From assembly GCF_000024105.1 (NCBI RefSeq), contig NC_013171.1:864501-928500 (forward strand): 64,000 nucleotides of DNA. Reading direction: 5' to 3'. The stretch's first letter is position 1; each line of letters opens with the position of its first letter. This document shows positions 1 to 64,000 of the stretch, in pieces. A program made the position numbers and the translations under genes. The DNA comes from Anaerococcus prevotii DSM 20548. GTDB taxonomy: Bacteria; Bacillota; Clostridia; Tissierellales; Peptoniphilaceae. Below the pieces are notes generated by a model that saw only the letters and a list, made by a program, of their open reading frames with translations, searched no databases and was not told the origin of the DNA.

Positions 1-453
1 CTTACCAAATTCGCTAAATCTGTGACAATAATTCACAGAAGAGACGAATTTAGGGCAAGTGGGGTAGTCGTGGACAAGATTAAGGAAAATCCAAAAATCA
101 AATTAGAACTTGATGCAGTTGTTAAAGAAATCAAGGGAGATAAGGAAGCAGAATCTCTTATAATAGAAAATACTAAGACCGGAGAGAAAAAAGAATTAAA
201 ATCTGATGATAATTCTCCAATTGGGGTATTTATATTTATAGGATATATTCCACAAACTGAGATATTCGAAGGCAAGATTGAAATGAACCATGGTTATATC
301 CTAACTGATGAGGATATGAAGACTAATATCGAAGGTGTATTTGCAGTAGGCGATACCAGAGAAAAGAAGGTTAGACAGATGGTTACAGCGGCTGGAGATG
401 GATGTATTGCAGCAGTCCTTGCGAATAGATATCTCGAAGGAAGCAATTGGTAA
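1..453 (+). CDS. trxB: Thioredoxin reductase, C-terminal part (5' truncated by window edge)
   Basis: The frame is open from base 1, so the gene begins before the window and only about 150 C-terminal residues are seen. The product is the flavoprotein that passes electrons from NADPH to thioredoxin. The NADPH-domain motif HRRDEFRAS is at the start, and the FAD-binding end reads GVFAVGDTREKKVRQMVTAAGDG, matching the family's GD-x-R-x-K-x-x-RQ-x-x-TAAGDG signature. The catalytic CxxC would lie upstream, outside the window. It sits just before the glycolytic cluster, and a new promoter starts right after its stop. Confidence 0.93.
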   Translation, partial: LTKFAKSVTIIHRRDEFRASGVVVDKIKENPKIKLELDAVVKEIKGDKEAESLIIENTKTGEKKELKSDDNSPIGVFIFIGYIPQTEIFEGKIEMNHGYILTDEDMKTNIEGVFAVGDTREKKVRQMVTAAGDGCIAAVLANRYLEGSNW

Positions 454-460
454 AATAATG

Positions 461-489
461 TTGACAATTTTCTAACAAATAAGTAAAGT
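461..489 (+). promoter_or_regulatory. Promoter of gapA
   Basis: TTGACA at 461-466 is a perfect -35 box. TAAAGT at 484-489 is a plausible -10 box 17 bp downstream. An AGGAGG ribosome site at 513-518 precedes the gapA ATG at 524. The -10 matches consensus at only four of six bases. Confidence 0.6.
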
Positions 490-523
490 AATATTTGTAG
501 AAAGAATTAATTAGGAGGAAATA

Positions 524-1531
524 ATGGCAACAAAAGTAGCAATTAATGGATTTGGTAGAATCGGACGTCTTACACTAAGAAGAATCGCCGAAGTTGAAGA
601 AAATATCGAAGTTGTAGCAATCAACGACCTTATTGACAAAAAAGGTCTTCTATATGCTTTCAAATACGATACAGCACAAGGTAGATTTAACGGAGACGCT
701 GAACTAACAGATGACGGATTCAAAATAAACGGCAAAGACATCAAAGTATTTGCTGAAAGAAACCCAGAAGACCTTCCATGGGGAGAACTTGGAGTTGATA
801 TAGTACTAGAATGTACAGGATTCTTTACAGAAAAAGAAAAAGCAGAAGCTCACATCAAAGCAGGAGCTAAAAAAGTACTAATCTCTGCACCAGGTAAGGG
901 TGATCTAAAAACTATCGTATACGGAGTAAACCACGAAATCCTTGATGGATCTGAAACAGTTGTTTCTGGAGCAAGCTGTACAACAAACTGCTTAGCACCA
1001 ATGGTTAACGTATTAAAGAATGAATTCGGATTTGTTTCAGGACAAATGTCTACAATCCACGCATACACAGCTACTCAAGCTATCCAAGATACACCAGCTT
1101 CTAAGAAAGACTTAAGAGGCGGTAGAGCTGCAGCACAAAACACAATCCCTGCATCAACAGGAGCTGCTAAGGCTGTAGGTAAAGTACTTCCAGAAGTAGA
1201 AGGAAAGATTGATGGATCAGCTCTAAGAGTTCCAACAATTACAGGATCAATTACAGAACTTTACTCAGTACTTGAAAAGAAAGTAACTGTAGAAGAAGTA
1301 AACGCAGCTATGAAGAAATACTCAAGTGATGCATTTGCTTACACAGAAGATGACATTGTATCAAGTGATATAGTAGGTTATCCAGCTGGTTCAGTTTTCG
1401 ACTCTCAACTAACAAAAATCGTTGAAGGTGCAGACGGAACACAAGTTGTAAAAACTGTTGCTTGGTATGACAACGAAATGGGATACGTTTCTAACCTAGT
1501 TAGAACACTAGACTATCTAGCAAATCTTTAA
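524..1531 (+). CDS. gapA: Glyceraldehyde-3-phosphate dehydrogenase
   Basis: Converts glyceraldehyde-3-phosphate, phosphate and NAD+ to 1,3-bisphosphoglycerate in the cytoplasm. The N-terminus reads INGFGRIGR (NAD-binding Rossmann fold), the catalytic cysteine lies in SCTTNCLAP near residue 150, and [12 protein letters not shown]-like sequence is present near the C-terminus. Its 335 residues are full length. AGGAGG six bases before the ATG fixes the start. It has its own promoter and terminator, so it can be expressed apart from pgk-tpiA-eno. Codon choice is strongly biased (CTA, ACA, GGA), as expected of a highly expressed gene. Confidence 0.98.
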
Positions 1532-1540
1532 GAGTTAATA

Positions 1541-1570
1541 AAGGCGGGGGATAGCTTCCGCCTTTTTTTA
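1541..1570 (+). terminator. Intrinsic terminator after gapA
   Basis: The stem AAGGCGG (1541-1547) pairs with CCGCCTT (1558-1564), followed by a run of T. It lies between gapA and pgk, so only readthrough or a weak internal promoter would feed pgk from gapA. Confidence 0.85.
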
Positions 1571-1590
1571 ACGGAAATATGAGGAGTAAT

Positions 1591-2787
1591 ATGAACAAAA
1601 AAACTGTAAAAGACTTAGACGTAAAGGGTAAAAAAGTACTAGTAAGAGTTGATTTCAACGTACCTTTATCAAAAGAAAATAATGAAGAAATTGCTGATGA
1701 TACAAGAATTAGAGCAGCTCTTCCAACAATTGATTACCTACTAGAAAATGACGCTAAGGTAATCCTTATGAGCCACTTAGGTAGACCAAAGGGTGAAGCT
1801 AAGCCAGAATTTGCTCTAAAACCTGTAGCAGATTGGCTAGAGAATCACTACAAAGATAAATTCCACTTTTTCCCAAGCCCAGAAGTTGTAGATGATAAGG
1901 TTAAAGAAGAAGTAGCAAATCTTAAGGAAGGTGAAGTTTGCCTAATAGAAAATACAAGATATGTTGCTGGTGAAACTAAAAACGACCCTGAATTTGCTAA
2001 AAAACTTGCATCTCTTGCAGACCTATATGTAAATGATGCCTTCGGAACGAGTCATAGAGCACACGCATCTAACGTTGGTGTAGCAAGCATCCTTCCTTCA
2101 GCTGTAGGTTTTCTAATCGAAAAAGAAATTGAAGTAATGGGTAAGGCACTAGAAGCACCAGAACATCCGTTTGTATCAATCTTAGGTGGAGCTAAGGTAT
2201 CTGATAAGATTGGTGTAATCGAAAATCTTATCACTAAAGTTGATACAATTTTAATTGGTGGTGGAATGGCTTATACCTTCCTCAAAGCTCAAGGAAAAGA
2301 AATAGGTAAATCTCTTCTTGAAGAAGATAAAATGGACCTATCCCTAGAACTAATCAAGAAAGCTGAAGCTAATAACGTAGAGATCCTACTACCAGTAGAT
2401 GTTGTTATAGCAGATGAAATCAAGGCAGGTGCTGAAACTGAGATAGTTGATATTGACTCTATCCCAGAAGATAAGGAAGCCCTAGATATAGGACCAAAAA
2501 CTGCAGAACTTTTCGCATCAAAAATCAAAGAAGCGAAGACTGTTGTTTGGAATGGACCAATGGGAGTATTTGAAATAAAAGAATTCGCAGATGGTACAAA
2601 CAAAGTTGCAGCAGCCCTTGCAGAATCAGATGCAATTACAATAGTAGGTGGAGGAGACTCTGCACTTGCAATTGAACTTGCAGGTCTAAAAGATAAGATC
2701 ACTCACGTATCAACTGGTGGTGGAGCAAGCTTGGAATTCTTAGAAGGAAAAGATCTACCAGGAATATCATCAATAGAAGATAAGTAA
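1591..2787 (+). CDS. pgk: Phosphoglycerate kinase
   Basis: Transfers phosphate from 1,3-bisphosphoglycerate to ADP. Family motifs include VRVDFNVPL near the N-terminus, SHLGRPKG, and the nucleotide-binding GGGDS near the C-terminus. The protein has 398 residues, the normal length. An in-frame ATG at 1579 exists, but the GAGGAG site at 1581-1586 lies between the two ATGs, so 1591 ([11 protein letters not shown]) is the start. It is followed nine bases later by tpiA, and pgk-tpiA-eno appear to be co-transcribed. Confidence 0.98.
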
Positions 2788-2796
2788 GGAGATATA

Positions 2797-3549
2797 ATGC
2801 GTAAACCAGTAATTGTTGGAAACTGGAAAATGAACATGACAGTTTCTGAAGCAGAAAAACTACTAGACGAAATTAAAGACTTAGACCTAGATACAGAAGT
2901 AGAAGCAGGAGTTTGTACACCAGCTATTGATCTTCTAGTTGCTAAAGAAAAACTAGCAGGAACAAACGTAGGCTTTGGTGGACAAAATATGTACTTCGAA
3001 GAAAGTGGAGCATTCACAGGAGAAATATCTCCAACAATGTTAACTGATATCGGAGCAAAATATGTAATCTTAGGTCACTCTGAAAGACGTGAATACTTCA
3101 AAGAATGTGATTGCCTAATTAACAAAAAGGTAAAAGCAGCCCTAGACCACGACCTAGTACCAATCCTTTGCTGTGGTGAAACTCTTGAAGAAAGAGAAGC
3201 TAACGAACACGAAGCAAAAGTTAAGGGACAAATAGAAAAAGATCTTAAGGACGTTTCAGCAGAAGATATAGAAAAAGTAATTATTGCCTACGAACCAATC
3301 TGGGCAATAGGTACAGGTAAAACTGCATCAAGTGAAGATGCCGATGCTATGTGCGGATATATCAGAAGCTTAATAGCAGAAAAATACGGCAAAGATGCTG
3401 CTGAAAAAATCAGAATCCAATATGGTGGTTCTGTAAAACCAAACAATGTAGTAGAATTGATGGGCAAGGAAAATATTGATGGAGCCCTAGTTGGTGGAGC
3501 AAGCCTTAAGGCAGAAGATTTCAAAGCTTTAGTTAATTTTAATAAATAA
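2797..3549 (+). CDS. tpiA: Triosephosphate isomerase
   Basis: Interconverts dihydroxyacetone phosphate and glyceraldehyde-3-phosphate. The sequence shows NWKMN with the catalytic lysine near residue 12, GHSERR with the catalytic histidine, AYEPIWAIGTG with the catalytic glutamate and loop 6, and YGGSV near the end. It has 250 residues, a complete TIM barrel. It sits between pgk and eno with short spacers and its own AAGGAGA site. Confidence 0.98.
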   Translation: MRKPVIVGNWKMNMTVSEAEKLLDEIKDLDLDTEVEAGVCTPAIDLLVAKEKLAGTNVGFGGQNMYFEESGAFTGEISPTMLTDIGAKYVILGHSERREYFKECDCLINKKVKAALDHDLVPILCCGETLEEREANEHEAKVKGQIEKDLKDVSAEDIEKVIIAYEPIWAIGTGKTASSEDADAMCGYIRSLIAEKYGKDAAEKIRIQYGGSVKPNNVVELMGKENIDGALVGGASLKAEDFKALVNFNK

Positions 3550-3559
3550 GGAGATATAA

Positions 3560-4855
<1,296 letters not shown>

Positions 4856-4862
4856 TATTACT

Positions 4863-4892
4863 AAAGATGGCCTCTAGGGGCTGTCTTTTTTT
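4863..4892 (+). terminator. Intrinsic terminator after eno
   Basis: AAGATGGCC (from 4864) pairs with GGGCTGTCTT, including two G-U pairs, and a T tract follows at 4886-4892. It closes the glycolytic operon. Confidence 0.75.
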
Positions 4893-4959
4893 GCCAAAAA
4901 TATAGGGGAATTTATAATTTGATTTTTAGAGGAAATAGCTATCCAATTTATCACTTTTG

Positions 4960-4988
4960 TTGAAATAATAGTTAATTTATGGTATTAT
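4960..4988 (+). promoter_or_regulatory. Promoter of secG/rnr/smpB region
   Basis: TTGAAA at 4960-4965 and TATTAT at 4983-4988 are separated by 17 bp. They lie upstream of a strong ribosome site CGGAGGTG (5003-5010) and the secG ATG. Confidence 0.65.
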
Positions 4989-5015
4989 AACATAGTACGA
5001 ATCGGAGGTGTCTAT

Positions 5016-5243
5016 ATGGTAAATTTCTTAGCGATTGTTCTAGTTATTGCATCAATAATCATCATAGCTGCAGTAACATTACAAGATCCTAAAACAGAAG
5101 GACTAGGAGCTCTTTCAGGAACCCAAACAAATGTTTTTGGTAGAAGCGCTCACAAGTCAAAAAACGAAACGTTAGACAAAGTAGCTATCACAGGTGGAGT
5201 AATTTTATTTGTAGCTAGTCTAATCATGATAGCAATTAACTAA
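5016..5243 (+). CDS. secG: Preprotein translocase subunit SecG
   Basis: Small SecYEG channel subunit of 75 residues. Two hydrophobic helices (about residues 2-21 and 54-74) flank a loop rich in Gly, Thr and Asn that carries the family's LSGTQTNVFGR stretch. It is placed directly upstream of rnr and smpB, a common firmicute arrangement. It has its own promoter and is followed by a terminator. Confidence 0.92.
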   Translation: MVNFLAIVLVIASIIIIAAVTLQDPKTEGLGALSGTQTNVFGRSAHKSKNETLDKVAITGGVILFVASLIMIAIN

Positions 5244-5244
5244 T

Positions 5245-5282
5245 AAGGGGTAAGCTATATATATAGCTTAGCCTCTTTTTTA
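5245..5282 (+). terminator. Intrinsic terminator after secG
   Basis: An AGGGGTAAGCTATA arm pairs with TATAGCTTAGCCTCT across a short AT loop and is followed by six T. Some readthrough may supply rnr, for which no separate promoter was found. Confidence 0.75.
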
Positions 5283-5303
5283 ATATAGACAACAGGAGAA
5301 ATT

Positions 5304-7430
5304 ATGAATCTAAAAGATATAATATTAAATATAGTATATGATGAAAATTATCTGCCAATGACATTTAAGGAATTAGATAAGTATCTTAAGGTGGACAAAT
5401 ATACTAGAAAGGCTGTTAGAGATATCATAAAAGACTTGGAGAAAGAAAATAAAATTCGAGTTTCCAATAAAAAGAGAATTATGCCTCTAACAGATGATGA
5501 GATTAATCTAATTGGTAAAATATCCATGGCTCAAGCTGGGTATGGATTTTTTATTTCCGATAATAGAGATTTCGAAGATGTTTTTATAAAAAGAGACAAT
5601 ATGAATAAGGCCCACAATAATGATAGGGTCAAAATCGAGCTTATTAAGAGAAAAGAGAAGGGAAGAAAGGCCGAGGGAAGAGTAATAGAAATTATTGAAA
5701 GAGCTAAAGATGAAATAGTTGGAAGCTTTCAAAAAAATAAGGGCTTTGGCTTTGTAATTCCAGACGATAGAAGTTACGGTGAAGATATATTTATAGCTGA
5801 AAAGTTCTTTAATAAGGCAAAAAATAAGGATAAGGTAGTTGTTGAGATTATAAATTATCCAAAAGACGGTAAACCTGAAGGAAGAATTAAGGAAATTATC
5901 GGCGGTAAGAACGATAAGAATATTGAAATCCTATCTCTCATCAGGGCCCACGGCCTTCCTTACCAATTCTCAAAGGAGACTAAGAAGGAAAGTCTTTACG
6001 TAAAGGATACGGTTAATGAAATAGAACTTGAAGGAAGGAAGGACTTAAGAGATCTCTTCACAGTTACGATTGATGGTAGAGATTCCAAGGACTTTGATGA
6101 TGCTATTTCTATAGAGAAAAATGGAGAAAACTATGACTTGTATGTTCATATTGCAGACGTTGCCCACTATGTTAAAAAAGGAACTGCCATCGATAATGAC
6201 GCCTATGAGAGGGGAAACTCTACTTATCTATTTAATATCGTAATTCCCATGCTACCAGAGGTCCTATCAAATGGGATCTGCTCTCTAAATCCCAATGAGG
6301 ATAGGCTTGCCATAAGCTTAAAGATGACAATCAATGATAAGGGCAAGGTTATAGATAATGAGTTTTATGAGTCAGTTATTAATTCTGATCATAGATTGGT
6401 GTATGACGATGTAAATGCATTTTTGGATAAGAATGATGAGAATGTATATGAAGATGAGCTTATAAAAGAAAAGTTAAGGATTTTTGATGAGCTTAGGGAA
6501 ATCCTAAATACTATGAGAGAAAAAAGAGGATCAATCGACTTTAATTTCTCTGAAAGTCAGATAGATGTAGCTGAGGATGGAAGAGTTTTAAATATATCAA
6601 ACTTTGAAAGAGGATCGGGCAATAAGATGATTGAAGAATTCATGCTTGCCGCTAATGAAACAGTTGCAAGTCTTTTTGCCTATATGGACTTTCCTTTTAT
6701 ATACAGAATCCACGAAAAACCTAAAGAAGAAAAGATCGAAAGCTTTAAGAAAGCTCTTAACACTATGGGATATAATATAAGGGGAAATGACCTACATCCT
6801 AAGGACTTCCAACAAATTCTAGAAGAAGTGGAAGGTAAGGACGTTGAATCAGTAATTAATATCTTGATGCTAAGGACCATGCAGAAGGCCAAGTATTCCG
6901 AGCATAGGGATATGCACTTTGGTCTATCTACATCCTTCTACACCCATTTTACGTCCCCAATTAGAAGATACCCTGACCTAATAGTTCATAGATTAGTCAA
7001 AAAATTCATTCATAACAAGCTAACTAGTCTTAATCAGACAAGTCTTGAAAAAACAATCACAAATAATGCAGACCACCTTTCTATGACAGAAAGAAGAAGC
7101 GAAGATTGTGAGAGAGATGTGGAAGATTTACTTAAATGTAAGTATATGACTCGTTTTATTGGCGATGAATTCTATGGAAATATATCTGCAATAACTGAAT
7201 TTGGCATATTTATTGAATTAGATAATACTGTAGAAGGACTTTTCATGTACAAGTTTTCTAATGATAGATACGAGTATCTAGAAGATAAGATGAAAGCCTT
7301 TAATACAGATAAAAAAATCTTCTATTCGATTGGAGATAGGGTTAAGATTAGGGTGATGGATGTAGACACATATCAGAGAAATATCGACTTTGATTTGGAG
7401 GTAAACGATGAAATTATTAGCCAACAATAA
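5304..7430 (+). CDS. rnr: Ribonuclease R
   Basis: Processive 3'-5' exoribonuclease of the RNB family that degrades structured RNA and works with tmRNA/SmpB. Of 708 residues, the first 65 or so form a winged-helix domain. Two cold-shock-type domains follow (AGYGFFI near 70 and KGFGFV near 147). The RNB core carries the metal-binding signature DGRDSKDFDDA near residue 255, and an S1 domain sits at about 620-700. The protein ends soon after S1, without the lysine-rich tail seen in E. coli. The gene overlaps smpB by 23 bp. Confidence 0.95.
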   Translation: MNLKDIILNIVYDENYLPMTFKELDKYLKVDKYTRKAVRDIIKDLEKENKIRVSNKKRIMPLTDDEINLIGKISMAQAGYGFFISDNRDFEDVFIKRDNMNKAHNNDRVKIELIKRKEKGRKAEGRVIEIIERAKDEIVGSFQKNKGFGFVIPDDRSYGEDIFIAEKFFNKAKNKDKVVVEIINYPKDGKPEGRIKEIIGGKNDKNIEILSLIRAHGLPYQFSKETKKESLYVKDTVNEIELEGRKDLRDLFTVTIDGRDSKDFDDAISIEKNGENYDLYVHIADVAHYVKKGTAIDNDAYERGNSTYLFNIVIPMLPEVLSNGICSLNPNEDRLAISLKMTINDKGKVIDNEFYESVINSDHRLVYDDVNAFLDKNDENVYEDELIKEKLRIFDELREILNTMREKRGSIDFNFSESQIDVAEDGRVLNISNFERGSGNKMIEEFMLAANETVASLFAYMDFPFIYRIHEKPKEEKIESFKKALNTMGYNIRGNDLHPKDFQQILEEVEGKDVESVINILMLRTMQKAKYSEHRDMHFGLSTSFYTHFTSPIRRYPDLIVHRLVKKFIHNKLTSLNQTSLEKTITNNADHLSMTERRSEDCERDVEDLLKCKYMTRFIGDEFYGNISAITEFGIFIELDNTVEGLFMYKFSNDRYEYLEDKMKAFNTDKKIFYSIGDRVKIRVMDVDTYQRNIDFDLEVNDEIISQQ

Positions 7431-7851
7431 GAAGGCTTATCATGATTATTTTATAGAAGAAAAATACGAAGCAGGACTTTCACTTCTGGGAAGTGAAGTA
7501 AAATCAATCAAGAAAGGGAAAGTTTCTATTAAGGAGTCTTTCATATCTGACAGAAAAGGGGAGATGTTTATCTACGGTATGCATGTCACCCCTTATTCTC
7601 AAGCCTATGATAAGGATATCGATCCAACTAGAACTAGGAGACTCCTCCTTCACAAGAAGGAAATAAATAAATTAATAGGCAAAAAAACTCAAGCAGGCTA
7701 TACAGTAGTTCCCCTTAAAATCTATGAGAGAGATGGCTTAGTTAAATTAGAGCTTGCCCTTGCCAAAGGTAAGAAGCAATACGATAAGAGAGAATCCATC
7801 AAGGCTAAGGATGATAAGAGGAAGATGGATAGGGCTCTTAAGAATTATTAA
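7408..7851 (+). CDS. smpB: SsrA-binding protein SmpB
   Basis: Binds tmRNA and delivers it to stalled ribosomes. It has 147 residues with the signatures [22 protein letters not shown] and the basic tail GKKQYDKRE...[12 protein letters not shown]. Its ribosome site (GGAGG) lies inside the end of rnr, so the two are translationally coupled. No ssrA gene is seen next to it. The prophage attachment site at 32,215 may mark one elsewhere. Confidence 0.96.
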
Positions 7852-7861
7852 AGGAGAGAAA

Positions 7862-8638
7862 ATGTCAAATAAAAGCACACTCAAAGTTAAGCTACTTAAC
7901 TACACACCTAGGGCAGAAGAGACTATAGCTCAGGCGGGCAAACTCTGCTACTCACAAGTTGGAGTAGATGAAATAGCCGAAAAACAGGACGAAGAGTCTA
8001 TTGCTAGATATGTAAAAATGCTTCAAAATCTCGGTCATCTTTCTCCGATTGAGCATGTCTCCTTTACCTTTGCCGTAGAGGGGGTATCTAGGGTCTTGAC
8101 CCACCAGCTAGTCCGTCACAGGCTCGCCTCCTATTCTCAACAGTCCCAAAGATATGTGAAGCTCGACCAATTTGAGTACATAATGCCTAAAGAAATCGAC
8201 GAAAATGAAGAAGCAAGAGAAATATTTATTAGGCAAATGGAAGAAAGCCAGAAGGCTTATGATGACTTGACTGATATTTTGTTTGAAAAACATTACCAAA
8301 GCTTTATGGATGAAGGTCAAGATGAAAAATCAGCCAAAAGATCTGCTAGTAAAAAGGCCATAGAGGATGCAAGATACGTCTTCCCAAATGCTTGTGAAAC
8401 AAAGATTGTTTTTACTATGAATGCAAGAAATCTCCTTCATTTTTTCAATATGAGATCATGCCTAAGGGCCCAATGGGAGATAAGAGACCTGTCAGATCAG
8501 ATGATAAGACTCGTAAAAGATATTTATCCAAATCTCTTCCTAAATGCAGGTCCATCTTGTATTAATGGCCCTTGCCCAGAAGGTAAGATGACTTGCGGGA
8601 AAATAAAGCAAGTGCGCGAAAAGTATAAAAATATATAA
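7862..8638 (+). CDS. thyX: Flavin-dependent thymidylate synthase
   Basis: Makes dTMP from dUMP using methylenetetrahydrofolate, FAD and NADPH. The ThyX signature [14 protein letters not shown] is present near residue 85, and the C-terminal half carries the LLHFFNMR and RAQWEIR substrate-binding motifs. The start at 7862 follows AAGGAG at 7852-7857. A longer in-frame opening that begins inside smpB (7754) has no ribosome site and merely overlaps smpB. The protein has 258 residues. Confidence 0.94.
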
Positions 8639-8678
8639 AGCTTAATATTTTAAAAACAAAAATAAGGATGGAGACTTT

Positions 8679-9380
8679 ATGTCCTATATACAACTAAACA
8701 ATCTAACAAAAGAATTTAAATCTGGAGATACTAAGATTGTCGCAAATGATAAGATAAACTTCTCTCTAGAGGAAGGAAGGTTATTGATAATAGTCGGAGC
8801 AAGTGGGGCTGGTAAGACAACTCTTCTTAATCTCATTGGTGGGATGGATAAGGCTACTAGTGGGGAGATTCTAATTGATGGGAAAAACCTAGTAGGTCTT
8901 AGCGATAGAGACCTTACCGAATATAGGAGAAATGATGTAGGTTTTGTATTTCAACACTATAATCTCATACCAAACTTGACTGCTCTTGAAAATGTAGAGA
9001 TGGCTTCAGAAATTTCTGATAATCCACTAGAAGCAGAAAAAATACTCGAGGAGGTAGGACTTAGTCATAGATTAAACAACTTCCCTTCTCAACTATCAGG
9101 AGGAGAACAACAAAGGGTGGCCATAGCCAGGGCCTTAGCCAAAAATCCCAAGCTTTTACTTTGTGATGAGCCAACAGGTGCCCTAGACTATGAGACAGGA
9201 AAAAATATCCTTAGGCTTTTACAAGATGCTTCAAGGAAGATGGGAGCCACAGTAGTAATCATAACTCACAATTCATTAATAAAACCAATGGCAGATCAGG
9301 TAATAGAGATCAGAGACGGGAGAGTCGACAAGGACTATATCAATGAAAATCCTGTTTCAGTTGATGAGATAGAGTGGTAA
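8679..9380 (+). CDS. ABC transporter ATP-binding protein (MacB/LolD type)
   Basis: 233-residue ATPase with Walker [10 protein letters not shown] near 38-46, Q-loop [11 protein letters not shown], signature [15 protein letters not shown], Walker [13 protein letters not shown] and a switch histidine in IITHN. The sequence is of the LolD/MacB/FtsE class that powers FtsX-like permeases. It stops two bases before the permease gene, so the pair forms one transporter. The substrate cannot be told from sequence. Confidence 0.93.
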
Positions 9381-9381
9381 T

Positions 9382-12300
9382 ATGAATAAAACTTATATAA
9401 AAAGCATCTTCGCTGATATGAAGAAAACTAAGGGAAAGGTCCTATCTATTATGATAATGGTAGCTCTAGCAAGCCTGGTTGTAGTGGGACTTTTGCTTTC
9501 TGGGCCTTCAATGAGAAAAAGCCTAAATAATTCCCTAGGAGAATACAAGCATCCTGATCTAATAGTAAGGTCGACTTATGGCCTTGATTTTGAGGACCAG
9601 GCCCTTATTAGAAAAGAAGAAGGAATTGATAAGATTAATTTCATTAGGGCTTCTGATCTAACAATAGGCGAAGATATTATAAGGCTTAAAGAATACGATT
9701 CTGAAATACCCAAATCAGTGATTACAGAAGGAAAAATACCATCAAAAGATGACGAGATAATCCTCGATGAAAATCTTAAAGATAAATACAAGATCGGTGA
9801 TGAGCTTAGCTTTTCCTATATCAATGATGAGCAAAAAGATGATCAAAAGATGGCAAGGTTAAAGTATAAGATAGTGGGTTTTTATAAATCATCTGATCAC
9901 TTTATGGAGGATATGAAGGAAATTTCACCGCTTGGTAAAAGTGAAATTGCAGGATTTGCCTATGTTTTGTCTAATAATTTCTTGTCGGATAAGTATCATG
10001 AGGCAAATATAGTCTACAAAGATTTGCTTAATATTGATAAGACAAGCTCATCCTATGTCAAAAAGATAAATAGTAAAAAAGATGGTTTGGAGTATAGGAT
10101 TAAAAATAGGCCTGGCCAAGTCTTAAATAAAATTAGGAAAGACGCTGATAAAGAAATATCAGATGCCGAAGATGACTTGATAGATGCTGAAAAAAAGCTT
10201 AGTGATAATGAGAAAAAGCTCATTGAAAGCAAAAATGACCTTGACGAAGGCTTTAGAAAGTACGAAGCAAATAAGAGTGAATTTAATCAAGAAATTGTTA
10301 AGGGAGAAAAAGACCTCGTTAAAGCAAAAAATAATCTAGATCAAGGAAGAGAAAAGCTTGAAGCAGGTAGAAGAGAATACCAAGCAAATCTCGAGAAATA
10401 TGAAGGCGAGATCAAAAAAGCGGAAGAAGAGCTTGATAAAAAGCAAAAAGACTTAAATATAGGACTTGCTCAAATTGATGAACCTAAGAAGGAAATGGAT
10501 AAGGCTTATGAAGAGCTTAATGAAAAGTTTGAGTCATCATTTAACAAGTTAGAAGAGGCAGAAGCAAGTCTTATTTTGGAAGAAAATTATATCAATGCTA
10601 AAAAACAAGACCTAGAAGAAGCGAAAAGCCTTGAAGATCAAAGCAATCCAGATATAATCGAAAAAATCAATCAGCTAAATGAAGAAATCCAAACCAGCCA
10701 AGCGAGTTACGAGGCTGGTAAGGCCGAATATGATAAAAATAAAAAAGAACTAGATGAAAAATACAGCCAGGCTAAATTTGAACTTGACCAAAAACTTGGA
10801 GAATTGCGAGCCAAGGAAGATGAGTTAAATAAAGCCCAGGCCCAACTTGATGAAGCTAATAAAAAGCTCGCAAATAAAAAATCTTCAGGCAAAGCTGAGT
10901 TAGATAAGGCATATGCTAGCATTAAAAATAGTGAAGGCGAGTTAAATCAAGGACAAAGAGATTATGAAAATGGTCTAGCTGAGCTTGATAGAAATAAGGA
11001 AGAAGGAAAGAAAAAACTTGCTCAAGCCTATGATGAATTAATTGATGGGCAAAAAAAATATCAAGATGCTAAGGAAAAATTCGATGAAGAAAAGGCAAAG
11101 GCTTCAAAGGATATAGATAAGGCCAAAAAAGATATTGGAGATTCAAAGGAAAGCCTCTTGACCTTACAAGATCCAGAATACACTGTAGAAAGCATCTTTG
11201 ACAATAGAGGAATCGACACCTACTATCAAAACTCATTGAACATGGATAGATTATCCAAAGTTTTCCCGGCCTTTTTCTATCTAGTAGCGATGCTCGTAAC
11301 ACTTACAACAATGAAAAGATATATAGAAGAGCAAAGGATTATCAATGGATGTCTCAAATCTTTGGGTTATACTAACAGAGACATAGCCAAGAGATTTTAT
11401 ATATATGGCATAAGTCCAACGATTATAGGAGCTCTCTTGGGAGCTGTAATAGGAAGATTTATAATCCTAAAGGTGATATTTAAAGCTTATTCAACAGGAT
11501 TTAAGGTCCTAGAAATGGATGTGATAAATAGTCTACCTGCTTTAACCATATCTGTTCTAGTATCTACTCTACTTATAGCCTTTACAGTTTTTATTAGTTC
11601 TAAGGAAACTGTTAGAGAGGTGCCTGCTAATCTATTAAAGGCAAAGGCTCCTGATGCAGGTAGCAAAATATTTCTTGAAAGAATTAAGTTCTTGTGGAAG
11701 AGACTATCCTTTATGGCAAAAATAACATCTAGGAATCTTTTTAGATACAAGTCCAGGATGCTGATGACTATATTTGGAGTTGGAGGATGCACGGCCCTGC
11801 TTTTCTTTGGCTTTGCTATGATAGATGCTATTAAGGACACATCAAGTATCCAGCAAGAAGAAATTCAGCATTATAGCCTAGTTTCTATGATAAATACTAA
11901 GGCCAAGAAGGAAGATCTTGATAGCTATAATCAACTTATAGAAAGTTACGATAATATTGATGTATATAATGAGAAGGCAAGTCTTGAAAAAAATAGGGAA
12001 AAACTTGATTTGTCTATAATAGTCCCAGAAAATGATAAAAAACTAAAGGATTTTGTAAGTCTTAGAGATAGGAAGAGAAATCCTATTGATTTAACTAAGG
12101 AAAATATAGTTATTACTGAAAATATAGCGAATAAATTAGGAATAAAAAAGGGGGATAAGTTAAGGGTAGATATAGACGGAGAAAATACTGAAGTTATTGT
12201 AGGAGATATAAGTGAAAATTATATCAGTGACTACATGTATATTTCTAGAAAATATTACATTGATAATATTGGAAAGGACCTAGTATATAATTCCAATCTA

Positions 12301-12813
12301 ATCAAGGCAGATCCAGTAGAAATCAAAGATAAGATAGATGATAACAAGGCGGTTAATGCCCTAATCAATAAAACTGGAGCTTACGAGTCTATGGATGCTC
12401 TTTTGGCTAATTTGAATTTAGTTATAAGTGTTATCACCCTCATATCTTCAGCCCTCGCCATCGTCGTTTTGTATAATATAACAAGTATTAATGTCGGGGA
12501 AAGGAAGAGGGAGCTTGCAACTATCAAAGTCTTAGGCTTTTACTCTAAGGAAGTTACCTCTTATATTTATAGGGAGATTTTCATCCTAACCATACTTGGA
12601 ATTGTCTTGGGATTTTTCTTAGGCTATGCTATGTTTAGATATATAATAGCCATAGTTGCACCAGAAGATATAATGATTGCCTACAGGACCCATATTATTA
12701 GTTATATAATCGCGGCAGCTATAACATTAGTAATTTCACTAGTGATTCTACTTTTTGTCCATAAGGATTTAAAGAAAATTGATATGGCAGAAGCAATGAG
12801 CTCTGGAGAATAA
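9382..12813 (+). CDS. FtsX-like ABC transporter permease with a giant coiled-coil insert
   Basis: 1143-residue membrane partner of the preceding ATPase. A first transmembrane helix lies at about 19-41. An extracytoplasmic domain follows, and then a charged heptad-rich coiled coil from about 249 to 593 with many repeats of the type ELDKxxxEL. FtsX-type membrane segments are at about 626-780, a second extracytoplasmic domain follows, and three more helices lie at 1013-1130. Permeases of this layout occur in many Firmicutes. Their roles are mostly unknown, with export of peptides or lipids, mechanotransmission and resistance all suggested. The coiled coil is long enough to cross much of the cell wall (inference). 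Confidence 0.88.
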   Translation: MNKTYIKSIFADMKKTKGKVLSIMIMVALASLVVVGLLLSGPSMRKSLNNSLGEYKHPDLIVRSTYGLDFEDQALIRKEEGIDKINFIRASDLTIGEDIIRLKEYDSEIPKSVITEGKIPSKDDEIILDENLKDKYKIGDELSFSYINDEQKDDQKMARLKYKIVGFYKSSDHFMEDMKEISPLGKSEIAGFAYVLSNNFLSDKYHEANIVYKDLLNIDKTSSSYVKKINSKKDGLEYRIKNRPGQVLNKIRKDADKEISDAEDDLIDAEKKLSDNEKKLIESKNDLDEGFRKYEANKSEFNQEIVKGEKDLVKAKNNLDQGREKLEAGRREYQANLEKYEGEIKKAEEELDKKQKDLNIGLAQIDEPKKEMDKAYEELNEKFESSFNKLEEAEASLILEENYINAKKQDLEEAKSLEDQSNPDIIEKINQLNEEIQTSQASYEAGKAEYDKNKKELDEKYSQAKFELDQKLGELRAKEDELNKAQAQLDEANKKLANKKSSGKAELDKAYASIKNSEGELNQGQRDYENGLAELDRNKEEGKKKLAQAYDELIDGQKKYQDAKEKFDEEKAKASKDIDKAKKDIGDSKESLLTLQDPEYTVESIFDNRGIDTYYQNSLNMDRLSKVFPAFFYLVAMLVTLTTMKRYIEEQRIINGCLKSLGYTNRDIAKRFYIYGISPTIIGALLGAVIGRFIILKVIFKAYSTGFKVLEMDVINSLPALTISVLVSTLLIAFTVFISSKETVREVPANLLKAKAPDAGSKIFLERIKFLWKRLSFMAKITSRNLFRYKSRMLMTIFGVGGCTALLFFGFAMIDAIKDTSSIQQEEIQHYSLVSMINTKAKKEDLDSYNQLIESYDNIDVYNEKASLEKNREKLDLSIIVPENDKKLKDFVSLRDRKRNPIDLTKENIVITENIANKLGIKKGDKLRVDIDGENTEVIVGDISENYISDYMYISRKYYIDNIGKDLVYNSNLIKADPVEIKDKIDDNKAVNALINKTGAYESMDALLANLNLVISVITLISSALAIVVLYNITSINVGERKRELATIKVLGFYSKEVTSYIYREIFILTILGIVLGFFLGYAMFRYIIAIVAPEDIMIAYRTHIISYIIAAAITLVISLVILLFVHKDLKKIDMAEAMSSGE

Positions 12814-12835
12814 AGTGGCCTTCGGGTCACTTTTT
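12812..12835 (+). terminator. Intrinsic terminator after the ABC exporter
   Basis: The stem AAAGTGGCC/GGGTCACTTT is closed by a TTCG tetraloop and followed by T's. It overlaps the permease stop codon. Confidence 0.85.
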
Positions 12836-12851
12836 AAAATTTCTAAAATTT

Positions 12852-12860
12852 TGTTATAAT
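12852..12860 (+). promoter_or_regulatory. Extended -10 promoter of the phosphatase/nuclease operon
   Basis: TGTTATAAT is a perfect extended -10 element 17 bases before the ATG. No good -35 box is visible upstream, because that position falls in the preceding terminator's T tract. The transcript's 5' leader would be only about ten bases. Confidence 0.6.
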
Positions 12861-12876
12861 ATATACTGAGGTGTTT

Positions 12877-13449
12877 ATGAAAATTATTTTAGTAAGACAT
12901 GGCCAAACCCAAGCTAATATTTCTTGGAAATATTCTACAGATGATACTATCTTAGCGGAAAGTGGCCTTTATATATTAGATAAAACAAAAAAATTACTAG
13001 ACTACTATAAGATAGATAAGGTTTATACATCAGATCTTATAAGAAGTCAACAGACCGCAAAAAGATTAGGCTTTGATGATTTTACGATTGATAAAAGATT
13101 GAATGAAATGAACTTTGGAGACTTCAGAGGTCGTGGGATTGATGAGGTAAGAGAAAGTGAAAAGGACTTTTTCCTTAAGGAAGAAAAGGATTATTTTAAT
13201 ATCAAATACCCATCTGGTGAATCAAGAAATGATGTGATTAAAAGGACTAGTGATTTTTTAGAAGAAAAGTCTAGAGAAGAAGACGGTACAATTCTTTGTA
13301 TATCACATGGCATAGCCATAAGATCAACTCTTTTTTGGATATTAAAAGATTTAGACAATTGGGGAAGCTTTTGGATAGATAACGGCTCTCTTACAATCTA
13401 CAATATCGAAGATGATAAGAGACTAATTGAAAGTGTAAATAAAATATGA
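12877..13449 (+). CDS. Histidine phosphatase (phosphoglycerate mutase-like) family protein
   Basis: 190-residue member of the histidine phosphatase superfamily. The phospho-acceptor motif LVRHGQTQAN is at the N-terminus, GDFRGR in the middle and CISHGIAIR with the second histidine near residue 147. The family includes CobC, PhoE and mutases, and the exact substrate is open. The ATG at 12877 is preferred over a GTG six bases earlier because GAGGTG is its ribosome site. It overlaps the next gene by four bases. Confidence 0.85.
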   Translation: MKIILVRHGQTQANISWKYSTDDTILAESGLYILDKTKKLLDYYKIDKVYTSDLIRSQQTAKRLGFDDFTIDKRLNEMNFGDFRGRGIDEVRESEKDFFLKEEKDYFNIKYPSGESRNDVIKRTSDFLEEKSREEDGTILCISHGIAIRSTLFWILKDLDNWGSFWIDNGSLTIYNIEDDKRLIESVNKI

Positions 13450-14459
13450 AGTTCATCCACTTAGCTGATGTCCACTTAGCAGATTCCTTTAACTTCGATA
13501 AGACTTTATCTAAAAAGATTAGGGAAGCTTCATGGCAGAGTCTATCAAATATTTTACAGTCTAATAAGGATGTTGATTTTGCTTTAATTGCAGGTGATCT
13601 TTTCGAAAGAGCATACTTTACAGCAAGTGATTTTAAGAGATTATTTAAGATATTTGAGGATTTTTCTAAGGATATTTATTATGTGAGTGGAAATCACGAT
13701 TATTTTGATTCTTACAATAGTATCTTTTTGGAAAATTCTCCGGAAAATTTCCATGTCTTTGGCTCAGAAAATCTAGAAGTTTTTGAAAAAGATAAGCTAA
13801 GAGTATACGGGATTTCTTATAAGGATAGGATATTTTCTAAAGATTTAGACCTTGCGATAAAGTTAGATGATGAATTTTTCAATATATTTTTAATTCATGG
13901 AGATGTTGATAGGGAAGAATCTAATTATTTTTCTTTAAATTCAAAAATAATGACCGAGACTAATTTTGATTATATAGCCATGGGTCATATCCATAAGGCT
14001 CATAGTCTAAATAATATTTACTATCCGGGATCTGTTGAGCCTCATGATTTTACTGACATATATGATTATGGTTATATCAGATACGATGATGGAAAGGTTA
14101 ATTTTTTCGATTCTTCTATCCTTAAATTTTACGATTTTAAACTAGACTTTAGGGATTTTGATAATGAAGAGGATTTACTTTCTTATATAAATCACAAATT
14201 GAAAAATAAGAAAAATATTGTAAGGATTGAAATATCAAGTAATAAAGATATAGATCAGAAATTTATAAGAAATAATATTGATGCAATCTATAAGGAAATC
14301 CACATTAAAGAAAAAAAAGATTTATCCTATATGATAAGTCTTTTCCCTAATTCTCTTTTATCTCTTTATGCCAAAAAGTTCGACAGTCCTAAAAATGAAA
14401 TTGAAAATCTCGCCTTAGAAATGGGGCTTGATGCAATTCTTAGGAGTAAAGATGACTAG
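13446..14459 (+). CDS. YhaO-like DNA repair exonuclease (SbcD/Mre11-type metallophosphoesterase)
   Basis: 337 residues with all calcineurin-like phosphoesterase motifs: HLADVHLAD at the N-terminus, AGDLFE, VSGNHDY, IHGDVD and MGHIHKAH, which together bind two metal ions. Length and motif order match B. subtilis YhaO, a relative of SbcD. It is coupled on both sides: it starts inside the phosphatase stop and overlaps the AAA ATPase gene by eight bases. That tandem is the yhaO-yhaN arrangement. A role in DNA end processing is inferred from the family. Confidence 0.87.
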   Translation: MKFIHLADVHLADSFNFDKTLSKKIREASWQSLSNILQSNKDVDFALIAGDLFERAYFTASDFKRLFKIFEDFSKDIYYVSGNHDYFDSYNSIFLENSPENFHVFGSENLEVFEKDKLRVYGISYKDRIFSKDLDLAIKLDDEFFNIFLIHGDVDREESNYFSLNSKIMTETNFDYIAMGHIHKAHSLNNIYYPGSVEPHDFTDIYDYGYIRYDDGKVNFFDSSILKFYDFKLDFRDFDNEEDLLSYINHKLKNKKNIVRIEISSNKDIDQKFIRNNIDAIYKEIHIKEKKDLSYMISLFPNSLLSLYAKKFDSPKNEIENLALEMGLDAILRSKDD

Positions 14460-16305
14460 AGTTTTTATTAAAGAAATCCATATAATTTCCTTCGGGAAGT
14501 TTGAGGATAAGAAAATAAGATTTGATGAAAATTTTAATTTAATATATGGCAAAAATGAAACAGGTAAATCAACTGTGACGAATTTCATCGAAGGCTTACT
14601 ATATGGATTTGATGAAGGAAAAAATAAGAAAAGTTTTTCTTATAAAAAAGAAGCCTATAAGCCCAAACTTTCCTATAAATATGCAGGAAGTGGAATTTTT
14701 AATAAAGATGGTATCGACCTAAAAGTAACAAGGAACTTTGAAGATGGTTCATACAAGTTGATTAATCTCTCAAGCGGAGACGAAATTCCTTCTAAGGATT
14801 CAAATCTTGGATTTCCTGGAGAATATATCCTAGATATGACCTATGATATCTATAAGAATTACCTTACAAGTTTTCAAGGGCAAAGGTCAGAACAAAAGGC
14901 CAAGGAGAAGCTAATAGAAAGCTTGGCCAACCAGGATATAGACTATGATTTCTCAGCAAATAAGGCCATTGGAATCTTAGATGATAAATTAAACAAATTA
15001 GGAAGCGATAGGGCCTACACTAAACCCTATCTTAAGGTAAAGACTGAAATCAAAGAAATCGAAGATAGGCTCTATGAAATAAAATCCTATAAAAAATCTT
15101 ACGAGAAAGACTTCAAAAGACTTGACTATAATAAGAAAAGACAAAGATCTTTAAGGGAAAAATATGAAAAAGATAAAGAGAAATTGGATTCTTACAAGAA
15201 ATATAGGGCAAATCAGAATTATAAAGATTATAAGAAGTGGACGGATGAACTCTATAAAATAAATGAATCAATAGGATCTTACAGTGATGTATTTGGACTT
15301 GATGAGGAGTATTTCCTATCCCTAGAAAAAAATTTAGGTCAAAGTAAAAAGTCTCATAGCTCAAATACGAAGTATATAGTTTTTATACAAGTCTTACTTT
15401 TCACATTTTTAGGTTTTTCTATAAATAAATATTTTTATCTACTCGCTTTAAGTTTTATGCTAGTATTTATTTTCTTAATAAATTCCACTAAAAAAACAGA
15501 AGATAGTAGAAATGACCTAAGCCAGTATAATAAATTGAGAGCAAGGTTTCTAAAATATAAGAGCTTAAAGAAGGAAAAAGAAAAAATAGAAGATGTCCTT
15601 TCAATACTTAGAAATCAGGATATTAAAGATTGTGAAAGTACTTTTGACCTAGAAGATTTTGAAAATTATGATATTGAGAAGGCAGAACTTAACCTAGATT
15701 CTTATCTAGACGATTTAGATAAAATAAATGTTGAGATTTCAAGAGATGAAAAAAACCTTGTAAGTATAGAGGAAAAAATAGAAGACGAAGTCGACCTAGT
15801 CGATAGATTACACTTCCTAGAGAATAAATTAGTTGAGATTGAAAACAAGAAGAGGGCTATTAATCTTGCAAAAAGCACTATAAAGGAAATTATCGATGAA
15901 AATAGGAATGATTTCACCAATTTAAACAAAAGAGCAAATCAGATTATTAGAGAAATAAGCAAAAATTCTTTTGACTCAATAATATTTGATGAAAAATTAA
16001 ATCCTAAGATAAGAACTAAGGAAGGCTACGATATGATGGTAGATCAACTTTCTAAGGGTTTTATGGACCAACTATCTTTTGCTTTGAAACTTAGCATAAA
16101 TGAGGAAGCTTTTTCCAAGATATTTATGGTCTATGACGATGCTTTTATCAATTATGACTTAGAAAGATTAAGAAATGCTCTATTCTTTCTTTTAGATGCC
16201 GCAAGCTTTAGACAAATTATCTATTTCACTTGCCATGATAGGGAGAGGGAAGTATTTGAGTCAGAAGGAATTAAAATTAACTATATAGATATGGAGGATG
16301 TATGA
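14452..16305 (+). CDS. YhaN-like SMC-family ATPase (SbcC-like)
   Basis: 617 residues. Walker A GKNETGKST is near residue 34 in an AAA_23-type domain, the family's SFQGQRSEQKA stretch is near 145, and the middle is coiled coil. A hydrophobic segment at about 303-342 contains two possible membrane helices, as in YhaN. The C-terminal signature region is LSKGFMDQLSFAL, followed by Walker B FMVYDDAF. The ATG at 14452 follows AGGAGTAAAG. An in-frame ATG at 14428 precedes that site and is not used. Partner of the upstream phosphoesterase. Confidence 0.85.
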   Translation: MTRVFIKEIHIISFGKFEDKKIRFDENFNLIYGKNETGKSTVTNFIEGLLYGFDEGKNKKSFSYKKEAYKPKLSYKYAGSGIFNKDGIDLKVTRNFEDGSYKLINLSSGDEIPSKDSNLGFPGEYILDMTYDIYKNYLTSFQGQRSEQKAKEKLIESLANQDIDYDFSANKAIGILDDKLNKLGSDRAYTKPYLKVKTEIKEIEDRLYEIKSYKKSYEKDFKRLDYNKKRQRSLREKYEKDKEKLDSYKKYRANQNYKDYKKWTDELYKINESIGSYSDVFGLDEEYFLSLEKNLGQSKKSHSSNTKYIVFIQVLLFTFLGFSINKYFYLLALSFMLVFIFLINSTKKTEDSRNDLSQYNKLRARFLKYKSLKKEKEKIEDVLSILRNQDIKDCESTFDLEDFENYDIEKAELNLDSYLDDLDKINVEISRDEKNLVSIEEKIEDEVDLVDRLHFLENKLVEIENKKRAINLAKSTIKEIIDENRNDFTNLNKRANQIIREISKNSFDSIIFDEKLNPKIRTKEGYDMMVDQLSKGFMDQLSFALKLSINEEAFSKIFMVYDDAFINYDLERLRNALFFLLDAASFRQIIYFTCHDREREVFESEGIKINYIDMEDV

Positions 16306-16979
16306 TATATGCAATAGCAGATTTACATCTTGATTATACAGAGAATAAGTCCATGGAAGTTTTTGGTGACGGTTGGGCTAATTACCAGGATAGGATTTTT
16401 TCTAATTGGGAAAAGATCATAAATGATGACGATACCGTCCTTATACCAGGAGATATTTCCTGGGCTATGAGCGTCGAAGAAGCAAGGATCGACCTAGGAA
16501 AAATCGATAAGATGAAGGGGAAGAAAATACTCATGAAAGGCAACCACGATTACTGGTGGTCTTCCCTGAAAAAACTTGAAGAATTGGGCCTTTCTACTTT
16601 ATCCTTCCTTCAGAACAATCATTTTGAAGTCGAAGGATATGATATTTGTGGAACCAGGGGCTGGATTTCCAAAGATAATAAGGACTTTGATGAACACGAT
16701 TTAAAGATATATAAGAGAGAGCTTATTAGGCTTGAAAATTCATTTAGAGAAAGTAAGAGTAATAAGAGGATAGTCCTCCTCCATTATCCGCCCCTAAATG
16801 CGGATGGAAGCTTTAATGAGTTTTTTGACTTATGTAAGGAATATAAGGTATCTAAACTCATTTACGGTCACTTACATGGAGTAGGACATAAGTTAATCAA
16901 AGAAGGGAATATAGAAGGCATAGAGGTCTCTTGCGTTGCGGGAGATTATATTGATTTTATGCCAGTAAGGATAGGATAA
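16302..16979 (+). CDS. Metallophosphoesterase
   Basis: 225-residue calcineurin-like phosphoesterase separate from the YhaO-like protein. Motifs are ADLHLD, IPGDISWAM, KGNHDYWW, LHYPP and GHLHG. It starts within the stop of the ATPase gene (ATGA overlap) and ends one base into the CYTH gene, so it belongs to the same transcript. The substrate is not known for this subfamily. Confidence 0.85.
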   Translation: MIYAIADLHLDYTENKSMEVFGDGWANYQDRIFSNWEKIINDDDTVLIPGDISWAMSVEEARIDLGKIDKMKGKKILMKGNHDYWWSSLKKLEELGLSTLSFLQNNHFEVEGYDICGTRGWISKDNKDFDEHDLKIYKRELIRLENSFRESKSNKRIVLLHYPPLNADGSFNEFFDLCKEYKVSKLIYGHLHGVGHKLIKEGNIEGIEVSCVAGDYIDFMPVRIG

Positions 16980-17509
16980 TGCATAGAGAAATAGAAGTAA
17001 AAGTTTTAAATATTGATGTTGAAAAGATGATAGAAAAATTAGAATGTTTGGGTGCAGATTTAATTAACCATGAATTCCAGAAAAACTACACCTTTATACC
17101 AAAAGGAAGCGATGGTTTCGAGGAAGGCTATCTAAGAGTCAGAGAAACTACCCATAAGGATAATGGTGAAAAGGAAATAGAGCTTACCTTTAAGGAAGTT
17201 AAAAATGTTGATGATGTAAGGATTAACAATGAATACACAACCCATATAGACTCAGTAACTATGATGAATAGAATCTTAGAGCATATAGGTATGGAGCTTG
17301 AATATAGTGGTGAGAAGGAAAGAATCTCCTATAGATATAAGAATCAAAGATTTGATATTGATATTTGGGATAAGGATACTTACCCAGAACCATATATGGA
17401 AATAGAATTTTCTAATCAATCAAAAATCGATGAGATCATTGATGATTTAGGCATTGATAGAAAGAATGTAACCAATAAATCAATAACAGAATTAAGAGAA
17501 GATTTATAA
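16979..17509 (+). CDS. CYTH domain protein (CyaB/thiamine-triphosphatase-like)
   Basis: 176 residues. The N-terminal HREIEVKVL contains the ExExK motif that binds triphosphate in the CYTH fold. Further Glu/Arg/Lys-rich strands (LRVRE, IELTFKE, EIEF) line the tunnel. Members are triphosphatases or class IV adenylate cyclases. It is the last gene of the operon begun at 12,877, and a new promoter starts seven bases after its stop. Confidence 0.85.
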   Translation: MHREIEVKVLNIDVEKMIEKLECLGADLINHEFQKNYTFIPKGSDGFEEGYLRVRETTHKDNGEKEIELTFKEVKNVDDVRINNEYTTHIDSVTMMNRILEHIGMELEYSGEKERISYRYKNQRFDIDIWDKDTYPEPYMEIEFSNQSKIDEIIDDLGIDRKNVTNKSITELREDL

Positions 17510-17515
17510 AAATTT

Positions 17516-17543
17516 TTGACATTCGTTTATTTCGTGATATAAT
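17516..17543 (+). promoter_or_regulatory. Strong promoter of the pyrimidine operon
   Basis: TTGACA at 17516-17521 and TATAAT at 17538-17543 are 16 bp apart, and the -10 is extended (TGATATAAT). Transcription would start about 15 bases before the pyrB ATG at 17567. That leaves no room for a PyrR attenuator or a riboswitch. Confidence 0.85.
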
Positions 17544-17566
17544 AAAAAAAACTTAAGGAGTAAACG

Positions 17567-18505
17567 ATGATTTCTATAAAAAATTTATTAAATTCATTTG
17601 ATTTGACAAAAGAAGACTTACTAGAGATAATTGATTTAGGTAATGCTATTTATAAGAGTCCTGATGATTTTTCCCATTGTGCAGACGGAAAGATATTAGG
17701 GACTCTTTTTTTTGAGCCTTCAACTAGGACTAGACTCTCATTCGAGTCAGCCATGCTTAGGCTAGGCGGTTCTGTAGTAGGTTTTTCTGATGCAGGAGTT
17801 TCTTCATCAACTAAGGGAGAAAGCCTAGCCGATACAGTAAGGACAGTAAGCCAATACGCCGATATTATCGCCATGCGCCATCCACAAGAGGGAGCAGCCT
17901 TCCTTGCAAGTAAAACTGCAGATTGTCCAATAATAAATGCTGGAGACGGTGGTCACCAACATCCGACCCAAACACTTACTGATATTTTAACAATATCAAA
18001 TTACAAGAAAGACCTATCAGGTCATGTTATAGGCCTATGTGGAGATCTTAAATATGGAAGAACAGTCCACTCCCTACTTAAAGTGATGAGCATGTTCCCA
18101 GACAATAAATTTATCCTCATATCACCGGAAGAATTAAAGCTTCCAGAATACGTAAAAAAAGAAGTATTCGCAGATGGAACTAATAATTTCGAAGAAGTAA
18201 GAAGCTTAGATGATGTAATGGATCAGTTGGACATACTATATATGACCAGGATTCAAAAGGAAAGATTCTTCTCTCAAGCCCAATACACTAGACTCAAGGA
18301 TTCATATCTACTAGATAAGGAAAAAATGCAAGCTGCAAAGGATGATTGCATTGTTCTACATCCACTGCCAAGAGTAACTGAGATTGCAACAGAAGTTGAC
18401 TCAGATCCTCGTGCAGTTTATTTTAAACAAGTTAAGTTTGGTATGTATGTAAGAATGGCGCTAATTTTAAAACTTTTGGAGGCAAATAATGATAGAAATA
18501 ACTAG
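17567..18505 (+). CDS. pyrB: Aspartate carbamoyltransferase catalytic subunit
   Basis: Joins carbamoyl phosphate and aspartate, the committed step of pyrimidine synthesis. It has 312 residues with the carbamoyl-phosphate motif [15 protein letters not shown] near 48, the HPTQTL motif near 134 and HPLPRV near 266. It is followed by pyrI with a 17-bp overlap, so this is an allosteric holoenzyme of the E. coli type. The B. subtilis enzyme lacks a regulatory subunit. Confidence 0.97.
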
Positions 18506-18917
18506 TATAAAAGAAGGAATCGTAATCGATCATATCAAGGCAGGCCTTGGCATGGAAATATTTAATAAACTTGACCTAAGACATCTTAAAGATGAGGTAG
18601 CAATAATATTAAATGCAAAATCAACCCAACACGGAAGAAAAGATATATTAAAAATCGCAAATAATATAGATATTAATCTTGATATAGTTTCAATCATTGA
18701 CCCATCAGCTACAATAAATATCATAAAAGACGAGAAGGTAGTCGAAAAACTAAGCTTAAAGCTTCCTAAGGAAGTTAAGGGAATCTTAAGCTGTCAAAAT
18801 CCAAAATGCGTATCAACTAGCGAAAGAGCTGTTGAAAGCGACTTTATCCTAATAGATGAAAAAGAGAAAAATTACAAATGTGCCTACTGTGGTCATATTT
18901 ATGATGTGGAAGAATAG
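18489..18917 (+). CDS. pyrI: Aspartate carbamoyltransferase regulatory subunit
   Basis: 142 residues. The N-terminal allosteric domain (ISSIKEG/GTVIDHI-like start) would bind nucleotides. The C-terminal zinc domain has four cysteines in CxxxxC and CxxC pairs (CQNPKC and CAYC). It overlaps pyrB and abuts pyrC. With pyrI present, feedback control of the enzyme by CTP/UTP and ATP is expected. Confidence 0.95.
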
Positions 18918-21660
<2,743 letters not shown>

Positions 21661-21664
<4 letters not shown>

Positions 21665-22560
21665 ATACTAAAGTAAAAATTGCCGGAGTAGAATTTAAAA
21701 ATCCTGTTATAGCTGCAAGTGGAACTTTTGGTTTTGGTAAGGAGTTTTCTGAATATATAGACCTAAATAAATTAGGTGGTATTTGCTCTAAAGGGCTTAC
21801 CCTTCACAGGAACTTAGGTAACAAGGGAGTGAGGATTCATGAGACTGCATCAGGGATTATGAATTCGATTGGCCTTCAAAATCCAGGCATTGACTACTTT
21901 ACCAAGGAAGAATTGCCTTTTCTCGAGAAATTTGATACCGTAGCAATAGCAAACCTTGGGGGTCATAGCGTAGAAGATTATGTAAAGGGAGCGGATATCT
22001 TAGATAAGACAAGTGTCCCAATGATTGAGCTTAATATATCTTGTCCTAATGTTAAAGAAGGGGGAATGGCTTTCGGTACTGAACCTAAGAAGGCCTGTGA
22101 AGTTATAAAGAAGGTTAGAAATGTAACTAAAAAGCCTCTAATAGTAAAGCTATCTCCAAACGTTGGGTCTATTGGCGATTTTGCTAAAATTGCCGAAGAT
22201 GAAGGAGCGGATGCAATTTCTCTAATCAATACCATAAATGCTATGGCTATAGATATCAGGAGGAAAAGGCCAGTATTTGAGAATAAGACTGCAGGTCTTT
22301 CGGGTCCTTGCGTTAAGCCAATAGCCGTTAGGATGACCTATGAGGCAGCATCAGTTGTAAATATTCCAGTTATCGGCATGGGAGGAATTATGACTTATGA
22401 GGATGCCATAGAATTTATTATGGCGGGAGCTTCTGCTATTCAAGTTGGGACAGCAAACTTCATTGATTATAAGTCAATGGAAAATATTATAGATGGAATT
22501 TCTAATTTTATGAAAGAAGAAAATATAGAGGACCTTGAAGAAATAAGGGGAATAATCTAG
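21661..22560 (+). CDS. pyrD: Dihydroorotate dehydrogenase, class 1B catalytic subunit
   Basis: FMN enzyme that oxidises dihydroorotate to orotate. It has 299 residues. [11 protein letters not shown] is at the N-terminus, NSIGLQNPG in the first quarter, the catalytic cysteine lies in [10 protein letters not shown] near residue 130, and the FMN phosphate site is GMGGIM. The neighbouring pyrK makes it class 1B (NAD-linked). Confidence 0.96.
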
Positions 22561-22569
22561 GAGGAGATA

Positions 22570-23145
22570 ATGGATAAAACTTTAGAACTACTTAAAAAAT
22601 CAAACGCACTTTTGGAAGGTCACTTCATACTATCAAGTGGTAAACATTCCAATAAATACATACAATGTGCTAAGTTAATAGAAAATCCTGTATACTGCGA
22701 AGAAGTTGCAAATATAATAGGAGAAAAGCTTAAGGAAAAAGGCATAGAGGTTGACCTATGTGTGGGCCCTGCTATGGGAGGAGTAATAATTTCTTATGAA
22801 CTTGCTAGGGCACTTGGGGTAAATGCTATATTTACTGAAAGGGAAAATGGACAAATGACCCTAAGAAGAGGCTTTGAAATCAAAGAAGGCATGAAGGTTA
22901 TAATAGTAGAAGATGTAATCACTACAGGTAAGTCTTCATTTGAAACTGTTGATGTTATAAGATCTTGCGGAGCGGAAGTCCTTGCATTGACATCAATTGT
23001 AAATAGATCCAATAAAGATGAAATAAATGGACTTCCAATAATTTCTGCAACTAAAATTGACGTAGATACTTGGGATGAGGGCGAAATTCCTGATGAGTTA
23101 AAAAATATTCCAGCCACAAAGCCAGGATCAAGATCACTTAAGTAA
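22570..23145 (+). CDS. pyrE: Orotate phosphoribosyltransferase
   Basis: 191 residues. Transfers ribose phosphate from PRPP to orotate. The PRPP motif VIIVEDVITTGKS is near residue 113, and the N-terminal FILSSGKHS binds orotate. It ends the pyr operon. No pyrR, carA or carB gene is present in the cluster. Confidence 0.96.
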   Translation: MDKTLELLKKSNALLEGHFILSSGKHSNKYIQCAKLIENPVYCEEVANIIGEKLKEKGIEVDLCVGPAMGGVIISYELARALGVNAIFTERENGQMTLRRGFEIKEGMKVIIVEDVITTGKSSFETVDVIRSCGAEVLALTSIVNRSNKDEINGLPIISATKIDVDTWDEGEIPDELKNIPATKPGSRSLK

Positions 23146-23149
23146 GTCC

Positions 23150-23177
23150 TTGCATTATCTATAATTTATCATATAAT
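23150..23177 (+). promoter_or_regulatory. Promoter of the glucosaminidase gene
   Basis: TATAAT occurs at 23160-23165 and again at 23172-23177. A weak TTGCAT at 23150-23155 sits 16 bp before the second. The ribosome site AAGGGGA precedes the ATG at 23202. Confidence 0.5.
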
Positions 23178-23201
23178 TAAATAATAGATAAGGGGATAGT
23201 T

Positions 23202-23906
23202 ATGAAGGTAAGAAATTCTATTAAAAAATTAATATGTACGGCCGCTATACTAACTCTAGGAATTACTTTGGCTAACACAAAATCTTTCGCTGGCTCAAAA
23301 GATAAGAAAGACTTAATGTATTATGGTCTGCAAAAGATTAACGCCGAAACTTATAATCTTAGAGATATGAAGAAGGAAAGATTTGATAAGTTAGATAAGG
23401 ATCTTGATAAGGCAATTGAGATTGGTTGCGATAATGTCAATAGTAAAAGCTATTTTTATCTTTTACAGGATATGCCTTTTACAGGAAGTGAGCTAGATTA
23501 CGGTTTAGCTGATACAGGCCTTTATGGTTTGGGTCAAGACTTTAAGGATGTTTCCGAAAAATATGGGATAAATCCATTATTGCTAATGGCTATGGCCAAG
23601 CATGAAACTGGAAATGGAACGAGTGATTTGTTTAGAGAAAAGAATAATCTCTTTGGCTTTAATGCTATTGATCACGATCCTTATAATATGGCAAGTAAAT
23701 TTAAGGATCCAAAAGATTCTATTGATACGGTTGCCAAGCATCTTAAGGAAGAATATTTAGACAAGAACGGCACATATTTTAATGGGGTTTCTGCAAAGGG
23801 TATAGGAACATCATATGCTTCTGATCCAGAGTGGTCCCAGAAAGTTAATTCAATGATGATTGAAATCGCAGATGAAATGTTAGAAACATACAGGGCAGGT
23901 CAGTAA
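23202..23906 (+). CDS. Secreted glucosaminidase (GH73-like peptidoglycan hydrolase)
   Basis: 234 residues. A signal peptide spans residues 1 to about 30 (KKLICTAAILTLGITLA, cleavage near SFA-GS). The C-terminal half shows the glucosaminidase core LLMAMAKHETGNGTS, with the likely catalytic glutamate, then NNLFGFNAID and a conserved DSIDTVAKHL helix. It probably cuts N-acetylglucosamine linkages in the cell wall. There is no SH3 or LysM anchor. A terminator hairpin starts inside its last codons. Confidence 0.83.
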   Translation: MKVRNSIKKLICTAAILTLGITLANTKSFAGSKDKKDLMYYGLQKINAETYNLRDMKKERFDKLDKDLDKAIEIGCDNVNSKSYFYLLQDMPFTGSELDYGLADTGLYGLGQDFKDVSEKYGINPLLLMAMAKHETGNGTSDLFREKNNLFGFNAIDHDPYNMASKFKDPKDSIDTVAKHLKEEYLDKNGTYFNGVSAKGIGTSYASDPEWSQKVNSMMIEIADEMLETYRAGQ

Positions 23907-23920
23907 TGGCCTGCTTTTTT
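23895..23920 (+). terminator. Intrinsic terminator after the glucosaminidase gene
   Basis: GCAGGTC (23895-23901) pairs with GGCCTGC (23908-23914), followed by six T. The stop codon TAA lies in the loop. Confidence 0.85.
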
Positions 23921-23956
23921 GAATAGTAAAAGTATAATGTATTAAAGGAGTAGATT

Positions 23957-25612
23957 ATGAATACAAGAGATTATTTAGAAGCTAAATCCTTTGACGGTTA
24001 CAAGTTTTTTGGAGCCCACAAGAAGGATAAGGGATATATATTTAGGCTACTCGCTCCGAATTCTAGCGAGGTATACATTATCGGTGACTTTAACAATTGG
24101 GAAAGACAAGCTATGAGAAAGTATTCGACTGGAGTTTTTTCTATAACAATTGACCAGGCTAAAATTGGAGATGCTTATCAATTTATATTGAAAGATGGAG
24201 ATAGAGAAGAAAAGAAAATTGATCCATTCGCGAAGTCCATAAATTATATAGAAAAAACAGCAGTAATTTGTGACGACACATTTAAATATAAGAGTAGGCA
24301 GATTAGGACTGAAGCTAAAAATATTTTGCAAGTTTTTCTGGGATCTTTATTCAAGGCTAAGGAAAAATCAGCTGATGAAATTTTTAATTCCATAATAGAT
24401 CATGCCAAGGAAAATAATTACGACACAATTCTTCTTATGCCAGTAAATGAATACCAAAATTACAAGTCCATGGGCTATGCTCCTATGAATTTGTTTTCTT
24501 ATTCAAATAGGTACGGGGATTTAGTATCTTTTAGGCAATTTATTGATTTGGCTCATAAGAATAAAATAAAGATCTTAGTAGAACTTGATATAGGAGAGTT
24601 TGATCCCGATAGTATGGGACTAATAAATTTCGATGGAAATAATATTTACAATTACCCTTATGATGATATTCTATATAATTATCATGGATCCATTAATTTT
24701 GACCTAAGTAAGCCTTTAAGTCAATCTTATGTACAAAGTGCTGTAGATTATTATTTGAAAGAATATAAGGTCGATGGAATTTATTTTCCTGCCATAGAAA
24801 ATATTTTGTATTGGCAAGGAGATAAGAATAGGGGAATAAACAAAGAATCTTCGGAGTTTTTATCTAAATTAAATACCCACATCAAAGAATCTAAGGCCTT
24901 AAGCCTTGCTGGCTTTAGTGGAGAATATAAAAATGATATTGATTTTGATATGGTATTTGACAATAAGACTAAGGCTTGTATCAATATGCTAAAAGATCAA
25001 CCTATGAAAAGAGACCATTACAAAAACTTTATTACAGATTTGATAAATAAAGCTACAGGCAAAAACCTTTTAGGATTTTCATATGTTGATTCTTTCTTAA
25101 ATGAGGCAAGTCTTGCTATGAAGATGTACTCAGACGATAAGAAATTAGAACAACTTAAAACTTTGCTTACCTTCTTGTATACAATCAAATCTCCTAAAAT
25201 GCTTTTTATGGGAGATGACTCAGGAGACCTTAAGACATTCTCTGTATATAACAAATTTGATTTTAAGAAATTTGAAAATAACATAGAAGATTTCAATACC
25301 TACTATAAGGACATTACGGATTTATTTATAAAGGAAAATTGTTTAAGTGATGAAGATAGCGGAGTCGCCTTACTTGACGTAGAAGGATACAGTCTTTATG
25401 CTTACAAGAGAACTTATAAAAAGGATAGCTTTCTGGTAGTAATAAACTTCACTGATATAGACTATAAGATTGAATCTCCATATGATTTGGAAGAAATAAT
25501 TAACACTGAGGATTTAAAATATAAGGGAAGTGGAAATATTAACGGAAGTCTAAATAAGGGCGATAATATTAATATAATGCCATTTGGATCAGCAATTTTT
25601 AGGATAAAATAA
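23957..25612 (+). CDS. Glycogen branching enzyme (GlgB)-like protein lacking catalytic residues
   Basis: 551 residues. The N-terminal CBM48/isoamylase-N domain has FRLLAPNSSEVYIIGDFNNW at about 30-49. A degenerate GH13 barrel follows (MGYAPMNLFSYSNRYG, ILVELDIGEFDPDSMGL, INFDGNNIYNY), and then an alpha-amylase C-domain. It lines up by eye with GlgB over its whole length. However, the nucleophile motif DGLRVDA reads DGIYFPA (Pro278 for Asp, Tyr276 for Arg), the AEES acid/base motif reads AGFS, and the LSHDE motif reads FSYVD. It is unlikely to have branching activity. No other glycogen gene is nearby. TATAAT at 23932-23937 is the likely -10. Confidence 0.8.
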   Translation: MNTRDYLEAKSFDGYKFFGAHKKDKGYIFRLLAPNSSEVYIIGDFNNWERQAMRKYSTGVFSITIDQAKIGDAYQFILKDGDREEKKIDPFAKSINYIEKTAVICDDTFKYKSRQIRTEAKNILQVFLGSLFKAKEKSADEIFNSIIDHAKENNYDTILLMPVNEYQNYKSMGYAPMNLFSYSNRYGDLVSFRQFIDLAHKNKIKILVELDIGEFDPDSMGLINFDGNNIYNYPYDDILYNYHGSINFDLSKPLSQSYVQSAVDYYLKEYKVDGIYFPAIENILYWQGDKNRGINKESSEFLSKLNTHIKESKALSLAGFSGEYKNDIDFDMVFDNKTKACINMLKDQPMKRDHYKNFITDLINKATGKNLLGFSYVDSFLNEASLAMKMYSDDKKLEQLKTLLTFLYTIKSPKMLFMGDDSGDLKTFSVYNKFDFKKFENNIEDFNTYYKDITDLFIKENCLSDEDSGVALLDVEGYSLYAYKRTYKKDSFLVVINFTDIDYKIESPYDLEEIINTEDLKYKGSGNINGSLNKGDNINIMPFGSAIFRIK

Positions 25613-25659
25613 TAAAAGTTCGCACTAGAGTTATCGATTAACTAAGTGCGAACTTTTAT
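25612..25659. terminator. Bidirectional terminator between convergent genes
   Basis: A perfect 15-bp inverted repeat, ATAAAAGTTCGCACT at 25612-25626 and its complement at 25645-25659, around an 18-base loop. The A/T ends provide U tracts in both directions. It sits between the GlgB-like gene and the minus-strand CBS gene. Confidence 0.92.
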
Positions 25660-26139
25660 TTATACTAAATCATTAACTTTTTCAACAAGATCATATTCGG
25701 AATCTATGTTATGGGCTATGTGGGTAAATCTTTCAAGGGCGACTTTTCTAGGAATAATTCCCAAAAAATACCCGTTCTTGTGAGTTATACATACAAAGTT
25801 ATTATTAACTAGAAGTCTTAGAACATCTTCTAGGTCATAATTATCGAATAGGATGGGAACAACTTGATTCATTACTTCCTTTACCTTGATTGCATTAAGC
25901 TTTTCTTCGTCGAACAAGGAGAGGTTATCGAAGCTTGTAACTATATCAGATATAGAAATGAGTCCTCTAACGTGGTTCTCACTATCTATGACTGGGATTA
26001 TTTGATAGCCTGAATTTGATAAGACTAAGACAGCATGAAGGAGGGTATCTTCTTCATTACAAGTCGCAACATCAGATGCCGGAATCATTAAGTTTTCAGT
26101 TGGTCTATTAAACATATCTTTGATTACTTTACTTATCAT
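25660..26139 (-). CDS. CBS-pair protein, DarB/CbpB-like (probable c-di-AMP receptor)
   Basis: 159 residues with two CBS motifs (about 13-72 and 88-145). Layout and motifs closely follow B. subtilis DarB (YkuL) and Listeria CbpB: LHAVLVLSNSGYQIIPVID, VMNQVVPIL, VNNNFVCI and GIIPRKVALERF, compared by eye with remembered DarB motifs. In those species the apo-protein activates the stringent-response enzyme Rel and pyruvate carboxylase, and c-di-AMP relieves this. The same role here is inferred. It is a lone minus-strand gene between terminators. Confidence 0.78.
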   Translation of the reverse strand: MISKVIKDMFNRPTENLMIPASDVATCNEEDTLLHAVLVLSNSGYQIIPVIDSENHVRGLISISDIVTSFDNLSLFDEEKLNAIKVKEVMNQVVPILFDNYDLEDVLRLLVNNNFVCITHKNGYFLGIIPRKVALERFTHIAHNIDSEYDLVEKVNDLV

Positions 26140-26195
26140 TTTCTACCTCTTTAGGTTTACTTTAATATTCTTTTAATTCTCTTTTAAATAATTAT

Positions 26196-26224
26196 ATTAT
26201 ATTTATATGTGTTTTTAATGTAGA
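26196..26224 (-). promoter_or_regulatory. Possible promoter of the CBS gene
   Basis: Read on the minus strand, TCTACA (26219-26224) and TATAAT (26196-26201) are 17 bp apart. The region is AT-rich, so alternatives exist. Confidence 0.4.
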
Positions 26225-26269
26225 AAAAAGCTAGTCCAAATCTATCACTTAGATAATTCAGACTAGCTC
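26223..26269 (-). terminator. Terminator of the SRP RNA gene
   Basis: On the minus strand GAGCTAGTC (26261-26269) pairs with GACTAGCT (26229-26236), followed by six U. A small second hairpin (ATCTAAGTGATAGAT) fills the loop. Confidence 0.85.
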
Positions 26270-26275
26270 ATATGT

Positions 26276-26540
26276 AAGCACACCCAAGGTCGAACTTAGA
26301 ATATTTAACAGTGTCCAGAAAGACTGACTCATGTTAGGTTGGCTTACGGCACACAGAAAGTACTGCTTAATGCTGCTACGTTCCCGTCCTGACATGATTC
26401 ACAGCTTCCTGTTGCGTAAGTTCTAACAATCAACACCAATCTTAAAGGTCTTAATAAAAACCCTAAGCCCTCACTTGGGAATTAAACCCTGCTATAGCGG
26501 ATTGCAGGTTACAAGGCACCGCTAACTCCCTGTCTAGTGC
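26276..26540 (-). ncRNA. ffs: Signal recognition particle RNA, large bacterial type
   Basis: The minus strand carries the domain IV core ATGTCAGGACGGGAACGTAGCAGCATTAAG, where Ffh binds. It also carries the 5' Alu-domain motif GGGAGTTAGCGGTGCC with the pseudoknot partner loops AACCTGCAATCCGCTATAGCAGGG. The 5' GCAC pairs with GTGC near the 3' end. At about 265 nt it is the firmicute form with an Alu domain. Domain IV shows AC and GAACG in place of the common TCC and GAAGG, a variation also seen in other low-GC groups. Ends are approximate. Confidence 0.9.
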
Positions 26541-26541
26541 A

Positions 26542-26634
26542 TGGCGGAGAGCATGGGATTTGAACCCATGATACGCTTACAATACGTATACACGATTTCC
26601 AATCGTGCTCCTTCAACCACTCGGACAGCTCTCC
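26542..26634 (-). tRNA. tRNA-Ser (anticodon GGA)
   Basis: On the minus strand the acceptor arm GGAGAGC pairs with GCTCTCC, discriminator G73 (serine identity) and an encoded CCA. The anticodon arm is CACGA-TTGGAAA-TCGTG, giving GGA. The long variable arm (ATACGTATTGTAAGCGTAT) is typical of class II serine tRNA, and the T arm is ATGGGTTCAAATCCCAT. It lies two bases upstream of the SRP RNA and shares its promoter. Confidence 0.95.
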
Positions 26635-26649
26635 TCGCTACATTAGTAG

Positions 26650-26677
26650 ACTATACCCCATATAAATAATAAAGCAA
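26650..26677 (-). promoter_or_regulatory. Promoter of tRNA-Ser / SRP RNA
   Basis: Minus-strand TTGCTT (26672-26677) and TATAGT (26650-26655) are 16 bp apart. Transcription would start just before the tRNA 5' end. Confidence 0.55.
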
Positions 26678-26733
26678 AACAAAGTTCAAATTTCTCTTCA
26701 TGATAATGTTTACTTATTATTAAAGGAGACTTA

Positions 26734-26742
26734 TGGTATAAT
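26734..26742 (+). promoter_or_regulatory. Extended -10 promoter of dnaX
   Basis: TGGTATAAT fits the extended -10 pattern. The -35 region is poor. AAGGAAA before the ATG at 26766 is the ribosome site. Confidence 0.55.
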
Positions 26743-26765
26743 AAATCTGATAGAAAGGAAATAAT

Positions 26766-28646
26766 ATGGCAAAAGCTTTGTATAGACAATACAGGCCCAA
26801 GACCTTTGATGAAGTTTTAGGTCAGGATAGGGTCGTTAATGTCTTAAAAAATCAAGTTAAAAATAATAACTTTTCTCATGCTTATATTTTTGCTGGCGAG
26901 AGAGGATGTGGTAAGACAACTTGTGCAAAAATTTTTGCAAAAGCTATCAACTGCTTACATCCTGTTGATGGATCTCCCTGTCTTGAATGTGAGAATTGCA
27001 AGGCCATTGACGATGAATCTACTATCGATATAATTGAGATGGATGCAGCTAGTAATAGAAGGATTGATGATATTAGAAACCTAAAGGATAATGTCATCTA
27101 CCCACCCAATAAGCTTAAGTATAAGGTCTATATAATAGACGAGGCCCATATGATAACGAGAGAGGCCTTCAATGCTTTACTTAAAATAATGGAAGAGCCA
27201 CCAAGCCATCTTGTTTTTATCTTAGCTACTACAGAAATTGATAATATTCCTAATACTATCTTATCCAGAGCACAAAATTTCGAGTTCAATAAGATAGAAA
27301 AGGGCAAGATAAAAGAGCAAATATCCATAATCCTCAAAGATAAGGATATAGAAATGGAAAATGAGGCTATAGATCTTATAATTAGAAAAGCAAAGGGGGC
27401 CATGCGTGATGCTCTAAGCATCTTGGATCAAGTCTTATCCTATGATACAAAATCTTATAAGCTAGCTGACGTGGAAAATCTTCTAGGTGTGGTAGATTTC
27501 TATGATATAGATAAGCTTACTAATTCAATTTTTTCATTTAATCAGAAAAAGGCTCTTTCTTATATATTTTCTTTAAGAGAAAGTAATAAGTCTAACAAGG
27601 ATATAATTGATTCTCTTATAAACTATTTTAGGGACATTATGCTTTATAAAATGAGCGAAGATCCGGATCTTTTCGATAACGAAGAAAGATTTGACTTTAT
27701 TAAGAAAAGGGCAGGAGAAATTGAAATCGATAGATTGCTTGATTTATTAGATATATTAAACGAATATTCTGCTAAGATTAGGTTATCTGATAATACTGAT
27801 CTTATAGTAGAGCTTATGGTAATAAGACTTATAAACTCCAAAGATGTAAAATCCCTAGATTCGAGGATTAGGGCCTTAGAAGCCAATAATGAGAAAGACT
27901 TAATGAGTATAATCAATAGATTGGTTGATGATAAACTCTCAAATTTCGATTTTAGTAAATATGAAAATATCAGTGACAATAATGATAGAAACTCATCATA
28001 TACAGTTGTTAATAATCACGATATAAGCGATATAAAAGAAGATGGGTCTCATAATACAGGAATAGTCGACGAAAATATAGATTTACCATACGAAGCGGAT
28101 AATGAATCTCCTCCAATGGAGATCACAAATGATTCCAATACAAAGGATAATTTGAACGAGCCATCTGAGAAATTCGAAGAAAATCAATCAATCGATATTC
28201 CTTCAAAAATGCTTGATGATATAAGGGATATGATTATAAACACTGCTGGTAGGATGTTAAAGCCAATGTTTGAGAAGGATGGTTTTAATTATTCCTATAG
28301 GCCAGGAGAGTTTGTATTATATCTGAAAGATGATTTTTATGGAATATTTATCCAAACCAAGACTGATGTTATTGTAAAAGAACTAAATGAAATACTTGAA
28401 GATGAAGTGATTTTTTCTGTAGATAATTACTCAAAATTCACAGAAAATAAGGTTGATAATACAGAAATAGAAAGATCTGGAAATTTCGAAAAAGAAGAAA
28501 AAAAAACTAAAAAATCAGAAAAACTAGATGAAAATAATGATGATATTATAAATAAAAGTCTAGTTAACAAAGAAGATGCTAAGAAAAATCTATCTAATCT
28601 AGATAGGTTAAAAGAAATATTTAAAGAAGAATTAATTATAAAATAA
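26766..28646 (+). CDS. dnaX: DNA polymerase III subunits gamma/tau
   Basis: Clamp-loader ATPase, 626 residues. It opens with the conserved [17 protein letters not shown]. Walker A is GERGCGKTT near 45, a four-cysteine zinc site lies at 60-85, Walker B is VYIIDEAHM near 120, and the SRC-like motif is LSRAQNF. Domain III follows to about 370. A low-complexity acidic linker and a tau-type C-terminal domain follow from about 480. Together with ybaB and recR it forms the classic dnaX-ybaB-recR operon. Confidence 0.96.
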
Positions 28647-28660
28647 AGGAGATAATAATT

Positions 28661-28999
28661 ATGGCAAGAGGCGGATTTAGACCAGGTGCAGCAAATATGA
28701 ATAATATGATGAAACAAGTTAAGAAGATGCAAGAACAAATGGAAAAGGCTCAATCTGAAATAGAAGAAAAAGAATTCTCATCATCTGCAGGTGGTGGAGT
28801 AGTAGAAGCTACTGTTAATGGTAAAAAAGAAGTTGTTAATATAAAAATCGATCCAGATGTAGTCGATCCAGAAGATGTAGAGATGCTTGAAGATTTGATC
28901 ATGGTTGCAGTTAATGATGCAAGTAAGAAGGCAAGCGACTACAACGAGGAGACAATGGGTAAATTAACAGGCGGAATCAACATCCCTGGTCTTATGTAA
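28661..28999 (+). CDS. YbaB/EbfC family nucleoid-associated protein
   Basis: 112-residue DNA-binding dimer with the family stretch [15 protein letters not shown], then [19 protein letters not shown]. The N-terminus is Gly/Arg/Asn-rich. It lies between dnaX and recR, its standard position, and its stop codon shares one base with the recR ATG. Confidence 0.94.
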
Positions 29000-29604
29000 T
29001 GGCTTTATATCCAGAATCTTTACAAAATCTAATAGAGCAATTTCAAAAACTACCTACAATTGGAAGAAAAAGTGCAGAGAGACTCGCTATGGCGATTGTA
29101 GAATCTGATTATAAGTCAGTAGACGATTTTTCTAAAAGCCTTACTGAGGTCAAAGATAGAATTCATGCTTGCAAGATTTGCGGGAATCTTACTGAAGATG
29201 AAGTCTGCGACATATGTAAAGATATAACTAGAAATGAAGAGTATTTGTGTATAGTAGAAGACGTGAGAAATCTTATAGCTATCGAAAAATCACATGCCTA
29301 CAGGGGAAAGTACCACGTTCTAGGGGGTCTTATTTCTCCTTCTGATGGGCTGGGACCTGATCAACTCAATATTGATAAGTTGCTAGAAAGAATTGAAAAA
29401 GAGAATATTGAGGAAGTAATTTTAGCTATTTCATCAACTATTGAAGGGGAAACAACTGTTTTATTTTTAACGAATTTACTATCCGAAAGAAATATCAAAA
29501 TAACAAAGCTTGCTCAAGGAATACCGGTTGGCTCTAACCTGGAATACTTTGACCAATTAACTCTAGAAAGAGCCTTAGAAGATAGGAGAGAGATTGTTGA
29601 TTAA
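28999..29604 (+). CDS. recR: Recombination protein RecR
   Basis: 201 residues. A helix-hairpin-helix (LPTIGRKSAERLA) is followed by a C4 zinc finger (CKIC...CDIC at about 56-70), then a Toprim domain (CIVEDVRN and GGLISP) and a Walker-like end. It acts with RecF and RecO in gap repair. Translation is coupled to ybaB. Confidence 0.96.
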   Translation: MALYPESLQNLIEQFQKLPTIGRKSAERLAMAIVESDYKSVDDFSKSLTEVKDRIHACKICGNLTEDEVCDICKDITRNEEYLCIVEDVRNLIAIEKSHAYRGKYHVLGGLISPSDGLGPDQLNIDKLLERIEKENIEEVILAISSTIEGETTVLFLTNLLSERNIKITKLAQGIPVGSNLEYFDQLTLERALEDRREIVD

Positions 29605-30595
29605 ATTCAGAAAAATTCTTTTTATCCTTGTGGCAACATTAACTATAACTTCTTGCAGGTCTGACAAGGAAGAAGCTAACCCTGGCAAAAAGGATGAAAT
29701 ACAATTAGAAAAGATTGATAAAACAAAGCCCATATCAGAAAATATACGAATAAATACTACCACTTTTGCATCGGATATTATAGTTAATGATATAGAGAAG
29801 TCTTCTGGCAATACATATGACATAGACCATGTAAGTGACTTTGAAAGTATTGAAGAAGGAAACTTTGATATAGCTGTCGTTCCAGCTGTTATGGCTGCGA
29901 ATTTGTATAATGAAACTGGAGGAACAGTCCAGATAGCGGCTATTAGCTTACTCAATAATCTTTACGCTATAAGCGATACTGATATACTCTCACCAAAAGA
30001 TTTGATGGGAAAAACCCTTCTTATTCCAGATCTTGGTGAAAGTTATGATAAATTAATAGATAGTAAATTATCTGTAGCTAAAAATCTATTAGGTATAAGT
30101 ACACTCTATTACAAAAATTTTGATGAGTTACTAAAATTAAAGCAAGAGAATGAATCATCAATAGCTATTGTTTCTCAACCAAACCTATATAAGTTAAGGT
30201 CCAATAATGACTATAAGCTATACGATTTTTCGGAAATCTTACCTTTCTTTTCAAAACAAAAAGAAGAGGGTTTGGGAGATTTCGTTTCAGAAGTAATTAT
30301 AGTTAATAAGAAATTTGCCCAGGATAAGAAAGAATATCTTGACCAATTCCTAAAAGAATATAAGAATAGTGTAGATAAATTTAAGGATAAAGCTAATATT
30401 TCTGCTGAAACAATCAATGCTTATGATATAAAAAGCGATGAGGCCATTAGTATATATAATAGCATAGAACCTGTTTACATCGATGGTGATACCATGGTTG
30501 GAATGTATAAGTTATTTCTAGATTCACTATCAAGAGTTAATTTAAACTTATATAAGGGCGATAAGCCAGCAGAAGATTTTTACTACAAGAAATAA
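29594..30595 (+). CDS. Solute-binding lipoprotein (ABC substrate-binding, NMT1/SsuA-like)
   Basis: About 333 residues. A lipoprotein signal runs to the lipobox ITSC near residue 21. The mature part resembles type II periplasmic binding proteins for sulfonate, nitrate or thiamine-precursor uptake: FDIAVVPAVMAANLYNETGG, then IAAISLLNNLYAI, and SPKDLMGKTLLIPDLGE near 136. Start codons are tandem TTG at 29594/29597 after AGGAGAG. It overlaps recR by 11 bases. No permease or ATPase gene is adjacent, so the partner must be elsewhere. Confidence 0.75.
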   Translation: MLIKFRKILFILVATLTITSCRSDKEEANPGKKDEIQLEKIDKTKPISENIRINTTTFASDIIVNDIEKSSGNTYDIDHVSDFESIEEGNFDIAVVPAVMAANLYNETGGTVQIAAISLLNNLYAISDTDILSPKDLMGKTLLIPDLGESYDKLIDSKLSVAKNLLGISTLYYKNFDELLKLKQENESSIAIVSQPNLYKLRSNNDYKLYDFSEILPFFSKQKEEGLGDFVSEVIIVNKKFAQDKKEYLDQFLKEYKNSVDKFKDKANISAETINAYDIKSDEAISIYNSIEPVYIDGDTMVGMYKLFLDSLSRVNLNLYKGDKPAEDFYYKK

Positions 30596-30609
30596 GATAA
30601 GGGTAAAAT

Positions 30610-32004
30610 ATGCTTGATAAGAAAATATTTGAAGAAAATTTTGCTAGATTTTGCAAGATGAAAGATAGGGCCAAAGAAGATCCTAATATGTTAAGATTTC
30701 ACATATATCCAGAAGCAGGTTGGCTCAATGACCCGAATGGTCTGTGTGAATACAAGGGGATATATCACATATACTACCAATATTCTCCCTTAGATGAAAA
30801 TAAATCCGATACCTGTTGGGGGCATGTTAGTACAGTAGATTTCATAAATTATAAAAGAGAGGATATCTTTATTTATCCTGATGCAAAATTCGATAAAGAC
30901 GGAGCTTATTCGGGTTCTGCTTTTATTAAAGATGATAGGATAAACTTCTTTTATACAGGTAATGTTAAGCATGATGGTGAATATGATTTCATAAAAGAAG
31001 GAAGAGAGCATAATACCATCAAGCTAGCATCAGATGCCTATACTTACTCTGAAAAAAAATTAATCTTAGATAATGATGATTATCCAAAAGATATGACAAA
31101 ACATGTAAGAGATCCAAAAATATATGAAAAAGATGGATATAATTATATGTTTATTGGAGCAAGAAGTCTTGAGGATAAGGGGTTGGTACTAGTTTATAAG
31201 TCAAAAGACTTAGATAATTTCACCTATCATATGAGAATAGAAACTGATTACGATTTCGGTTACATGCGGGAATGTCCAGATTTTTTTACGGTTGATTCTA
31301 AAGATTTTCTAATACTCTGCCCTCAAGGTGTAGAAAGCGAAACCTATAGATATCAGAATATTTACCAAGCTGGATACTTCCCGATAGAAATTGACCTTTC
31401 AGAAAAGACTTATAAGCTAGGAAACTTTAAAGAATTAGATTATGGATTTGATTTCTACGCGCCTCAAACATTCGAAGATTCAAAATCTAGAAGAATATTA
31501 ATAGGTTGGATGGGTATGCCTGACGCAAACTACACAAATCCTACGATTGATTATAAATGGCAACATTGTCTTACTGTACCAAGAAGCCTATCTGTAAAAA
31601 GCGGAAAGCTATGTCAAAATCCAATTTCAGAGATGGAAAATCTTAGGAAAGATAATATCACCCTAAAAAGGGGAGAAAACTATGAAGATTTCGTATTTGA
31701 AGCCTTGGCTAAAAATATAAAAGATTCTTTTAAGATTAACCTAAGAAGTGACGTTAGTCTATCCTATGATGATGGAATATTGAGATTAAATATGGGTTAT
31801 TCATCGTTTGGGAGAGATACTAGACAGGTAAAAATTAATGTAATTAGTGATTTAAGAATATATTCTGATAAGTCTTCTCTAGAAATTTTTATAAATGAAG
31901 GAGAATATGTATTAACCAGTAGAGTATACTCTGAAAAAGCAGGTTTTTATTCTAAGGATTTGGATTTTGACCTATACACATTAGATTCAATAGGTTTCAT
32001 ATAA
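30610..32004 (+). CDS. Sucrose-6-phosphate hydrolase (GH32)
   Basis: 464 residues. It hydrolyses beta-fructosides, most likely sucrose-6-phosphate since there is no signal peptide. GH32 motifs are WLNDPNG with the nucleophile Asp near 42, GAYSGSA, RDPK near 167 and ECPDFF with the acid/base Glu near 221. A beta-sandwich C-terminal domain follows. No sucrose PTS or regulator gene is adjacent in the window. It is the last host gene before the prophage. Confidence 0.88.
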   Translation: MLDKKIFEENFARFCKMKDRAKEDPNMLRFHIYPEAGWLNDPNGLCEYKGIYHIYYQYSPLDENKSDTCWGHVSTVDFINYKREDIFIYPDAKFDKDGAYSGSAFIKDDRINFFYTGNVKHDGEYDFIKEGREHNTIKLASDAYTYSEKKLILDNDDYPKDMTKHVRDPKIYEKDGYNYMFIGARSLEDKGLVLVYKSKDLDNFTYHMRIETDYDFGYMRECPDFFTVDSKDFLILCPQGVESETYRYQNIYQAGYFPIEIDLSEKTYKLGNFKELDYGFDFYAPQTFEDSKSRRILIGWMGMPDANYTNPTIDYKWQHCLTVPRSLSVKSGKLCQNPISEMENLRKDNITLKRGENYEDFVFEALAKNIKDSFKINLRSDVSLSYDDGILRLNMGYSSFGRDTRQVKINVISDLRIYSDKSSLEIFINEGEYVLTSRVYSEKAGFYSKDLDFDLYTLDSIGFI

Positions 32005-32070
32005 ATTATTTACAATTTACAATTTAATATATCTATTGAGTTTGTATCTTATTAAAACTTTACAAATTAA

Positions 32071-32096
32071 AAGGAGGCTTGAGCCTCCATTTTTAT
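32071..32096 (+). terminator. Intrinsic terminator after the GH32 gene
   Basis: GGAGGC (32073-32078) pairs with GCCTCC (32083-32088), followed by ATTTTTATTT. The next 118 bases up to the attachment site are AT-rich and hold no gene or recognisable element. Confidence 0.85.
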
Positions 32097-32214
32097 TTAT
32101 AAATAATTCAAAAGCTATTACGAAACTTTCTACGCAATTTCAAATATTAACTTCTTATATATTTGGTTTATTGAAAATATAGATATAAAGATTTTTAGAT
32201 TTATTTAATTTTAA

Positions 32215-32237
32215 TGGTGGAGGTGAAGGGATTGGAC
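32215..32237 (-). other. Prophage left attachment site: 3' fragment of a tmRNA or tRNA-Ala gene
   Basis: On the minus strand the segment ends ...CCCTT-CACCTCC-A-CCA. This is a T-stem 3' strand, a seven-base acceptor strand, A73 and an encoded CCA. The 5' side (TCGAG) no longer pairs with CCCTT, so only the 3' end remains. U at position 70 together with A73 points to an alanine acceptor, either tmRNA or tRNA-Ala. The integrase gene begins 65 bases to the right. This fits integration into the RNA gene's 3' end. Confidence 0.7.
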
Positions 32238-32301
32238 CTCGACAGTCTGTAATATTTGTAATTTCAACGTTTTGTAATTCTTTGTTACGAAGCTTGTTAC
32301 G

Positions 32302-33390
32302 TTAGCTGTCTAAAAAGCTTACAAATTCTTCTGGAGTTTCTTTTTCTTCTTCTTCCATGATGTGGGAGTATATTTCTAACGTTATGGTTGGATCTGTATG
32401 TCCTAATCTTTCTTGGATGTACTTTATTGATTTTCCCATTCTTAAGAGTATCGTTGCATGCGTATGGCGGAAGCCGTGGACTGTAATTTTGTGTAAGTTG
32501 TTTTTTTCTATTATTCTATTTAATACTTTTAAGGGATATGATCTTGTTACTACTTTACCGCTTCTTTCGAAAATATACTTTTTGTTTGTTTCTTTTAATT
32601 TTATTAAGGTGTCAGTAGTTTCGGTATCTAAGGTTATTTTTCTTGTATTTCCGGTTTTTGTGGTGGATATGATTTGCTTGCCATTTTTGTCTCTTGAGAT
32701 GGATTTACTTATGGTTAAGGTGTTGGTTTTTGTGTTTAGGTCTGACCATTCTAAGGCCAGGGCTTCTCCTGATCTTATACCTGTATGGGATAGGAGTCTA
32801 AAAAAAGCGTAGGTTTGGAGTGGCTCTTTTTCTTTTGTAATTTCTAAAAAGGTTTTTAGTTCTTCGGGTGTGTAGTAATTTTTTTTGTTTATTGCTTGCA
32901 TATTAACTTTCTCCTTTGGGATTTTGATTTTATCGAAGGGATTTTTTTCTATTACGTGGAGGTCTTTGGCGTAATTTAGAACGGCTTTTGCGTAAATTTT
33001 TATATTACTTATATTCTTGTATCTTTTAGAGGCGTCAATTATAAAGGATTGGGCTTGTAGCTGGGTAAATTCTTTTAGAGGTATATTACCTATATAAGGT
33101 ATTATCTGATTCTTAAAAAGAGATTTTGTTTTGTATACAGTTTGCTCCTTTACGGTGGTTTGCCAGGTTTCTAGCCATAGTTCATAGGCATCATTAAAAG
33201 TCTTGAGTTTCGCTTCTGGTTTGGTTGGTGTTTGTATCCTTAGTTTGAGATAGGCATTTTCAGCTTCTTTTTTGCTTTTAAACCCTCTTCGATTAGTCCT
33301 TATTTCTTTACCAGTAATCGGATCTAAGCCTAAGTATATATTGAATCCATAATACGTTCTTTTTTCTTTTTTATAGTTGTAGATTTTCAT
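32302..33390 (-). CDS. int: Tyrosine-family phage integrase
   Basis: 362 residues. An N-terminal AP2-like arm-binding region (YGFNIYLGLDPITGKEI, about 12-55) precedes a SAM-like core-binding domain (60-160) and the catalytic domain. The catalytic residues are Arg in HTGIRSGEAL, HGFRHTHA (His and Arg), LGHTDP and the tyrosine in TLEIYSHI. It lies next to the RNA-gene fragment, so it should catalyse integration there. Confidence 0.95.
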   Translation of the reverse strand: MKIYNYKKEKRTYYGFNIYLGLDPITGKEIRTNRRGFKSKKEAENAYLKLRIQTPTKPEAKLKTFNDAYELWLETWQTTVKEQTVYKTKSLFKNQIIPYIGNIPLKEFTQLQAQSFIIDASKRYKNISNIKIYAKAVLNYAKDLHVIEKNPFDKIKIPKEKVNMQAINKKNYYTPEELKTFLEITKEKEPLQTYAFFRLLSHTGIRSGEALALEWSDLNTKTNTLTISKSISRDKNGKQIISTTKTGNTRKITLDTETTDTLIKLKETNKKYIFERSGKVVTRSYPLKVLNRIIEKNNLHKITVHGFRHTHATILLRMGKSIKYIQERLGHTDPTITLEIYSHIMEEEEKETPEEFVSFLDS

Positions 33391-33476
33391 ACTTGCTCCT
33401 CACTTTTAACTGTGGTACACTAAAAGTAGGCTAGTTGTTATGTTCATTACTCAATGTCTAGTCTACGGTAATTTTT

Positions 33477-33508
33477 TAGCACTGGGATTGTCGAGTTTCC
33501 CAGTGCTA
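33477..33508. terminator. Hairpin between integrase and lipoprotein genes
   Basis: A perfect 11-bp inverted repeat: TAGCACTGGGA at 33477-33487 and TCCCAGTGCTA at 33498-33508, with a ten-base loop. On the plus strand it is followed by TTTTAATTTATTTT. On the minus strand, the direction of the flanking genes, it is followed by A's. It would thus stop plus-strand rather than minus-strand transcription, or act as an RNA processing or stability element. Confidence 0.5.
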
Positions 33509-33510
33509 TT

Positions 33511-33885
33511 TTAATTTATTTTAACTTCTTCAGCATTATCTTGACTTGATAGAGTAAATACTAAGTCGGTCCCTAATTCAAAGTCAACGTTTTTAAGGTA
33601 GGTGTCTCCTCCATTGTAATAAATTCCTTTACCTTTATTATTTGTATTAGATTCGTCATAAACGATTATGTCGTAGTTTGAACCTTTATCTTTTACTTCC
33701 TCGAGCCATTCTTTGATAAATTCATCATTTACATCTGCTTCTTTCGCTCTTGTTACTGTCATTGTTCCTATTGATTCGTTTCCTGATCCATTCGTTATTT
33801 CTTTTGTTTCTGGTTTAATCTTCTTACCACATGAAGATAAAGCTAGGATAGCGAGTAATCCGATAGTAATTTTTTTAAATTTCAT
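33511..33885 (-). CDS. Small prophage lipoprotein in the lysogeny module
   Basis: 124 residues. A basic start and hydrophobic stretch (KKITIGLLAILAL) run to the lipobox LSSC at about residue 19. After that the protein is hydrophilic, about 100 residues, with no known domain recognised. It lies between integrase and repressor and reads with them, so it should be made in lysogens. The same location holds superinfection-exclusion lipoproteins such as Ltp of phage TP-J34. Similarity is by position and type only, not by sequence. Confidence 0.7.
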   Translation of the reverse strand: MKFKKITIGLLAILALSSCGKKIKPETKEITNGSGNESIGTMTVTRAKEADVNDEFIKEWLEEVKDKGSNYDIIVYDESNTNNKGKGIYYNGGDTYLKNVDFELGTDLVFTLSSQDNAEEVKIN

Positions 33886-33930
33886 AAATTTCTCCTTGAT
33901 TTTTTATATATTAAGCCTTGCGGCTAAATA

Positions 33931-34551
33931 TCAGTATTTTCTTCTGTTCTCTATTACTCTTCCTATTATTTCTACTGGTAGGTTAATTATTTCTTCATTT
34001 GAGTAAAATTGAGGTAGGAAAACATCTGGATTTATAGCTACTAGAGTTATGCCTTGTTCTGATTTTTTTACTATTTTTAGTGTGGCTTCATCTCCGTTGA
34101 TTCTTACTGCTGCAACTTGTCCGCTGTCTATATCTGATTGTTTTCTTATTATAGCCACATCTCCATCTTTAAATTCTGGGCTCATTGAATCACCTCTACA
34201 AAGGAGACCAAAGTGCTCGCCTTGACTTTTTAGGGCTATATCTATATCTTCAAAATCATATATATTTTCATCGGCCACAAAAGGATTGCCGCATGAGATA
34301 GAAGCATATACAGGGATGGTATATTTTTCGTTATTAATGTTGTTGCTTTTATAGTGTGTATTTCCTAATAAATAATCGGATGATACATTAAATGTTTTTG
34401 TATATTTTTGTAAAATTTCTGTACTAGGGACTCTTTGATTTCTTTCATACATACTTATAGTCGCTCTATTTATACCTAATATTTGTGCCAAGGTTTCTTG
34501 TTTCATTTCCTGTTCTTCTCTTAATTGTTTTAATTTTGCACCTAATGACAT
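33931..34551 (-). CDS. CI-like phage repressor (XRE HTH + S24 peptidase)
   Basis: 206 residues. An XRE helix-turn-helix occupies about 8-62 (MKQETLAQILGINRATISMYERNQR). The C-terminal LexA-type autoprotease has catalytic Ser in CRGDSMSP and Lys in EATLKIV. A Cys-Gly pair in SISCGNPF is the likely self-cleavage site, and UmuD uses Cys-Gly in the same way. RecA-stimulated cleavage would induce the phage. It is divergent from the cro-like gene. Confidence 0.92.
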   Translation of the reverse strand: MSLGAKLKQLREEQEMKQETLAQILGINRATISMYERNQRVPSTEILQKYTKTFNVSSDYLLGNTHYKSNNINNEKYTIPVYASISCGNPFVADENIYDFEDIDIALKSQGEHFGLLCRGDSMSPEFKDGDVAIIRKQSDIDSGQVAAVRINGDEATLKIVKKSEQGITLVAINPDVFLPQFYSNEEIINLPVEIIGRVIENRRKY

Positions 34552-34567
34552 AATTTCTCCTTTTTAT

Positions 34568-34695
34568 GTAACTATAAGTTATCTTGTTATTATTATAATG
34601 CCTTTTTGTAACTATGTAAACATCTATATTGTAACAAATAGATACATAATCTAGTGAAGATTTAAAAAAAGACTTGACAAGTAACTTAAAGTAAC
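34568..34695. promoter_or_regulatory. Operator cluster of the lysogeny switch
   Basis: Four GTAAC-type 15-bp sites lie between the repressor and cro-like genes: 34568 GTAACTATAAGTTAT, 34608 GTAACTATG (a half-site), 34631 GTAACAAATAGATAC and 34681 GTAACTTAAAGTAAC. The last fills the spacer of the rightward promoter. Dyad symmetry centres on GTAACTT/AAGTTAC. Binding by the CI-like and Cro-like proteins is inferred. Confidence 0.65.
34592..34620 (-). promoter_or_regulatory. Leftward repressor promoter (PRM-like)
   Basis: On the minus strand TTTACA (34615-34620) and TATAAT (34592-34597) are 17 bp apart. A GTAAC half-site at 34608 overlaps the spacer and -35. The GTAACTATAAGTTAT operator at 34568-34582 lies just downstream of the start, so the promoter is probably self-regulated. 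Confidence 0.65.
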
Positions 34696-34702
34696 ATATA
34701 AT
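34674..34702 (+). promoter_or_regulatory. Rightward early promoter (PR-like)
   Basis: Perfect consensus boxes TTGACA (34674-34679) and TATAAT (34697-34702) with a 17-bp spacer. The spacer contains the operator GTAACTTAAAGTAAC, so a bound repressor would exclude RNA polymerase. It drives the cro-like gene and the early region. Confidence 0.85.
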
Positions 34703-34736
34703 ATAATATATAAGACGAGTGGAGGTGATTGATAGA

Positions 34737-34940
34737 TTGAAAAATAAGAAAGTTGGTAATAGATTAAAAAAATTAAGATTAAGTAGAGGGTTAAGTCAAA
34801 AAGAGATGGCCGATATTTTAAAAGTAACTAGACCTTTGATTTCTATGTATGAGGCTGGTAATAGGATGCCATCACCTAATATTATGAAAAAATATTCTAT
34901 AATTTTCAAAAAAAGTGTAGATGATATTTTTTTCAGATGA
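34737..34940 (+). CDS. Cro-like XRE family regulator
   Basis: 67 residues, almost entirely an XRE helix-turn-helix (GLSQKEMADILKVTRPLISMYEAG). The start is probably TTG at 34737, because the near-perfect ribosome site GGAGGTGAT (34721-34729) lies seven bases upstream. A GTG at 34719 would sit before that site. It is divergent from the CI-like gene and flanked on both sides by GTAAC operators. Confidence 0.82.
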   Translation: MKNKKVGNRLKKLRLSRGLSQKEMADILKVTRPLISMYEAGNRMPSPNIMKKYSIIFKKSVDDIFFR

Positions 34941-34943
34941 AAA

Positions 34944-34988
34944 GTAACTTTAAGATACTATTATAAAATTGTTGTAACTATAAGTTTT
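34944..34988 (+). promoter_or_regulatory. Second operator pair downstream of the cro-like gene
   Basis: GTAACTTTAAGATAC (34944-34958) and GTAACTATAAGTTTT (34974-34988) repeat the operator motif. The latter matches the 34568 site at 14 of 15 bases. They lie before the excisionase-like gene, and a TATTAT/TATAAA-like stretch between them could be a -10 element. Confidence 0.55.
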
Positions 34989-35006
34989 CAGAATAAAGGA
35001 GTAATT

Positions 35007-35204
35007 ATGAAAGTTTCAATAGCCGAGAGGGAGTTTCTTAATAAGACGGAGATGGCTGCTTGGCTTGATATGAGTGTTAACACTTTAGATAAGATGGTAG
35101 AGGAGGGATTGCCTATATATAGGTGGTCTAGGAAAGTTTATTTCTTAAAAGACGATGTAAAAGATTTTTTTAAAAAGAATTATAAGTACGTCAATGAAAA
35201 TTAG
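35007..35204 (+). CDS. Excisionase-like / helix-turn-helix domain protein
   Basis: 65 residues resembling HTH_17 (MerR-like winged helix) proteins: LNKTEMAAWLDMSVNTLDKMVEEGLPIYRWSRKVYF, a pattern of phage excisionases and DNA-binding adaptors. AAAGGAG precedes the ATG. Its distance from int means it may instead regulate early genes. Confidence 0.65.
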   Translation: MKVSIAEREFLNKTEMAAWLDMSVNTLDKMVEEGLPIYRWSRKVYFLKDDVKDFFKKNYKYVNEN

Positions 35205-35213
35205 GAGGAATTT

Positions 35214-35396
35214 ATGACATTAAGAATATTTGGGAAAAAGAAGACAAGTAAGAGAGCGAAAAGACCAGAGCTAAGAGTTGTAGAAAGTGTGGACTTAAGA
35301 AGTCGTAAAAGGGAGCATAAGAAAATCTTAGGATACAGAAGAGAAATGCTATTGAGCATAGATCCAGACAATAAAAAAGCTTCTAGTATGCTCTAG
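35214..35396 (+). CDS. Small basic phage protein, function unknown
   Basis: 60 residues rich in Lys and Arg (FGKKKTSKRAKRPELR near the N-terminus), with no recognised domain. AGGAGG precedes the ATG. It lies in the early operon. The high charge suggests nucleic-acid binding, but nothing more can be said. Confidence 0.55.
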   Translation: MTLRIFGKKKTSKRAKRPELRVVESVDLRSRKREHKKILGYRREMLLSIDPDNKKASSML

Positions 35397-35414
35397 GAGC
35401 TTAGAGTTAAACGT

Positions 35415-35627
35415 ATGAATATTATACCATTTAAGAGTTTAAGTCTAGCTGGGAAGGTAGAAGAAGCTAAAAACTTTGATAATCAATTTATAGTGAATAT
35501 TCTAGTTTTAGCGAAAAGGTGTGGAAAAAATAGGAAGAATGATGAAAACTTTTTAATTCTAGATAAAGAATTAGAAGAGAGAGCAAGATACAGTTACAAG
35601 GTGTTAGGAGCTATATATGCGAATTAA
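35415..35627 (+). CDS. Hypothetical early phage protein
   Basis: 70 residues starting MNIIPFKSL, soluble and not recognised. There is no clear ribosome site (the upstream GAGCTTAGAG is weak). It overlaps the next gene by 11 bases. Confidence 0.5.
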   Translation: MNIIPFKSLSLAGKVEEAKNFDNQFIVNILVLAKRCGKNRKNDENFLILDKELEERARYSYKVLGAIYAN

Positions 35628-35889
35628 ATTTACCAGAGTCTTATATGTAGAAGATGAAGTAGATATCCCACTAAAAGCGATAGAGAAAGATTACGACGGA
35701 GATATAGAGGAAGCCCTTAAGGCAAAATATATAGTTTCAGAAAATTGCAAGATTAAAGATGTTGTCTTTGAGGATATCGAAGAGGGAAAGCTTGATGAAG
35801 AAGATACGGCTTATCTTAAGAGGATAGACGAGGAGGCAGAGGAAGACGAAAGAATTATAAGAGACCAGTACTATAAAGGACTTATGTAG
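35617..35889 (+). CDS. Acidic early phage protein, first of a tandem related pair
   Basis: 90 residues with a very acidic C-terminal half. The N-terminal third (RIKFTRVLYVEDEVDIP, DYDGDIEEALK) resembles that of the next protein (KIFFKRSIVEYDEVEVD, NYNGDILKAVK), so the two probably arose by duplication. No known domain. Confidence 0.6.
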   Translation: MRIKFTRVLYVEDEVDIPLKAIEKDYDGDIEEALKAKYIVSENCKIKDVVFEDIEEGKLDEEDTAYLKRIDEEAEEDERIIRDQYYKGLM

Positions 35890-35898
35890 GAGGCCATT

Positions 35899-36183
35899 AT
35901 GAAGATATTTTTTAAAAGGTCAATTGTAGAGTACGACGAAGTGGAAGTAGATATGCTTGATGTAGATTTTAACTACAATGGAGATATTTTAAAAGCTGTT
36001 AAAGATGAAGATTACGGAAATGCAAGAAAATTTAATGACTATCAGATTTTAGATTATCAACTAAGCGAGAAAGAATTAAATAAAAATATTTTGGAAAAGA
36101 ATTTTGAAGATATTTGCAAATATCGAAATATGAATGAATTAAATATGTGTCAAGAGCAAGAAGATGAGAGGATAAGATTTTGA
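35899..36183 (+). CDS. Early phage protein, second of a tandem related pair
   Basis: 94 residues related to the preceding protein in its N-terminal 40 residues, with a different Asn/Glu-rich C-terminus. AGGAGG precedes the ATG. It overlaps the TTG start of the Gp157 gene. Function unknown. Confidence 0.6.
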   Translation: MKIFFKRSIVEYDEVEVDMLDVDFNYNGDILKAVKDEDYGNARKFNDYQILDYQLSEKELNKNILEKNFEDICKYRNMNELNMCQEQEDERIRF

Positions 36184-36647
36184 AATTATACGAGATAGTA
36201 GAAGCTTACCAGAATTTAAGCGAATTAGAAGAAAGCGAAGATATAAAGAAGGCTTTAGATGTAATTAGTGATGAGTTTGATGTAAAGGCTGAAAATATAG
36301 TGAAAGTTATTAGAAATATGGAGGCTGACGAAAAGGCTTTGAGGGACGAAGAAATAAGGCTTGGTGATAAAAGGAGAGCTATAGGCACAAAAAAAGAGAA
36401 TCTTAAAGAATATCTATTTTCTAGTATGCGTGCAATCGGTAAGCCTAAAATGAAAGCGGGCATATTCAATATAAACATTCAAAAAAATCCTCAATCAATA
36501 AATATTATTGATGAGAATATTATACCAGATAAATATAAGATTGCCTCTTATAAGTTAGATAAAAAGCAATTAAAAGAAGATATAAAAGAAGGCTTAGAGA
36601 TAGAAGGTGCTGAACTAGTACAAACAGAAGGGATTAGGATAAGATGA
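36180..36647 (+). CDS. Siphovirus Gp157 family protein
   Basis: 155 residues with the Gp157 pattern: an N-terminal KLYEIVEAYQNL helix, a coiled-coil middle (EADEKALRDEEIRLGDKRRAI) and the C-terminal core VNIQKNP-x-S-I-N-I-like NINIQKNPQSINI with IPDKYK. The family is common in early regions next to ERF or RecT genes, and Gp157 of a streptococcal phage was linked to phage resistance. The start is TTG. Confidence 0.8.
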   Translation: MKLYEIVEAYQNLSELEESEDIKKALDVISDEFDVKAENIVKVIRNMEADEKALRDEEIRLGDKRRAIGTKKENLKEYLFSSMRAIGKPKMKAGIFNINIQKNPQSINIIDENIIPDKYKIASYKLDKKQLKEDIKEGLEIEGAELVQTEGIRIR

Positions 36648-37264
36648 GTGCTTACGAAAAATTAATGACAGTCCAGTGGAAATTAAAAGCTCCAAAAGGA
36701 CAAAGGAATAACTTTGGAAATTACAACTATAGATCATGTGAAGATATACTAGAAGCCGTTAAGCCTATCCTATCAGAAGTAGGGGCAGTAGTAGTTATAA
36801 ACGACAATGTTATTGAAGTAGGAGATAGAATTTATATACAAGCGATAGCAAGCTTTATAGACACTGAGGATGGAGGAAAGATTTCGACTAGTGCATACGC
36901 TAGAGAAGCGTTGAGCAAGAAAGGCATGGATGAATCCCAACTTACAGGGGCGACCTCCTCATATGCTCGTAAATACGCATTAAACGGGCTTTTCGCTATA
37001 GACGATAGTAAGGATATGGATTATCTAAACAAAGGCGACAAGGGTTCAAGCAATAGCCAAAAACGACCTAGTAAGAAGTTAAGTGCCGACGAATTATATA
37101 AGAAAGCTGGAGAGATAAGGGTCCAAGGTGGCCAGTATGAGTCGCTTACACTTTTGGAAGTAGAAGAAGATAGCCCTGATACGATTACAGAGTGGTTCAG
37201 GATATCAGACAAGGGAGAAAGAAAAGATATTTTAAAAGCGATTATAGATAAGAGGAAGCAGTAA
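36644..37264 (+). CDS. erf: ERF family single-strand annealing recombinase
   Basis: 206 residues. The ERF core is present: APKGQRNNFGNYNYRSCEDILEAVKP, then VGDRIYIQAIA and the family box GMDESQLTGATSSYARKYAL...AIDD. A Lys/Ser linker and a separate C-terminal domain follow. It anneals complementary single strands during phage recombination and works with the SSB and RusA encoded nearby. Confidence 0.88.
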   Translation: MSAYEKLMTVQWKLKAPKGQRNNFGNYNYRSCEDILEAVKPILSEVGAVVVINDNVIEVGDRIYIQAIASFIDTEDGGKISTSAYAREALSKKGMDESQLTGATSSYARKYALNGLFAIDDSKDMDYLNKGDKGSSNSQKRPSKKLSADELYKKAGEIRVQGGQYESLTLLEVEEDSPDTITEWFRISDKGERKDILKAIIDKRKQ

Positions 37265-37560
37265 TGAAAGTGGTTTGTAGAGATAAAACACCAGACGGAA
37301 TTGATATACAGATAGAAAATTGGCATGAGGATTATCCTTTGCTTAATCAAGAAAATGATTTTTTAGCAGCTTACCCTAAAGATGCAATTAGTCTAATAGG
37401 AAATATAAGGATAGAATTTAGATTTTCTAGCGGTCAAGAGTGTTTCGGGAAATATCAGGATTTGATAAAAGGTAATTGCAAGATTGAAGACTTAAAGAAA
37501 TATTGTACTGACCCAGATAAATACAGGATTAAAAAATTTTTTGATTATATGAGGAAGTGA
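37264..37560 (+). CDS. Hypothetical phage protein
   Basis: 98 residues whose ATG overlaps the erf stop codon. It has mixed alpha/beta character, no cysteine pairs or membrane segments, and no recognised family. It is probably translated by coupling with erf. Confidence 0.55.
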   Translation: MKVVCRDKTPDGIDIQIENWHEDYPLLNQENDFLAAYPKDAISLIGNIRIEFRFSSGQECFGKYQDLIKGNCKIEDLKKYCTDPDKYRIKKFFDYMRK

Positions 37561-37566
37561 GGATAT

Positions 37567-37968
37567 ATGGCAAATTATAGTTATTTAATTAATAGGCTTA
37601 TAAATCCTAAAATTACAAATATTAGAAAGATGGCACCTACTAGATTTTTTATAGACATAGAGCCTTTAAGAGGTGATAAAAGTTTTTTAATCGAAGTTAC
37701 TTTTTGTGAGGCTAGCGGACCGAATTCCTTACCTGAATTATGGTACAAATACGGATATATGGACAAGGTTTTGAGAAGATATATGTGTATCAAAACTTAT
37801 TGCACTGATAAGGATGGGAATTGTACAGGAAGTTACAATCCACAGATAATCGGAATACACAAGCTTAACTTTGATTATATGTTTGAAAGTACTGAAGAAA
37901 ATCTAAATAAGTTGATTGGTAAGTGCGTGAGTATGTACGAAAGAAACGAGGTGAGGCTGGTTGAGTAA
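37567..37968 (+). CDS. Hypothetical phage protein
   Basis: 133 residues, soluble, with several cysteines and beta-rich sequence (TRFFIDIEPLRGDKSFLIEV). Not recognised. It overlaps the initiator gene by eight bases and is probably part of the replication module. Confidence 0.55.
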   Translation: MANYSYLINRLINPKITNIRKMAPTRFFIDIEPLRGDKSFLIEVTFCEASGPNSLPELWYKYGYMDKVLRRYMCIKTYCTDKDGNCTGSYNPQIIGIHKLNFDYMFESTEENLNKLIGKCVSMYERNEVRLVE

Positions 37969-38905
37969 AACAATTGTAGAACGTGATTTTTGGAACGATG
38001 AGAAAGTTATAGATGAATTTAGCCCGGAGGATAAGTTATTCATGATGTATTTATTAACTTGTCCTAGGGGCAACCCTATAGGTATTTACAAAATCCCGAT
38101 TAAGATTATAGCTTTTGAGATTGGTTACAGTCCTGAAGCGGTCAGAGTTTTATTGGATAGATTTGAAACTAAGTATAAGAAAATAGTTTATGATTACGAA
38201 GAGCAAGAAATAGCCATTTTAAGCACTTTAAAGCACACAATCAACAGAGGCGGAAAACCTATAGAAGAAATGGTTACAAAAAAATTAGATGACGTTGTAG
38301 ATACTAATTTAGTTGTTAAAGTGTATGACCATATGCATGATTGGTGGGAGTTATCTAATAGGGAAATAGATAAGACTATTAAGAATATATTTGAGAATGA
38401 GATAAAAAAAAGAGAAGAACTTATATCTAATACTAATACCTATATTAATACTAATACTAATATTAATATTAATACTAATACTTATTCGGGTACCGATTCA
38501 GGTAACGATTCGGAAGAATGTTCAAATATCAACGATGATAATAAAAGTACCGATTCAGGTAACGATTCGTACAGCGATTCGTGGAAAAAGCAAGTTATTA
38601 GTGAGTGGAACAAACTAGATAAAAATATCCCTAAGATTAAGACCTTAAATGCTAGTACTGATAGATACAAAATGCTAAAGGCTAGGATAAATGAAAATGG
38701 CCTAGATAAAGTATTAGAAGCTATTAGATCTATAGGAAATAGTCAATTTCTACAAGGGTATAAGACAAGCTTTGTAATAACTTTTGATTGGTTTATAAGA
38801 CCTAATAATTTTGTAAAAGTTCTAGACGGTAACTACCTAGATAGAGAGACCACAAGCGAGTATGAGAAAGAAACTGATAAGTTCCTAGAAGACTTTACAT
38901 GGTGA
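37961..38905 (+). CDS. Phage replication initiator (DnaD/replisome-organizer-like)
   Basis: 314 residues from a TTG start preceded by GAGGTGAGG. An N-terminal winged-helix domain (SKTIVERDFWNDEKVIDEFSPEDKLFMMYLL, SPEAVRVLLDRF) is followed by a low-complexity Asn/Thr/Asp/Ser linker (about 155-205). The C-terminal domain resembles replisome organizers (DRYKMLKARINENGL, SFVITFDWFIRPNNF). The DnaC-like loader follows directly, the standard initiator-loader pair. The linker is encoded by direct repeats, treated as a separate origin feature. Confidence 0.8.
   Translation: MSKTIVERDFWNDEKVIDEFSPEDKLFMMYLLTCPRGNPIGIYKIPIKIIAFEIGYSPEAVRVLLDRFETKYKKIVYDYEEQEIAILSTLKHTINRGGKPIEEMVTKKLDDVVDTNLVVKVYDHMHDWWELSNREIDKTIKNIFENEIKKREELISNTNTYINTNTNININTNTYSGTDSGNDSEECSNINDDNKSTDSGNDSYSDSWKKQVISEWNKLDKNIPKIKTLNASTDRYKMLKARINENGLDKVLEAIRSIGNSQFLQGYKTSFVITFDWFIRPNNFVKVLDGNYLDRETTSEYEKETDKFLEDFTW
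38427..38586 (+). repeat. Candidate phage replication origin inside the initiator gene
   Basis: A roughly 60-bp AT-rich block of ACTAAT/ATTAAT units (38427-38486) is followed by five CGATTC iterons at 38494, 38506, 38551, 38563 and 38575, with 12-bp spacing within clusters. A 23-bp segment starting GTACCGATTCAGG is repeated exactly at 38490 and 38547. An unwinding element beside iterons inside the initiator gene is the layout of lambda ori in gene O. The function is inferred. Confidence 0.6.
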
Positions 38906-38909
38906 TTTT

Positions 38910-39692
38910 ATGGAAAAAATAGCAGATGGAGAATTATGGAAAGATATGATTTCCATGAGAAAAAAGATAAACAAAAATTTTGTTTATGATGAGGATGAAG
39001 CTAGAAGAGAACTAGCAATGAGAGAGTCAGACCTTCAAAGAAAAATCAATGAGACTTACGTAAATTTCTGTAAAAGAGAAGGCGGACTTAAGTATTCAGG
39101 AATGCCGACTAAATATCGTGATATGGATTTTACTGACCTGCTAACTACAAAAGAGAATGGGCAGATGATTAATCACTTATCTAAGTACGTGAAGAATTAT
39201 AAAAACATGTATAAGGGGATTGGTCTAGTTGGAGGTATGGGCGTTGGTAAAACTACTCTAATTGCTATTACCTGTAAGGAAATAGTGAAGAGGTATAAAG
39301 AAAGCTTATATTTTGCAGATGAAACAACGATTTTGAATGAAATTAAAAGGTCCATAAACGATAGGTCTTTAGAAACTCCAGAAGATGTAATTAGAAATAT
39401 CGCAAATAATGATTTGGTAGTGATTGATGAATTTGGGACTACTACTAATCAGTGGGAGATATCACAAATTAAAAAAGTGATGGATCTAGTAATAAACAAA
39501 AGAAATAAGATTTTTGTAACGTCTAATTATAGCTCTAGCGAGCTTTTACAAAGGTGGAAGGACGAGAACAATAACAAGACACCTAAACAGGTATTAGACC
39601 GTATGTATGAAGCTATGGACGTTTATAAGCTAGAAGGGAAGAGTTTTAGAAGACAAAGTTACAAGAGAAAGGATTTGAATTATGGAAATTAA
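38910..39692 (+). CDS. DnaC/IstB-like helicase loader ATPase
   Basis: 260 residues. The AAA+ core has Walker A GGMGVGKTT near 108-116, Walker B LVVIDEFG near 170 and a sensor-1 asparagine in FVTSNYSS. The N-terminal 80 residues, with helicase-binding character, contain GGLKYSGMPTKYRDMDF. It loads the host DnaB helicase at the phage origin. It overlaps the next gene by 11 bases. Confidence 0.9.
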   Translation: MEKIADGELWKDMISMRKKINKNFVYDEDEARRELAMRESDLQRKINETYVNFCKREGGLKYSGMPTKYRDMDFTDLLTTKENGQMINHLSKYVKNYKNMYKGIGLVGGMGVGKTTLIAITCKEIVKRYKESLYFADETTILNEIKRSINDRSLETPEDVIRNIANNDLVVIDEFGTTTNQWEISQIKKVMDLVINKRNKIFVTSNYSSSELLQRWKDENNNKTPKQVLDRMYEAMDVYKLEGKSFRRQSYKRKDLNYGN

Positions 39693-39909
39693 ACTTAATA
39701 ATGACGAAATGGCAACACTAACAGCAATAATTCTTGCAATAGGAGATGATGTGGAAAATGGTCTTTTTGACCAGGGCGATGGAGAAATGGCTGAGAGAGC
39801 TAAAAAATCATTCACAAGCTTATCAAATAAAGTCCTAATGGCTAACTTTAAGCTGATAGAAAGCGGATTCGAAGGTGTTATGGATGCAGAGATTTTAGAG
39901 GAGGAGTAG
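39682..39909 (+). CDS. Hypothetical phage protein
   Basis: 75 residues, helical and acidic (EIKLNNDEMATLTAIILAIGDDVENGLF). It sits between the helicase loader and SSB and ends in GAGGAGGAG, which doubles as the SSB ribosome site. Not recognised. Confidence 0.6.
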   Translation: MEIKLNNDEMATLTAIILAIGDDVENGLFDQGDGEMAERAKKSFTSLSNKVLMANFKLIESGFEGVMDAEILEEE

Positions 39910-40374
39910 ATGAATAAAGTGATATTAATCGGTCGCATTGCAAAAGATTTTGATTTAAGATATACGCCTAATGGAAGCCCGACTTGTAGCTTTACTTTAG
40001 CGGTAGATAAAAAGATGGCAAAACAAAAGAAACAGGAGGCGGAGGCCCAGGGTAAGCCTACCGCCGACTTTCCCAGAATAGTTGCATGGGGAAAACAAGC
40101 GGAGAATGCAAGTGCTTATTTAAGTAAGGGAAGTCAGTGTGCTGTAGAAGGGAGAATACAGACAGGATCATATCAAGATAAAGAAACAGGTAAGACCGTT
40201 TACACTACAGATATATTAGCAGATAATATAGAGTTCTTAAGTAGTCAAAATAACGCACAGAATAGCATAGGTAAGGAGAAAAGACAAAGTAGGGACAATT
40301 ACACTAGTAACGATGGGGATTTCTTCGAAGAGGATTTTGAAGAGGTACAAGACGACGGAAGGATCCCATTTTGA
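39910..40374 (+). CDS. ssb: Single-stranded DNA-binding protein
   Basis: 154 residues. The OB fold starts MNKVILIGRIAKDFDLRYTPNG and includes FPRIVAWGKQAENASAYLSKGSQCAVEGRIQTGSY-type core motifs. The tail ends DDGRIPF, the acidic C-terminal peptide that contacts replication partners. It is distinct from a host ssb, which would lie beside rpsF/rpsR. Confidence 0.95.
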   Translation: MNKVILIGRIAKDFDLRYTPNGSPTCSFTLAVDKKMAKQKKQEAEAQGKPTADFPRIVAWGKQAENASAYLSKGSQCAVEGRIQTGSYQDKETGKTVYTTDILADNIEFLSSQNNAQNSIGKEKRQSRDNYTSNDGDFFEEDFEEVQDDGRIPF

Positions 40375-40390
40375 AAAATAAGAGGGTGTT

Positions 40391-40585
40391 ATGGATGGCA
40401 TAAACAATTTTGAAAAAATTAAAATGGATATGGTGATAAATGATTATAAGCTAGGAAATTCTTGGGAAAATAAATTTCTTAAGAAAATGACTTTTGACAA
40501 CCTAGATATAGTACTAGCTAATTATTATTTAGAATTATGCGAGGAAATTAGGGAACAGAATTCAGCAAGCGAGATGGAGGATTGA
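40391..40585 (+). CDS. Hypothetical phage protein
   Basis: 64 residues, helical and charged (NNFEKIKMDMVINDYKLGNSW). No recognised domain. Its stop overlaps the RusA start (TGATG), so the pair is coupled. Confidence 0.6.
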   Translation: MDGINNFEKIKMDMVINDYKLGNSWENKFLKKMTFDNLDIVLANYYLELCEEIREQNSASEMED

Positions 40586-40962
40586 TGAAATTAGTCTTAT
40601 ATGGCAATCCAGCCACTAAGAAAAATTCAATGCAGATCTTCAAGAACCCTAGGACTGGGCAACCTTTCTTGACTCAGTCTAAGAGATATAAGGACTATGC
40701 GAGAGACTGCGGAAGGCAGATTACAGGGAAATATAAGAAAAATATTGATTATCCTATTAATCTTAAGTGCGTGTACTACAGGAAGACCAAGCACAGGGTA
40801 GACCTCACAAATTTACTTGCCGCGACTTGCGACATCCTTTCAGATTGTGGAGTTATCAAGGACGACAATTGCAAGATTGTAGTATCTCATGACGGGTCAA
40901 GGGTCAAGTACGACAAAGAGTGTCCGAGAGTGGAGATAGAAATAGAAAAAATGAATGAATAA
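40585..40962 (+). CDS. rusA: RusA family Holliday-junction resolvase
   Basis: 125 residues. The fold signature is present: GNPATKKNSMQIF near the start and RVDLTNLLAATCDILSDCGVIKDDN, with the paired aspartates that bind metal. It resolves recombination intermediates during phage replication. The ATG at 40585 follows GGAGG at 40576-40580. A TTG one codon earlier is not needed. Confidence 0.9.
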   Translation: MKLVLYGNPATKKNSMQIFKNPRTGQPFLTQSKRYKDYARDCGRQITGKYKKNIDYPINLKCVYYRKTKHRVDLTNLLAATCDILSDCGVIKDDNCKIVVSHDGSRVKYDKECPRVEIEIEKMNE

Positions 40963-40994
40963 ATTTAATAAATATTTAAATAAAAGGAAAAGGA

Positions 40995-41228
40995 ATGAAA
41001 ATATCAAGATTACCAGATGCACCAAAAGCAATAATAGCTCCAGATTTAGAGCTAGGAAAGAGATATAAGTTACAGACTAGGCCAGAAGATAAGAGAAAGC
41101 CTAAAGGGAAGCAAAATGCTAAGCTCATATATCTAGATGAGAAGATAGCAGTTTTCGATAATGGCTATTATAGAGATTGCCAGATGATAAAGAATTATAA
41201 GCAGGATTGGGAGGTTAAGAGAGCATGA
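40995..41228 (+). CDS. Hypothetical phage protein
   Basis: 77 basic residues (SRLPDAPKAIIAPDLELGKRYKL). Small beta-rich proteins of this type are common in Firmicute phages, but no function is known. AAAGGAA precedes the ATG. It overlaps the next small gene by four bases. Confidence 0.6.
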   Translation: MKISRLPDAPKAIIAPDLELGKRYKLQTRPEDKRKPKGKQNAKLIYLDEKIAVFDNGYYRDCQMIKNYKQDWEVKRA

Positions 41229-41398
41229 GTCCACAAATGATTAGAGTTTTGACCTACTTTATGGCGGTTTACACTGTAAAGCAGGGGTGTGAGATAGCAG
41301 ATATGAAGAAGGCTAAGATGGTTAGTGGTTGGGCTTTGGTGCTTATATGCTTAAGGTTCTTATTCTTGGTTTATAGGCAATGGAGTTACTTAGGATAA
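41225..41398 (+). CDS. Small phage membrane protein
   Basis: 57 residues (MSPQMIRVLTYFMAVYT...). One hydrophobic helix at about 34-50 (SGWALVLICLRFLFLVY). It begins inside the preceding stop (ATGA overlap), which supports translation. Function unknown. Confidence 0.6.
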   Translation: MSPQMIRVLTYFMAVYTVKQGCEIADMKKAKMVSGWALVLICLRFLFLVYRQWSYLG

Positions 41399-41407
41399 GG
41401 AGAATTT

Positions 41408-41878
41408 ATGAGGATTGACGAGTTAAAGAGGATTGCAGAAGAAAATGATTATAAAATAGAAAGAATAATAGATTACGAAGAGATTGCTTTTGTAAGACAA
41501 GTGAGTAGTTTAAGGTTTATTACAAATTTTATCACGATAGGTTTAAAGCGTGAAGTTGGCATTTTTATTAAAAATACTCATTGTGATGAAAAAGACATTA
41601 ATATGATTAAAGCGGCCATGGAGTTTAGGGAAACACCGCCAGAGGATAGGGAGGAAGAGAAGTTTTATTTGAGGCATAAGTGGTTTAATTCTATGGATTT
41701 GGAATACTATTATCTTAATTTAGACCGAGATAATGAAAATTATTATTATTTAGATAGTATGTATGGTGATTCTAGTTATCAAACTGAATTTACTCTTAAA
41801 GAAATCGAAGAAATTAAAGAGAAGTTTGATACTGATTTAGCTGATTTTGAGATTGTGGAGGTTGAAGATGAGAATTGA
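41408..41878 (+). CDS. Hypothetical phage protein, paralogue of the next gene
   Basis: 156 residues. The N-terminus RIDELKRIAEENDYKIE is repeated in the next gene (RIDSLKKIAEDCDYKVV), and the central DEKDINMIKAAMEF resembles DEKKDDKDKKMLEAVKEF in the shifted frame there. The acidic C-terminal half is unique to this copy. It resembles small phage proteins of unknown role in this position. Confidence 0.6.
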   Translation: MRIDELKRIAEENDYKIERIIDYEEIAFVRQVSSLRFITNFITIGLKREVGIFIKNTHCDEKDINMIKAAMEFRETPPEDREEEKFYLRHKWFNSMDLEYYYLNLDRDNENYYYLDSMYGDSSYQTEFTLKEIEEIKEKFDTDLADFEIVEVEDEN

Positions 41879-42094
41879 CTCACTTAAGAAAATTGCTGAA
41901 GATTGCGATTATAAGGTTGTAGATGAGGAAATAAATATTACTCTCGAAAGAAAAAATAAACCTTTTAATAAAAGTATAAGGTTACTTAAGACGCCCGAGG
42001 GAGGAGTATACAATCGCCTAACAGATGAAAAAAAGACGATAAGGATAAGAAAATGTTGGAAGCTGTTAAGGAATTTTGCGAGGAGGAGGAGTAA
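41868..42094 (+). CDS. Hypothetical phage protein with a -1 frameshift (shortened paralogue)
   Basis: The ATG at 41868 starts MRIDSLKKIAEDCDY. The unshifted frame runs to 42158 with a basic tail unlike the paralogue and overlaps the next gene by 62 bases. At 42029-42035 the heptamer A-AAA-AAG lies in the correct phase. A -1 shift there gives a 75-residue product whose tail DDKDKKMLEAVKEFCEEEE matches the paralogue and stops at 42094, two bases before the next start. Either programmed slippage or a single-base indel explains it. Confidence 0.55.
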
Positions 42095-42096
42095 GA

Positions 42097-42279
42097 GTGA
42101 CAAGAGATACAATGGAAAGACTTATCGGCAAAGTTTATTTTATCCAAAGCGAGGTTGAGGATATAAATTTTGAAAGAGTTCTCCATGTGAAATATAAGGT
42201 TGAAGATATTTGCGAATTTATCGGAGAGTTTGCAGAGGAGTTACAAAAAGAGCTAGAAGGGATTGTTATAGATGAGTGA
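42097..42279 (+). CDS. Hypothetical phage protein
   Basis: 60 residues from a GTG start (TRDTMERLIGKVYFIQ) with the ribosome site GAGGAGGAG six bases upstream. Helical and acidic, not recognised. It overlaps the next gene by eight bases. Confidence 0.55.
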   Translation: MTRDTMERLIGKVYFIQSEVEDINFERVLHVKYKVEDICEFIGEFAEELQKELEGIVIDE

Positions 42280-42475
42280 TAAAAAATATCAATTTAAGTT
42301 TACGGAAAAGCAAGTTGAAATGATAAATGAACTAATCGAGGATAAATTTCAATTAGCTAGTGATATGAACGAACAAGTAATCAATGGCGTAGAGCTTATA
42401 TCTTTAGCAGCTCATCTTAATTTTGAACTAGGTTTTAATCAAGGCTATGAAAAATCAATGGAGGTGGAAGAATGA
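42272..42475 (+). CDS. Hypothetical phage protein
   Basis: 67 residues (SDKKYQFKFTEKQVEMINELIEDKF), helical and acidic. It has overlapping starts and stops with both neighbours. No known family. Confidence 0.55.
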   Translation: MSDKKYQFKFTEKQVEMINELIEDKFQLASDMNEQVINGVELISLAAHLNFELGFNQGYEKSMEVEE

Positions 42476-42900
42476 CTTTTTGGGAAGATTATAAAACAGA
42501 TAAAGATCTAGGTAAAAAATTAATAGGCAAAAAGATTGTAGAATGGGATGAAGATTATTTAAAATTAGATGATGATACGATTATTACAATTGAAATGACT
42601 GAAAGTGATTGTTGTGCTACTGCAGGTGGAGAATTTAAAGATATTAAGCTTGAAGCTGTTATAACTGATATAAGATTTGGAGAACCTGAAGAAGAAGTGA
42701 ATGAAGACTGGTATGGCGAAACTGAAGCAAAGCGTGAGATTGTATTTATACACAACTTAAATCCTATAGGTAAAGCTAATATGTATGCAGACAATGGGAA
42801 TGGAAATTGCTATTACTCGGTATGTGCTTTTAAAATAAATGATATATACTATGCTCCACTTGGTAGCTGTGGCGAAATTTTAGAAGAGGTGGAGGAATGA
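42472..42900 (+). CDS. DUF7448-like phage protein
   Basis: 142 residues. The core LIGKKIVEWDEDYLKLDDDTIITIEMTESDCCATAGGEF resembles a domain of unknown function frequent in phages and Actinobacteria (DUF7448, from memory). Beta-rich. A paired cysteine and several aspartates might bind metal. It overlaps both neighbours by four bases. Confidence 0.6.
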   Translation: MTFWEDYKTDKDLGKKLIGKKIVEWDEDYLKLDDDTIITIEMTESDCCATAGGEFKDIKLEAVITDIRFGEPEEEVNEDWYGETEAKREIVFIHNLNPIGKANMYADNGNGNCYYSVCAFKINDIYYAPLGSCGEILEEVEE

Positions 42901-43067
42901 CTACAGTAAACATTATTTTAAAAAGACCTGAAAATGGAATAGGCATATTTAATATAGGACACGTTGTAACATATGAGGTTATGAACGGCACGTTAACAGT
43001 AGAAGATTATAATGAGAATGTTTGGGAGTTTGAATTGGAGAAAATAAAGGAATGGAGTGTGGAATGA
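42897..43067 (+). CDS. Hypothetical small phage protein
   Basis: 56 residues (TTVNIILKRPENGIGIFNIGH). Its ATG overlaps the preceding stop and its stop overlaps the next ATG, in a chain of coupled genes with GGTGGAGGA as ribosome site. Function unknown. Confidence 0.55.
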   Translation: MTTVNIILKRPENGIGIFNIGHVVTYEVMNGTLTVEDYNENVWEFELEKIKEWSVE

Positions 43068-43147
43068 CAGATGATCAAGTAACAGCTTTAATGATATTTT
43101 TCATGTGTATGATAGCATGTCTAGTTATTAGTAAGATTGATTTTTAA
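43064..43147 (+). CDS. Membrane micropeptide
   Basis: 27 residues: MTDDQVTALM, then a hydrophobic stretch IFFMCMIACLVIS and a charged end. ATGA overlap with the preceding gene and a GGAGTGTGG site just upstream support translation. It may be a single-pass membrane peptide. Low certainty because of its size. Confidence 0.4.
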   Translation: MTDDQVTALMIFFMCMIACLVISKIDF

Positions 43148-43168
43148 GATGAAAGGATGGGCCAAATA

Positions 43169-44137
43169 ATGAGAAAAATAACAGAAACACATACAGGAAA
43201 AATTATATCTGATACAGATTTAAGCTTAGAATACCTATACGTTGGTGATTATGGAAAGGAAAACAACATAAAAGCTGACTTCTTAGGTTACAAAGAGAAA
43301 ATAGAAAGAGTAGAAAACATAGAGGTCGACTTGAACGACAAGTTGGTAGTAACTGTATCATCTCAAAAAGGATGTCCAATGAATTGCAATTTTTGTGATT
43401 GTCCCAAATTGGGATTTCATGGGAATTCTTCAGTCGCTGAATTAATTTCAGAAATATCAACCGGTATAGCCTTAAGTGGAGTAAAAGACGGACAAAGGCT
43501 TAATGTTCATTATGCTAGGATGGGAGAACCTACTTTTAACTTCAATGTTATTGAATCGGCAAAAATAGTAGGAGAGTTCGCAAATAAACATTTTAAAGAA
43601 TACCATCCTGTAGTATCAACAATGTTACCAAAAGATAATAAAAGACTTGAAAAGTTTTTACTAGAGTGGACATCACTTATGAAAAGCAACAATTGGAATG
43701 GTGGACTAGGATTGCAATTTTCAATTAATACACTATATGAAGAAGATAGGAATAAAGCATTTGATAATAAAAGTTTATCCCTTCAACAAATTAGTGATTT
43801 AGCTAAAAAATTACCAAATCCAGTAGGCAGAAAATATACACTAAACTTTGCTGTGACATCAGAAAGTGATCTTGATGTGAATAAGATGAACAAATATTTT
43901 GACAAAGAAAAGTTCGTTGTTAAAATAACCCCTATCCATGAAACAAAAAGAGCAATAGAAAACAAATATGAAATAGTAAAAGAATTTGATGTATACGAAA
44001 AGTTTGAAAAACCTTTGGTAGAAGATGGCTGGGACGTAATAGTTTTTATACCAAGTTTTGAAGAAGATAAGGATATGATAACGTGTGGTAATGCGTTGCT
44101 GGCAACAATGAAATTAGAAAACAGTAATGAAATTTAA
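43169..44137 (+). CDS. RlmN/Cfr-like radical SAM enzyme encoded by the phage
   Basis: 322 residues. The radical SAM cluster is CPMNCNFC (CxxxCxxC) after TVSSQKG, followed by GFHGNSSVAELISEI, RMGEPTFNFN, QFSINTLYEEDRNKA and C-terminal TCGNALL. These match RlmN/Cfr blocks (GC..C.FC, GF.RNL...EI, MGEP, SLHA, ACGQL). The methyl-carrying cysteine of CGQL is kept. The resolving cysteine seven residues before the first cluster cysteine is Thr. The N-terminal RNA-binding domain of RlmN is short or missing. The ATG at 43169 is preferred because AAAGG abuts the ATG at 43157. Confidence 0.75.
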   Translation: MRKITETHTGKIISDTDLSLEYLYVGDYGKENNIKADFLGYKEKIERVENIEVDLNDKLVVTVSSQKGCPMNCNFCDCPKLGFHGNSSVAELISEISTGIALSGVKDGQRLNVHYARMGEPTFNFNVIESAKIVGEFANKHFKEYHPVVSTMLPKDNKRLEKFLLEWTSLMKSNNWNGGLGLQFSINTLYEEDRNKAFDNKSLSLQQISDLAKKLPNPVGRKYTLNFAVTSESDLDVNKMNKYFDKEKFVVKITPIHETKRAIENKYEIVKEFDVYEKFEKPLVEDGWDVIVFIPSFEEDKDMITCGNALLATMKLENSNEI

Positions 44138-44152
44138 AGTGGAGGTGGAAGA

Positions 44153-44386
44153 ATGAACAAAGAAGAATTTGAGAAGGAGGCTTATACAAGAGGCTATAAC
44201 ACTAAGCCTTTAATCAAAAGATGGATAGAACTTAATCCAAAGGAAGACTATAATGAGGAAGATTTGAAAGAAGTTTATTACTTTAACTATTTAAAAACAG
44301 ATGAAGGTATGAGACGTGTTGTTAATAGGGATGGTAGTAGTAGCTTAACAACAAAGAAATATCAATACGAAGAAAGACATTTATAA
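44153..44386 (+). CDS. Hypothetical phage protein
   Basis: 77 residues (NKEEFEKEAYTRGYNTK) with many charged and aromatic residues. GGAGGTGG precedes the ATG. It follows the radical SAM gene after 15 bases and is likely co-transcribed. Not recognised. Confidence 0.6.
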   Translation: MNKEEFEKEAYTRGYNTKPLIKRWIELNPKEDYNEEDLKEVYYFNYLKTDEGMRRVVNRDGSSSLTTKKYQYEERHL

Positions 44387-44398
44387 GGAGGAAAAAGA

Positions 44399-44587
44399 AT
44401 GAAAGTTAAAGAACTCATTGAATTTTTAGAACAATCTGATGAAGAAAGCTCAATTGAGCTAGACAACGTTAACTATTTAGAAAATTATGGATACGAATAT
44501 TACGATATAGAAAAAATATACTTTGAAAAAAGAAAATATGATAATGCTGTAGTTTTTAGCCTTAAAAAGGGGGATTGGGTTAGATGA
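44399..44587 (+). CDS. Hypothetical phage protein
   Basis: 62 acidic residues (KVKELIEFLEQSDEESSIEL), similar in feel to many small phage proteins with a KVKELIE-x-L start. Strong AAGGAGG site. It overlaps the MazG-like gene by four bases. Confidence 0.6.
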   Translation: MKVKELIEFLEQSDEESSIELDNVNYLENYGYEYYDIEKIYFEKRKYDNAVVFSLKKGDWVR

Positions 44588-44958
44588 ATTTTGGAGAATT
44601 ACAAGGGTTGGTTTTGAAATGGGCAGATGATAAGGATTTGCTACATTCTAAAAATGCTGAAAAACAATTCATGAAGTTTATAGAAGAGGTGTTTGAGTTT
44701 AAGACGGAATTTGATAATTGGGCCTTTTTAAGAGAGATGTGCGGTTTTGTCACAGACGAAGAACTAATGTATATGGGATCTAAAAGGCTCACTGTTTATA
44801 GCAAGCTTGAAATGGGAGATATCTTTGTAACTTTGATTATCCTTTGTAATCAGATTGGGATTGACCCTGTGGAGTGTCTTTCTATGGCGTATGAAAAAAT
44901 AAGCAAAAGGACTGGAAAGACTATAAATGGGCAATTTATCAAGAGTGAGGATTTATAA
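44584..44958 (+). CDS. MazG-like NTP pyrophosphohydrolase family protein
   Basis: 124 residues, all helical. KFIEEVFEFKTEF supplies the ExxE metal site, and LEMGDIFVTLIILCNQIGIDPVECLSMAYEKISKRTG matches the second half of the all-alpha NTP-pyrophosphatase fold (EMGD...N...AYEKI). Phage MazG-like enzymes trim unwanted nucleotides, including ppGpp or modified dNTPs. The substrate here is unknown. Confidence 0.75.
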   Translation: MNFGELQGLVLKWADDKDLLHSKNAEKQFMKFIEEVFEFKTEFDNWAFLREMCGFVTDEELMYMGSKRLTVYSKLEMGDIFVTLIILCNQIGIDPVECLSMAYEKISKRTGKTINGQFIKSEDL

Positions 44959-44973
44959 CCTTAGGAGGTGTTT

Positions 44974-45270
44974 ATGTTGAACGTTGAGAATTTAAGGCAA
45001 GAACGCGAGAAAGCTTTTGATGTTTGGTTTGATAGATGGTGGGCAAGAGAGGACTTGGAACACCAGATTAAAATATCGAATTACCAAGGATATACTGGTT
45101 ATATTTTAGTTTTAGACAATTATAGCGAGTATGAACAAAGTAGGATGTCTAAGGATAGATTTTTGTTGAAATTACAAGAGATGTTGCCGAATTTTCGTGT
45201 GGAATATAAATACTCAAAAAACTTTTTGACAAAAAGAGAATATATATACGGGATAAGGATTAAGTGGTAA
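44974..45270 (+). CDS. Hypothetical phage protein
   Basis: 98 residues (LNVENLRQEREKAFDVWFDRWW) with a basic aromatic C-terminus. The ATG at 44974 follows TAGGAGGTG. Not recognised. Confidence 0.55.
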   Translation: MLNVENLRQEREKAFDVWFDRWWAREDLEHQIKISNYQGYTGYILVLDNYSEYEQSRMSKDRFLLKLQEMLPNFRVEYKYSKNFLTKREYIYGIRIKW

Positions 45271-45322
45271 TAAGGAGGATCTAAAAGATGAATGAAAAGA
45301 GGGGAGAAAGGATTTGTATCTA

Positions 45323-45505
45323 GTGGCAGATAGGGTTGTATATGTTGTTTTCAAATTTGTTTGTAATTCTTTTAAGGTCGATAAGATATTTGATGATGTA
45401 GCAGACGCCAAAATTTATATTGGCAAGAAGGGCAAGAATGAAGATTGCATGTATCATTTCGAGCCAGTTACAGTAGAGCCTAAGGGATGTTTGTATGAGC
45501 TTTAA
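45323..45505 (+). CDS. Hypothetical phage protein
   Basis: 60 residues (ADRVVYVVFKFVCNSFKVDKIFDD). The start is uncertain: GTG at 45323 is ten bases after GGAGAAAGGA, whereas TTG at 45314 is too close to it. Function unknown. Confidence 0.45.
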   Translation: MADRVVYVVFKFVCNSFKVDKIFDDVADAKIYIGKKGKNEDCMYHFEPVTVEPKGCLYEL

Positions 45506-45519
45506 AAAGTAGGGGTGTT

Positions 45520-45570
45520 ATGGAAATATTATTTATGTTTGCATGGATTATGGTTTTGTTATTGTTGTAA
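45520..45570 (+). CDS. Possible 16-residue hydrophobic micropeptide
   Basis: MEILFMFAWIMVLLLL, preceded by AGGGGTG and ending one base before the ribosome site of the late regulator. It could be a leader peptide coupling translation into the regulator or a membrane peptide. Nothing besides composition and position supports it. Confidence 0.3.
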   Translation: MEILFMFAWIMVLLLL

Positions 45571-45580
45571 GGAGGTGGTT

Positions 45581-46078
45581 ATGATGGATTTTGAGAAGTT
45601 AAGGTCAGAGAATAAGAAGAAGGAAAGAATCTTTATTGCTAAGTCAAGACTTAGAACCTATGGGAAGGATCTGGTGATTAAGGAAGGCGTTGAGGCCAAG
45701 ATATCTATATTAGAGGATAGTTTATCAATAGGTGCCTCATGGTCCTCTCCTGATGCTACTAAGGGTGGAGGTAGCAAGCAGGAGGATAAGATGGTAGATG
45801 TCTTTGATGATATTGATAAGCTTAAGCGTACTCTTCTGCAGATTGATTTAGATACTAGGGCAATTGCTTTTGCCATTAAGGGACTTTCTAAAGAGGAAAT
45901 GTTTATCGTCAAGAATATGTGGATGGCAGAGACTAGAACGGAGGCTATGAGCTTTCAAGAGGTAGCGGATAGGCTACATTATAGCAAGAGTACAGTTAGA
46001 AGAATGAGTGATAAAGCGTTGCTTTACATATATAAGAGGCTGTATTTAATTGAGGGTCCTGATGTAGATGTTAGGTAG
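45581..46078 (+). CDS. Late transcription regulator (ArpU/RinA-like, sigma-70 region 4 HTH)
   Basis: 165 residues from ATG 45581 after AAGGAGGTGG. An N-terminal coiled region is followed by a C-terminal sigma-region-4-type helix-turn-helix: LSKEEMFIVKNMWM, MSFQEVADRLHYSKSTVRRMSDKALLYIYKRL. Size and location (last gene before terminase module) match the ArpU/RinA-like late regulators of Firmicute phages. Three 11-bp repeats begin three bases after its stop and are its likely target. Confidence 0.78.
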   Translation: MMDFEKLRSENKKKERIFIAKSRLRTYGKDLVIKEGVEAKISILEDSLSIGASWSSPDATKGGGSKQEDKMVDVFDDIDKLKRTLLQIDLDTRAIAFAIKGLSKEEMFIVKNMWMAETRTEAMSFQEVADRLHYSKSTVRRMSDKALLYIYKRLYLIEGPDVDVR

Positions 46079-46080
46079 GC

Positions 46081-46135
46081 TGGCACGATTTTGGCACGAT
46101 TCTGGCACATTTGAAGCCTTTATATATGGTATTAT
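46081..46135 (+). promoter_or_regulatory. Late promoter with three 11-bp activator repeats
   Basis: TGGCACGATTT at 46081, TGGCACGATTC at 46092 and TGGCACATTTG at 46103 repeat at exactly 11 bp, one helical turn. The extended -10 TGGTATTAT follows at 46127-46135. The -35 position (46107-46112) reads ACATTT and is covered by the third repeat. A poor -35 plus helix-phased repeats suggests an activator-dependent promoter. Confidence 0.65.
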
Positions 46136-46187
46136 AGTAGTGTGTTTAATTGGGGAACACCTCTATTTTATTTGTTTTCCATAAAAT

Positions 46188-46212
46188 GGCAGGCTATAGG
46201 GCTTGCCTTTTT
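46188..46212 (+). terminator. Terminator hairpin in the late leader
   Basis: GGCAGGC (46188-46194) pairs with GCTTGCC (46201-46207), followed by five T. It lies about 50 bases after the late promoter and 150 bases before the first late gene, so late transcription must read through it. The rest of the 46,136-46,364 leader has no gene I can support. Confidence 0.65.
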
Positions 46213-46364
46213 GTGTATGTAAAGCTTTTATCTAAGCTGCCATGTACTCCTATGATTTTTTTGTTTAAAGGTAATTTTCTTTTTTATAGCTTATATATTG
46301 CGTTGAGTTGTCATTTGCTTGCGTATACATGGTGGCTTAGATAAGGGTTTTATAGGAGGTATAT

Positions 46365-46955
46365 ATGAAAGACAAAGAAATGAATATTGTATATAAAAAC
46401 GTAGATGAGTTAATCCCTTACGTTAATAATCCGAGGGATAATGCTGGAGCAGTGGATGCCGTGGCTAGTTCTATTAAGAACTTTGGATTTAAAGTGCCTA
46501 TAGTGATTGATAAGGGCAATGAGATTGTTACTGGCCATACTAGGTTACTTGCAGCTAAAAAACTTGATATGGATAAAGTTCCTGTTATTATAGCGGATGA
46601 TTTGAGCGAGGCGAAGGTTAAGGCTTTTAGGCTTGCTGATAATAAGGTCGGGGAACTTGCTGAATGGGATTGGTCTTTACTTGATACTGAGTTTGAAGAA
46701 TTAAAAGAGATGGACCTAGACTTTGATATGGAAGAGTTTGGGTTTATAGATAACGATGTGATAGATATGTCGTACATAAACGAACTAGACGAGAATGGGT
46801 TGTCTATGACTAAAGGGAAAAATGACCACTTCACAATGTCTTTTGTGTTCCCTGTTGAAAAAGAAGAACTTATTCATGAATATATAGAGGAAGTTAGTAA
46901 AGATAAAATAGTAGAAGATATTATATTAGCAGCGGAGGGGTTAAAGGATGCCTAA
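46365..46955 (+). CDS. ParB-like nuclease-domain protein
   Basis: 196 residues. The N-terminal ParB/Srx fold occupies about 6-110: IPYVNNPRDNAGAVDAVASSI, PIVIDKGNEIVTGHTRLLAAKKL with the GHTR motif at 57-60, then VPVIIADDL and AFRLADNKVGELAEWD. The C-terminal 85 residues are acidic and of unknown fold. In many phages this ParB type precedes or is fused to a DNA methyltransferase. Here a radical SAM gene follows with an eight-base overlap. It is the first gene of the late operon. Confidence 0.85.
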   Translation: MKDKEMNIVYKNVDELIPYVNNPRDNAGAVDAVASSIKNFGFKVPIVIDKGNEIVTGHTRLLAAKKLDMDKVPVIIADDLSEAKVKAFRLADNKVGELAEWDWSLLDTEFEELKEMDLDFDMEEFGFIDNDVIDMSYINELDENGLSMTKGKNDHFTMSFVFPVEKEELIHEYIEEVSKDKIVEDIILAAEGLKDA

Positions 46956-47973
46956 TTGCGGAAGTCAAGTTTTTTTGTGTGATTTACCTGTACGATTTGA
47001 TACATATGTGGGCTGTACACATGGGTGTCAATATTGTTTTGCGACTAAAAAACAGGATGGGTTTTATAACAATATAAAAAAAGGCGAAAGTGTAGACACT
47101 CTTAAAAAGTTTATAGAAGGTGAAAGAACTATAGAAACTAACTGGTGTGATTGGGATATACCCTTACATATTGGGGGAATGAGTGACCCCTTACAGCCTA
47201 TTGAGCGTAAAACTGGATATACTTATGAGTGTCTTGAATTATTGGCTAAAACTCAATATCCTTTTGTAATGTCTACTAAAGGGAGATTACTCGGTGATGA
47301 TAAATATATAGAAGTATTAAGCAGATGTAACTGTGTTATACAGGTGTCAATGGCTTGTGGCAGTTACGATGAAATAGAAAAAGGGTGCCCAACTTTTAAA
47401 GAAAGATTAGAAATAGTAAGTAAAATTTCTCCTAGAGTAAAAAGAGTTATTATAAGAATACAACCTTATATGAGGGAGTTTAAAGCCGAAATAATTAATA
47501 ATTTAAAGTTATTTAAAGAGGCTGGTGCATACGGGGTGATAATCGAAGGAATGAAATTTAATAAAAAGAAACCTGGATTAGTAAAAGTGGGCACCGACTT
47601 TACATATGCACTAGATGATATAAGGAATGATATATTAGAAATAAAAAAAGGATGCCACAGATTAGGTTTAAGGTGTTTTAGCGGTGAGAATAGGACTAGA
47701 GCATTAGGCGATAATTTATGTTGCTGTAGTATCGAAAACCTTGAAGGATTTAAAGAGAATACTTTTAACCTAAATCATATAATAAATGGAAAGAAGCCTG
47801 AATATACAGAAAACATGACTAAAAAGGGGACAGGAAGAGTTTTTACGGCTTTATATCAAAACACTATAAACGGAAAAAGATTGAAAAACGAAAGTTTTGT
47901 AGGGGAAATGATAAATACTGCTAAAAATAAACAAGACTTTATAGCGGAGATATTTGGGAAGAAAGGAAAATAA
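46948..47973 (+). CDS. Radical SAM protein (SPL/COG1533-like)
   Basis: 341 residues. The Fe-S motif CTHGCQYC has Cys at 23, 27 and 30. HIGGMSDPLQPIERKTGYTYECLELL (about 74-99) and FVMSTKG resemble the TDPYQP-x-E and TK motifs of spore-photoproduct-lyase-like enzymes. A C-terminal cysteine group at 236, 243 and 258-260 could hold an auxiliary cluster. The substrate is unknown. It sits between a ParB-like gene and a SAM synthetase gene whose ATG follows its stop directly, so local SAM supply is likely. Confidence 0.8.
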   Translation: MPNCGSQVFLCDLPVRFDTYVGCTHGCQYCFATKKQDGFYNNIKKGESVDTLKKFIEGERTIETNWCDWDIPLHIGGMSDPLQPIERKTGYTYECLELLAKTQYPFVMSTKGRLLGDDKYIEVLSRCNCVIQVSMACGSYDEIEKGCPTFKERLEIVSKISPRVKRVIIRIQPYMREFKAEIINNLKLFKEAGAYGVIIEGMKFNKKKPGLVKVGTDFTYALDDIRNDILEIKKGCHRLGLRCFSGENRTRALGDNLCCCSIENLEGFKENTFNLNHIINGKKPEYTENMTKKGTGRVFTALYQNTINGKRLKNESFVGEMINTAKNKQDFIAEIFGKKGK

Positions 47974-48759
47974 ATGTTTGAAAAAGTGAACCCTATGCAC
48001 CCTGATAAGATAGCTGATAGGATAGCAGGGGCAATAGTTGATTTAGGATATAAAATTGAAGATGAACCTAAAATAGCGGCAGAGGTTTCAGTTGGACACG
48101 GGGTATGCAATATTATTATTGAATCTTCGTGTTTTTTTGATTTTGGAGATATACAGAAAATAGTCAAGAGAATAGCTGGTATAGAAGATGTGGAGATTAT
48201 CCATGCTAGACAAGATAAGTACCTAGCTGAAAATCAAGTAGGGAAAGTTAGATGTGGAGATAATGGGATTTTTAAAGGTAGCCCTATAACAGATGAGCAG
48301 GAAAAACTAACATCTATAGCTAAAGAAATCTATAAAGAGTATGGGGCTGATGGCAAATATATTTTGGATGATGATAGACTCATTATTTGTCAATCAAAGG
48401 CTAAGACTGAAAGGCTACAAAGAAGATTTCCAACTGCTGATATCAACCCTATAGGGGATTGGTCGGGAGGCCTTGATGTGGATACAGGTTGCACTAATAG
48501 AAAATTAGGGTCAGACATGGGAGATGGTGTTACTGGTGGAGGTCTACATGGTAAAGACTTATCCAAGGCGGATGTATCAGTAAACATTTACGCTCATTTA
48601 AAGGCACAAGAGACAGGTGAAGAAGTGAAGCTATCGTGTGCTATTGGAGATGAAACAATCGATGGTAGACCCTATGAGGAGATAGTTCATATTGCTAGAA
48701 ATTATATTGATGTCATTGGAGGTTTTGAGAAGTTCGCTGAATGGGGACTGATTAGGTAG
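47974..48759 (+). CDS. Compact phage S-adenosylmethionine synthetase
   Basis: 261 residues against about 390 in the host family. Conserved blocks remain: HPDKIADRIAGAIVD (8-23), CGDNGIFKGSP (94-104), DTGCTNRK (170-177) and GGGLHGKDLSKAD (188-200), which bind ATP, metal and phosphate. The G of GHPDK is Met. Middle and C-terminal segments are trimmed. It should make SAM from methionine and ATP. Adjacent placement suggests it feeds the radical SAM protein. Confidence 0.82.
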   Translation: MFEKVNPMHPDKIADRIAGAIVDLGYKIEDEPKIAAEVSVGHGVCNIIIESSCFFDFGDIQKIVKRIAGIEDVEIIHARQDKYLAENQVGKVRCGDNGIFKGSPITDEQEKLTSIAKEIYKEYGADGKYILDDDRLIICQSKAKTERLQRRFPTADINPIGDWSGGLDVDTGCTNRKLGSDMGDGVTGGGLHGKDLSKADVSVNIYAHLKAQETGEEVKLSCAIGDETIDGRPYEEIVHIARNYIDVIGGFEKFAEWGLIR

Positions 48760-48767
48760 GTGATTAG

Positions 48768-49235
48768 TTGGCTAAGGGTAAGTACCAAGAATGGCTTGAG
48801 AAGGACAATTTAATAAAAATAGAGGCTTGGGCTAGGGATGGACTTACTGATGAGCAAATATCTAAGAATATGGGGATTGCTTATTCAACTTTAAGAGTTT
48901 GGAGGGATAAGTATCCGCCAATTTCGGCAGCCTTAAAAAGAGGGAAAGAAGTAGTTGATTTTGAGGTGGAAAATCAATTGTTAAAAAGAGCCCTTGGCTA
49001 TAATTATGATGAAGTTAAGACGGTTCAAAAAATGGTTGATGGTAAGAAACATGTTGAAAAAACAGTGATTACTAAGCATGTTATCCCAGACACCACAGCT
49101 CAGATTTTTTGGCTTAAAAATAGGAAGCCTGATGTATGGATGGATAGGAAGGCCAAAGAAGTTGAAGGCAAGCCTAATCAAGGCTTGGAAAGATATTTCG
49201 AATTGTTAGACGATAGGCTATTAAAAGATGAGTAA
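48768..49235 (+). CDS. terS: Terminase small subunit
   Basis: 155 residues from a TTG start with TAGGTGATT upstream. An N-terminal helix-turn-helix (DGLTDEQISKNMGIAYSTLRVWRDKYP) recognises phage DNA, a central helical oligomerisation segment follows (DFEVENQLLKRALGY), and the end reads PDTTAQIFWLKNRKPDVW, typical of the family. It overlaps the large subunit gene by eight bases. Confidence 0.88.
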   Translation: MAKGKYQEWLEKDNLIKIEAWARDGLTDEQISKNMGIAYSTLRVWRDKYPPISAALKRGKEVVDFEVENQLLKRALGYNYDEVKTVQKMVDGKKHVEKTVITKHVIPDTTAQIFWLKNRKPDVWMDRKAKEVEGKPNQGLERYFELLDDRLLKDE

Positions 49236-50466
49236 TATCGATAAAGTTTATACTAAAAAACAACAAGAAATATATAGGGATGTAGGTTCTAAAGATTGGT
49301 TTATACTAATTCTCCATGGAGCTAAGAGATCTGGTAAGACTCAATTAAATAATGATTTGTTTCTTAGGGAGCTTATCAGAGTTAAAAAGATTGCTAATAT
49401 GGAGAAGGTGGATAAGCCTCAATATATTTTAGCTGGCTTTTCTAAGTCTACTATTTATCAAAACGTGCTTATAGAATTGTCTTCTAAGTATGGGATAGAT
49501 TTCAAATTCGATAAGCTAGGCAATTTTACTATGCTAGGTGTTTATGTAGTCCAAGTTGGCCATGGTAAGATTGACGGATTAGGTCGTATACGTGGTATGA
49601 CTTCATACGGTGCTTATGTGAATGAGGCCTCACTTGCTAATGAGCTGGTTTTTGATGAAATAAGGTCTAGATGTTCAGGTAAGGGGGCAAGAATTATTTG
49701 TGATACTAACCCCGACAATCCCGAGCATTGGCTGAAAAAAGAGTACATCGATAATCCAACGGATAGGATTTTATCTTATAAGTTTACTATTTTCGACAAT
49801 ACCTTTCTTGATAAGAGATATTTACAATCGACTATTGACACTACACCTGATGGGATGTTTACCGAGCGAAACATATACGGGAATTGGGTTAGTGGCGAAG
49901 GTGTTGTATATAAAGGCTTTGACCCTAAGAGACATTATGTCAAGAGCTTAGATGGTATTAGATTTAGTAGTTACATAGCTGGTGTGGACTGGGGATATGG
50001 ACACTACGGATCTATTGTAGTATTTGGCATATCTAATGACGGTAAGTATTACATGATAGAAGAGCATGCTGAGCAGTATCAAGAAATAGATTTTTGGGTA
50101 GCTGTAGCGAAAGATATAGCTAATAGATATAAGGGCATAGTCTTTTATTGTGATTCGGCAAGGGTGGAACATATAGACAGGTTTAGTCGTGAGGGACTTG
50201 TTGCATATATGGCAGACAAGGCGGTTATTCCTGGAATAGAGGCGGTGTCTATTTTATATAAGACGGACAAGCTTTTTATATATGAGTATATAGCCAAGAG
50301 GTTTAAGGAAGAGATTTATTCTTATGTATGGGCTACTAATTACAGGTCAGATGAAGTCAAGAAGGAGTTTGACGATGTAATGGACTCCATGAGATATGCT
50401 TTATATAGTTATGAACAAGGTTTGGGAAGTATTAAGACCATGGATAGAAGTGTTTTAGGATTGTAG
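49228..50466 (+). CDS. terL: Terminase large subunit (PBSX family)
   Basis: 412 residues. The ATPase has Walker A GAKRSGKTQ near 30, GLGRIRGMT, a Walker B region with YVNEASL and the coupling motif CDTNPDNPEHWLKK. The nuclease domain carries aspartates in AGVDWGYGHYGS near 253, FYCDSARVEH and DDVMDSMRYALYSY. It packages DNA into the prohead. Confidence 0.95.
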   Translation: MSNIDKVYTKKQQEIYRDVGSKDWFILILHGAKRSGKTQLNNDLFLRELIRVKKIANMEKVDKPQYILAGFSKSTIYQNVLIELSSKYGIDFKFDKLGNFTMLGVYVVQVGHGKIDGLGRIRGMTSYGAYVNEASLANELVFDEIRSRCSGKGARIICDTNPDNPEHWLKKEYIDNPTDRILSYKFTIFDNTFLDKRYLQSTIDTTPDGMFTERNIYGNWVSGEGVVYKGFDPKRHYVKSLDGIRFSSYIAGVDWGYGHYGSIVVFGISNDGKYYMIEEHAEQYQEIDFWVAVAKDIANRYKGIVFYCDSARVEHIDRFSREGLVAYMADKAVIPGIEAVSILYKTDKLFIYEYIAKRFKEEIYSYVWATNYRSDEVKKEFDDVMDSMRYALYSYEQGLGSIKTMDRSVLGL

Positions 50467-50473
50467 GAGAGTT

Positions 50474-51943
50474 ATGGCAAAGTCAGAAAGTTATATTACA
50501 GAGTATATGGAAAAGCCTAAGAGGATATGTTTACCGATAGATACGGAGTTAACTCCTGAGCTTATAGATACTTTGATAGAGATTAAAAATAAAGATAATG
50601 AGAGGTTTACGACCTTACAGAAATACTATGAGGGATGGGCTAAGATATTAGATAGGGAGAAGAATCCTGAAAAGTCTAATAATAAGATAGTTTTAGCTTA
50701 TCCTGCTTATATTGTAGATATATTACAGGGGATGGCGGTAGGTAGGCCAGTAACTTATGCTATTGCAGAAGAAGATAGGGATAAGTTCAGACCTATTCAA
50801 GAAATATTAGACAATAATCAAGAGCAAGACGAGAATACAGCTCTAGCAAAGATGAGTGGTATTAATGGTCTAGGCTATGAAATTAATTACATTGACGAGG
50901 AAGGAAATTACTGTTTTAACGAGCTTTTACCCCAAAATGTTATTATGGTTTGGGACGATAAGATAAAGCCTGAGCCATGGATGGCCATTTATGTTAGGGA
51001 TACTATTAATCTAGATAATCTTACATCAGATGAAAAGCAACAAGCGGCCACTGTATATACAGCTGATAAGATTTACGAGTACGAACCTGGAAAGAATGGT
51101 TTTGTGCTAGTAGATAAGTATGAGAATGTATTACATAAGTTTCCTATTATAGAGTGGGCCAATAATGATGAGTATATAGGAGATTTTGAAAGAGAGTTAT
51201 CTCTTATAGATCAGATGAATTTATTATTTTCCGATAATTCTAATGGATTTGAAGAAAATATCAATGCCCTTTTAGTTTTATGGGGAATGGTAAATACTAC
51301 TTACAAGGATTATAAGAGGCTTAGAGAGGAAGGCGTTCTACTAGCTAGTAATGGTACAGGAACGGGGACTAAGCAAGATGCTAAGTTCTTGACTAAAGAT
51401 ATTAATGATACGGCATTTGAGAATTTCAAGAAGGATTTAGACGAGGCTATCCATAAGTTTTCTAAGGCTCCTAATGTTACGGACGAGAAGTTTTCTGGGG
51501 TAGCCTCTGGAGAAAGTCAAAAATATAAGGTCTTTACTACTGATCAGATTATAGAACTTAAAAAGCGTAAGTATCATACAGCTTTAACAAAGCGTATGGA
51601 GCTTATTTGTGAGTATTTAAGAATTAAGCAAGGCATGGATATTAATTATAAAGATATAAGTATCAATTTCCAAGATAATAAGCCTTACGATGAATTGAAG
51701 AATGCTCAGACAGTTAAACAGTTAATAGATGCAGGGGCAAGTAGACAATACGCCTTTTCTAAGCTAAAAGGTATAGATGATTTAGCCGAGGAGCTTGAAA
51801 GGCAAAGGCAGGAAAAAGATATGTATAGTGATTTGTTTACGGATAGTAAGAAGGATTTGATGTATGGCCAAGATGATATGGGAGATAATGCTAAAGAAGT
51901 ACGAGAGGCTCCTGAAAGCGAAAGAGAAGAAGATATACGCTAA
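50474..51943 (+). CDS. Portal protein (SPP1 gp6-like)
   Basis: 489 residues with family features: KNPEKSNNKIVLAYPAYIVDILQGMAVGRPVTY-type N-terminal domain, LPQNVIMVWDD, a wing region with FERELSLIDQMNLLFSDNSNGFEENINALLVLWG, and the clip/stem helices in the last third (FKKDLDEAIHKFSKAPNVTDEKFSGVASGE). It forms the ring through which DNA enters and leaves the head. It overlaps the gp7-like gene by 56 bases. Confidence 0.92.
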   Translation: MAKSESYITEYMEKPKRICLPIDTELTPELIDTLIEIKNKDNERFTTLQKYYEGWAKILDREKNPEKSNNKIVLAYPAYIVDILQGMAVGRPVTYAIAEEDRDKFRPIQEILDNNQEQDENTALAKMSGINGLGYEINYIDEEGNYCFNELLPQNVIMVWDDKIKPEPWMAIYVRDTINLDNLTSDEKQQAATVYTADKIYEYEPGKNGFVLVDKYENVLHKFPIIEWANNDEYIGDFERELSLIDQMNLLFSDNSNGFEENINALLVLWGMVNTTYKDYKRLREEGVLLASNGTGTGTKQDAKFLTKDINDTAFENFKKDLDEAIHKFSKAPNVTDEKFSGVASGESQKYKVFTTDQIIELKKRKYHTALTKRMELICEYLRIKQGMDINYKDISINFQDNKPYDELKNAQTVKQLIDAGASRQYAFSKLKGIDDLAEELERQRQEKDMYSDLFTDSKKDLMYGQDDMGDNAKEVREAPESEREEDIR

Positions 51944-52673
51944 CTATAAACAATCCTATAGGCAATTAGACAAGGATGTTAGAGAGATACTAAGTGAGCT
52001 TGAAAGTATAGAGGGTCAGCTTAATTTAGATGATTGGCATAGGCAACTACTACACCATAAGACAGGTGTTCTTATGAGTGAACTTTATACGAAAAATCAT
52101 ATACTTTTATCTTCTACATTTGATGAAATAGTAGACACTACCAAAAATAACTCTCTAAAAGCTTTTAAGGGGCATGAAAGACTTGTAGCTATAGCTAAAC
52201 CTATAAACAATACTAATATCGTTAATAAGTCGATTGCGGGCCTAAATTGGGCGGATAGGATGAAGCATTCTTCTAACGTACTTAGATATGACTTTATAAG
52301 GATAACGGCTGGGGGAATTGAACAAGGAGATTCTTATAGCAAGATAGCGAATAAGCTAGCAGATAGATACATGATAGATGTAGGAAAGGCTAATACCTTA
52401 GCAAGGACTGAGGGTCATAGGATTTTTGAAACTACGAAATACGAAACTATGGCATCAGTAAATGAAGAAGTTAAGCTATTAAAGACCTGGCATAGTGTGC
52501 ATGATGAAAAAGTAAGGAGTTCTCATAGTTCTTTAGATGGCACACAGATTGCTTTTGATGATTATTTCATATCTCCTAGCGGCTCTAAGGCTTTAAGACC
52601 AGGAGAATTTGGAGACCCAGAGGAAGATATTCATTGTAGATGTTATCTATCTTATGAGCTGAAAGGAAAGTAA
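51888..52673 (+). CDS. Minor head protein (SPP1 gp7 / Mu F-like)
   Basis: 261 residues. The C-terminal Mu-F domain contains WHSVHDEKVRSSHSSLDG and IHCRCYL, the conserved HDERVR...H..LDG...CRC pattern. The ATG at 51888 has GGGAG upstream and lies in the end of the portal gene. An in-frame ATG at 51864 is less likely. It binds the portal and helps DNA ejection. Confidence 0.88.
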   Translation: MLKKYERLLKAKEKKIYANYKQSYRQLDKDVREILSELESIEGQLNLDDWHRQLLHHKTGVLMSELYTKNHILLSSTFDEIVDTTKNNSLKAFKGHERLVAIAKPINNTNIVNKSIAGLNWADRMKHSSNVLRYDFIRITAGGIEQGDSYSKIANKLADRYMIDVGKANTLARTEGHRIFETTKYETMASVNEEVKLLKTWHSVHDEKVRSSHSSLDGTQIAFDDYFISPSGSKALRPGEFGDPEEDIHCRCYLSYELKGK

Positions 52674-52829
52674 ATGTATTTATTGCAGATTATTTTGATT
52701 GTAGCAAAGATTTTTGGTTTTATAAAAGCACCATGGTTATTGGTTTTATTGCCTTTATGGCTTGTTATAGGATTTTTTGCTATCGTTTATTATATAGGTA
52801 ATCGTGATCATAGAGAGTTTATAGATTGA
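52674..52829 (+). CDS. Small transmembrane phage protein (Fragile-X-F-like)
   Basis: 51 residues. The ATG starts right after the minor head protein's stop. A membrane pair (YLLQIILIVAKIFGF and APWLLVLLPLWLVIGFFAIVYY) matches the pattern of small phage proteins annotated transmembrane Fragile-X-F, found among head genes. Function unknown. Confidence 0.6.
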   Translation: MYLLQIILIVAKIFGFIKAPWLLVLLPLWLVIGFFAIVYYIGNRDHREFID

Positions 52830-52862
52830 TAATCTATGAAATTAGGAAATAAAGGAGTAAAA

Positions 52863-53129
52863 ATGGATAGTTATAAATTTCAAAAAGCATGTAAAGAATG
52901 GCTAATTAAGTATTACGTAGAAAACTTTAATAAAAGTTTAGGTATTGAAGATATATATATAGTTTGGTCTTGCAAGACTTTACAAAATAACAAGATATTA
53001 ATGTCTACAAATCTTTTAGATGGTATATATGTAGAAGCTACACAAAATGGAGATAAACAAGAAACTTATTTTGATATCTATACTAAACAAGCAAATATCA
53101 AAGTAGTTAATGAAATATTAATGTATTAA
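52863..53129 (+). CDS. Hypothetical phage protein
   Basis: 88 residues (DSYKFQKACKEWLIKYYVENFNK) starting after AAAGGAG at 52851-52857. An in-frame ATG at 52836 precedes that site. It lies between head genes. Its stop codon overlaps the first TTAATCGTG repeat. Not recognised. Confidence 0.55.
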   Translation: MDSYKFQKACKEWLIKYYVENFNKSLGIEDIYIVWSCKTLQNNKILMSTNLLDGIYVEATQNGDKQETYFDIYTKQANIKVVNEILMY

Positions 53130-53200
53130 TCGTGAGTTAATCGTGTGAAAAAGTAATTAAAACAAGTAAATATCAATAATTTAATCGTGCGTTAATCGTG
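53127..53200 (+). repeat. Four TTAATCGTG repeats in two 11-bp-spaced pairs
   Basis: TTAATCGTG occurs at 53127 and 53138 and again at 53181 and 53192, so within each pair the spacing is 11 bp. Read on the other strand the unit is CACGATTAA, sharing CACGATT with the late-promoter repeats at 46081. It fills the only sizeable gap in the structural operon (53,130-53,281), before the scaffold gene. AATCG/CGATT followed by TTTTTT at 53,199-53,208 could form a weak terminator. Confidence 0.6.
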
Positions 53201-53281
53201 CGATTTTTTATTGTCTTTGACTGGTTAGACGTTAAAGAAGCTAGGGATTATATGGTTGACGAACCTTAAACGGGAGGTTAT

Positions 53282-53881
53282 ATGAAAGATTTATTAATTG
53301 CGGATATTGACTTGCAAAGACTATCTGAAAGCGAAGATACAGCTAGCGAGGAACAAGTCCAAGATGAGGCACAAGAAGAAGTTGATCAAGAAGAAAAAAC
53401 ATACAGCCAAGAGGAATATGACAAGGCTATAGAAAAAGCAACCGAGGGCTATGTTAGTCAGGAAAAGGTGCAAGAGATAATAGATAAGACTATAGCTAAA
53501 GAGCGTAAGAAGGCTGAGGACGCTGAACGTTTGTCCAAGTTATCTGAAAGCGAGAGAGCTAAGGAGCAAGCTAAGCTAGATAAGGAAGAAATCGAAGGAC
53601 TTAGAGCAAAGTTAGCACGTAGAGACCTTGAAGATGACACAAAGAAAGAATTACAAGACCAAGATTTAGATATGGATTTTATGGAGTTTGTAATTGATGA
53701 AGATGCTGAAAAGACCTTAGAGAGAATACAAAGGTTTAAAGTGCTATTTGATAAGGCAGTAAATGCAGGAGTTGAAAAGCGAGTAGTAGGCAGGAGTCCT
53801 AAAGGGTCGGACATGACGACAGCTAAGAAAGAAAAGAAGCAGAATATGGGAGATTATGCCCAAACTAAAAGAATTATTTAA
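53282..53881 (+). CDS. Capsid scaffold protein
   Basis: 199 residues, highly charged and helical, with a Glu/Gln-rich N-terminus and a coiled coil at about 60-120 (KERKKAEDAERLSKLSESERAKEQAKLDK). The C-terminus is basic. Composition and position just before the major capsid gene fit DUF4355-type scaffolds. It should be removed during head maturation. CGGGAGG precedes the ATG. Confidence 0.85.
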   Translation: MKDLLIADIDLQRLSESEDTASEEQVQDEAQEEVDQEEKTYSQEEYDKAIEKATEGYVSQEKVQEIIDKTIAKERKKAEDAERLSKLSESERAKEQAKLDKEEIEGLRAKLARRDLEDDTKKELQDQDLDMDFMEFVIDEDAEKTLERIQRFKVLFDKAVNAGVEKRVVGRSPKGSDMTTAKKEKKQNMGDYAQTKRII

Positions 53882-53892
53882 GGGAGGAATTT

Positions 53893-54834
53893 ATGGCTAA
53901 ACTAGAAACTAAAGCAACATTTGATCCAGAGAATGTTTTGTTATCTGATGCAAAAACTGGGGATGTACCAGAAGAAAGCGGAGAGATTATTATTAAGGAG
54001 GTTGTAGATACATCACTTGTAAGCAAACTAGGTAAGTATGAGCCTATGACAAAGCTTAAGAAGAAATTTACTTACTTAGCAGAAGGACCAGGAGCTTATT
54101 GGGTAAATGAAGGGGAGAAAATTCAAACTGATAAGGCTAAATGGCTAGAAATTACAATGGAAGCTCACAAGCTTGGTGTTATTATTCCTGTATCTAAGGA
54201 GTTCTTGAAATATACAGTCAGTGATTTCTTTAAAACAATTAAGCCTAAAATAGCAGAATCATTTCAAGCTAAATTTGACAATTCAGTCCTATTTGGTACT
54301 GATTCACCATTCCCTAAAGGCATATCTGTGGCAGAAAGAGCTACTACCGCTGGCAATGTAGTAAGTCAATCTGATAATCCATACGTTGACATTAACGATA
54401 TGATGGCACTAATTGAGGATGCTGACCTAGAGCCACAGGCGATTGCTACTACTAGAAGCTACAATAAAGACCTTAGAGGTGCTTTAGATGGTAGAAATCT
54501 ACCAATATTTAATGGGCCTAGAGAAGGTGTTACGGCTGAAGCATTAGGTTTGCCAATTGCTTATGGAAATAGAAAGGCATGGGATAAGAAACAAGCGGTT
54601 GCCTTTGTAGGAGACTTTGATAATTTATTTTATGGTATTCCACAAGGTTTGGAATATGCAATTTCAGAAGACGCTACTTTAACTACTATAGTTGGTGAGG
54701 ACGGAGGTCCAATCAATCTATTTGAAAGAGATTTGTTGGCGTTAAAGGTTACTATGTACGCTGCTTTCTTAACTGTAAAAGACGATGCTTTTGCACTACT
54801 AAAGCCTAAGACAGAAGAAAAGCCAGCACAATAA
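53893..54834 (+). CDS. Major capsid protein (HK97 fold)
   Basis: 313 residues. Family traits are an N-arm and E-loop region (IIIKEVVDTSLVSKLGKYEPMTKLKKKFTYLAEGPGAYWVNEGEKIQ), the spine helix near LGVIIPVSKEFLKYT, and a C-terminal FERDLLALKVTMYAAFLTVKDDAFALLK strand. Size suits an HK97-type shell without a delta domain, as the scaffold is separate. Codons are more biased than in nearby genes, in line with high expression. Confidence 0.92.
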   Translation: MAKLETKATFDPENVLLSDAKTGDVPEESGEIIIKEVVDTSLVSKLGKYEPMTKLKKKFTYLAEGPGAYWVNEGEKIQTDKAKWLEITMEAHKLGVIIPVSKEFLKYTVSDFFKTIKPKIAESFQAKFDNSVLFGTDSPFPKGISVAERATTAGNVVSQSDNPYVDINDMMALIEDADLEPQAIATTRSYNKDLRGALDGRNLPIFNGPREGVTAEALGLPIAYGNRKAWDKKQAVAFVGDFDNLFYGIPQGLEYAISEDATLTTIVGEDGGPINLFERDLLALKVTMYAAFLTVKDDAFALLKPKTEEKPAQ

Positions 54835-54844
54835 GGAGGCTTGA

Positions 54845-55057
54845 ATGAAGGCTATTAAGCCAAGTGGTGAGCTAGTAGAGGTTACACAAAAGACTTATGA
54901 TTTATTATATAAAGCTAGGGGCTGGAAATTAGTTAAAGAAAGTACTAATCTAGACAAACTAAAGAAAAGCGAATTACAGAAGATAGCTGGTAATAAAGGG
55001 ATAAGTTATAAGTCGGACACCACTAAAGAGGAACTAATAAAATTGATCGATGGATAA
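54845..55057 (+). CDS. Small head-region protein with HeH/SAP-like C-terminus
   Basis: 70 residues. The last 35 (LDKLKKSELQKIAGNKGISYKSDTTKEELIKLI) match the helix-extended-loop-helix pattern that binds nucleic acid. Such proteins often follow the capsid gene. The N-terminus is short and basic. Confidence 0.65.
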   Translation: MKAIKPSGELVEVTQKTYDLLYKARGWKLVKESTNLDKLKKSELQKIAGNKGISYKSDTTKEELIKLIDG

Positions 55058-55074
55058 GAAAGGGGCGTTAGATT

Positions 55075-55467
55075 ATGGATTTAACACCTGATTATAAGTG
55101 GGAAAGAGATTTAGATAATGAATTAGTCAATGAAGAATCCGCTAATAATAATATAGAGGCTGAATTTGAAAGACTTAGACCTTTATATAAAGAGTGGATA
55201 GAAGATTATTGTAATGTTACTTTTGAAGATAATAAACTACCTGGGCCAGTAGCGTTGGCCCTTGATGAGTTAGTGAAGAATGACCCTAAGCAATATAACA
55301 TACAGTCTGAAAAACTATCGGATATGTCTGTAACTTATGGAACTGCAAGCGGAGGCTCTGCAGGGGCTGGAGCTATACCTGCGTATATCATGGCGTGGTT
55401 AGAACCTTATAGACGTATGAATAATCTTGAAAAAGATAGAAGACCTTACGATGACGGTCGTAGATAA
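55075..55467 (+). CDS. Head-tail connector protein
   Basis: 130 residues. The helical core LRPLYKEWIEDYCNVTFEDNKLPGPVALALDELVKN resembles SPP1 gp15/HK97 gp6-type connectors. The second half (SVTYGTASGGSAGAGAIPAYIMAWLEPYRR) has the loop and end common to the family. It joins portal and tail-completion proteins. It overlaps the next gene by 17 bases. Confidence 0.75.
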   Translation: MDLTPDYKWERDLDNELVNEESANNNIEAEFERLRPLYKEWIEDYCNVTFEDNKLPGPVALALDELVKNDPKQYNIQSEKLSDMSVTYGTASGGSAGAGAIPAYIMAWLEPYRRMNNLEKDRRPYDDGRR

Positions 55468-55963
55468 GAATAATGTACCTGACCTACTAGCTAGGCTTAG
55501 AGAGCTTGAATCTTATAGTGTGGCTGTAGGGATTCTTTCAAAGGCAGGTGGGCAAATGCTTATGATTGCAAATGTTCATGAATTTGGCTGTTCTATACCT
55601 GTAACTAAGAAGATGAGAGGATTTTTAGCCTATAACTATAATGTGCATCTACGTAAAGATACAAAGGAAATAAAGATACCCGAGAGATCTTACGTAAGGA
55701 CAAGTTATGATAGTAAGAGTGGGGAGGTTGGCAGTAGTGGAGATGAACTAATAACAAGGGTAGTAAACGGTGATATGTCTGCAAAGAGTTTCTATGAAAT
55801 TTTAGGGCAAACATGTGCCGATACTATCAGAGATTATCTAATCAACGATGTAAAATCTCCTCCTTTATCTAGCATGACAATAGAACATAAGGGTTCTAGT
55901 AATCCACTAGTAGATACAGGTCAATTGGCGGCAGCAATTAGTTATGAAGTAAGGGGTAGATGA
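55451..55963 (+). CDS. HK97 gp10-like / tail completion protein
   Basis: 170 residues. YSVAVGILSKAGGQMLMIANVHEFGCSIP is the family's conserved V-G-I...A..HE.G pattern, and IPERSYVRTSYDS matches the P-x-R-x-F/Y-x-R motif. The C-terminus carries NPLVDTGQLAAAISYEV. It stabilises the neck-tail joint. The ATG at 55451 is favoured over an upstream TTG. Confidence 0.82.
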   Translation: MTVVDKNNVPDLLARLRELESYSVAVGILSKAGGQMLMIANVHEFGCSIPVTKKMRGFLAYNYNVHLRKDTKEIKIPERSYVRTSYDSKSGEVGSSGDELITRVVNGDMSAKSFYEILGQTCADTIRDYLINDVKSPPLSSMTIEHKGSSNPLVDTGQLAAAISYEVRGR

Positions 55964-56346
55964 TGAGTTTATTTAATTTTAAAGCCTTAGTAAGAAAGTA
56001 TAAGACAGGTAGGGTTTTAGCCCAGATTAGGGAGCCTGATAGGTACGATGAAGATAATGGCCTAGCTATTAAGGGAAAGCATAAGGTTTTACAGTTATCT
56101 AACTTTGCGATAGTCCCTTTATCTAACAACGAATTAGCTAATGACGAGGGAGGTATATATTCCCGTGATGATCGTAAGCTTTATAGTTATGTGGCCATGG
56201 AAAAAGGTACAGACATTTGCAATATACAGAATAATGGCAGTAAAAAATTTTATAAAATTATGGAAGTAAGGGACTATTCGGATTTTGACGAAGGTCTTTT
56301 TATTTACGTATTAAAAAGATGTGATAGAAATGATGATGACAATTAG
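55963..56346 (+). CDS. Neck/head-closure region protein
   Basis: 127 residues between gp10-like and tail-terminator-like genes. Beta-rich (VLAQIREPDRYDEDNGLAI, KFYKIMEVRDYSDFDEG), not firmly assigned. The second of two adjacent ATGs (55963) has better spacing from AAGGGGT. Location suggests a head-closure role. Confidence 0.6.
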   Translation: MSLFNFKALVRKYKTGRVLAQIREPDRYDEDNGLAIKGKHKVLQLSNFAIVPLSNNELANDEGGIYSRDDRKLYSYVAMEKGTDICNIQNNGSKKFYKIMEVRDYSDFDEGLFIYVLKRCDRNDDDN

Positions 56347-56842
56347 AGAGTCGATTGTTAAGGGTCTAAAAGAATATACAGGATTAAAGGTTATAGATAC
56401 TGACAGCAATATTAGAAGGCCTGCTTATCCTTATTTTAGCTTTAAATTTACAAGCCTTTTACAAAATGATAAGGGTAGGGGAAATGAATATTTTGATTTT
56501 CCCCCTTCTTTAGATAAAAGGTTTAAGTATGACCATAGAGAAACACTATCTACTCAACCCTATTATGTGATAAGTTTTAATGCTTATAGCGAAGATATAA
56601 TTGAGAGTCAAAGATCTATACAGAAGGCCTGGGATTGGTTTAGGCATGCTGGATACTATAAATTGTGGGAAAAGAATTTTGTAGTGGTAGATGTGGGAGA
56701 TATTACGGATAGAACGGTTTTTAAAGATGTATCATTTGAATATCGATATGGATTTGACTTAAGGATTAGATACTTACACGAAATCGACAGAAGGACGGAA
56801 ACAATTGAAACATATAAGATTAACAAGGGAAAGGATTTTTAG
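56330..56842 (+). CDS. Tail terminator / neck protein
   Basis: 170 residues. RRPAYPYFSFKFTS and TQPYYVISFNAYSEDIIESQRSIQKAWDWFRHAGYYKL resemble phage neck terminator proteins that cap the tail tube before head joining. The start is one of three tandem ATGs (56330-56338). It overlaps the preceding gene. Confidence 0.68.
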   Translation: MMMTIRESIVKGLKEYTGLKVIDTDSNIRRPAYPYFSFKFTSLLQNDKGRGNEYFDFPPSLDKRFKYDHRETLSTQPYYVISFNAYSEDIIESQRSIQKAWDWFRHAGYYKLWEKNFVVVDVGDITDRTVFKDVSFEYRYGFDLRIRYLHEIDRRTETIETYKINKGKDF

Positions 56843-56845
56843 AAT

Positions 56846-57859
56846 ATGGCAAAATTAGATTTTCCTGTGCATATACAACGAAAAACAGTGGCAGTATCTG
56901 AAAGAGGATTTGGCACAATCTTAGTTGTAGACAACACAAAAGATATAGATTATGAGCTAGTAGATTATGATTATGTAAATAAGGTAGATCCCGAAGGAAA
57001 GCTATACAAACTACTAGTTAGATTGTTTGCACAAAAGCCACAACCTCAACAAGTGGCAGTATATGGTAAGGCAGGAGCAAGCACAGCCGAAGCGGTAAAA
57101 GAATTACTGAATGGTGGTAGGACTGATTGGTTTTGGCTGGTAACTACTGATAATAGCGTAGAGACTATTAAGAAATTATCTGAACTAGCACAGACTAACA
57201 GCAAGTTATATGCGGTTACAGTTAATAACTTTAAAGATTGTAAGGCTTTATATGATGAGCTATATGAAAATACCTTTGTAGACTATCACGACGATCCAGA
57301 GGCCTACAGTGCTGAGGGTACGGCGGTAATTATGTCTTACAAGATTGGAGCGAAAACTGCTAAGTTTAAGGAGGTTAAAGGTGTAAAGAGAGCGAATGTA
57401 TCTGATACACAAATTAAGGATTTACACGAGCATGGTATTAATACCTATGTAGAGAAATTAGGTGTATTACAAAGGTCTGAAGGCTTAGTATTATCTGGAG
57501 AGTATCTAGATATCATCTTATCAGAATATTGGATAAGGTTTAAGATGGAAGAAAGAATCCTTAGAGCCTCTGTAGTGAATGATAAGATACCTTACACTAA
57601 TACTGGTATTGGAATCCTAGTGGGTGTAGTTAGAGGCGTATTAGAGGAAGCTATCACACAAGGAATAGTAGTTCCTGGCCAAATTAGGATTGATTACAAG
57701 AAGAGAGAAGAAGTGGATGCGAACGAAGTAGCATTAAGAAAGTATGACCATATTGTTTGGGCTGTACAGCTACAAGGAGCAATCCATCAAGGAATTATAT
57801 CAGGAGTCTTGACTTATGATATGGTGAACGAAATAGAAGAAAAGGCAGGTAATAATTAA
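56846..57859 (+). CDS. Contractile tail sheath protein (short type)
   Basis: 337 residues. VAVSERGFGTILVVDNTKDIDYELVD and TEAVKELLNGGRTDWFWLVTTDN match DUF3383-type sheath proteins, and the C-terminal AVQLQGAIHQGIISGVLTY strand fits the domain that meshes with neighbours. It is at the short end for a sheath (commonly 350-500), lacking large outer domains. It sits directly before the tube gene, and this pair defines the phage as a myovirus. Confidence 0.8.
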   Translation: MAKLDFPVHIQRKTVAVSERGFGTILVVDNTKDIDYELVDYDYVNKVDPEGKLYKLLVRLFAQKPQPQQVAVYGKAGASTAEAVKELLNGGRTDWFWLVTTDNSVETIKKLSELAQTNSKLYAVTVNNFKDCKALYDELYENTFVDYHDDPEAYSAEGTAVIMSYKIGAKTAKFKEVKGVKRANVSDTQIKDLHEHGINTYVEKLGVLQRSEGLVLSGEYLDIILSEYWIRFKMEERILRASVVNDKIPYTNTGIGILVGVVRGVLEEAITQGIVVPGQIRIDYKKREEVDANEVALRKYDHIVWAVQLQGAIHQGIISGVLTYDMVNEIEEKAGNN

Positions 57860-58266
57860 TGGTATTAGTATATAATCCTAAATTAGCTACAGTTACCGTA
57901 AATGGCCAATATATCACTGGATTTTCCGAAGACCAAATGGTAACTATTGAGAAGAACGAAGACAATGTTATGCCTAAGATAGGAGTAGACGGAGTAGTTT
58001 CATATGGAATTAACTTAGATGGTTCAGCGACTGTTAATCTAACCTTAATGCAGACTAGTCCATCTTTGCCACTATTCAGAGACTTAGCAAAGTCTAGGGA
58101 AACTTTTACTCTAGCTATTACTGATATGAACGATAATGCGGAAAGTCATGCAATGAATGATTGTATCATTCTTAAGAGCATGGACGAAAATACTGGTTTC
58201 AAAGAGCCAGACGAAGTAGAAGTACCTATATTTGTCCCATATTTTGAAGATTTGAGAGCAAGATAA
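57859..58266 (+). CDS. Tail tube protein (DUF3277-like)
   Basis: 135 residues. YNPKLATVTVNGQYITGFSEDQMVTIEKNEDNVMPKIGVDGVV and NLDGSATVNLTLMQTSPS show the KTN4-like/DUF3277 tail tube pattern. It shares one base with the sheath stop codon, consistent with tight coupling. Confidence 0.85.
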   Translation: MVLVYNPKLATVTVNGQYITGFSEDQMVTIEKNEDNVMPKIGVDGVVSYGINLDGSATVNLTLMQTSPSLPLFRDLAKSRETFTLAITDMNDNAESHAMNDCIILKSMDENTGFKEPDEVEVPIFVPYFEDLRAR

Positions 58267-58282
58267 AGATAAGGAGTTTTAA

Positions 58283-58570
58283 ATGTCTAATAATAATAAG
58301 AAACAATTTTTACAAAAGAAAGTAACTATAGGAGATGTGGAATATACTTTCCAAAAGCTTCCTACTAAGAAAGCTTTAGAGATTAAGCAAAAGTGGTTGG
58401 ATCAAAACAATAATGTTATAGAATTAACTATGTGCGAGCAATTGCTAGAACATGTCGTAGTTAATCCTAAGCGTTCTGTAGATGACTATGATGATGTGTC
58501 TGAATTAATGACAGTTTGCATACAGGCCAGTAACTTCCAATATGGCGGTAAATTCTCAAAAAACATGTAG
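58283..58570 (+). CDS. Tail assembly chaperone, short form
   Basis: 95 residues, small and helical (VTIGDVEYTFQKLPTKKALEIKQKWLD). It occupies the place of lambda gpG or PBSX XkdN, between tube and tape measure genes. It is the unshifted product, with stop TAG at 58568. It binds the tape measure protein and recruits tube subunits. The long form is made by -1 frameshifting. Confidence 0.82.
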   Translation: MSNNNKKQFLQKKVTIGDVEYTFQKLPTKKALEIKQKWLDQNNNVIELTMCEQLLEHVVVNPKRSVDDYDDVSELMTVCIQASNFQYGGKFSKNM

Positions 58571-58761
58571 AGAGTAGGGTCAGAGCTTTATATAATGAGT
58601 TCTGGAGACCTGCTCTTTTTTTGATAAGACAAAACTATCTAACCTATAGTGAGGCTATGGTTATTACACAAGAAGACTTGCAGGAGTTGACTGTAGCCGT
58701 GGAGAAGGTGGAAAAAGAGATAGCAAACGAAGTCAAAAGAATGACAAAGAAAGGTAGGTGA
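58283..58761 (+). CDS. Tail assembly chaperone, -1 frameshift fusion (gpGT-like)
   Basis: At codon 94 the ribosome can slip on A-AAA-AAC and read 65 further residues (HVESRVRALYNEFWRPALF...) to TGA at 58759, giving 159 residues. The extension's end (VAVEKVEKEIANEVKRM) is a short charged helix. This mirrors lambda gpG-gpGT and similar pairs in most long-tailed phages. The second part has no start codon and no ribosome site of its own. Confidence 0.75.
58558..58616 (+). other. Programmed -1 frameshift signal (slippery heptamer plus hairpin)
   Basis: A-AAA-AAC at 58558-58564 is in the X-XXY-YYZ phase with respect to the first frame. Six bases downstream AGAGTAGG(G)TC (58571-58581) pairs with GACCTGCTCT (58607-58616) in a ten-pair stem with one bulged G. 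The spacer length suits a stimulator. The stem is followed by seven T, so it also resembles a terminator. Confidence 0.7.
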
Positions 58762-58765
58762 GCGA

Positions 58766-60982
58766 GTGGGAGACCAAAGAGAGCTTACCTGGAGGCTTGA
58801 AACTGATACTGGTAAAGCGGTATCGGATATACAAGAAGTCGATAAACAATTTGATAAAGTAAAAGAAAGTATGGAGGATGTCGATAAGAAATCCTCCATT
58901 TTTGATAAGATAGGCGGACCTATGAAGTCTGCTGGCTCTGCTGTATCTGCTTTTGGTGGAAAAGTAATGAATCTAGGCGGAGGAATGATGAAGACAGGAG
59001 CGAAGGTTACGGCCTTTACGGCTCCTGTTTCTCTTGCTTTAAAAGAAGGAGTGCAAGGTGCCTTAGAGCTTGATACGGCGATAAGACAGGTTACTACCCT
59101 AGCAGATGAAGACATACTACCTGTTAGTAAAATCCAAGATGAAGTTAGAAGGATATCAGATGCCTCTGGTATTGCACAGACTGAAATTAGTAATTCTATG
59201 TATGAGGCCTTATCATCTAGTGTAGGTAGTAGTGATGTAGTAGGTTTTGTAGACCAAGCGGTAAAGCTAACTAAGGCAGGATTTACTGATATGCCTACTG
59301 TTATTGATGCAACCACTACTGCCATGAATGCTTATGGTCTGAGTGGACAAGAAGCAGTAGGCCATATTCAAGATGTATTTGTTAAGACCCAAGATCTAGG
59401 TAAGATTACGGTTGATGAATTAGGTAAGTCTATAGGTAGGGTTATACCTTTTGCTTCGGCAGCTGGTGTATCTATAGACCAATTAGGGGCAGGGTATTCG
59501 ATACTAACTGCTAAAGGTCAAAATGCCCAAATAGCTACTACTAACCTAAGCTCTCTAATATCTGAATTATCTACAAGCGGTACAAAGGCTGATAAAGCCT
59601 TGCGAGAGAATTTAGGTGGTTCTTTCAAAGAGTTAATGGAAAATGGCCAATCTATGGGCGATGTATTGCAATCCCTACAGGGTGTAGCTGAAGAAAACGG
59701 TGAGTCCTTAGGGGATATGTTTGGCAACAAGATGGCCACGTCTGCTGCTAATGCTTTGATGTCTGATGGTGCTGGAGCTTTTAACGATACTTTAAACAAG
59801 ATGGTTAATAGTGGTGGTGCTGTAGATGCAAACTACGAAAAGATGATAGGACCTGCGGAGAAACTACAAAGAGCCCAGACTAAGCTTAAAAACTCTTTAA
59901 TAGAGTTAGGGGGAGCTTTAGCTCCAGTCATAGAGAAATTTTCAAACGGACTATCTAAAATCACGGATAAGTTTAACTCCTTAAGCGATGAGACTAAAGG
60001 AAAAATAGCAAAGATAGCTGGAGCTATAGCTGTAGCTGGTCCTATTATAGCGGCCGTTGGTGCTGCTTTTATGGTGGTAGGTGGAGTTATAAAGACTATA
60101 GGCTTAGCTATAATGCTATTAGCAAGTCCTATCGGTCTAGTTGCGGCTGGTATAGCAGCTGTGGTTGCCGTTGGATATCTTTTATATGATAATTGGGAGT
60201 TAATAAAGCAGAAAGCAAGTGAAGTATGGGACGGAATATCAACTAAAATAAGTGAAGTAGCATTATCGGTAGCTACTACTATAGGCGAATTTGTCGAGGG
60301 GATAAAACTCAAATTTGATGAATTTGTAATGGCGGTAGGAGAGAAGTTTGAAACGGCCAAAGCCGTTATAATCGAGAAATTTACCGCCATGAAAGAGTGG
60401 GTAGGTACTATAATCGATGGAATCAAACTTAAAATTGATACATTTGCTGAAGGTATGGCAACCGCTATAAGTGGAGCTATAGAAACGGTCAAAGGAATGT
60501 TTGAAGGGTTAAGGTCTAAGGCAGTAGGTGCGATAGAAGGGATTAAGAGTGCGTGGAACGGTCTTAAGAACCTATTATCTAAGCCTATCAATGCGGTTGT
60601 AAATGTCGTCAAGAGTGGAGTTGGTAAGATAAAATCCTTGGCTGGATTTGCAACTGGTTTGTACCGTGTACCATATGATGAGTTCCCAGCTATGCTCCAT
60701 AAAGACGAAATGGTTGTAAATGCTAGTGGGTCTGAACAACTTAGGGCTATGGGAGCGACTGAAAAAGGATTTAGTCAAACTCCAACCAATACAGGCATGG
60801 GTGATGTTAGTAGTGGTGTGATTAATAATACAGCAAGTACTAATAATAGTTCATTTAGTCCGCATATAACCGTTAATTATTATGGCCAAGGAAATGCTCA
60901 ATCAGACGGTAACGTTATAGCTGATATAGTAGACGAAAGAATAATGTCCCTATTTAATACAGCTAATCTACAAAGGGGGTAA
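58766..60982 (+). CDS. Tail tape measure protein
   Basis: 738 residues from a GTG start. Residues about 95-330 hold the TP901-type tape measure core (LDTAIRQVTTLADE, SASGIAQTEI-like SDASGIAQTEISNSMYEALSS, TKAGFTDMPTVIDATTTAMNAYGLS, AAGVSIDQLGAGYSILTAKG). Two or three hydrophobic helices lie at 415-470, followed by helical repeats and a Gly/Ser/Asn-rich end. Protein length sets tail length. At about 0.15 nm per residue this gives a tail near 110 nm. Confidence 0.95.
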   Translation: MGDQRELTWRLETDTGKAVSDIQEVDKQFDKVKESMEDVDKKSSIFDKIGGPMKSAGSAVSAFGGKVMNLGGGMMKTGAKVTAFTAPVSLALKEGVQGALELDTAIRQVTTLADEDILPVSKIQDEVRRISDASGIAQTEISNSMYEALSSSVGSSDVVGFVDQAVKLTKAGFTDMPTVIDATTTAMNAYGLSGQEAVGHIQDVFVKTQDLGKITVDELGKSIGRVIPFASAAGVSIDQLGAGYSILTAKGQNAQIATTNLSSLISELSTSGTKADKALRENLGGSFKELMENGQSMGDVLQSLQGVAEENGESLGDMFGNKMATSAANALMSDGAGAFNDTLNKMVNSGGAVDANYEKMIGPAEKLQRAQTKLKNSLIELGGALAPVIEKFSNGLSKITDKFNSLSDETKGKIAKIAGAIAVAGPIIAAVGAAFMVVGGVIKTIGLAIMLLASPIGLVAAGIAAVVAVGYLLYDNWELIKQKASEVWDGISTKISEVALSVATTIGEFVEGIKLKFDEFVMAVGEKFETAKAVIIEKFTAMKEWVGTIIDGIKLKIDTFAEGMATAISGAIETVKGMFEGLRSKAVGAIEGIKSAWNGLKNLLSKPINAVVNVVKSGVGKIKSLAGFATGLYRVPYDEFPAMLHKDEMVVNASGSEQLRAMGATEKGFSQTPTNTGMGDVSSGVINNTASTNNSSFSPHITVNYYGQGNAQSDGNVIADIVDERIMSLFNTANLQRG

Positions 60983-60984
60983 GC

Positions 60985-61623
60985 ATGGCTAATCAACCGA
61001 ATAAGATTACAAAGATAAGGCTAGGGTCAGTGTTATTAGACTGCACAACCACCGAAGAAGTATCTAAGAAAGCTAACGTTACTAAGAGGCCGATAGAGAA
61101 AGGCGAAGATATAGCTGATCATATGAAGACTAATCCATATGAAATTAGATTAAGCGGAATGATGGTAAATGATGCGGATAACAAGATAGCTACAATAGAA
61201 CAAATGCAGAAGGATGCTGAACTTTTAGGATATATAGGTAAGCGTAGGATTGACGATGTAGTTATTGTAAGCTTTTCTACAAAGCAAAACAAAAAAATCA
61301 TGGACGGTTACGACTGGGATTTATCTTTGCAGTCTGTAAAGATAGCCCAGCCAAAGAGTGCGAATCAAGATGTTAAAAGTCCGGATGGTAAAAGTCAAGG
61401 TCAGACCAAGGCAAAGGTTAAGGAAATGACTAATGCAGGAAGGAAGCAGATATTAAATACTAATAGTGTAAGTCGAGGGCAAAAGTCTTTGAGTGCGGCT
61501 GGTGGATCTATGGCTAGCAAGCACAGTATTAGCAATACAAATCCGGTAAGGGTTAGAAATAGGATGCTGTCGACTTTGACTACTGGTACGTCAAATAGAG
61601 CAAGAAGGATTGGGGGTAGATAA
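60985..61623 (+). CDS. Baseplate/tail protein with Dit-like N-terminus
   Basis: 212 residues. The N-terminal 110 (KITKIRLGSVLLDCTTTEEVSKKANVTKRPIEKGEDIADH, YEIRLSGMMV) match the Dit-like tail-protein N-domain, which links tail to baseplate hub. The C-terminal 90 are Ser/Asn/Arg-rich and basic (SVSRGQKSLSAAGGSMASKH), probably disordered, and end RRIGGR. Confidence 0.7.
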   Translation: MANQPNKITKIRLGSVLLDCTTTEEVSKKANVTKRPIEKGEDIADHMKTNPYEIRLSGMMVNDADNKIATIEQMQKDAELLGYIGKRRIDDVVIVSFSTKQNKKIMDGYDWDLSLQSVKIAQPKSANQDVKSPDGKSQGQTKAKVKEMTNAGRKQILNTNSVSRGQKSLSAAGGSMASKHSISNTNPVRVRNRMLSTLTTGTSNRARRIGGR

Positions 61624-61928
61624 TGCGTTTTATTAATATAGATAAAGACAGGATACCCTATGAGTTTGAGCTGGAAATAGATAAAGAAATATTTCAATTT
61701 GAGGTACTCTATAATTCTTATAAAGACTATTTCACGATTAACCTGTATAAGAATCACAAACCTGTAGTTATGGGTGAAAAAATAGTCCTTCATCAACCTC
61801 TGTTTGACGGCTTAGAGCATTTAGATATACCTAACATTATAGTTATCCCTTACGACACCACAGAAGGAGCTTTAAGGATAGGTTATGACAATTTAAGCGA
61901 GGATGTATTCTTGTATGTATTGGATTAG
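61623..61928 (+). CDS. Baseplate plug-like protein (DUF6983 type)
   Basis: 101 beta-rich residues (EFELEIDKEIFQFEVLYNSYKDYFTINLYKN, IPYDTTEGALRIGYDNL). Small proteins of this pattern, often annotated as cyanophage baseplate plug or DUF6983, precede the hub gene. It starts in the preceding stop and overlaps the hub gene by 14 bases. Confidence 0.65.
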   Translation: MRFINIDKDRIPYEFELEIDKEIFQFEVLYNSYKDYFTINLYKNHKPVVMGEKIVLHQPLFDGLEHLDIPNIIVIPYDTTEGALRIGYDNLSEDVFLYVLD

Positions 61929-62763
61929 AGAAATAACTTTAGAAGCAGGGGGCAAGATTTTTGAGACTATAGGAGATAACGCCTTAGATATAGAATTTGA
62001 TGTACCCTTTGCTGATAAAGCTGAGCCAGATGTGGCTACAGTAACTATATATAATTTATCTAATGACAGTATAGCTGAGATTAAAAAAGAAGGTAAGGCT
62101 ATATTATCCGCTGGATATAAGGAAATGCACAATATATCCGAGATACTAAGCGGAGAAATAGAAGAAATGAAAACAGAATGGCGTGGCCTTGATAAGGTAA
62201 CGACTATTACTATATCAGACGGAGCTAAGTCATGGAGAAAGAAAGAACTTAATAAGACTTACGCTAATGATACCAAAGCTAAGGCTATCATGAAAGATTT
62301 GATAGATACTCTTGGATATACAGTTGTGGAACTTAATCCTAAAAATAATATAAATTACCCTTTAGGTAAGACTATAAAAGGTGTAGCATCTAAAAGTTTG
62401 ATACAATTAGCTAAAGATACTGAATCTAAAATGTTTGTAAATAAAGGGCGTATTGTTATAAGGCCAGAGGATAAGGGTTATGAGTCGGGAATACTCTTAA
62501 ATGCTGATAGCGGTTTGCTTGATACTCCTACTCAAAACAAAAATATGACTGGAGATAAAATTGACACTCCTGATAGGGAGAAAGACAAGAAGAATAACGA
62601 AGAAGAAGTGCCATCATGGACGGTCAAATGTTTACTTAATCCACAAATTGAGACGGACTCTATTATAAGTATTGAATCCAGGTCAATCAATGGGAAATTT
62701 AGGGTAAAGTCGGGAAAACATTCAAAGGACTTTACAACAGAATTGGAGGTGGTTGAAGCTTGA
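61915..62763 (+). CDS. Baseplate hub protein
   Basis: 282 residues. The start IREITLEAGGKIFE and the block FDVPFADKAEPDVATVTIYNLSNDSI are typical of gp27/gpD-like hub domains of Firmicute myophages. AKAIMKDLIDTLGYTV and SLIQLAKDTESKMFVNKGRIVI resemble XkdQ-like hub modules. The linker near 215-235 is Asp/Lys/Asn-rich. The ATG at 61915 was chosen over an in-frame ATG four codons upstream. Confidence 0.75.
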   Translation: MYWIREITLEAGGKIFETIGDNALDIEFDVPFADKAEPDVATVTIYNLSNDSIAEIKKEGKAILSAGYKEMHNISEILSGEIEEMKTEWRGLDKVTTITISDGAKSWRKKELNKTYANDTKAKAIMKDLIDTLGYTVVELNPKNNINYPLGKTIKGVASKSLIQLAKDTESKMFVNKGRIVIRPEDKGYESGILLNADSGLLDTPTQNKNMTGDKIDTPDREKDKKNNEEEVPSWTVKCLLNPQIETDSIISIESRSINGKFRVKSGKHSKDFTTELEVVEA

Positions 62764-63356
62764 AAGATGTATTAAGAAGTAAGAAAGATACTAATGCCGC
62801 CTTTAATAAATTCATGGATAATTTTACAGATACTTTATCCGCTAATACTATGGTGGCAAAGCTTGCTAAGGTTAAGAGTTTTGATCCTGAGAAAATGTAT
62901 ATTGAGGCTATGCCTTTACCTAGTGAAGAAAATTCCTTAGTTATAAATGTCCCTTTAGTAACCTTAAGATGTAAGGATTTTGTGGCCTACTATCCACTAA
63001 AAGAGGGGGACTATGTAGTATTGCTCTTTATGGATGGAGATACAGACCAGATACTCTTAGGTCAAGATAAGGCTGATACAGAAAGAATGCACGATGTATC
63101 TGATTGCGTAGCAATTGGCGGTTTTAGCCTCTTTAATGATACTTTAGGAGTAGTAGATGAAACGGGTTTTGTATTACAGAATATGACTAATAAAGACTCA
63201 TATATTAATCTTAAAGCGAATGGAGATATAGAAATTAAAGGTAGTGCAATTAATATCTTAAGTCCTAATATTAAATTAGAAGGACATGCGACTTACAATG
63301 GCAGGGAGATAGCTAAAAAAGGAGACCCTACAACAGAAGGTGGTGTGATAGTGTGA
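62760..63356 (+). CDS. Membrane-puncturing spike protein (Gp138-like)
   Basis: 198 residues from a TTG start after GGAGGTGG. The OB-fold region is VINVPLVTLRCKDFVAYYPLKEGDYVVLLFMDGDTDQILLG, as in Gp138/gpV spike proteins. The C-terminal short beta repeats (INLKANGDIEIKGSAINILSPNIKLEGHATYNGREIAKKGDP) form the trimeric beta-helix needle. No lysozyme domain is present. Confidence 0.82.
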   Translation: MKDVLRSKKDTNAAFNKFMDNFTDTLSANTMVAKLAKVKSFDPEKMYIEAMPLPSEENSLVINVPLVTLRCKDFVAYYPLKEGDYVVLLFMDGDTDQILLGQDKADTERMHDVSDCVAIGGFSLFNDTLGVVDETGFVLQNMTNKDSYINLKANGDIEIKGSAINILSPNIKLEGHATYNGREIAKKGDPTTEGGVIV

Positions 63357-63721
63357 GTTATTATGAAACATTTAAAATGACCAACGGAGACATAGACATT
63401 ATAGACAATGACCTATATTTAGTAGGGGGTCAAGAAGAAATGAGGCAAAACATAGAAAATCGCTTAGCTGTGAATAAGGGTGAGTGGTTTCTAGATCTTA
63501 ATCTAGGCTTATCTTATAAAGATATTACTGGCAAAGACATAAGAGATAGTGATATTGAATATTGGATAAGGGAATGTGTTTTGCAAGATGAAAGAATTAA
63601 GGAAGTAAGGAGCATTGATATAGATAGAAATAGCGAGAAAAGAACTGCTAATATATCAATACTTGTAATAGACCCATACAATGAGGAATTATCCTTAACG
63701 GGGGTGATTAATATTGGATAA
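63353..63721 (+). CDS. Baseplate wedge protein (gp25/gpW-like, DUF2634)
   Basis: 122 residues from GTG. DIDIIDNDLYLVGGQEEMRQNIENRLAVNKGEWFLDLNLGLSY is the conserved gp25-type core, with the EWFLD...G. pattern. It joins sheath and wedge in contractile tails. It overlaps the baseplate J gene by eight bases. Confidence 0.88.
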   Translation: MSYYETFKMTNGDIDIIDNDLYLVGGQEEMRQNIENRLAVNKGEWFLDLNLGLSYKDITGKDIRDSDIEYWIRECVLQDERIKEVRSIDIDRNSEKRTANISILVIDPYNEELSLTGVINIG

Positions 63722-64000
63722 GTTAAATATATACGAGGATTACGGTTCTATATCAGAATTTAAGGACGATGGATATGGAGTAACTAAGTATGGATTTAAG
63801 AGAAAATTATATAGTGAGTGCTTAGAAGAGAGAATAAGCCGAGCTAGAGAGGTTTTTGGTGTAAAGATTGATACATCGGAGACCTCTTTTCTAGGCAAAT
63901 TGATTAGAAATGCAGCCTGGGACGAGGCTTATTTATGGGAACTTGCAGAAGCGGTATACATGAGTCCTTTTGTGAATACTGCAGAAGGGGCAGGACTTGA
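63714..64000 (+). CDS. Baseplate J-like protein (3' end outside the window)
   Basis: Open to the window edge, 95 codons seen from a TTG start with GGGGTGATT upstream. The N-terminus (YGFKRKLYSECLEERISRAREVFGVKIDTSETSFLGKLIRNAAWDEAYLWELAEAVYMSPFVNTAEGAGLD) matches gp47/XkdT-type baseplate proteins, in which A-x-G-x-x-LD follows this helix. The remainder lies beyond 64,000. Confidence 0.85.
   Translation, partial: MDKLNIYEDYGSISEFKDDGYGVTKYGFKRKLYSECLEERISRAREVFGVKIDTSETSFLGKLIRNAAWDEAYLWELAEAVYMSPFVNTAEGAGL

Follow-up and report, generated by a model that had tools for sequence, protein, structure and literature searches.

The 64,000-nucleotide stretch of Anaerococcus prevotii DSM 20548 DNA analysed here, which we refer to as the window, includes a prophage with genes for an integrase (32302-33390), an S24 repressor, and portal, Mu-F, capsid and minor-tail proteins. 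Between a regulator gene and the terminase genes of this prophage lie three coupled genes, whose products are a ParB-fold protein, a radical SAM protein (rSAM) and a compact SAM synthetase of MetK type; TerS, TerL, portal, Mu-F and capsid genes are found downstream. The features of this segment are:

45515..46078, + strand: regulator gene, Sigma70_r4-like (below the Pfam cut-off; phrog_36)
46365..46955, + strand: ParB-fold partner, 196 aa (ParB_N PF02195; phrog_620)
46948..47973, + strand: radical SAM protein (rSAM), 341 aa, SPL-like predicted fold
47974..48759, + strand: compact phage MetK-like SAM synthetase, 261 aa (PF00438; phrog_1569)
48768..49235, + strand: TerS, terminase small subunit (phrog_309)
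49228..50466, + strand: TerL, terminase large subunit

The coupling of the three genes noted in a preliminary description of this DNA is evident from their coordinates, with an overlap of 8 bp between the ParB and rSAM genes and a gap of 0 bases between those for rSAM and MetK. The same description placed them at the head of the late operon; their position just before the terminase genes agrees with this, and the expression side of the claim is drawn from that position. The regulator upstream of ParB (45515..46078) is likewise, from its position, a putative late activator. The open reading frames are evidently not chance occurrences, because relatives with 32-58% identity keep the frame, the order and the motifs. 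A contig in IMG/VR, to which seven proteins of the window match at 100%, starts, by arithmetic on the coordinates, at window position 32302, and no plasmid record has a place covering 80% of the region.

We note three further features of the prophage. A second phage radical SAM gene (43157-44137) is related to RlmN over residues 50-135 of its product (PDB E 1e-9; phrog_24834), which scores much below the RlmN cut-offs and may hold a methyl-carrying cysteine in its C-terminal TCGNAL stretch. The early region has a gene for a MazG-like pyrophosphatase (44584-44958), and at 36180-37264 a Gam-like end protection gene adjoins an Erf-like annealing gene.

The product of 46365..46955 has the ParB fold that had been assigned to it, scoring 28.4 bits against ParB_N (PF02195; cut-off 26.3) and E 2.5e-50 against phrog_620. 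In E. faecalis pBE65_2, the gene for a ParB–N6_N4_Mtase fusion follows that for an ArpU-family regulator, with portal and head genes beyond, and the ParB domain of this fusion shares 62% identity with residues 6-127 (122 aa) of the window protein. Identity to the ParB domains of methyltransferase fusions ranges from 40 to 62%, such that all belong to the same family. Five ParBs of loci L002-L005 that carry relatives of rSAM (two of them from L004) are only 18-32% identical to the window ParB, while the rSAMs of these loci are 48-50% identical to the window rSAM; one ParB from the contig of L018 is 48% identical.

The MetK assignment also stands, with 34.5 bits against S-AdoMet_synt_N (PF00438; cut-off 33.1) and E 5e-62 against phrog_1569, as does the retention of its ATP and metal motifs: the protein aligns with SAM synthases over the HPDK and GGxxGKDxxKxD region, which we take to be the ATP- and metal-binding motifs of MetK. 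With its 261 aa it falls short of the full-length three-domain equivalog TIGR01034 (42.7 of 309.4 bits). Eight relatives, of which four come from rSAM loci and the other four from phage records, share 61-70% identity with it, and the host genome encodes a full MetK of its own (575 bits). Elsewhere in the window's genome, at G000:C2:691419-691637 (L172), a second MetK of phage type is broken by an internal stop; an ORF of 150 aa nearby resembles, by eye, a terminase small subunit, and this region is perhaps a prophage remnant.

The radical SAM protein

The rSAM protein scores 29.0 bits against Radical_SAM (PF04055), just below the cut-off of 29.5, and carries the expected CxxxCxxC motif of the superfamily as C23/C27/C30. 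Among 55 aligned relatives, all <92% identical, these three positions are Cys in 54/55, 54/55 and 55/55 sequences. In alignment A3, L064 and L072 were dropped and L060 was started later; L072 is without its N-terminus. A second, C-terminal cysteine group had also been proposed, and this holds for C259 and C260 (Cys in 55/55), less well for C258 (26/55) and C236 (27/55), and fails for position 243, a column that is Phe in 45/55. Four conserved cysteines had been overlooked: C11 (54/55), C4 (46/55), C67 (46/55) and C127 (48/55).

Relatives were sought with the patterns ETNWCDW + H[WI]GGMSD in viral_contigs and ETNWCDW + MP[NR]CGSQ[IV] in genome_contigs, and the apparent conservation of these motifs is inflated because the patterns select on them. 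A profile built from five relatives matched 90 viral_contigs stretches, of which 88 encode relatives; the best 80 of the 88, including the window's own contig, together with 5 loci that the same profile found in genome_contigs, make up the 85 rSAM loci of the neighbour counts below, a sample that is biased because it was drawn by conserved-motif patterns and takes the best 80 only. The family appears from these searches to be rare and phage-borne, since 2 of 398 genomes of the phylum, the window's own included, carry it at E<=1e-30. The best named NCBIfam relatives are the PA0069 and Rv2578c families, NF033668 (E 2e-13, residues 19-195, 49.8 of 360 bits) and NF038135 (E 6e-14, residues 18-203, 51.8 of 430 bits), with scores far under the cut-offs of both; we take these to be chromosomal families of obscure role.

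A structure model from 53 sequences (pLDDT 93.1, pTM 0.92), which replaces a poor first model from five sequences (pLDDT 63) that was discarded, matches many solved radical SAM structures and has their barrel fold. All six entries for spore photoproduct lyase (SPL), a DNA-acting radical SAM enzyme, lead both fold comparisons, with E 6e-8 to 1.5e-7 and TM 0.53-0.54 in Foldseek and Z 17.5-17.8, rmsd 2.8-3.0 and 232-236 aligned residues in VIA. SuiB is next in the VIA list (Z 15.3), and peptide-, lipoyl- and RNA-acting enzymes (SuiB, Mmp10, LipA, RlmN) stand below SPL. Among predicted viral structures the best match is nameless (E 1.5e-10). When six SPLs of related genomes are aligned with rSAM by profile (probability 91.5, residues 21-174), the AATSDP of SPL is paired with the GGMSDP of rSAM. 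PDB sequence searches gave only chance matches with the single sequence and, with the profile, a best match of E 0.6, to SPL.

The preliminary description had brought up SPL-like enzymes, and the nearest solved fold to the modelled rSAM is indeed that of SPL; photoproduct repair in particular fares less well. There is no match to the SPL family PF20903, either in rSAM, for which a Pfam scan at E<=0.001 gives PF04055 alone, or in the window's own genome. In the profile alignment, read by eye, the hydrogen-donor column of SPL (presumably Cys140 of the B. subtilis-type enzyme in 4fhc-type entries) falls on Gly77. Gly77 alone does not separate rSAM from the SPLs, because the six aligned SPLs have Ala or Ser in this column and are also without Cys. 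The two share the radical SAM fold, a GC..HC.YCF-like cluster motif and an SDP..P.E-like motif, but they are 12% identical over ~233 residues with no family match, and rSAM has in addition the conserved C11, C259 and C260 and a ParB partner. VIA aligns residues 1-266 of the model with LipA 52-303, and by the layout that we take LipA to have, C4/C11 and C259/C260 would fall near its second-cluster site. A second cluster at C11, C259 and C260 is possible, proposed here from the conserved cysteines.

Gene neighbourhoods of rSAM and of phage MetK

A ParB gene ends <=60 nt before the rSAM start in 75 of the 81 loci with >=450 bp upstream (four loci with less are excluded from the count), the exceptions being L060, L071, L076, L077, L080 and L085. 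In all 75 pairs the two genes either overlap, by up to 25 nt, or are <=3 nt apart, and in 30 loci there are at least two ParB ORFs within 1.5 kb. TerL lies downstream of rSAM, at <=1.7 kb, in 68/85 loci. MetK is the next gene after rSAM in only 6/85, which rules out the trio, described earlier as a cassette, as a fixed system or conserved unit. Judged by gene order, the ParB–rSAM pair is the conserved unit and MetK is an optional accessory.

A different accessory, absent from the window, is a PALP-fold PLP enzyme present in 25 of the 85 loci (an example is L013:6998-7843). It follows rSAM directly in 23 loci, as two ORFs in L033 and L035, and lies 306 nt after rSAM in L080 and upstream in L060. 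All of the 13 PALP proteins scanned match PF00291, the first of them below the curated cut-off, and the nearest solved relatives of the PALP profile are ACC deaminase and D-cysteine desulfhydrase. MetK and PALP occur together in none of the 85 loci. On a quick tree of 54 rSAM rows, with L072 dropped, the 4 rows with MetK require 4 changes, of which strong branches force at least 3, and PALP requires 9, at least 7 of them forced; compared with shuffles, PALP is more clustered on the tree and MetK is not.

Phage MetK genes were sampled as the best 80 of 306 confirmed relatives, with flanks of up to 5 kb. The larger rSAM of the window has no high-scoring match in any of these 80 loci, so the MetK and rSAM samples are separate. 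N6/N4 methyltransferases, for the most part as fusions with ParB, are present in 70/80, and with further C5 seeds added an N6/N4 or C5 DNA methyltransferase is found in 74/80; the same seeds detect one in 2 of the 85 rSAM loci (L066 and L086; Fisher p 9e-37, with rows that are related rather than independent and a small seed set) and none on the 13-kb L001 stretch. These counts bear out two proposals of the preliminary description, that rSAM occupies a place where a methyltransferase is often found and that phage MetKs accompany SAM-using modification enzymes. Other DNA-modification genes of the types searched are absent from 83/85 of the larger-rSAM loci. Six of the best 80 MetK loci are without a methyltransferase (L098, L100, L113, L126, L138 and L160), of which L100, L138 and L160 end ~0.5-1.1 kb after MetK. 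We also note 24 phage records with a MetK of this family; in three of the four opened, a methyltransferase is next after MetK, and in the fourth (L011) only hypothetical proteins are annotated beside it. At L138:3019-4889 a phage MetK is directly followed by an unrelated radical SAM protein (phrog_9298).

Phages with TerL proteins 55-57% similar to that of the window differ in the slot before the terminase genes, which is empty in phiS10 and holds ParB–DUF4417 in Javan576, and may therefore be a general accessory slot; in phiFL1A, with a similar TerL, it holds unnamed genes. The Javan576 gene (L263:2542-3630) is annotated as a DNA modification methylase, and was not counted as one since Pfam gives ParB and DUF4417.

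A smaller rSAM, with a cysteine apparently equivalent to C11 and a pair of adjacent cysteines (CC) towards the C-terminus, is carried by L007, L018 and L125. Loci of this sister family were taken as the best 80 of 213 found (L182-L261, flanks up to 4 kb; the L182 contig is that of L018). Among these 80, 48 have a DNA-modification-type gene, 55 have ParB and 41 have TerL. The modification-type genes include TGT-like genes in 14 loci (a label based on the phrog_887 match of a single member, which matches nothing in Pfam), a TET-associated glycosyltransferase in 13, a C5 methyltransferase in 12, PAPS reductase in 6 and an N6/N4 methyltransferase in 5. PAPS reductase may have a purpose other than DNA modification. 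Vut_1 transporter genes are also present in sister-family loci.

A putative DNA-modification module and its relation to known systems

We favour, with moderate confidence, the interpretation that the locus is a phage DNA-modification module in which rSAM is the catalytic partner of ParB, replacing the DNA methyltransferase often found there. ParB, homologous to the ParB domains of methyltransferase fusions, would hold or choose the DNA and bring rSAM to it; rSAM would cleave SAM reductively at the C23/C27/C30 cluster and alter a base by a radical step; the compact MetK from the next gene, by its family, would top up SAM; and, if these genes are expressed shortly ahead of those for packaging, the DNA would be marked before it is packaged. 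It is the context that suggests an action on DNA: as 83/85 loci are without another modification gene of the types searched, the argument is built on the ParB link, the position and the methyltransferase swap. That scarcity counts against the module, as do the 6/85 frequency of MetK, the 6 of the best 80 MetK loci without a methyltransferase, the variable slot in relatives, and the closeness of the SPL-like fold scores to those for SuiB, LipA and RlmN, which act on peptide, lipoyl and RNA substrates. A bolder proposal has, we think, a slim chance of being right: that these proteins make up an enzyme class, widespread in phages, that acts on native DNA by radical attack and uses a second iron-sulfur cluster (C11, C259, C260 and sometimes C4) to put sulfur or a methylthio group into the base, with MetK feeding SAM and, elsewhere, the adjoining D-cysteine-desulfhydrase/ACC-deaminase-like PALP feeding sulfide.

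An unlikely alternative is that rSAM acts on a protein, with the ParB partner or a packaging protein the likeliest, or on RNA, so that the ParB link is that of an enzyme and its substrate. The adjacency of ParB in 75/81 loci would suit this, as would the presence of SuiB, Mmp10, LipA and RlmN in the fold list below SPL. However, this kind of ParB also occurs fused to methyltransferases, and the partnered ParBs differ more from the window's (18-32% identity) than the rSAMs of the same loci do (48-50%), whereas a protein that served as their shared substrate would be expected to show higher conservation. It is quite unlikely that the genes are a loose accessory set in a permissive pre-terminase slot, in which MetK would provide SAM or change the SAM pools of the host and share no pathway with rSAM. 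MetK does behave in this way on the tree, with at least 3 changes, no more clustering than in shuffles and presence in 6/85 loci, and relatives have either nothing or ParB–DUF4417 in the slot; but a SAM user is nearly always near phage MetK, given the methyltransferases of 74 of the best 80 loci and the unrelated radical SAM protein of L138, and MetK and PALP never share any of the 85 loci. An SPL-like lyase that repairs bases damaged by UV or oxidation ahead of packaging is very unlikely: no solved fold is nearer than that of SPL, which aligns over residues 21-174, but PF20903 is not matched, the hydrogen-donor slot is Gly77 (as the six SPLs are also without Cys there, a weak point), and a repair enzyme would not be expected to have ParB and PLP proteins as partners or to trade places with methyltransferases.

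If the DNA-modification module is correctly read, phages would mark their DNA by radical chemistry just before packaging, with a common ParB–methyltransferase module in which the catalytic half has been exchanged; a function would be available for a family that counts at least 88 members in a single viral collection, and the occurrence of compact SAM synthetases in phages would be easier to explain.

Among known systems, Lee et al. 2022 reportedly describe a phage radical SAM enzyme in thymidine hypermodification, in phages such as M6, that acts on DNA bases. The thymidine hypermodification pathway starts from 5-hydroxymethyl-dU and uses kinases and PLP enzymes; none of the ten early prophage proteins scanned is of a thymidine-hypermodification type. 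Phage ParB–methyltransferase and MetK modules of Streptococcus, Gardnerella, Terrisporobacter and gut phages have the same ParB and MetK families as the window, whereas the window has a radical SAM protein in the catalytic place and no methyltransferase domain. One such module with a phage MetK is described for Streptococcus prophage phi1207.3, whose synthetase, at 353 residues, is longer than the window MetK (PMC4260502). The paper on carboxymethylcytosine in phages (Nat Commun 2025) reports that many contigs with its enzyme also encode ParBc proteins, and that ParBc is often found as a fusion with a DNA methyltransferase (PMC12783734). As here, ParBc thus lies near a phage DNA base modifier that replaces a plain methyltransferase, although this CmoX system uses carboxy-SAM and a C5-methyltransferase homologue, unlike the radical SAM protein here (PMC12783734). 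The open-licence literature searched showed no ParB–radical SAM phage system, and wider print may differ. The presence of this gene set where related phages often carry a DNA methyltransferase suggests a so far undescribed route for marking phage DNA. The ParB–rSAM pair with its exchangeable accessories is a new combination of known parts.
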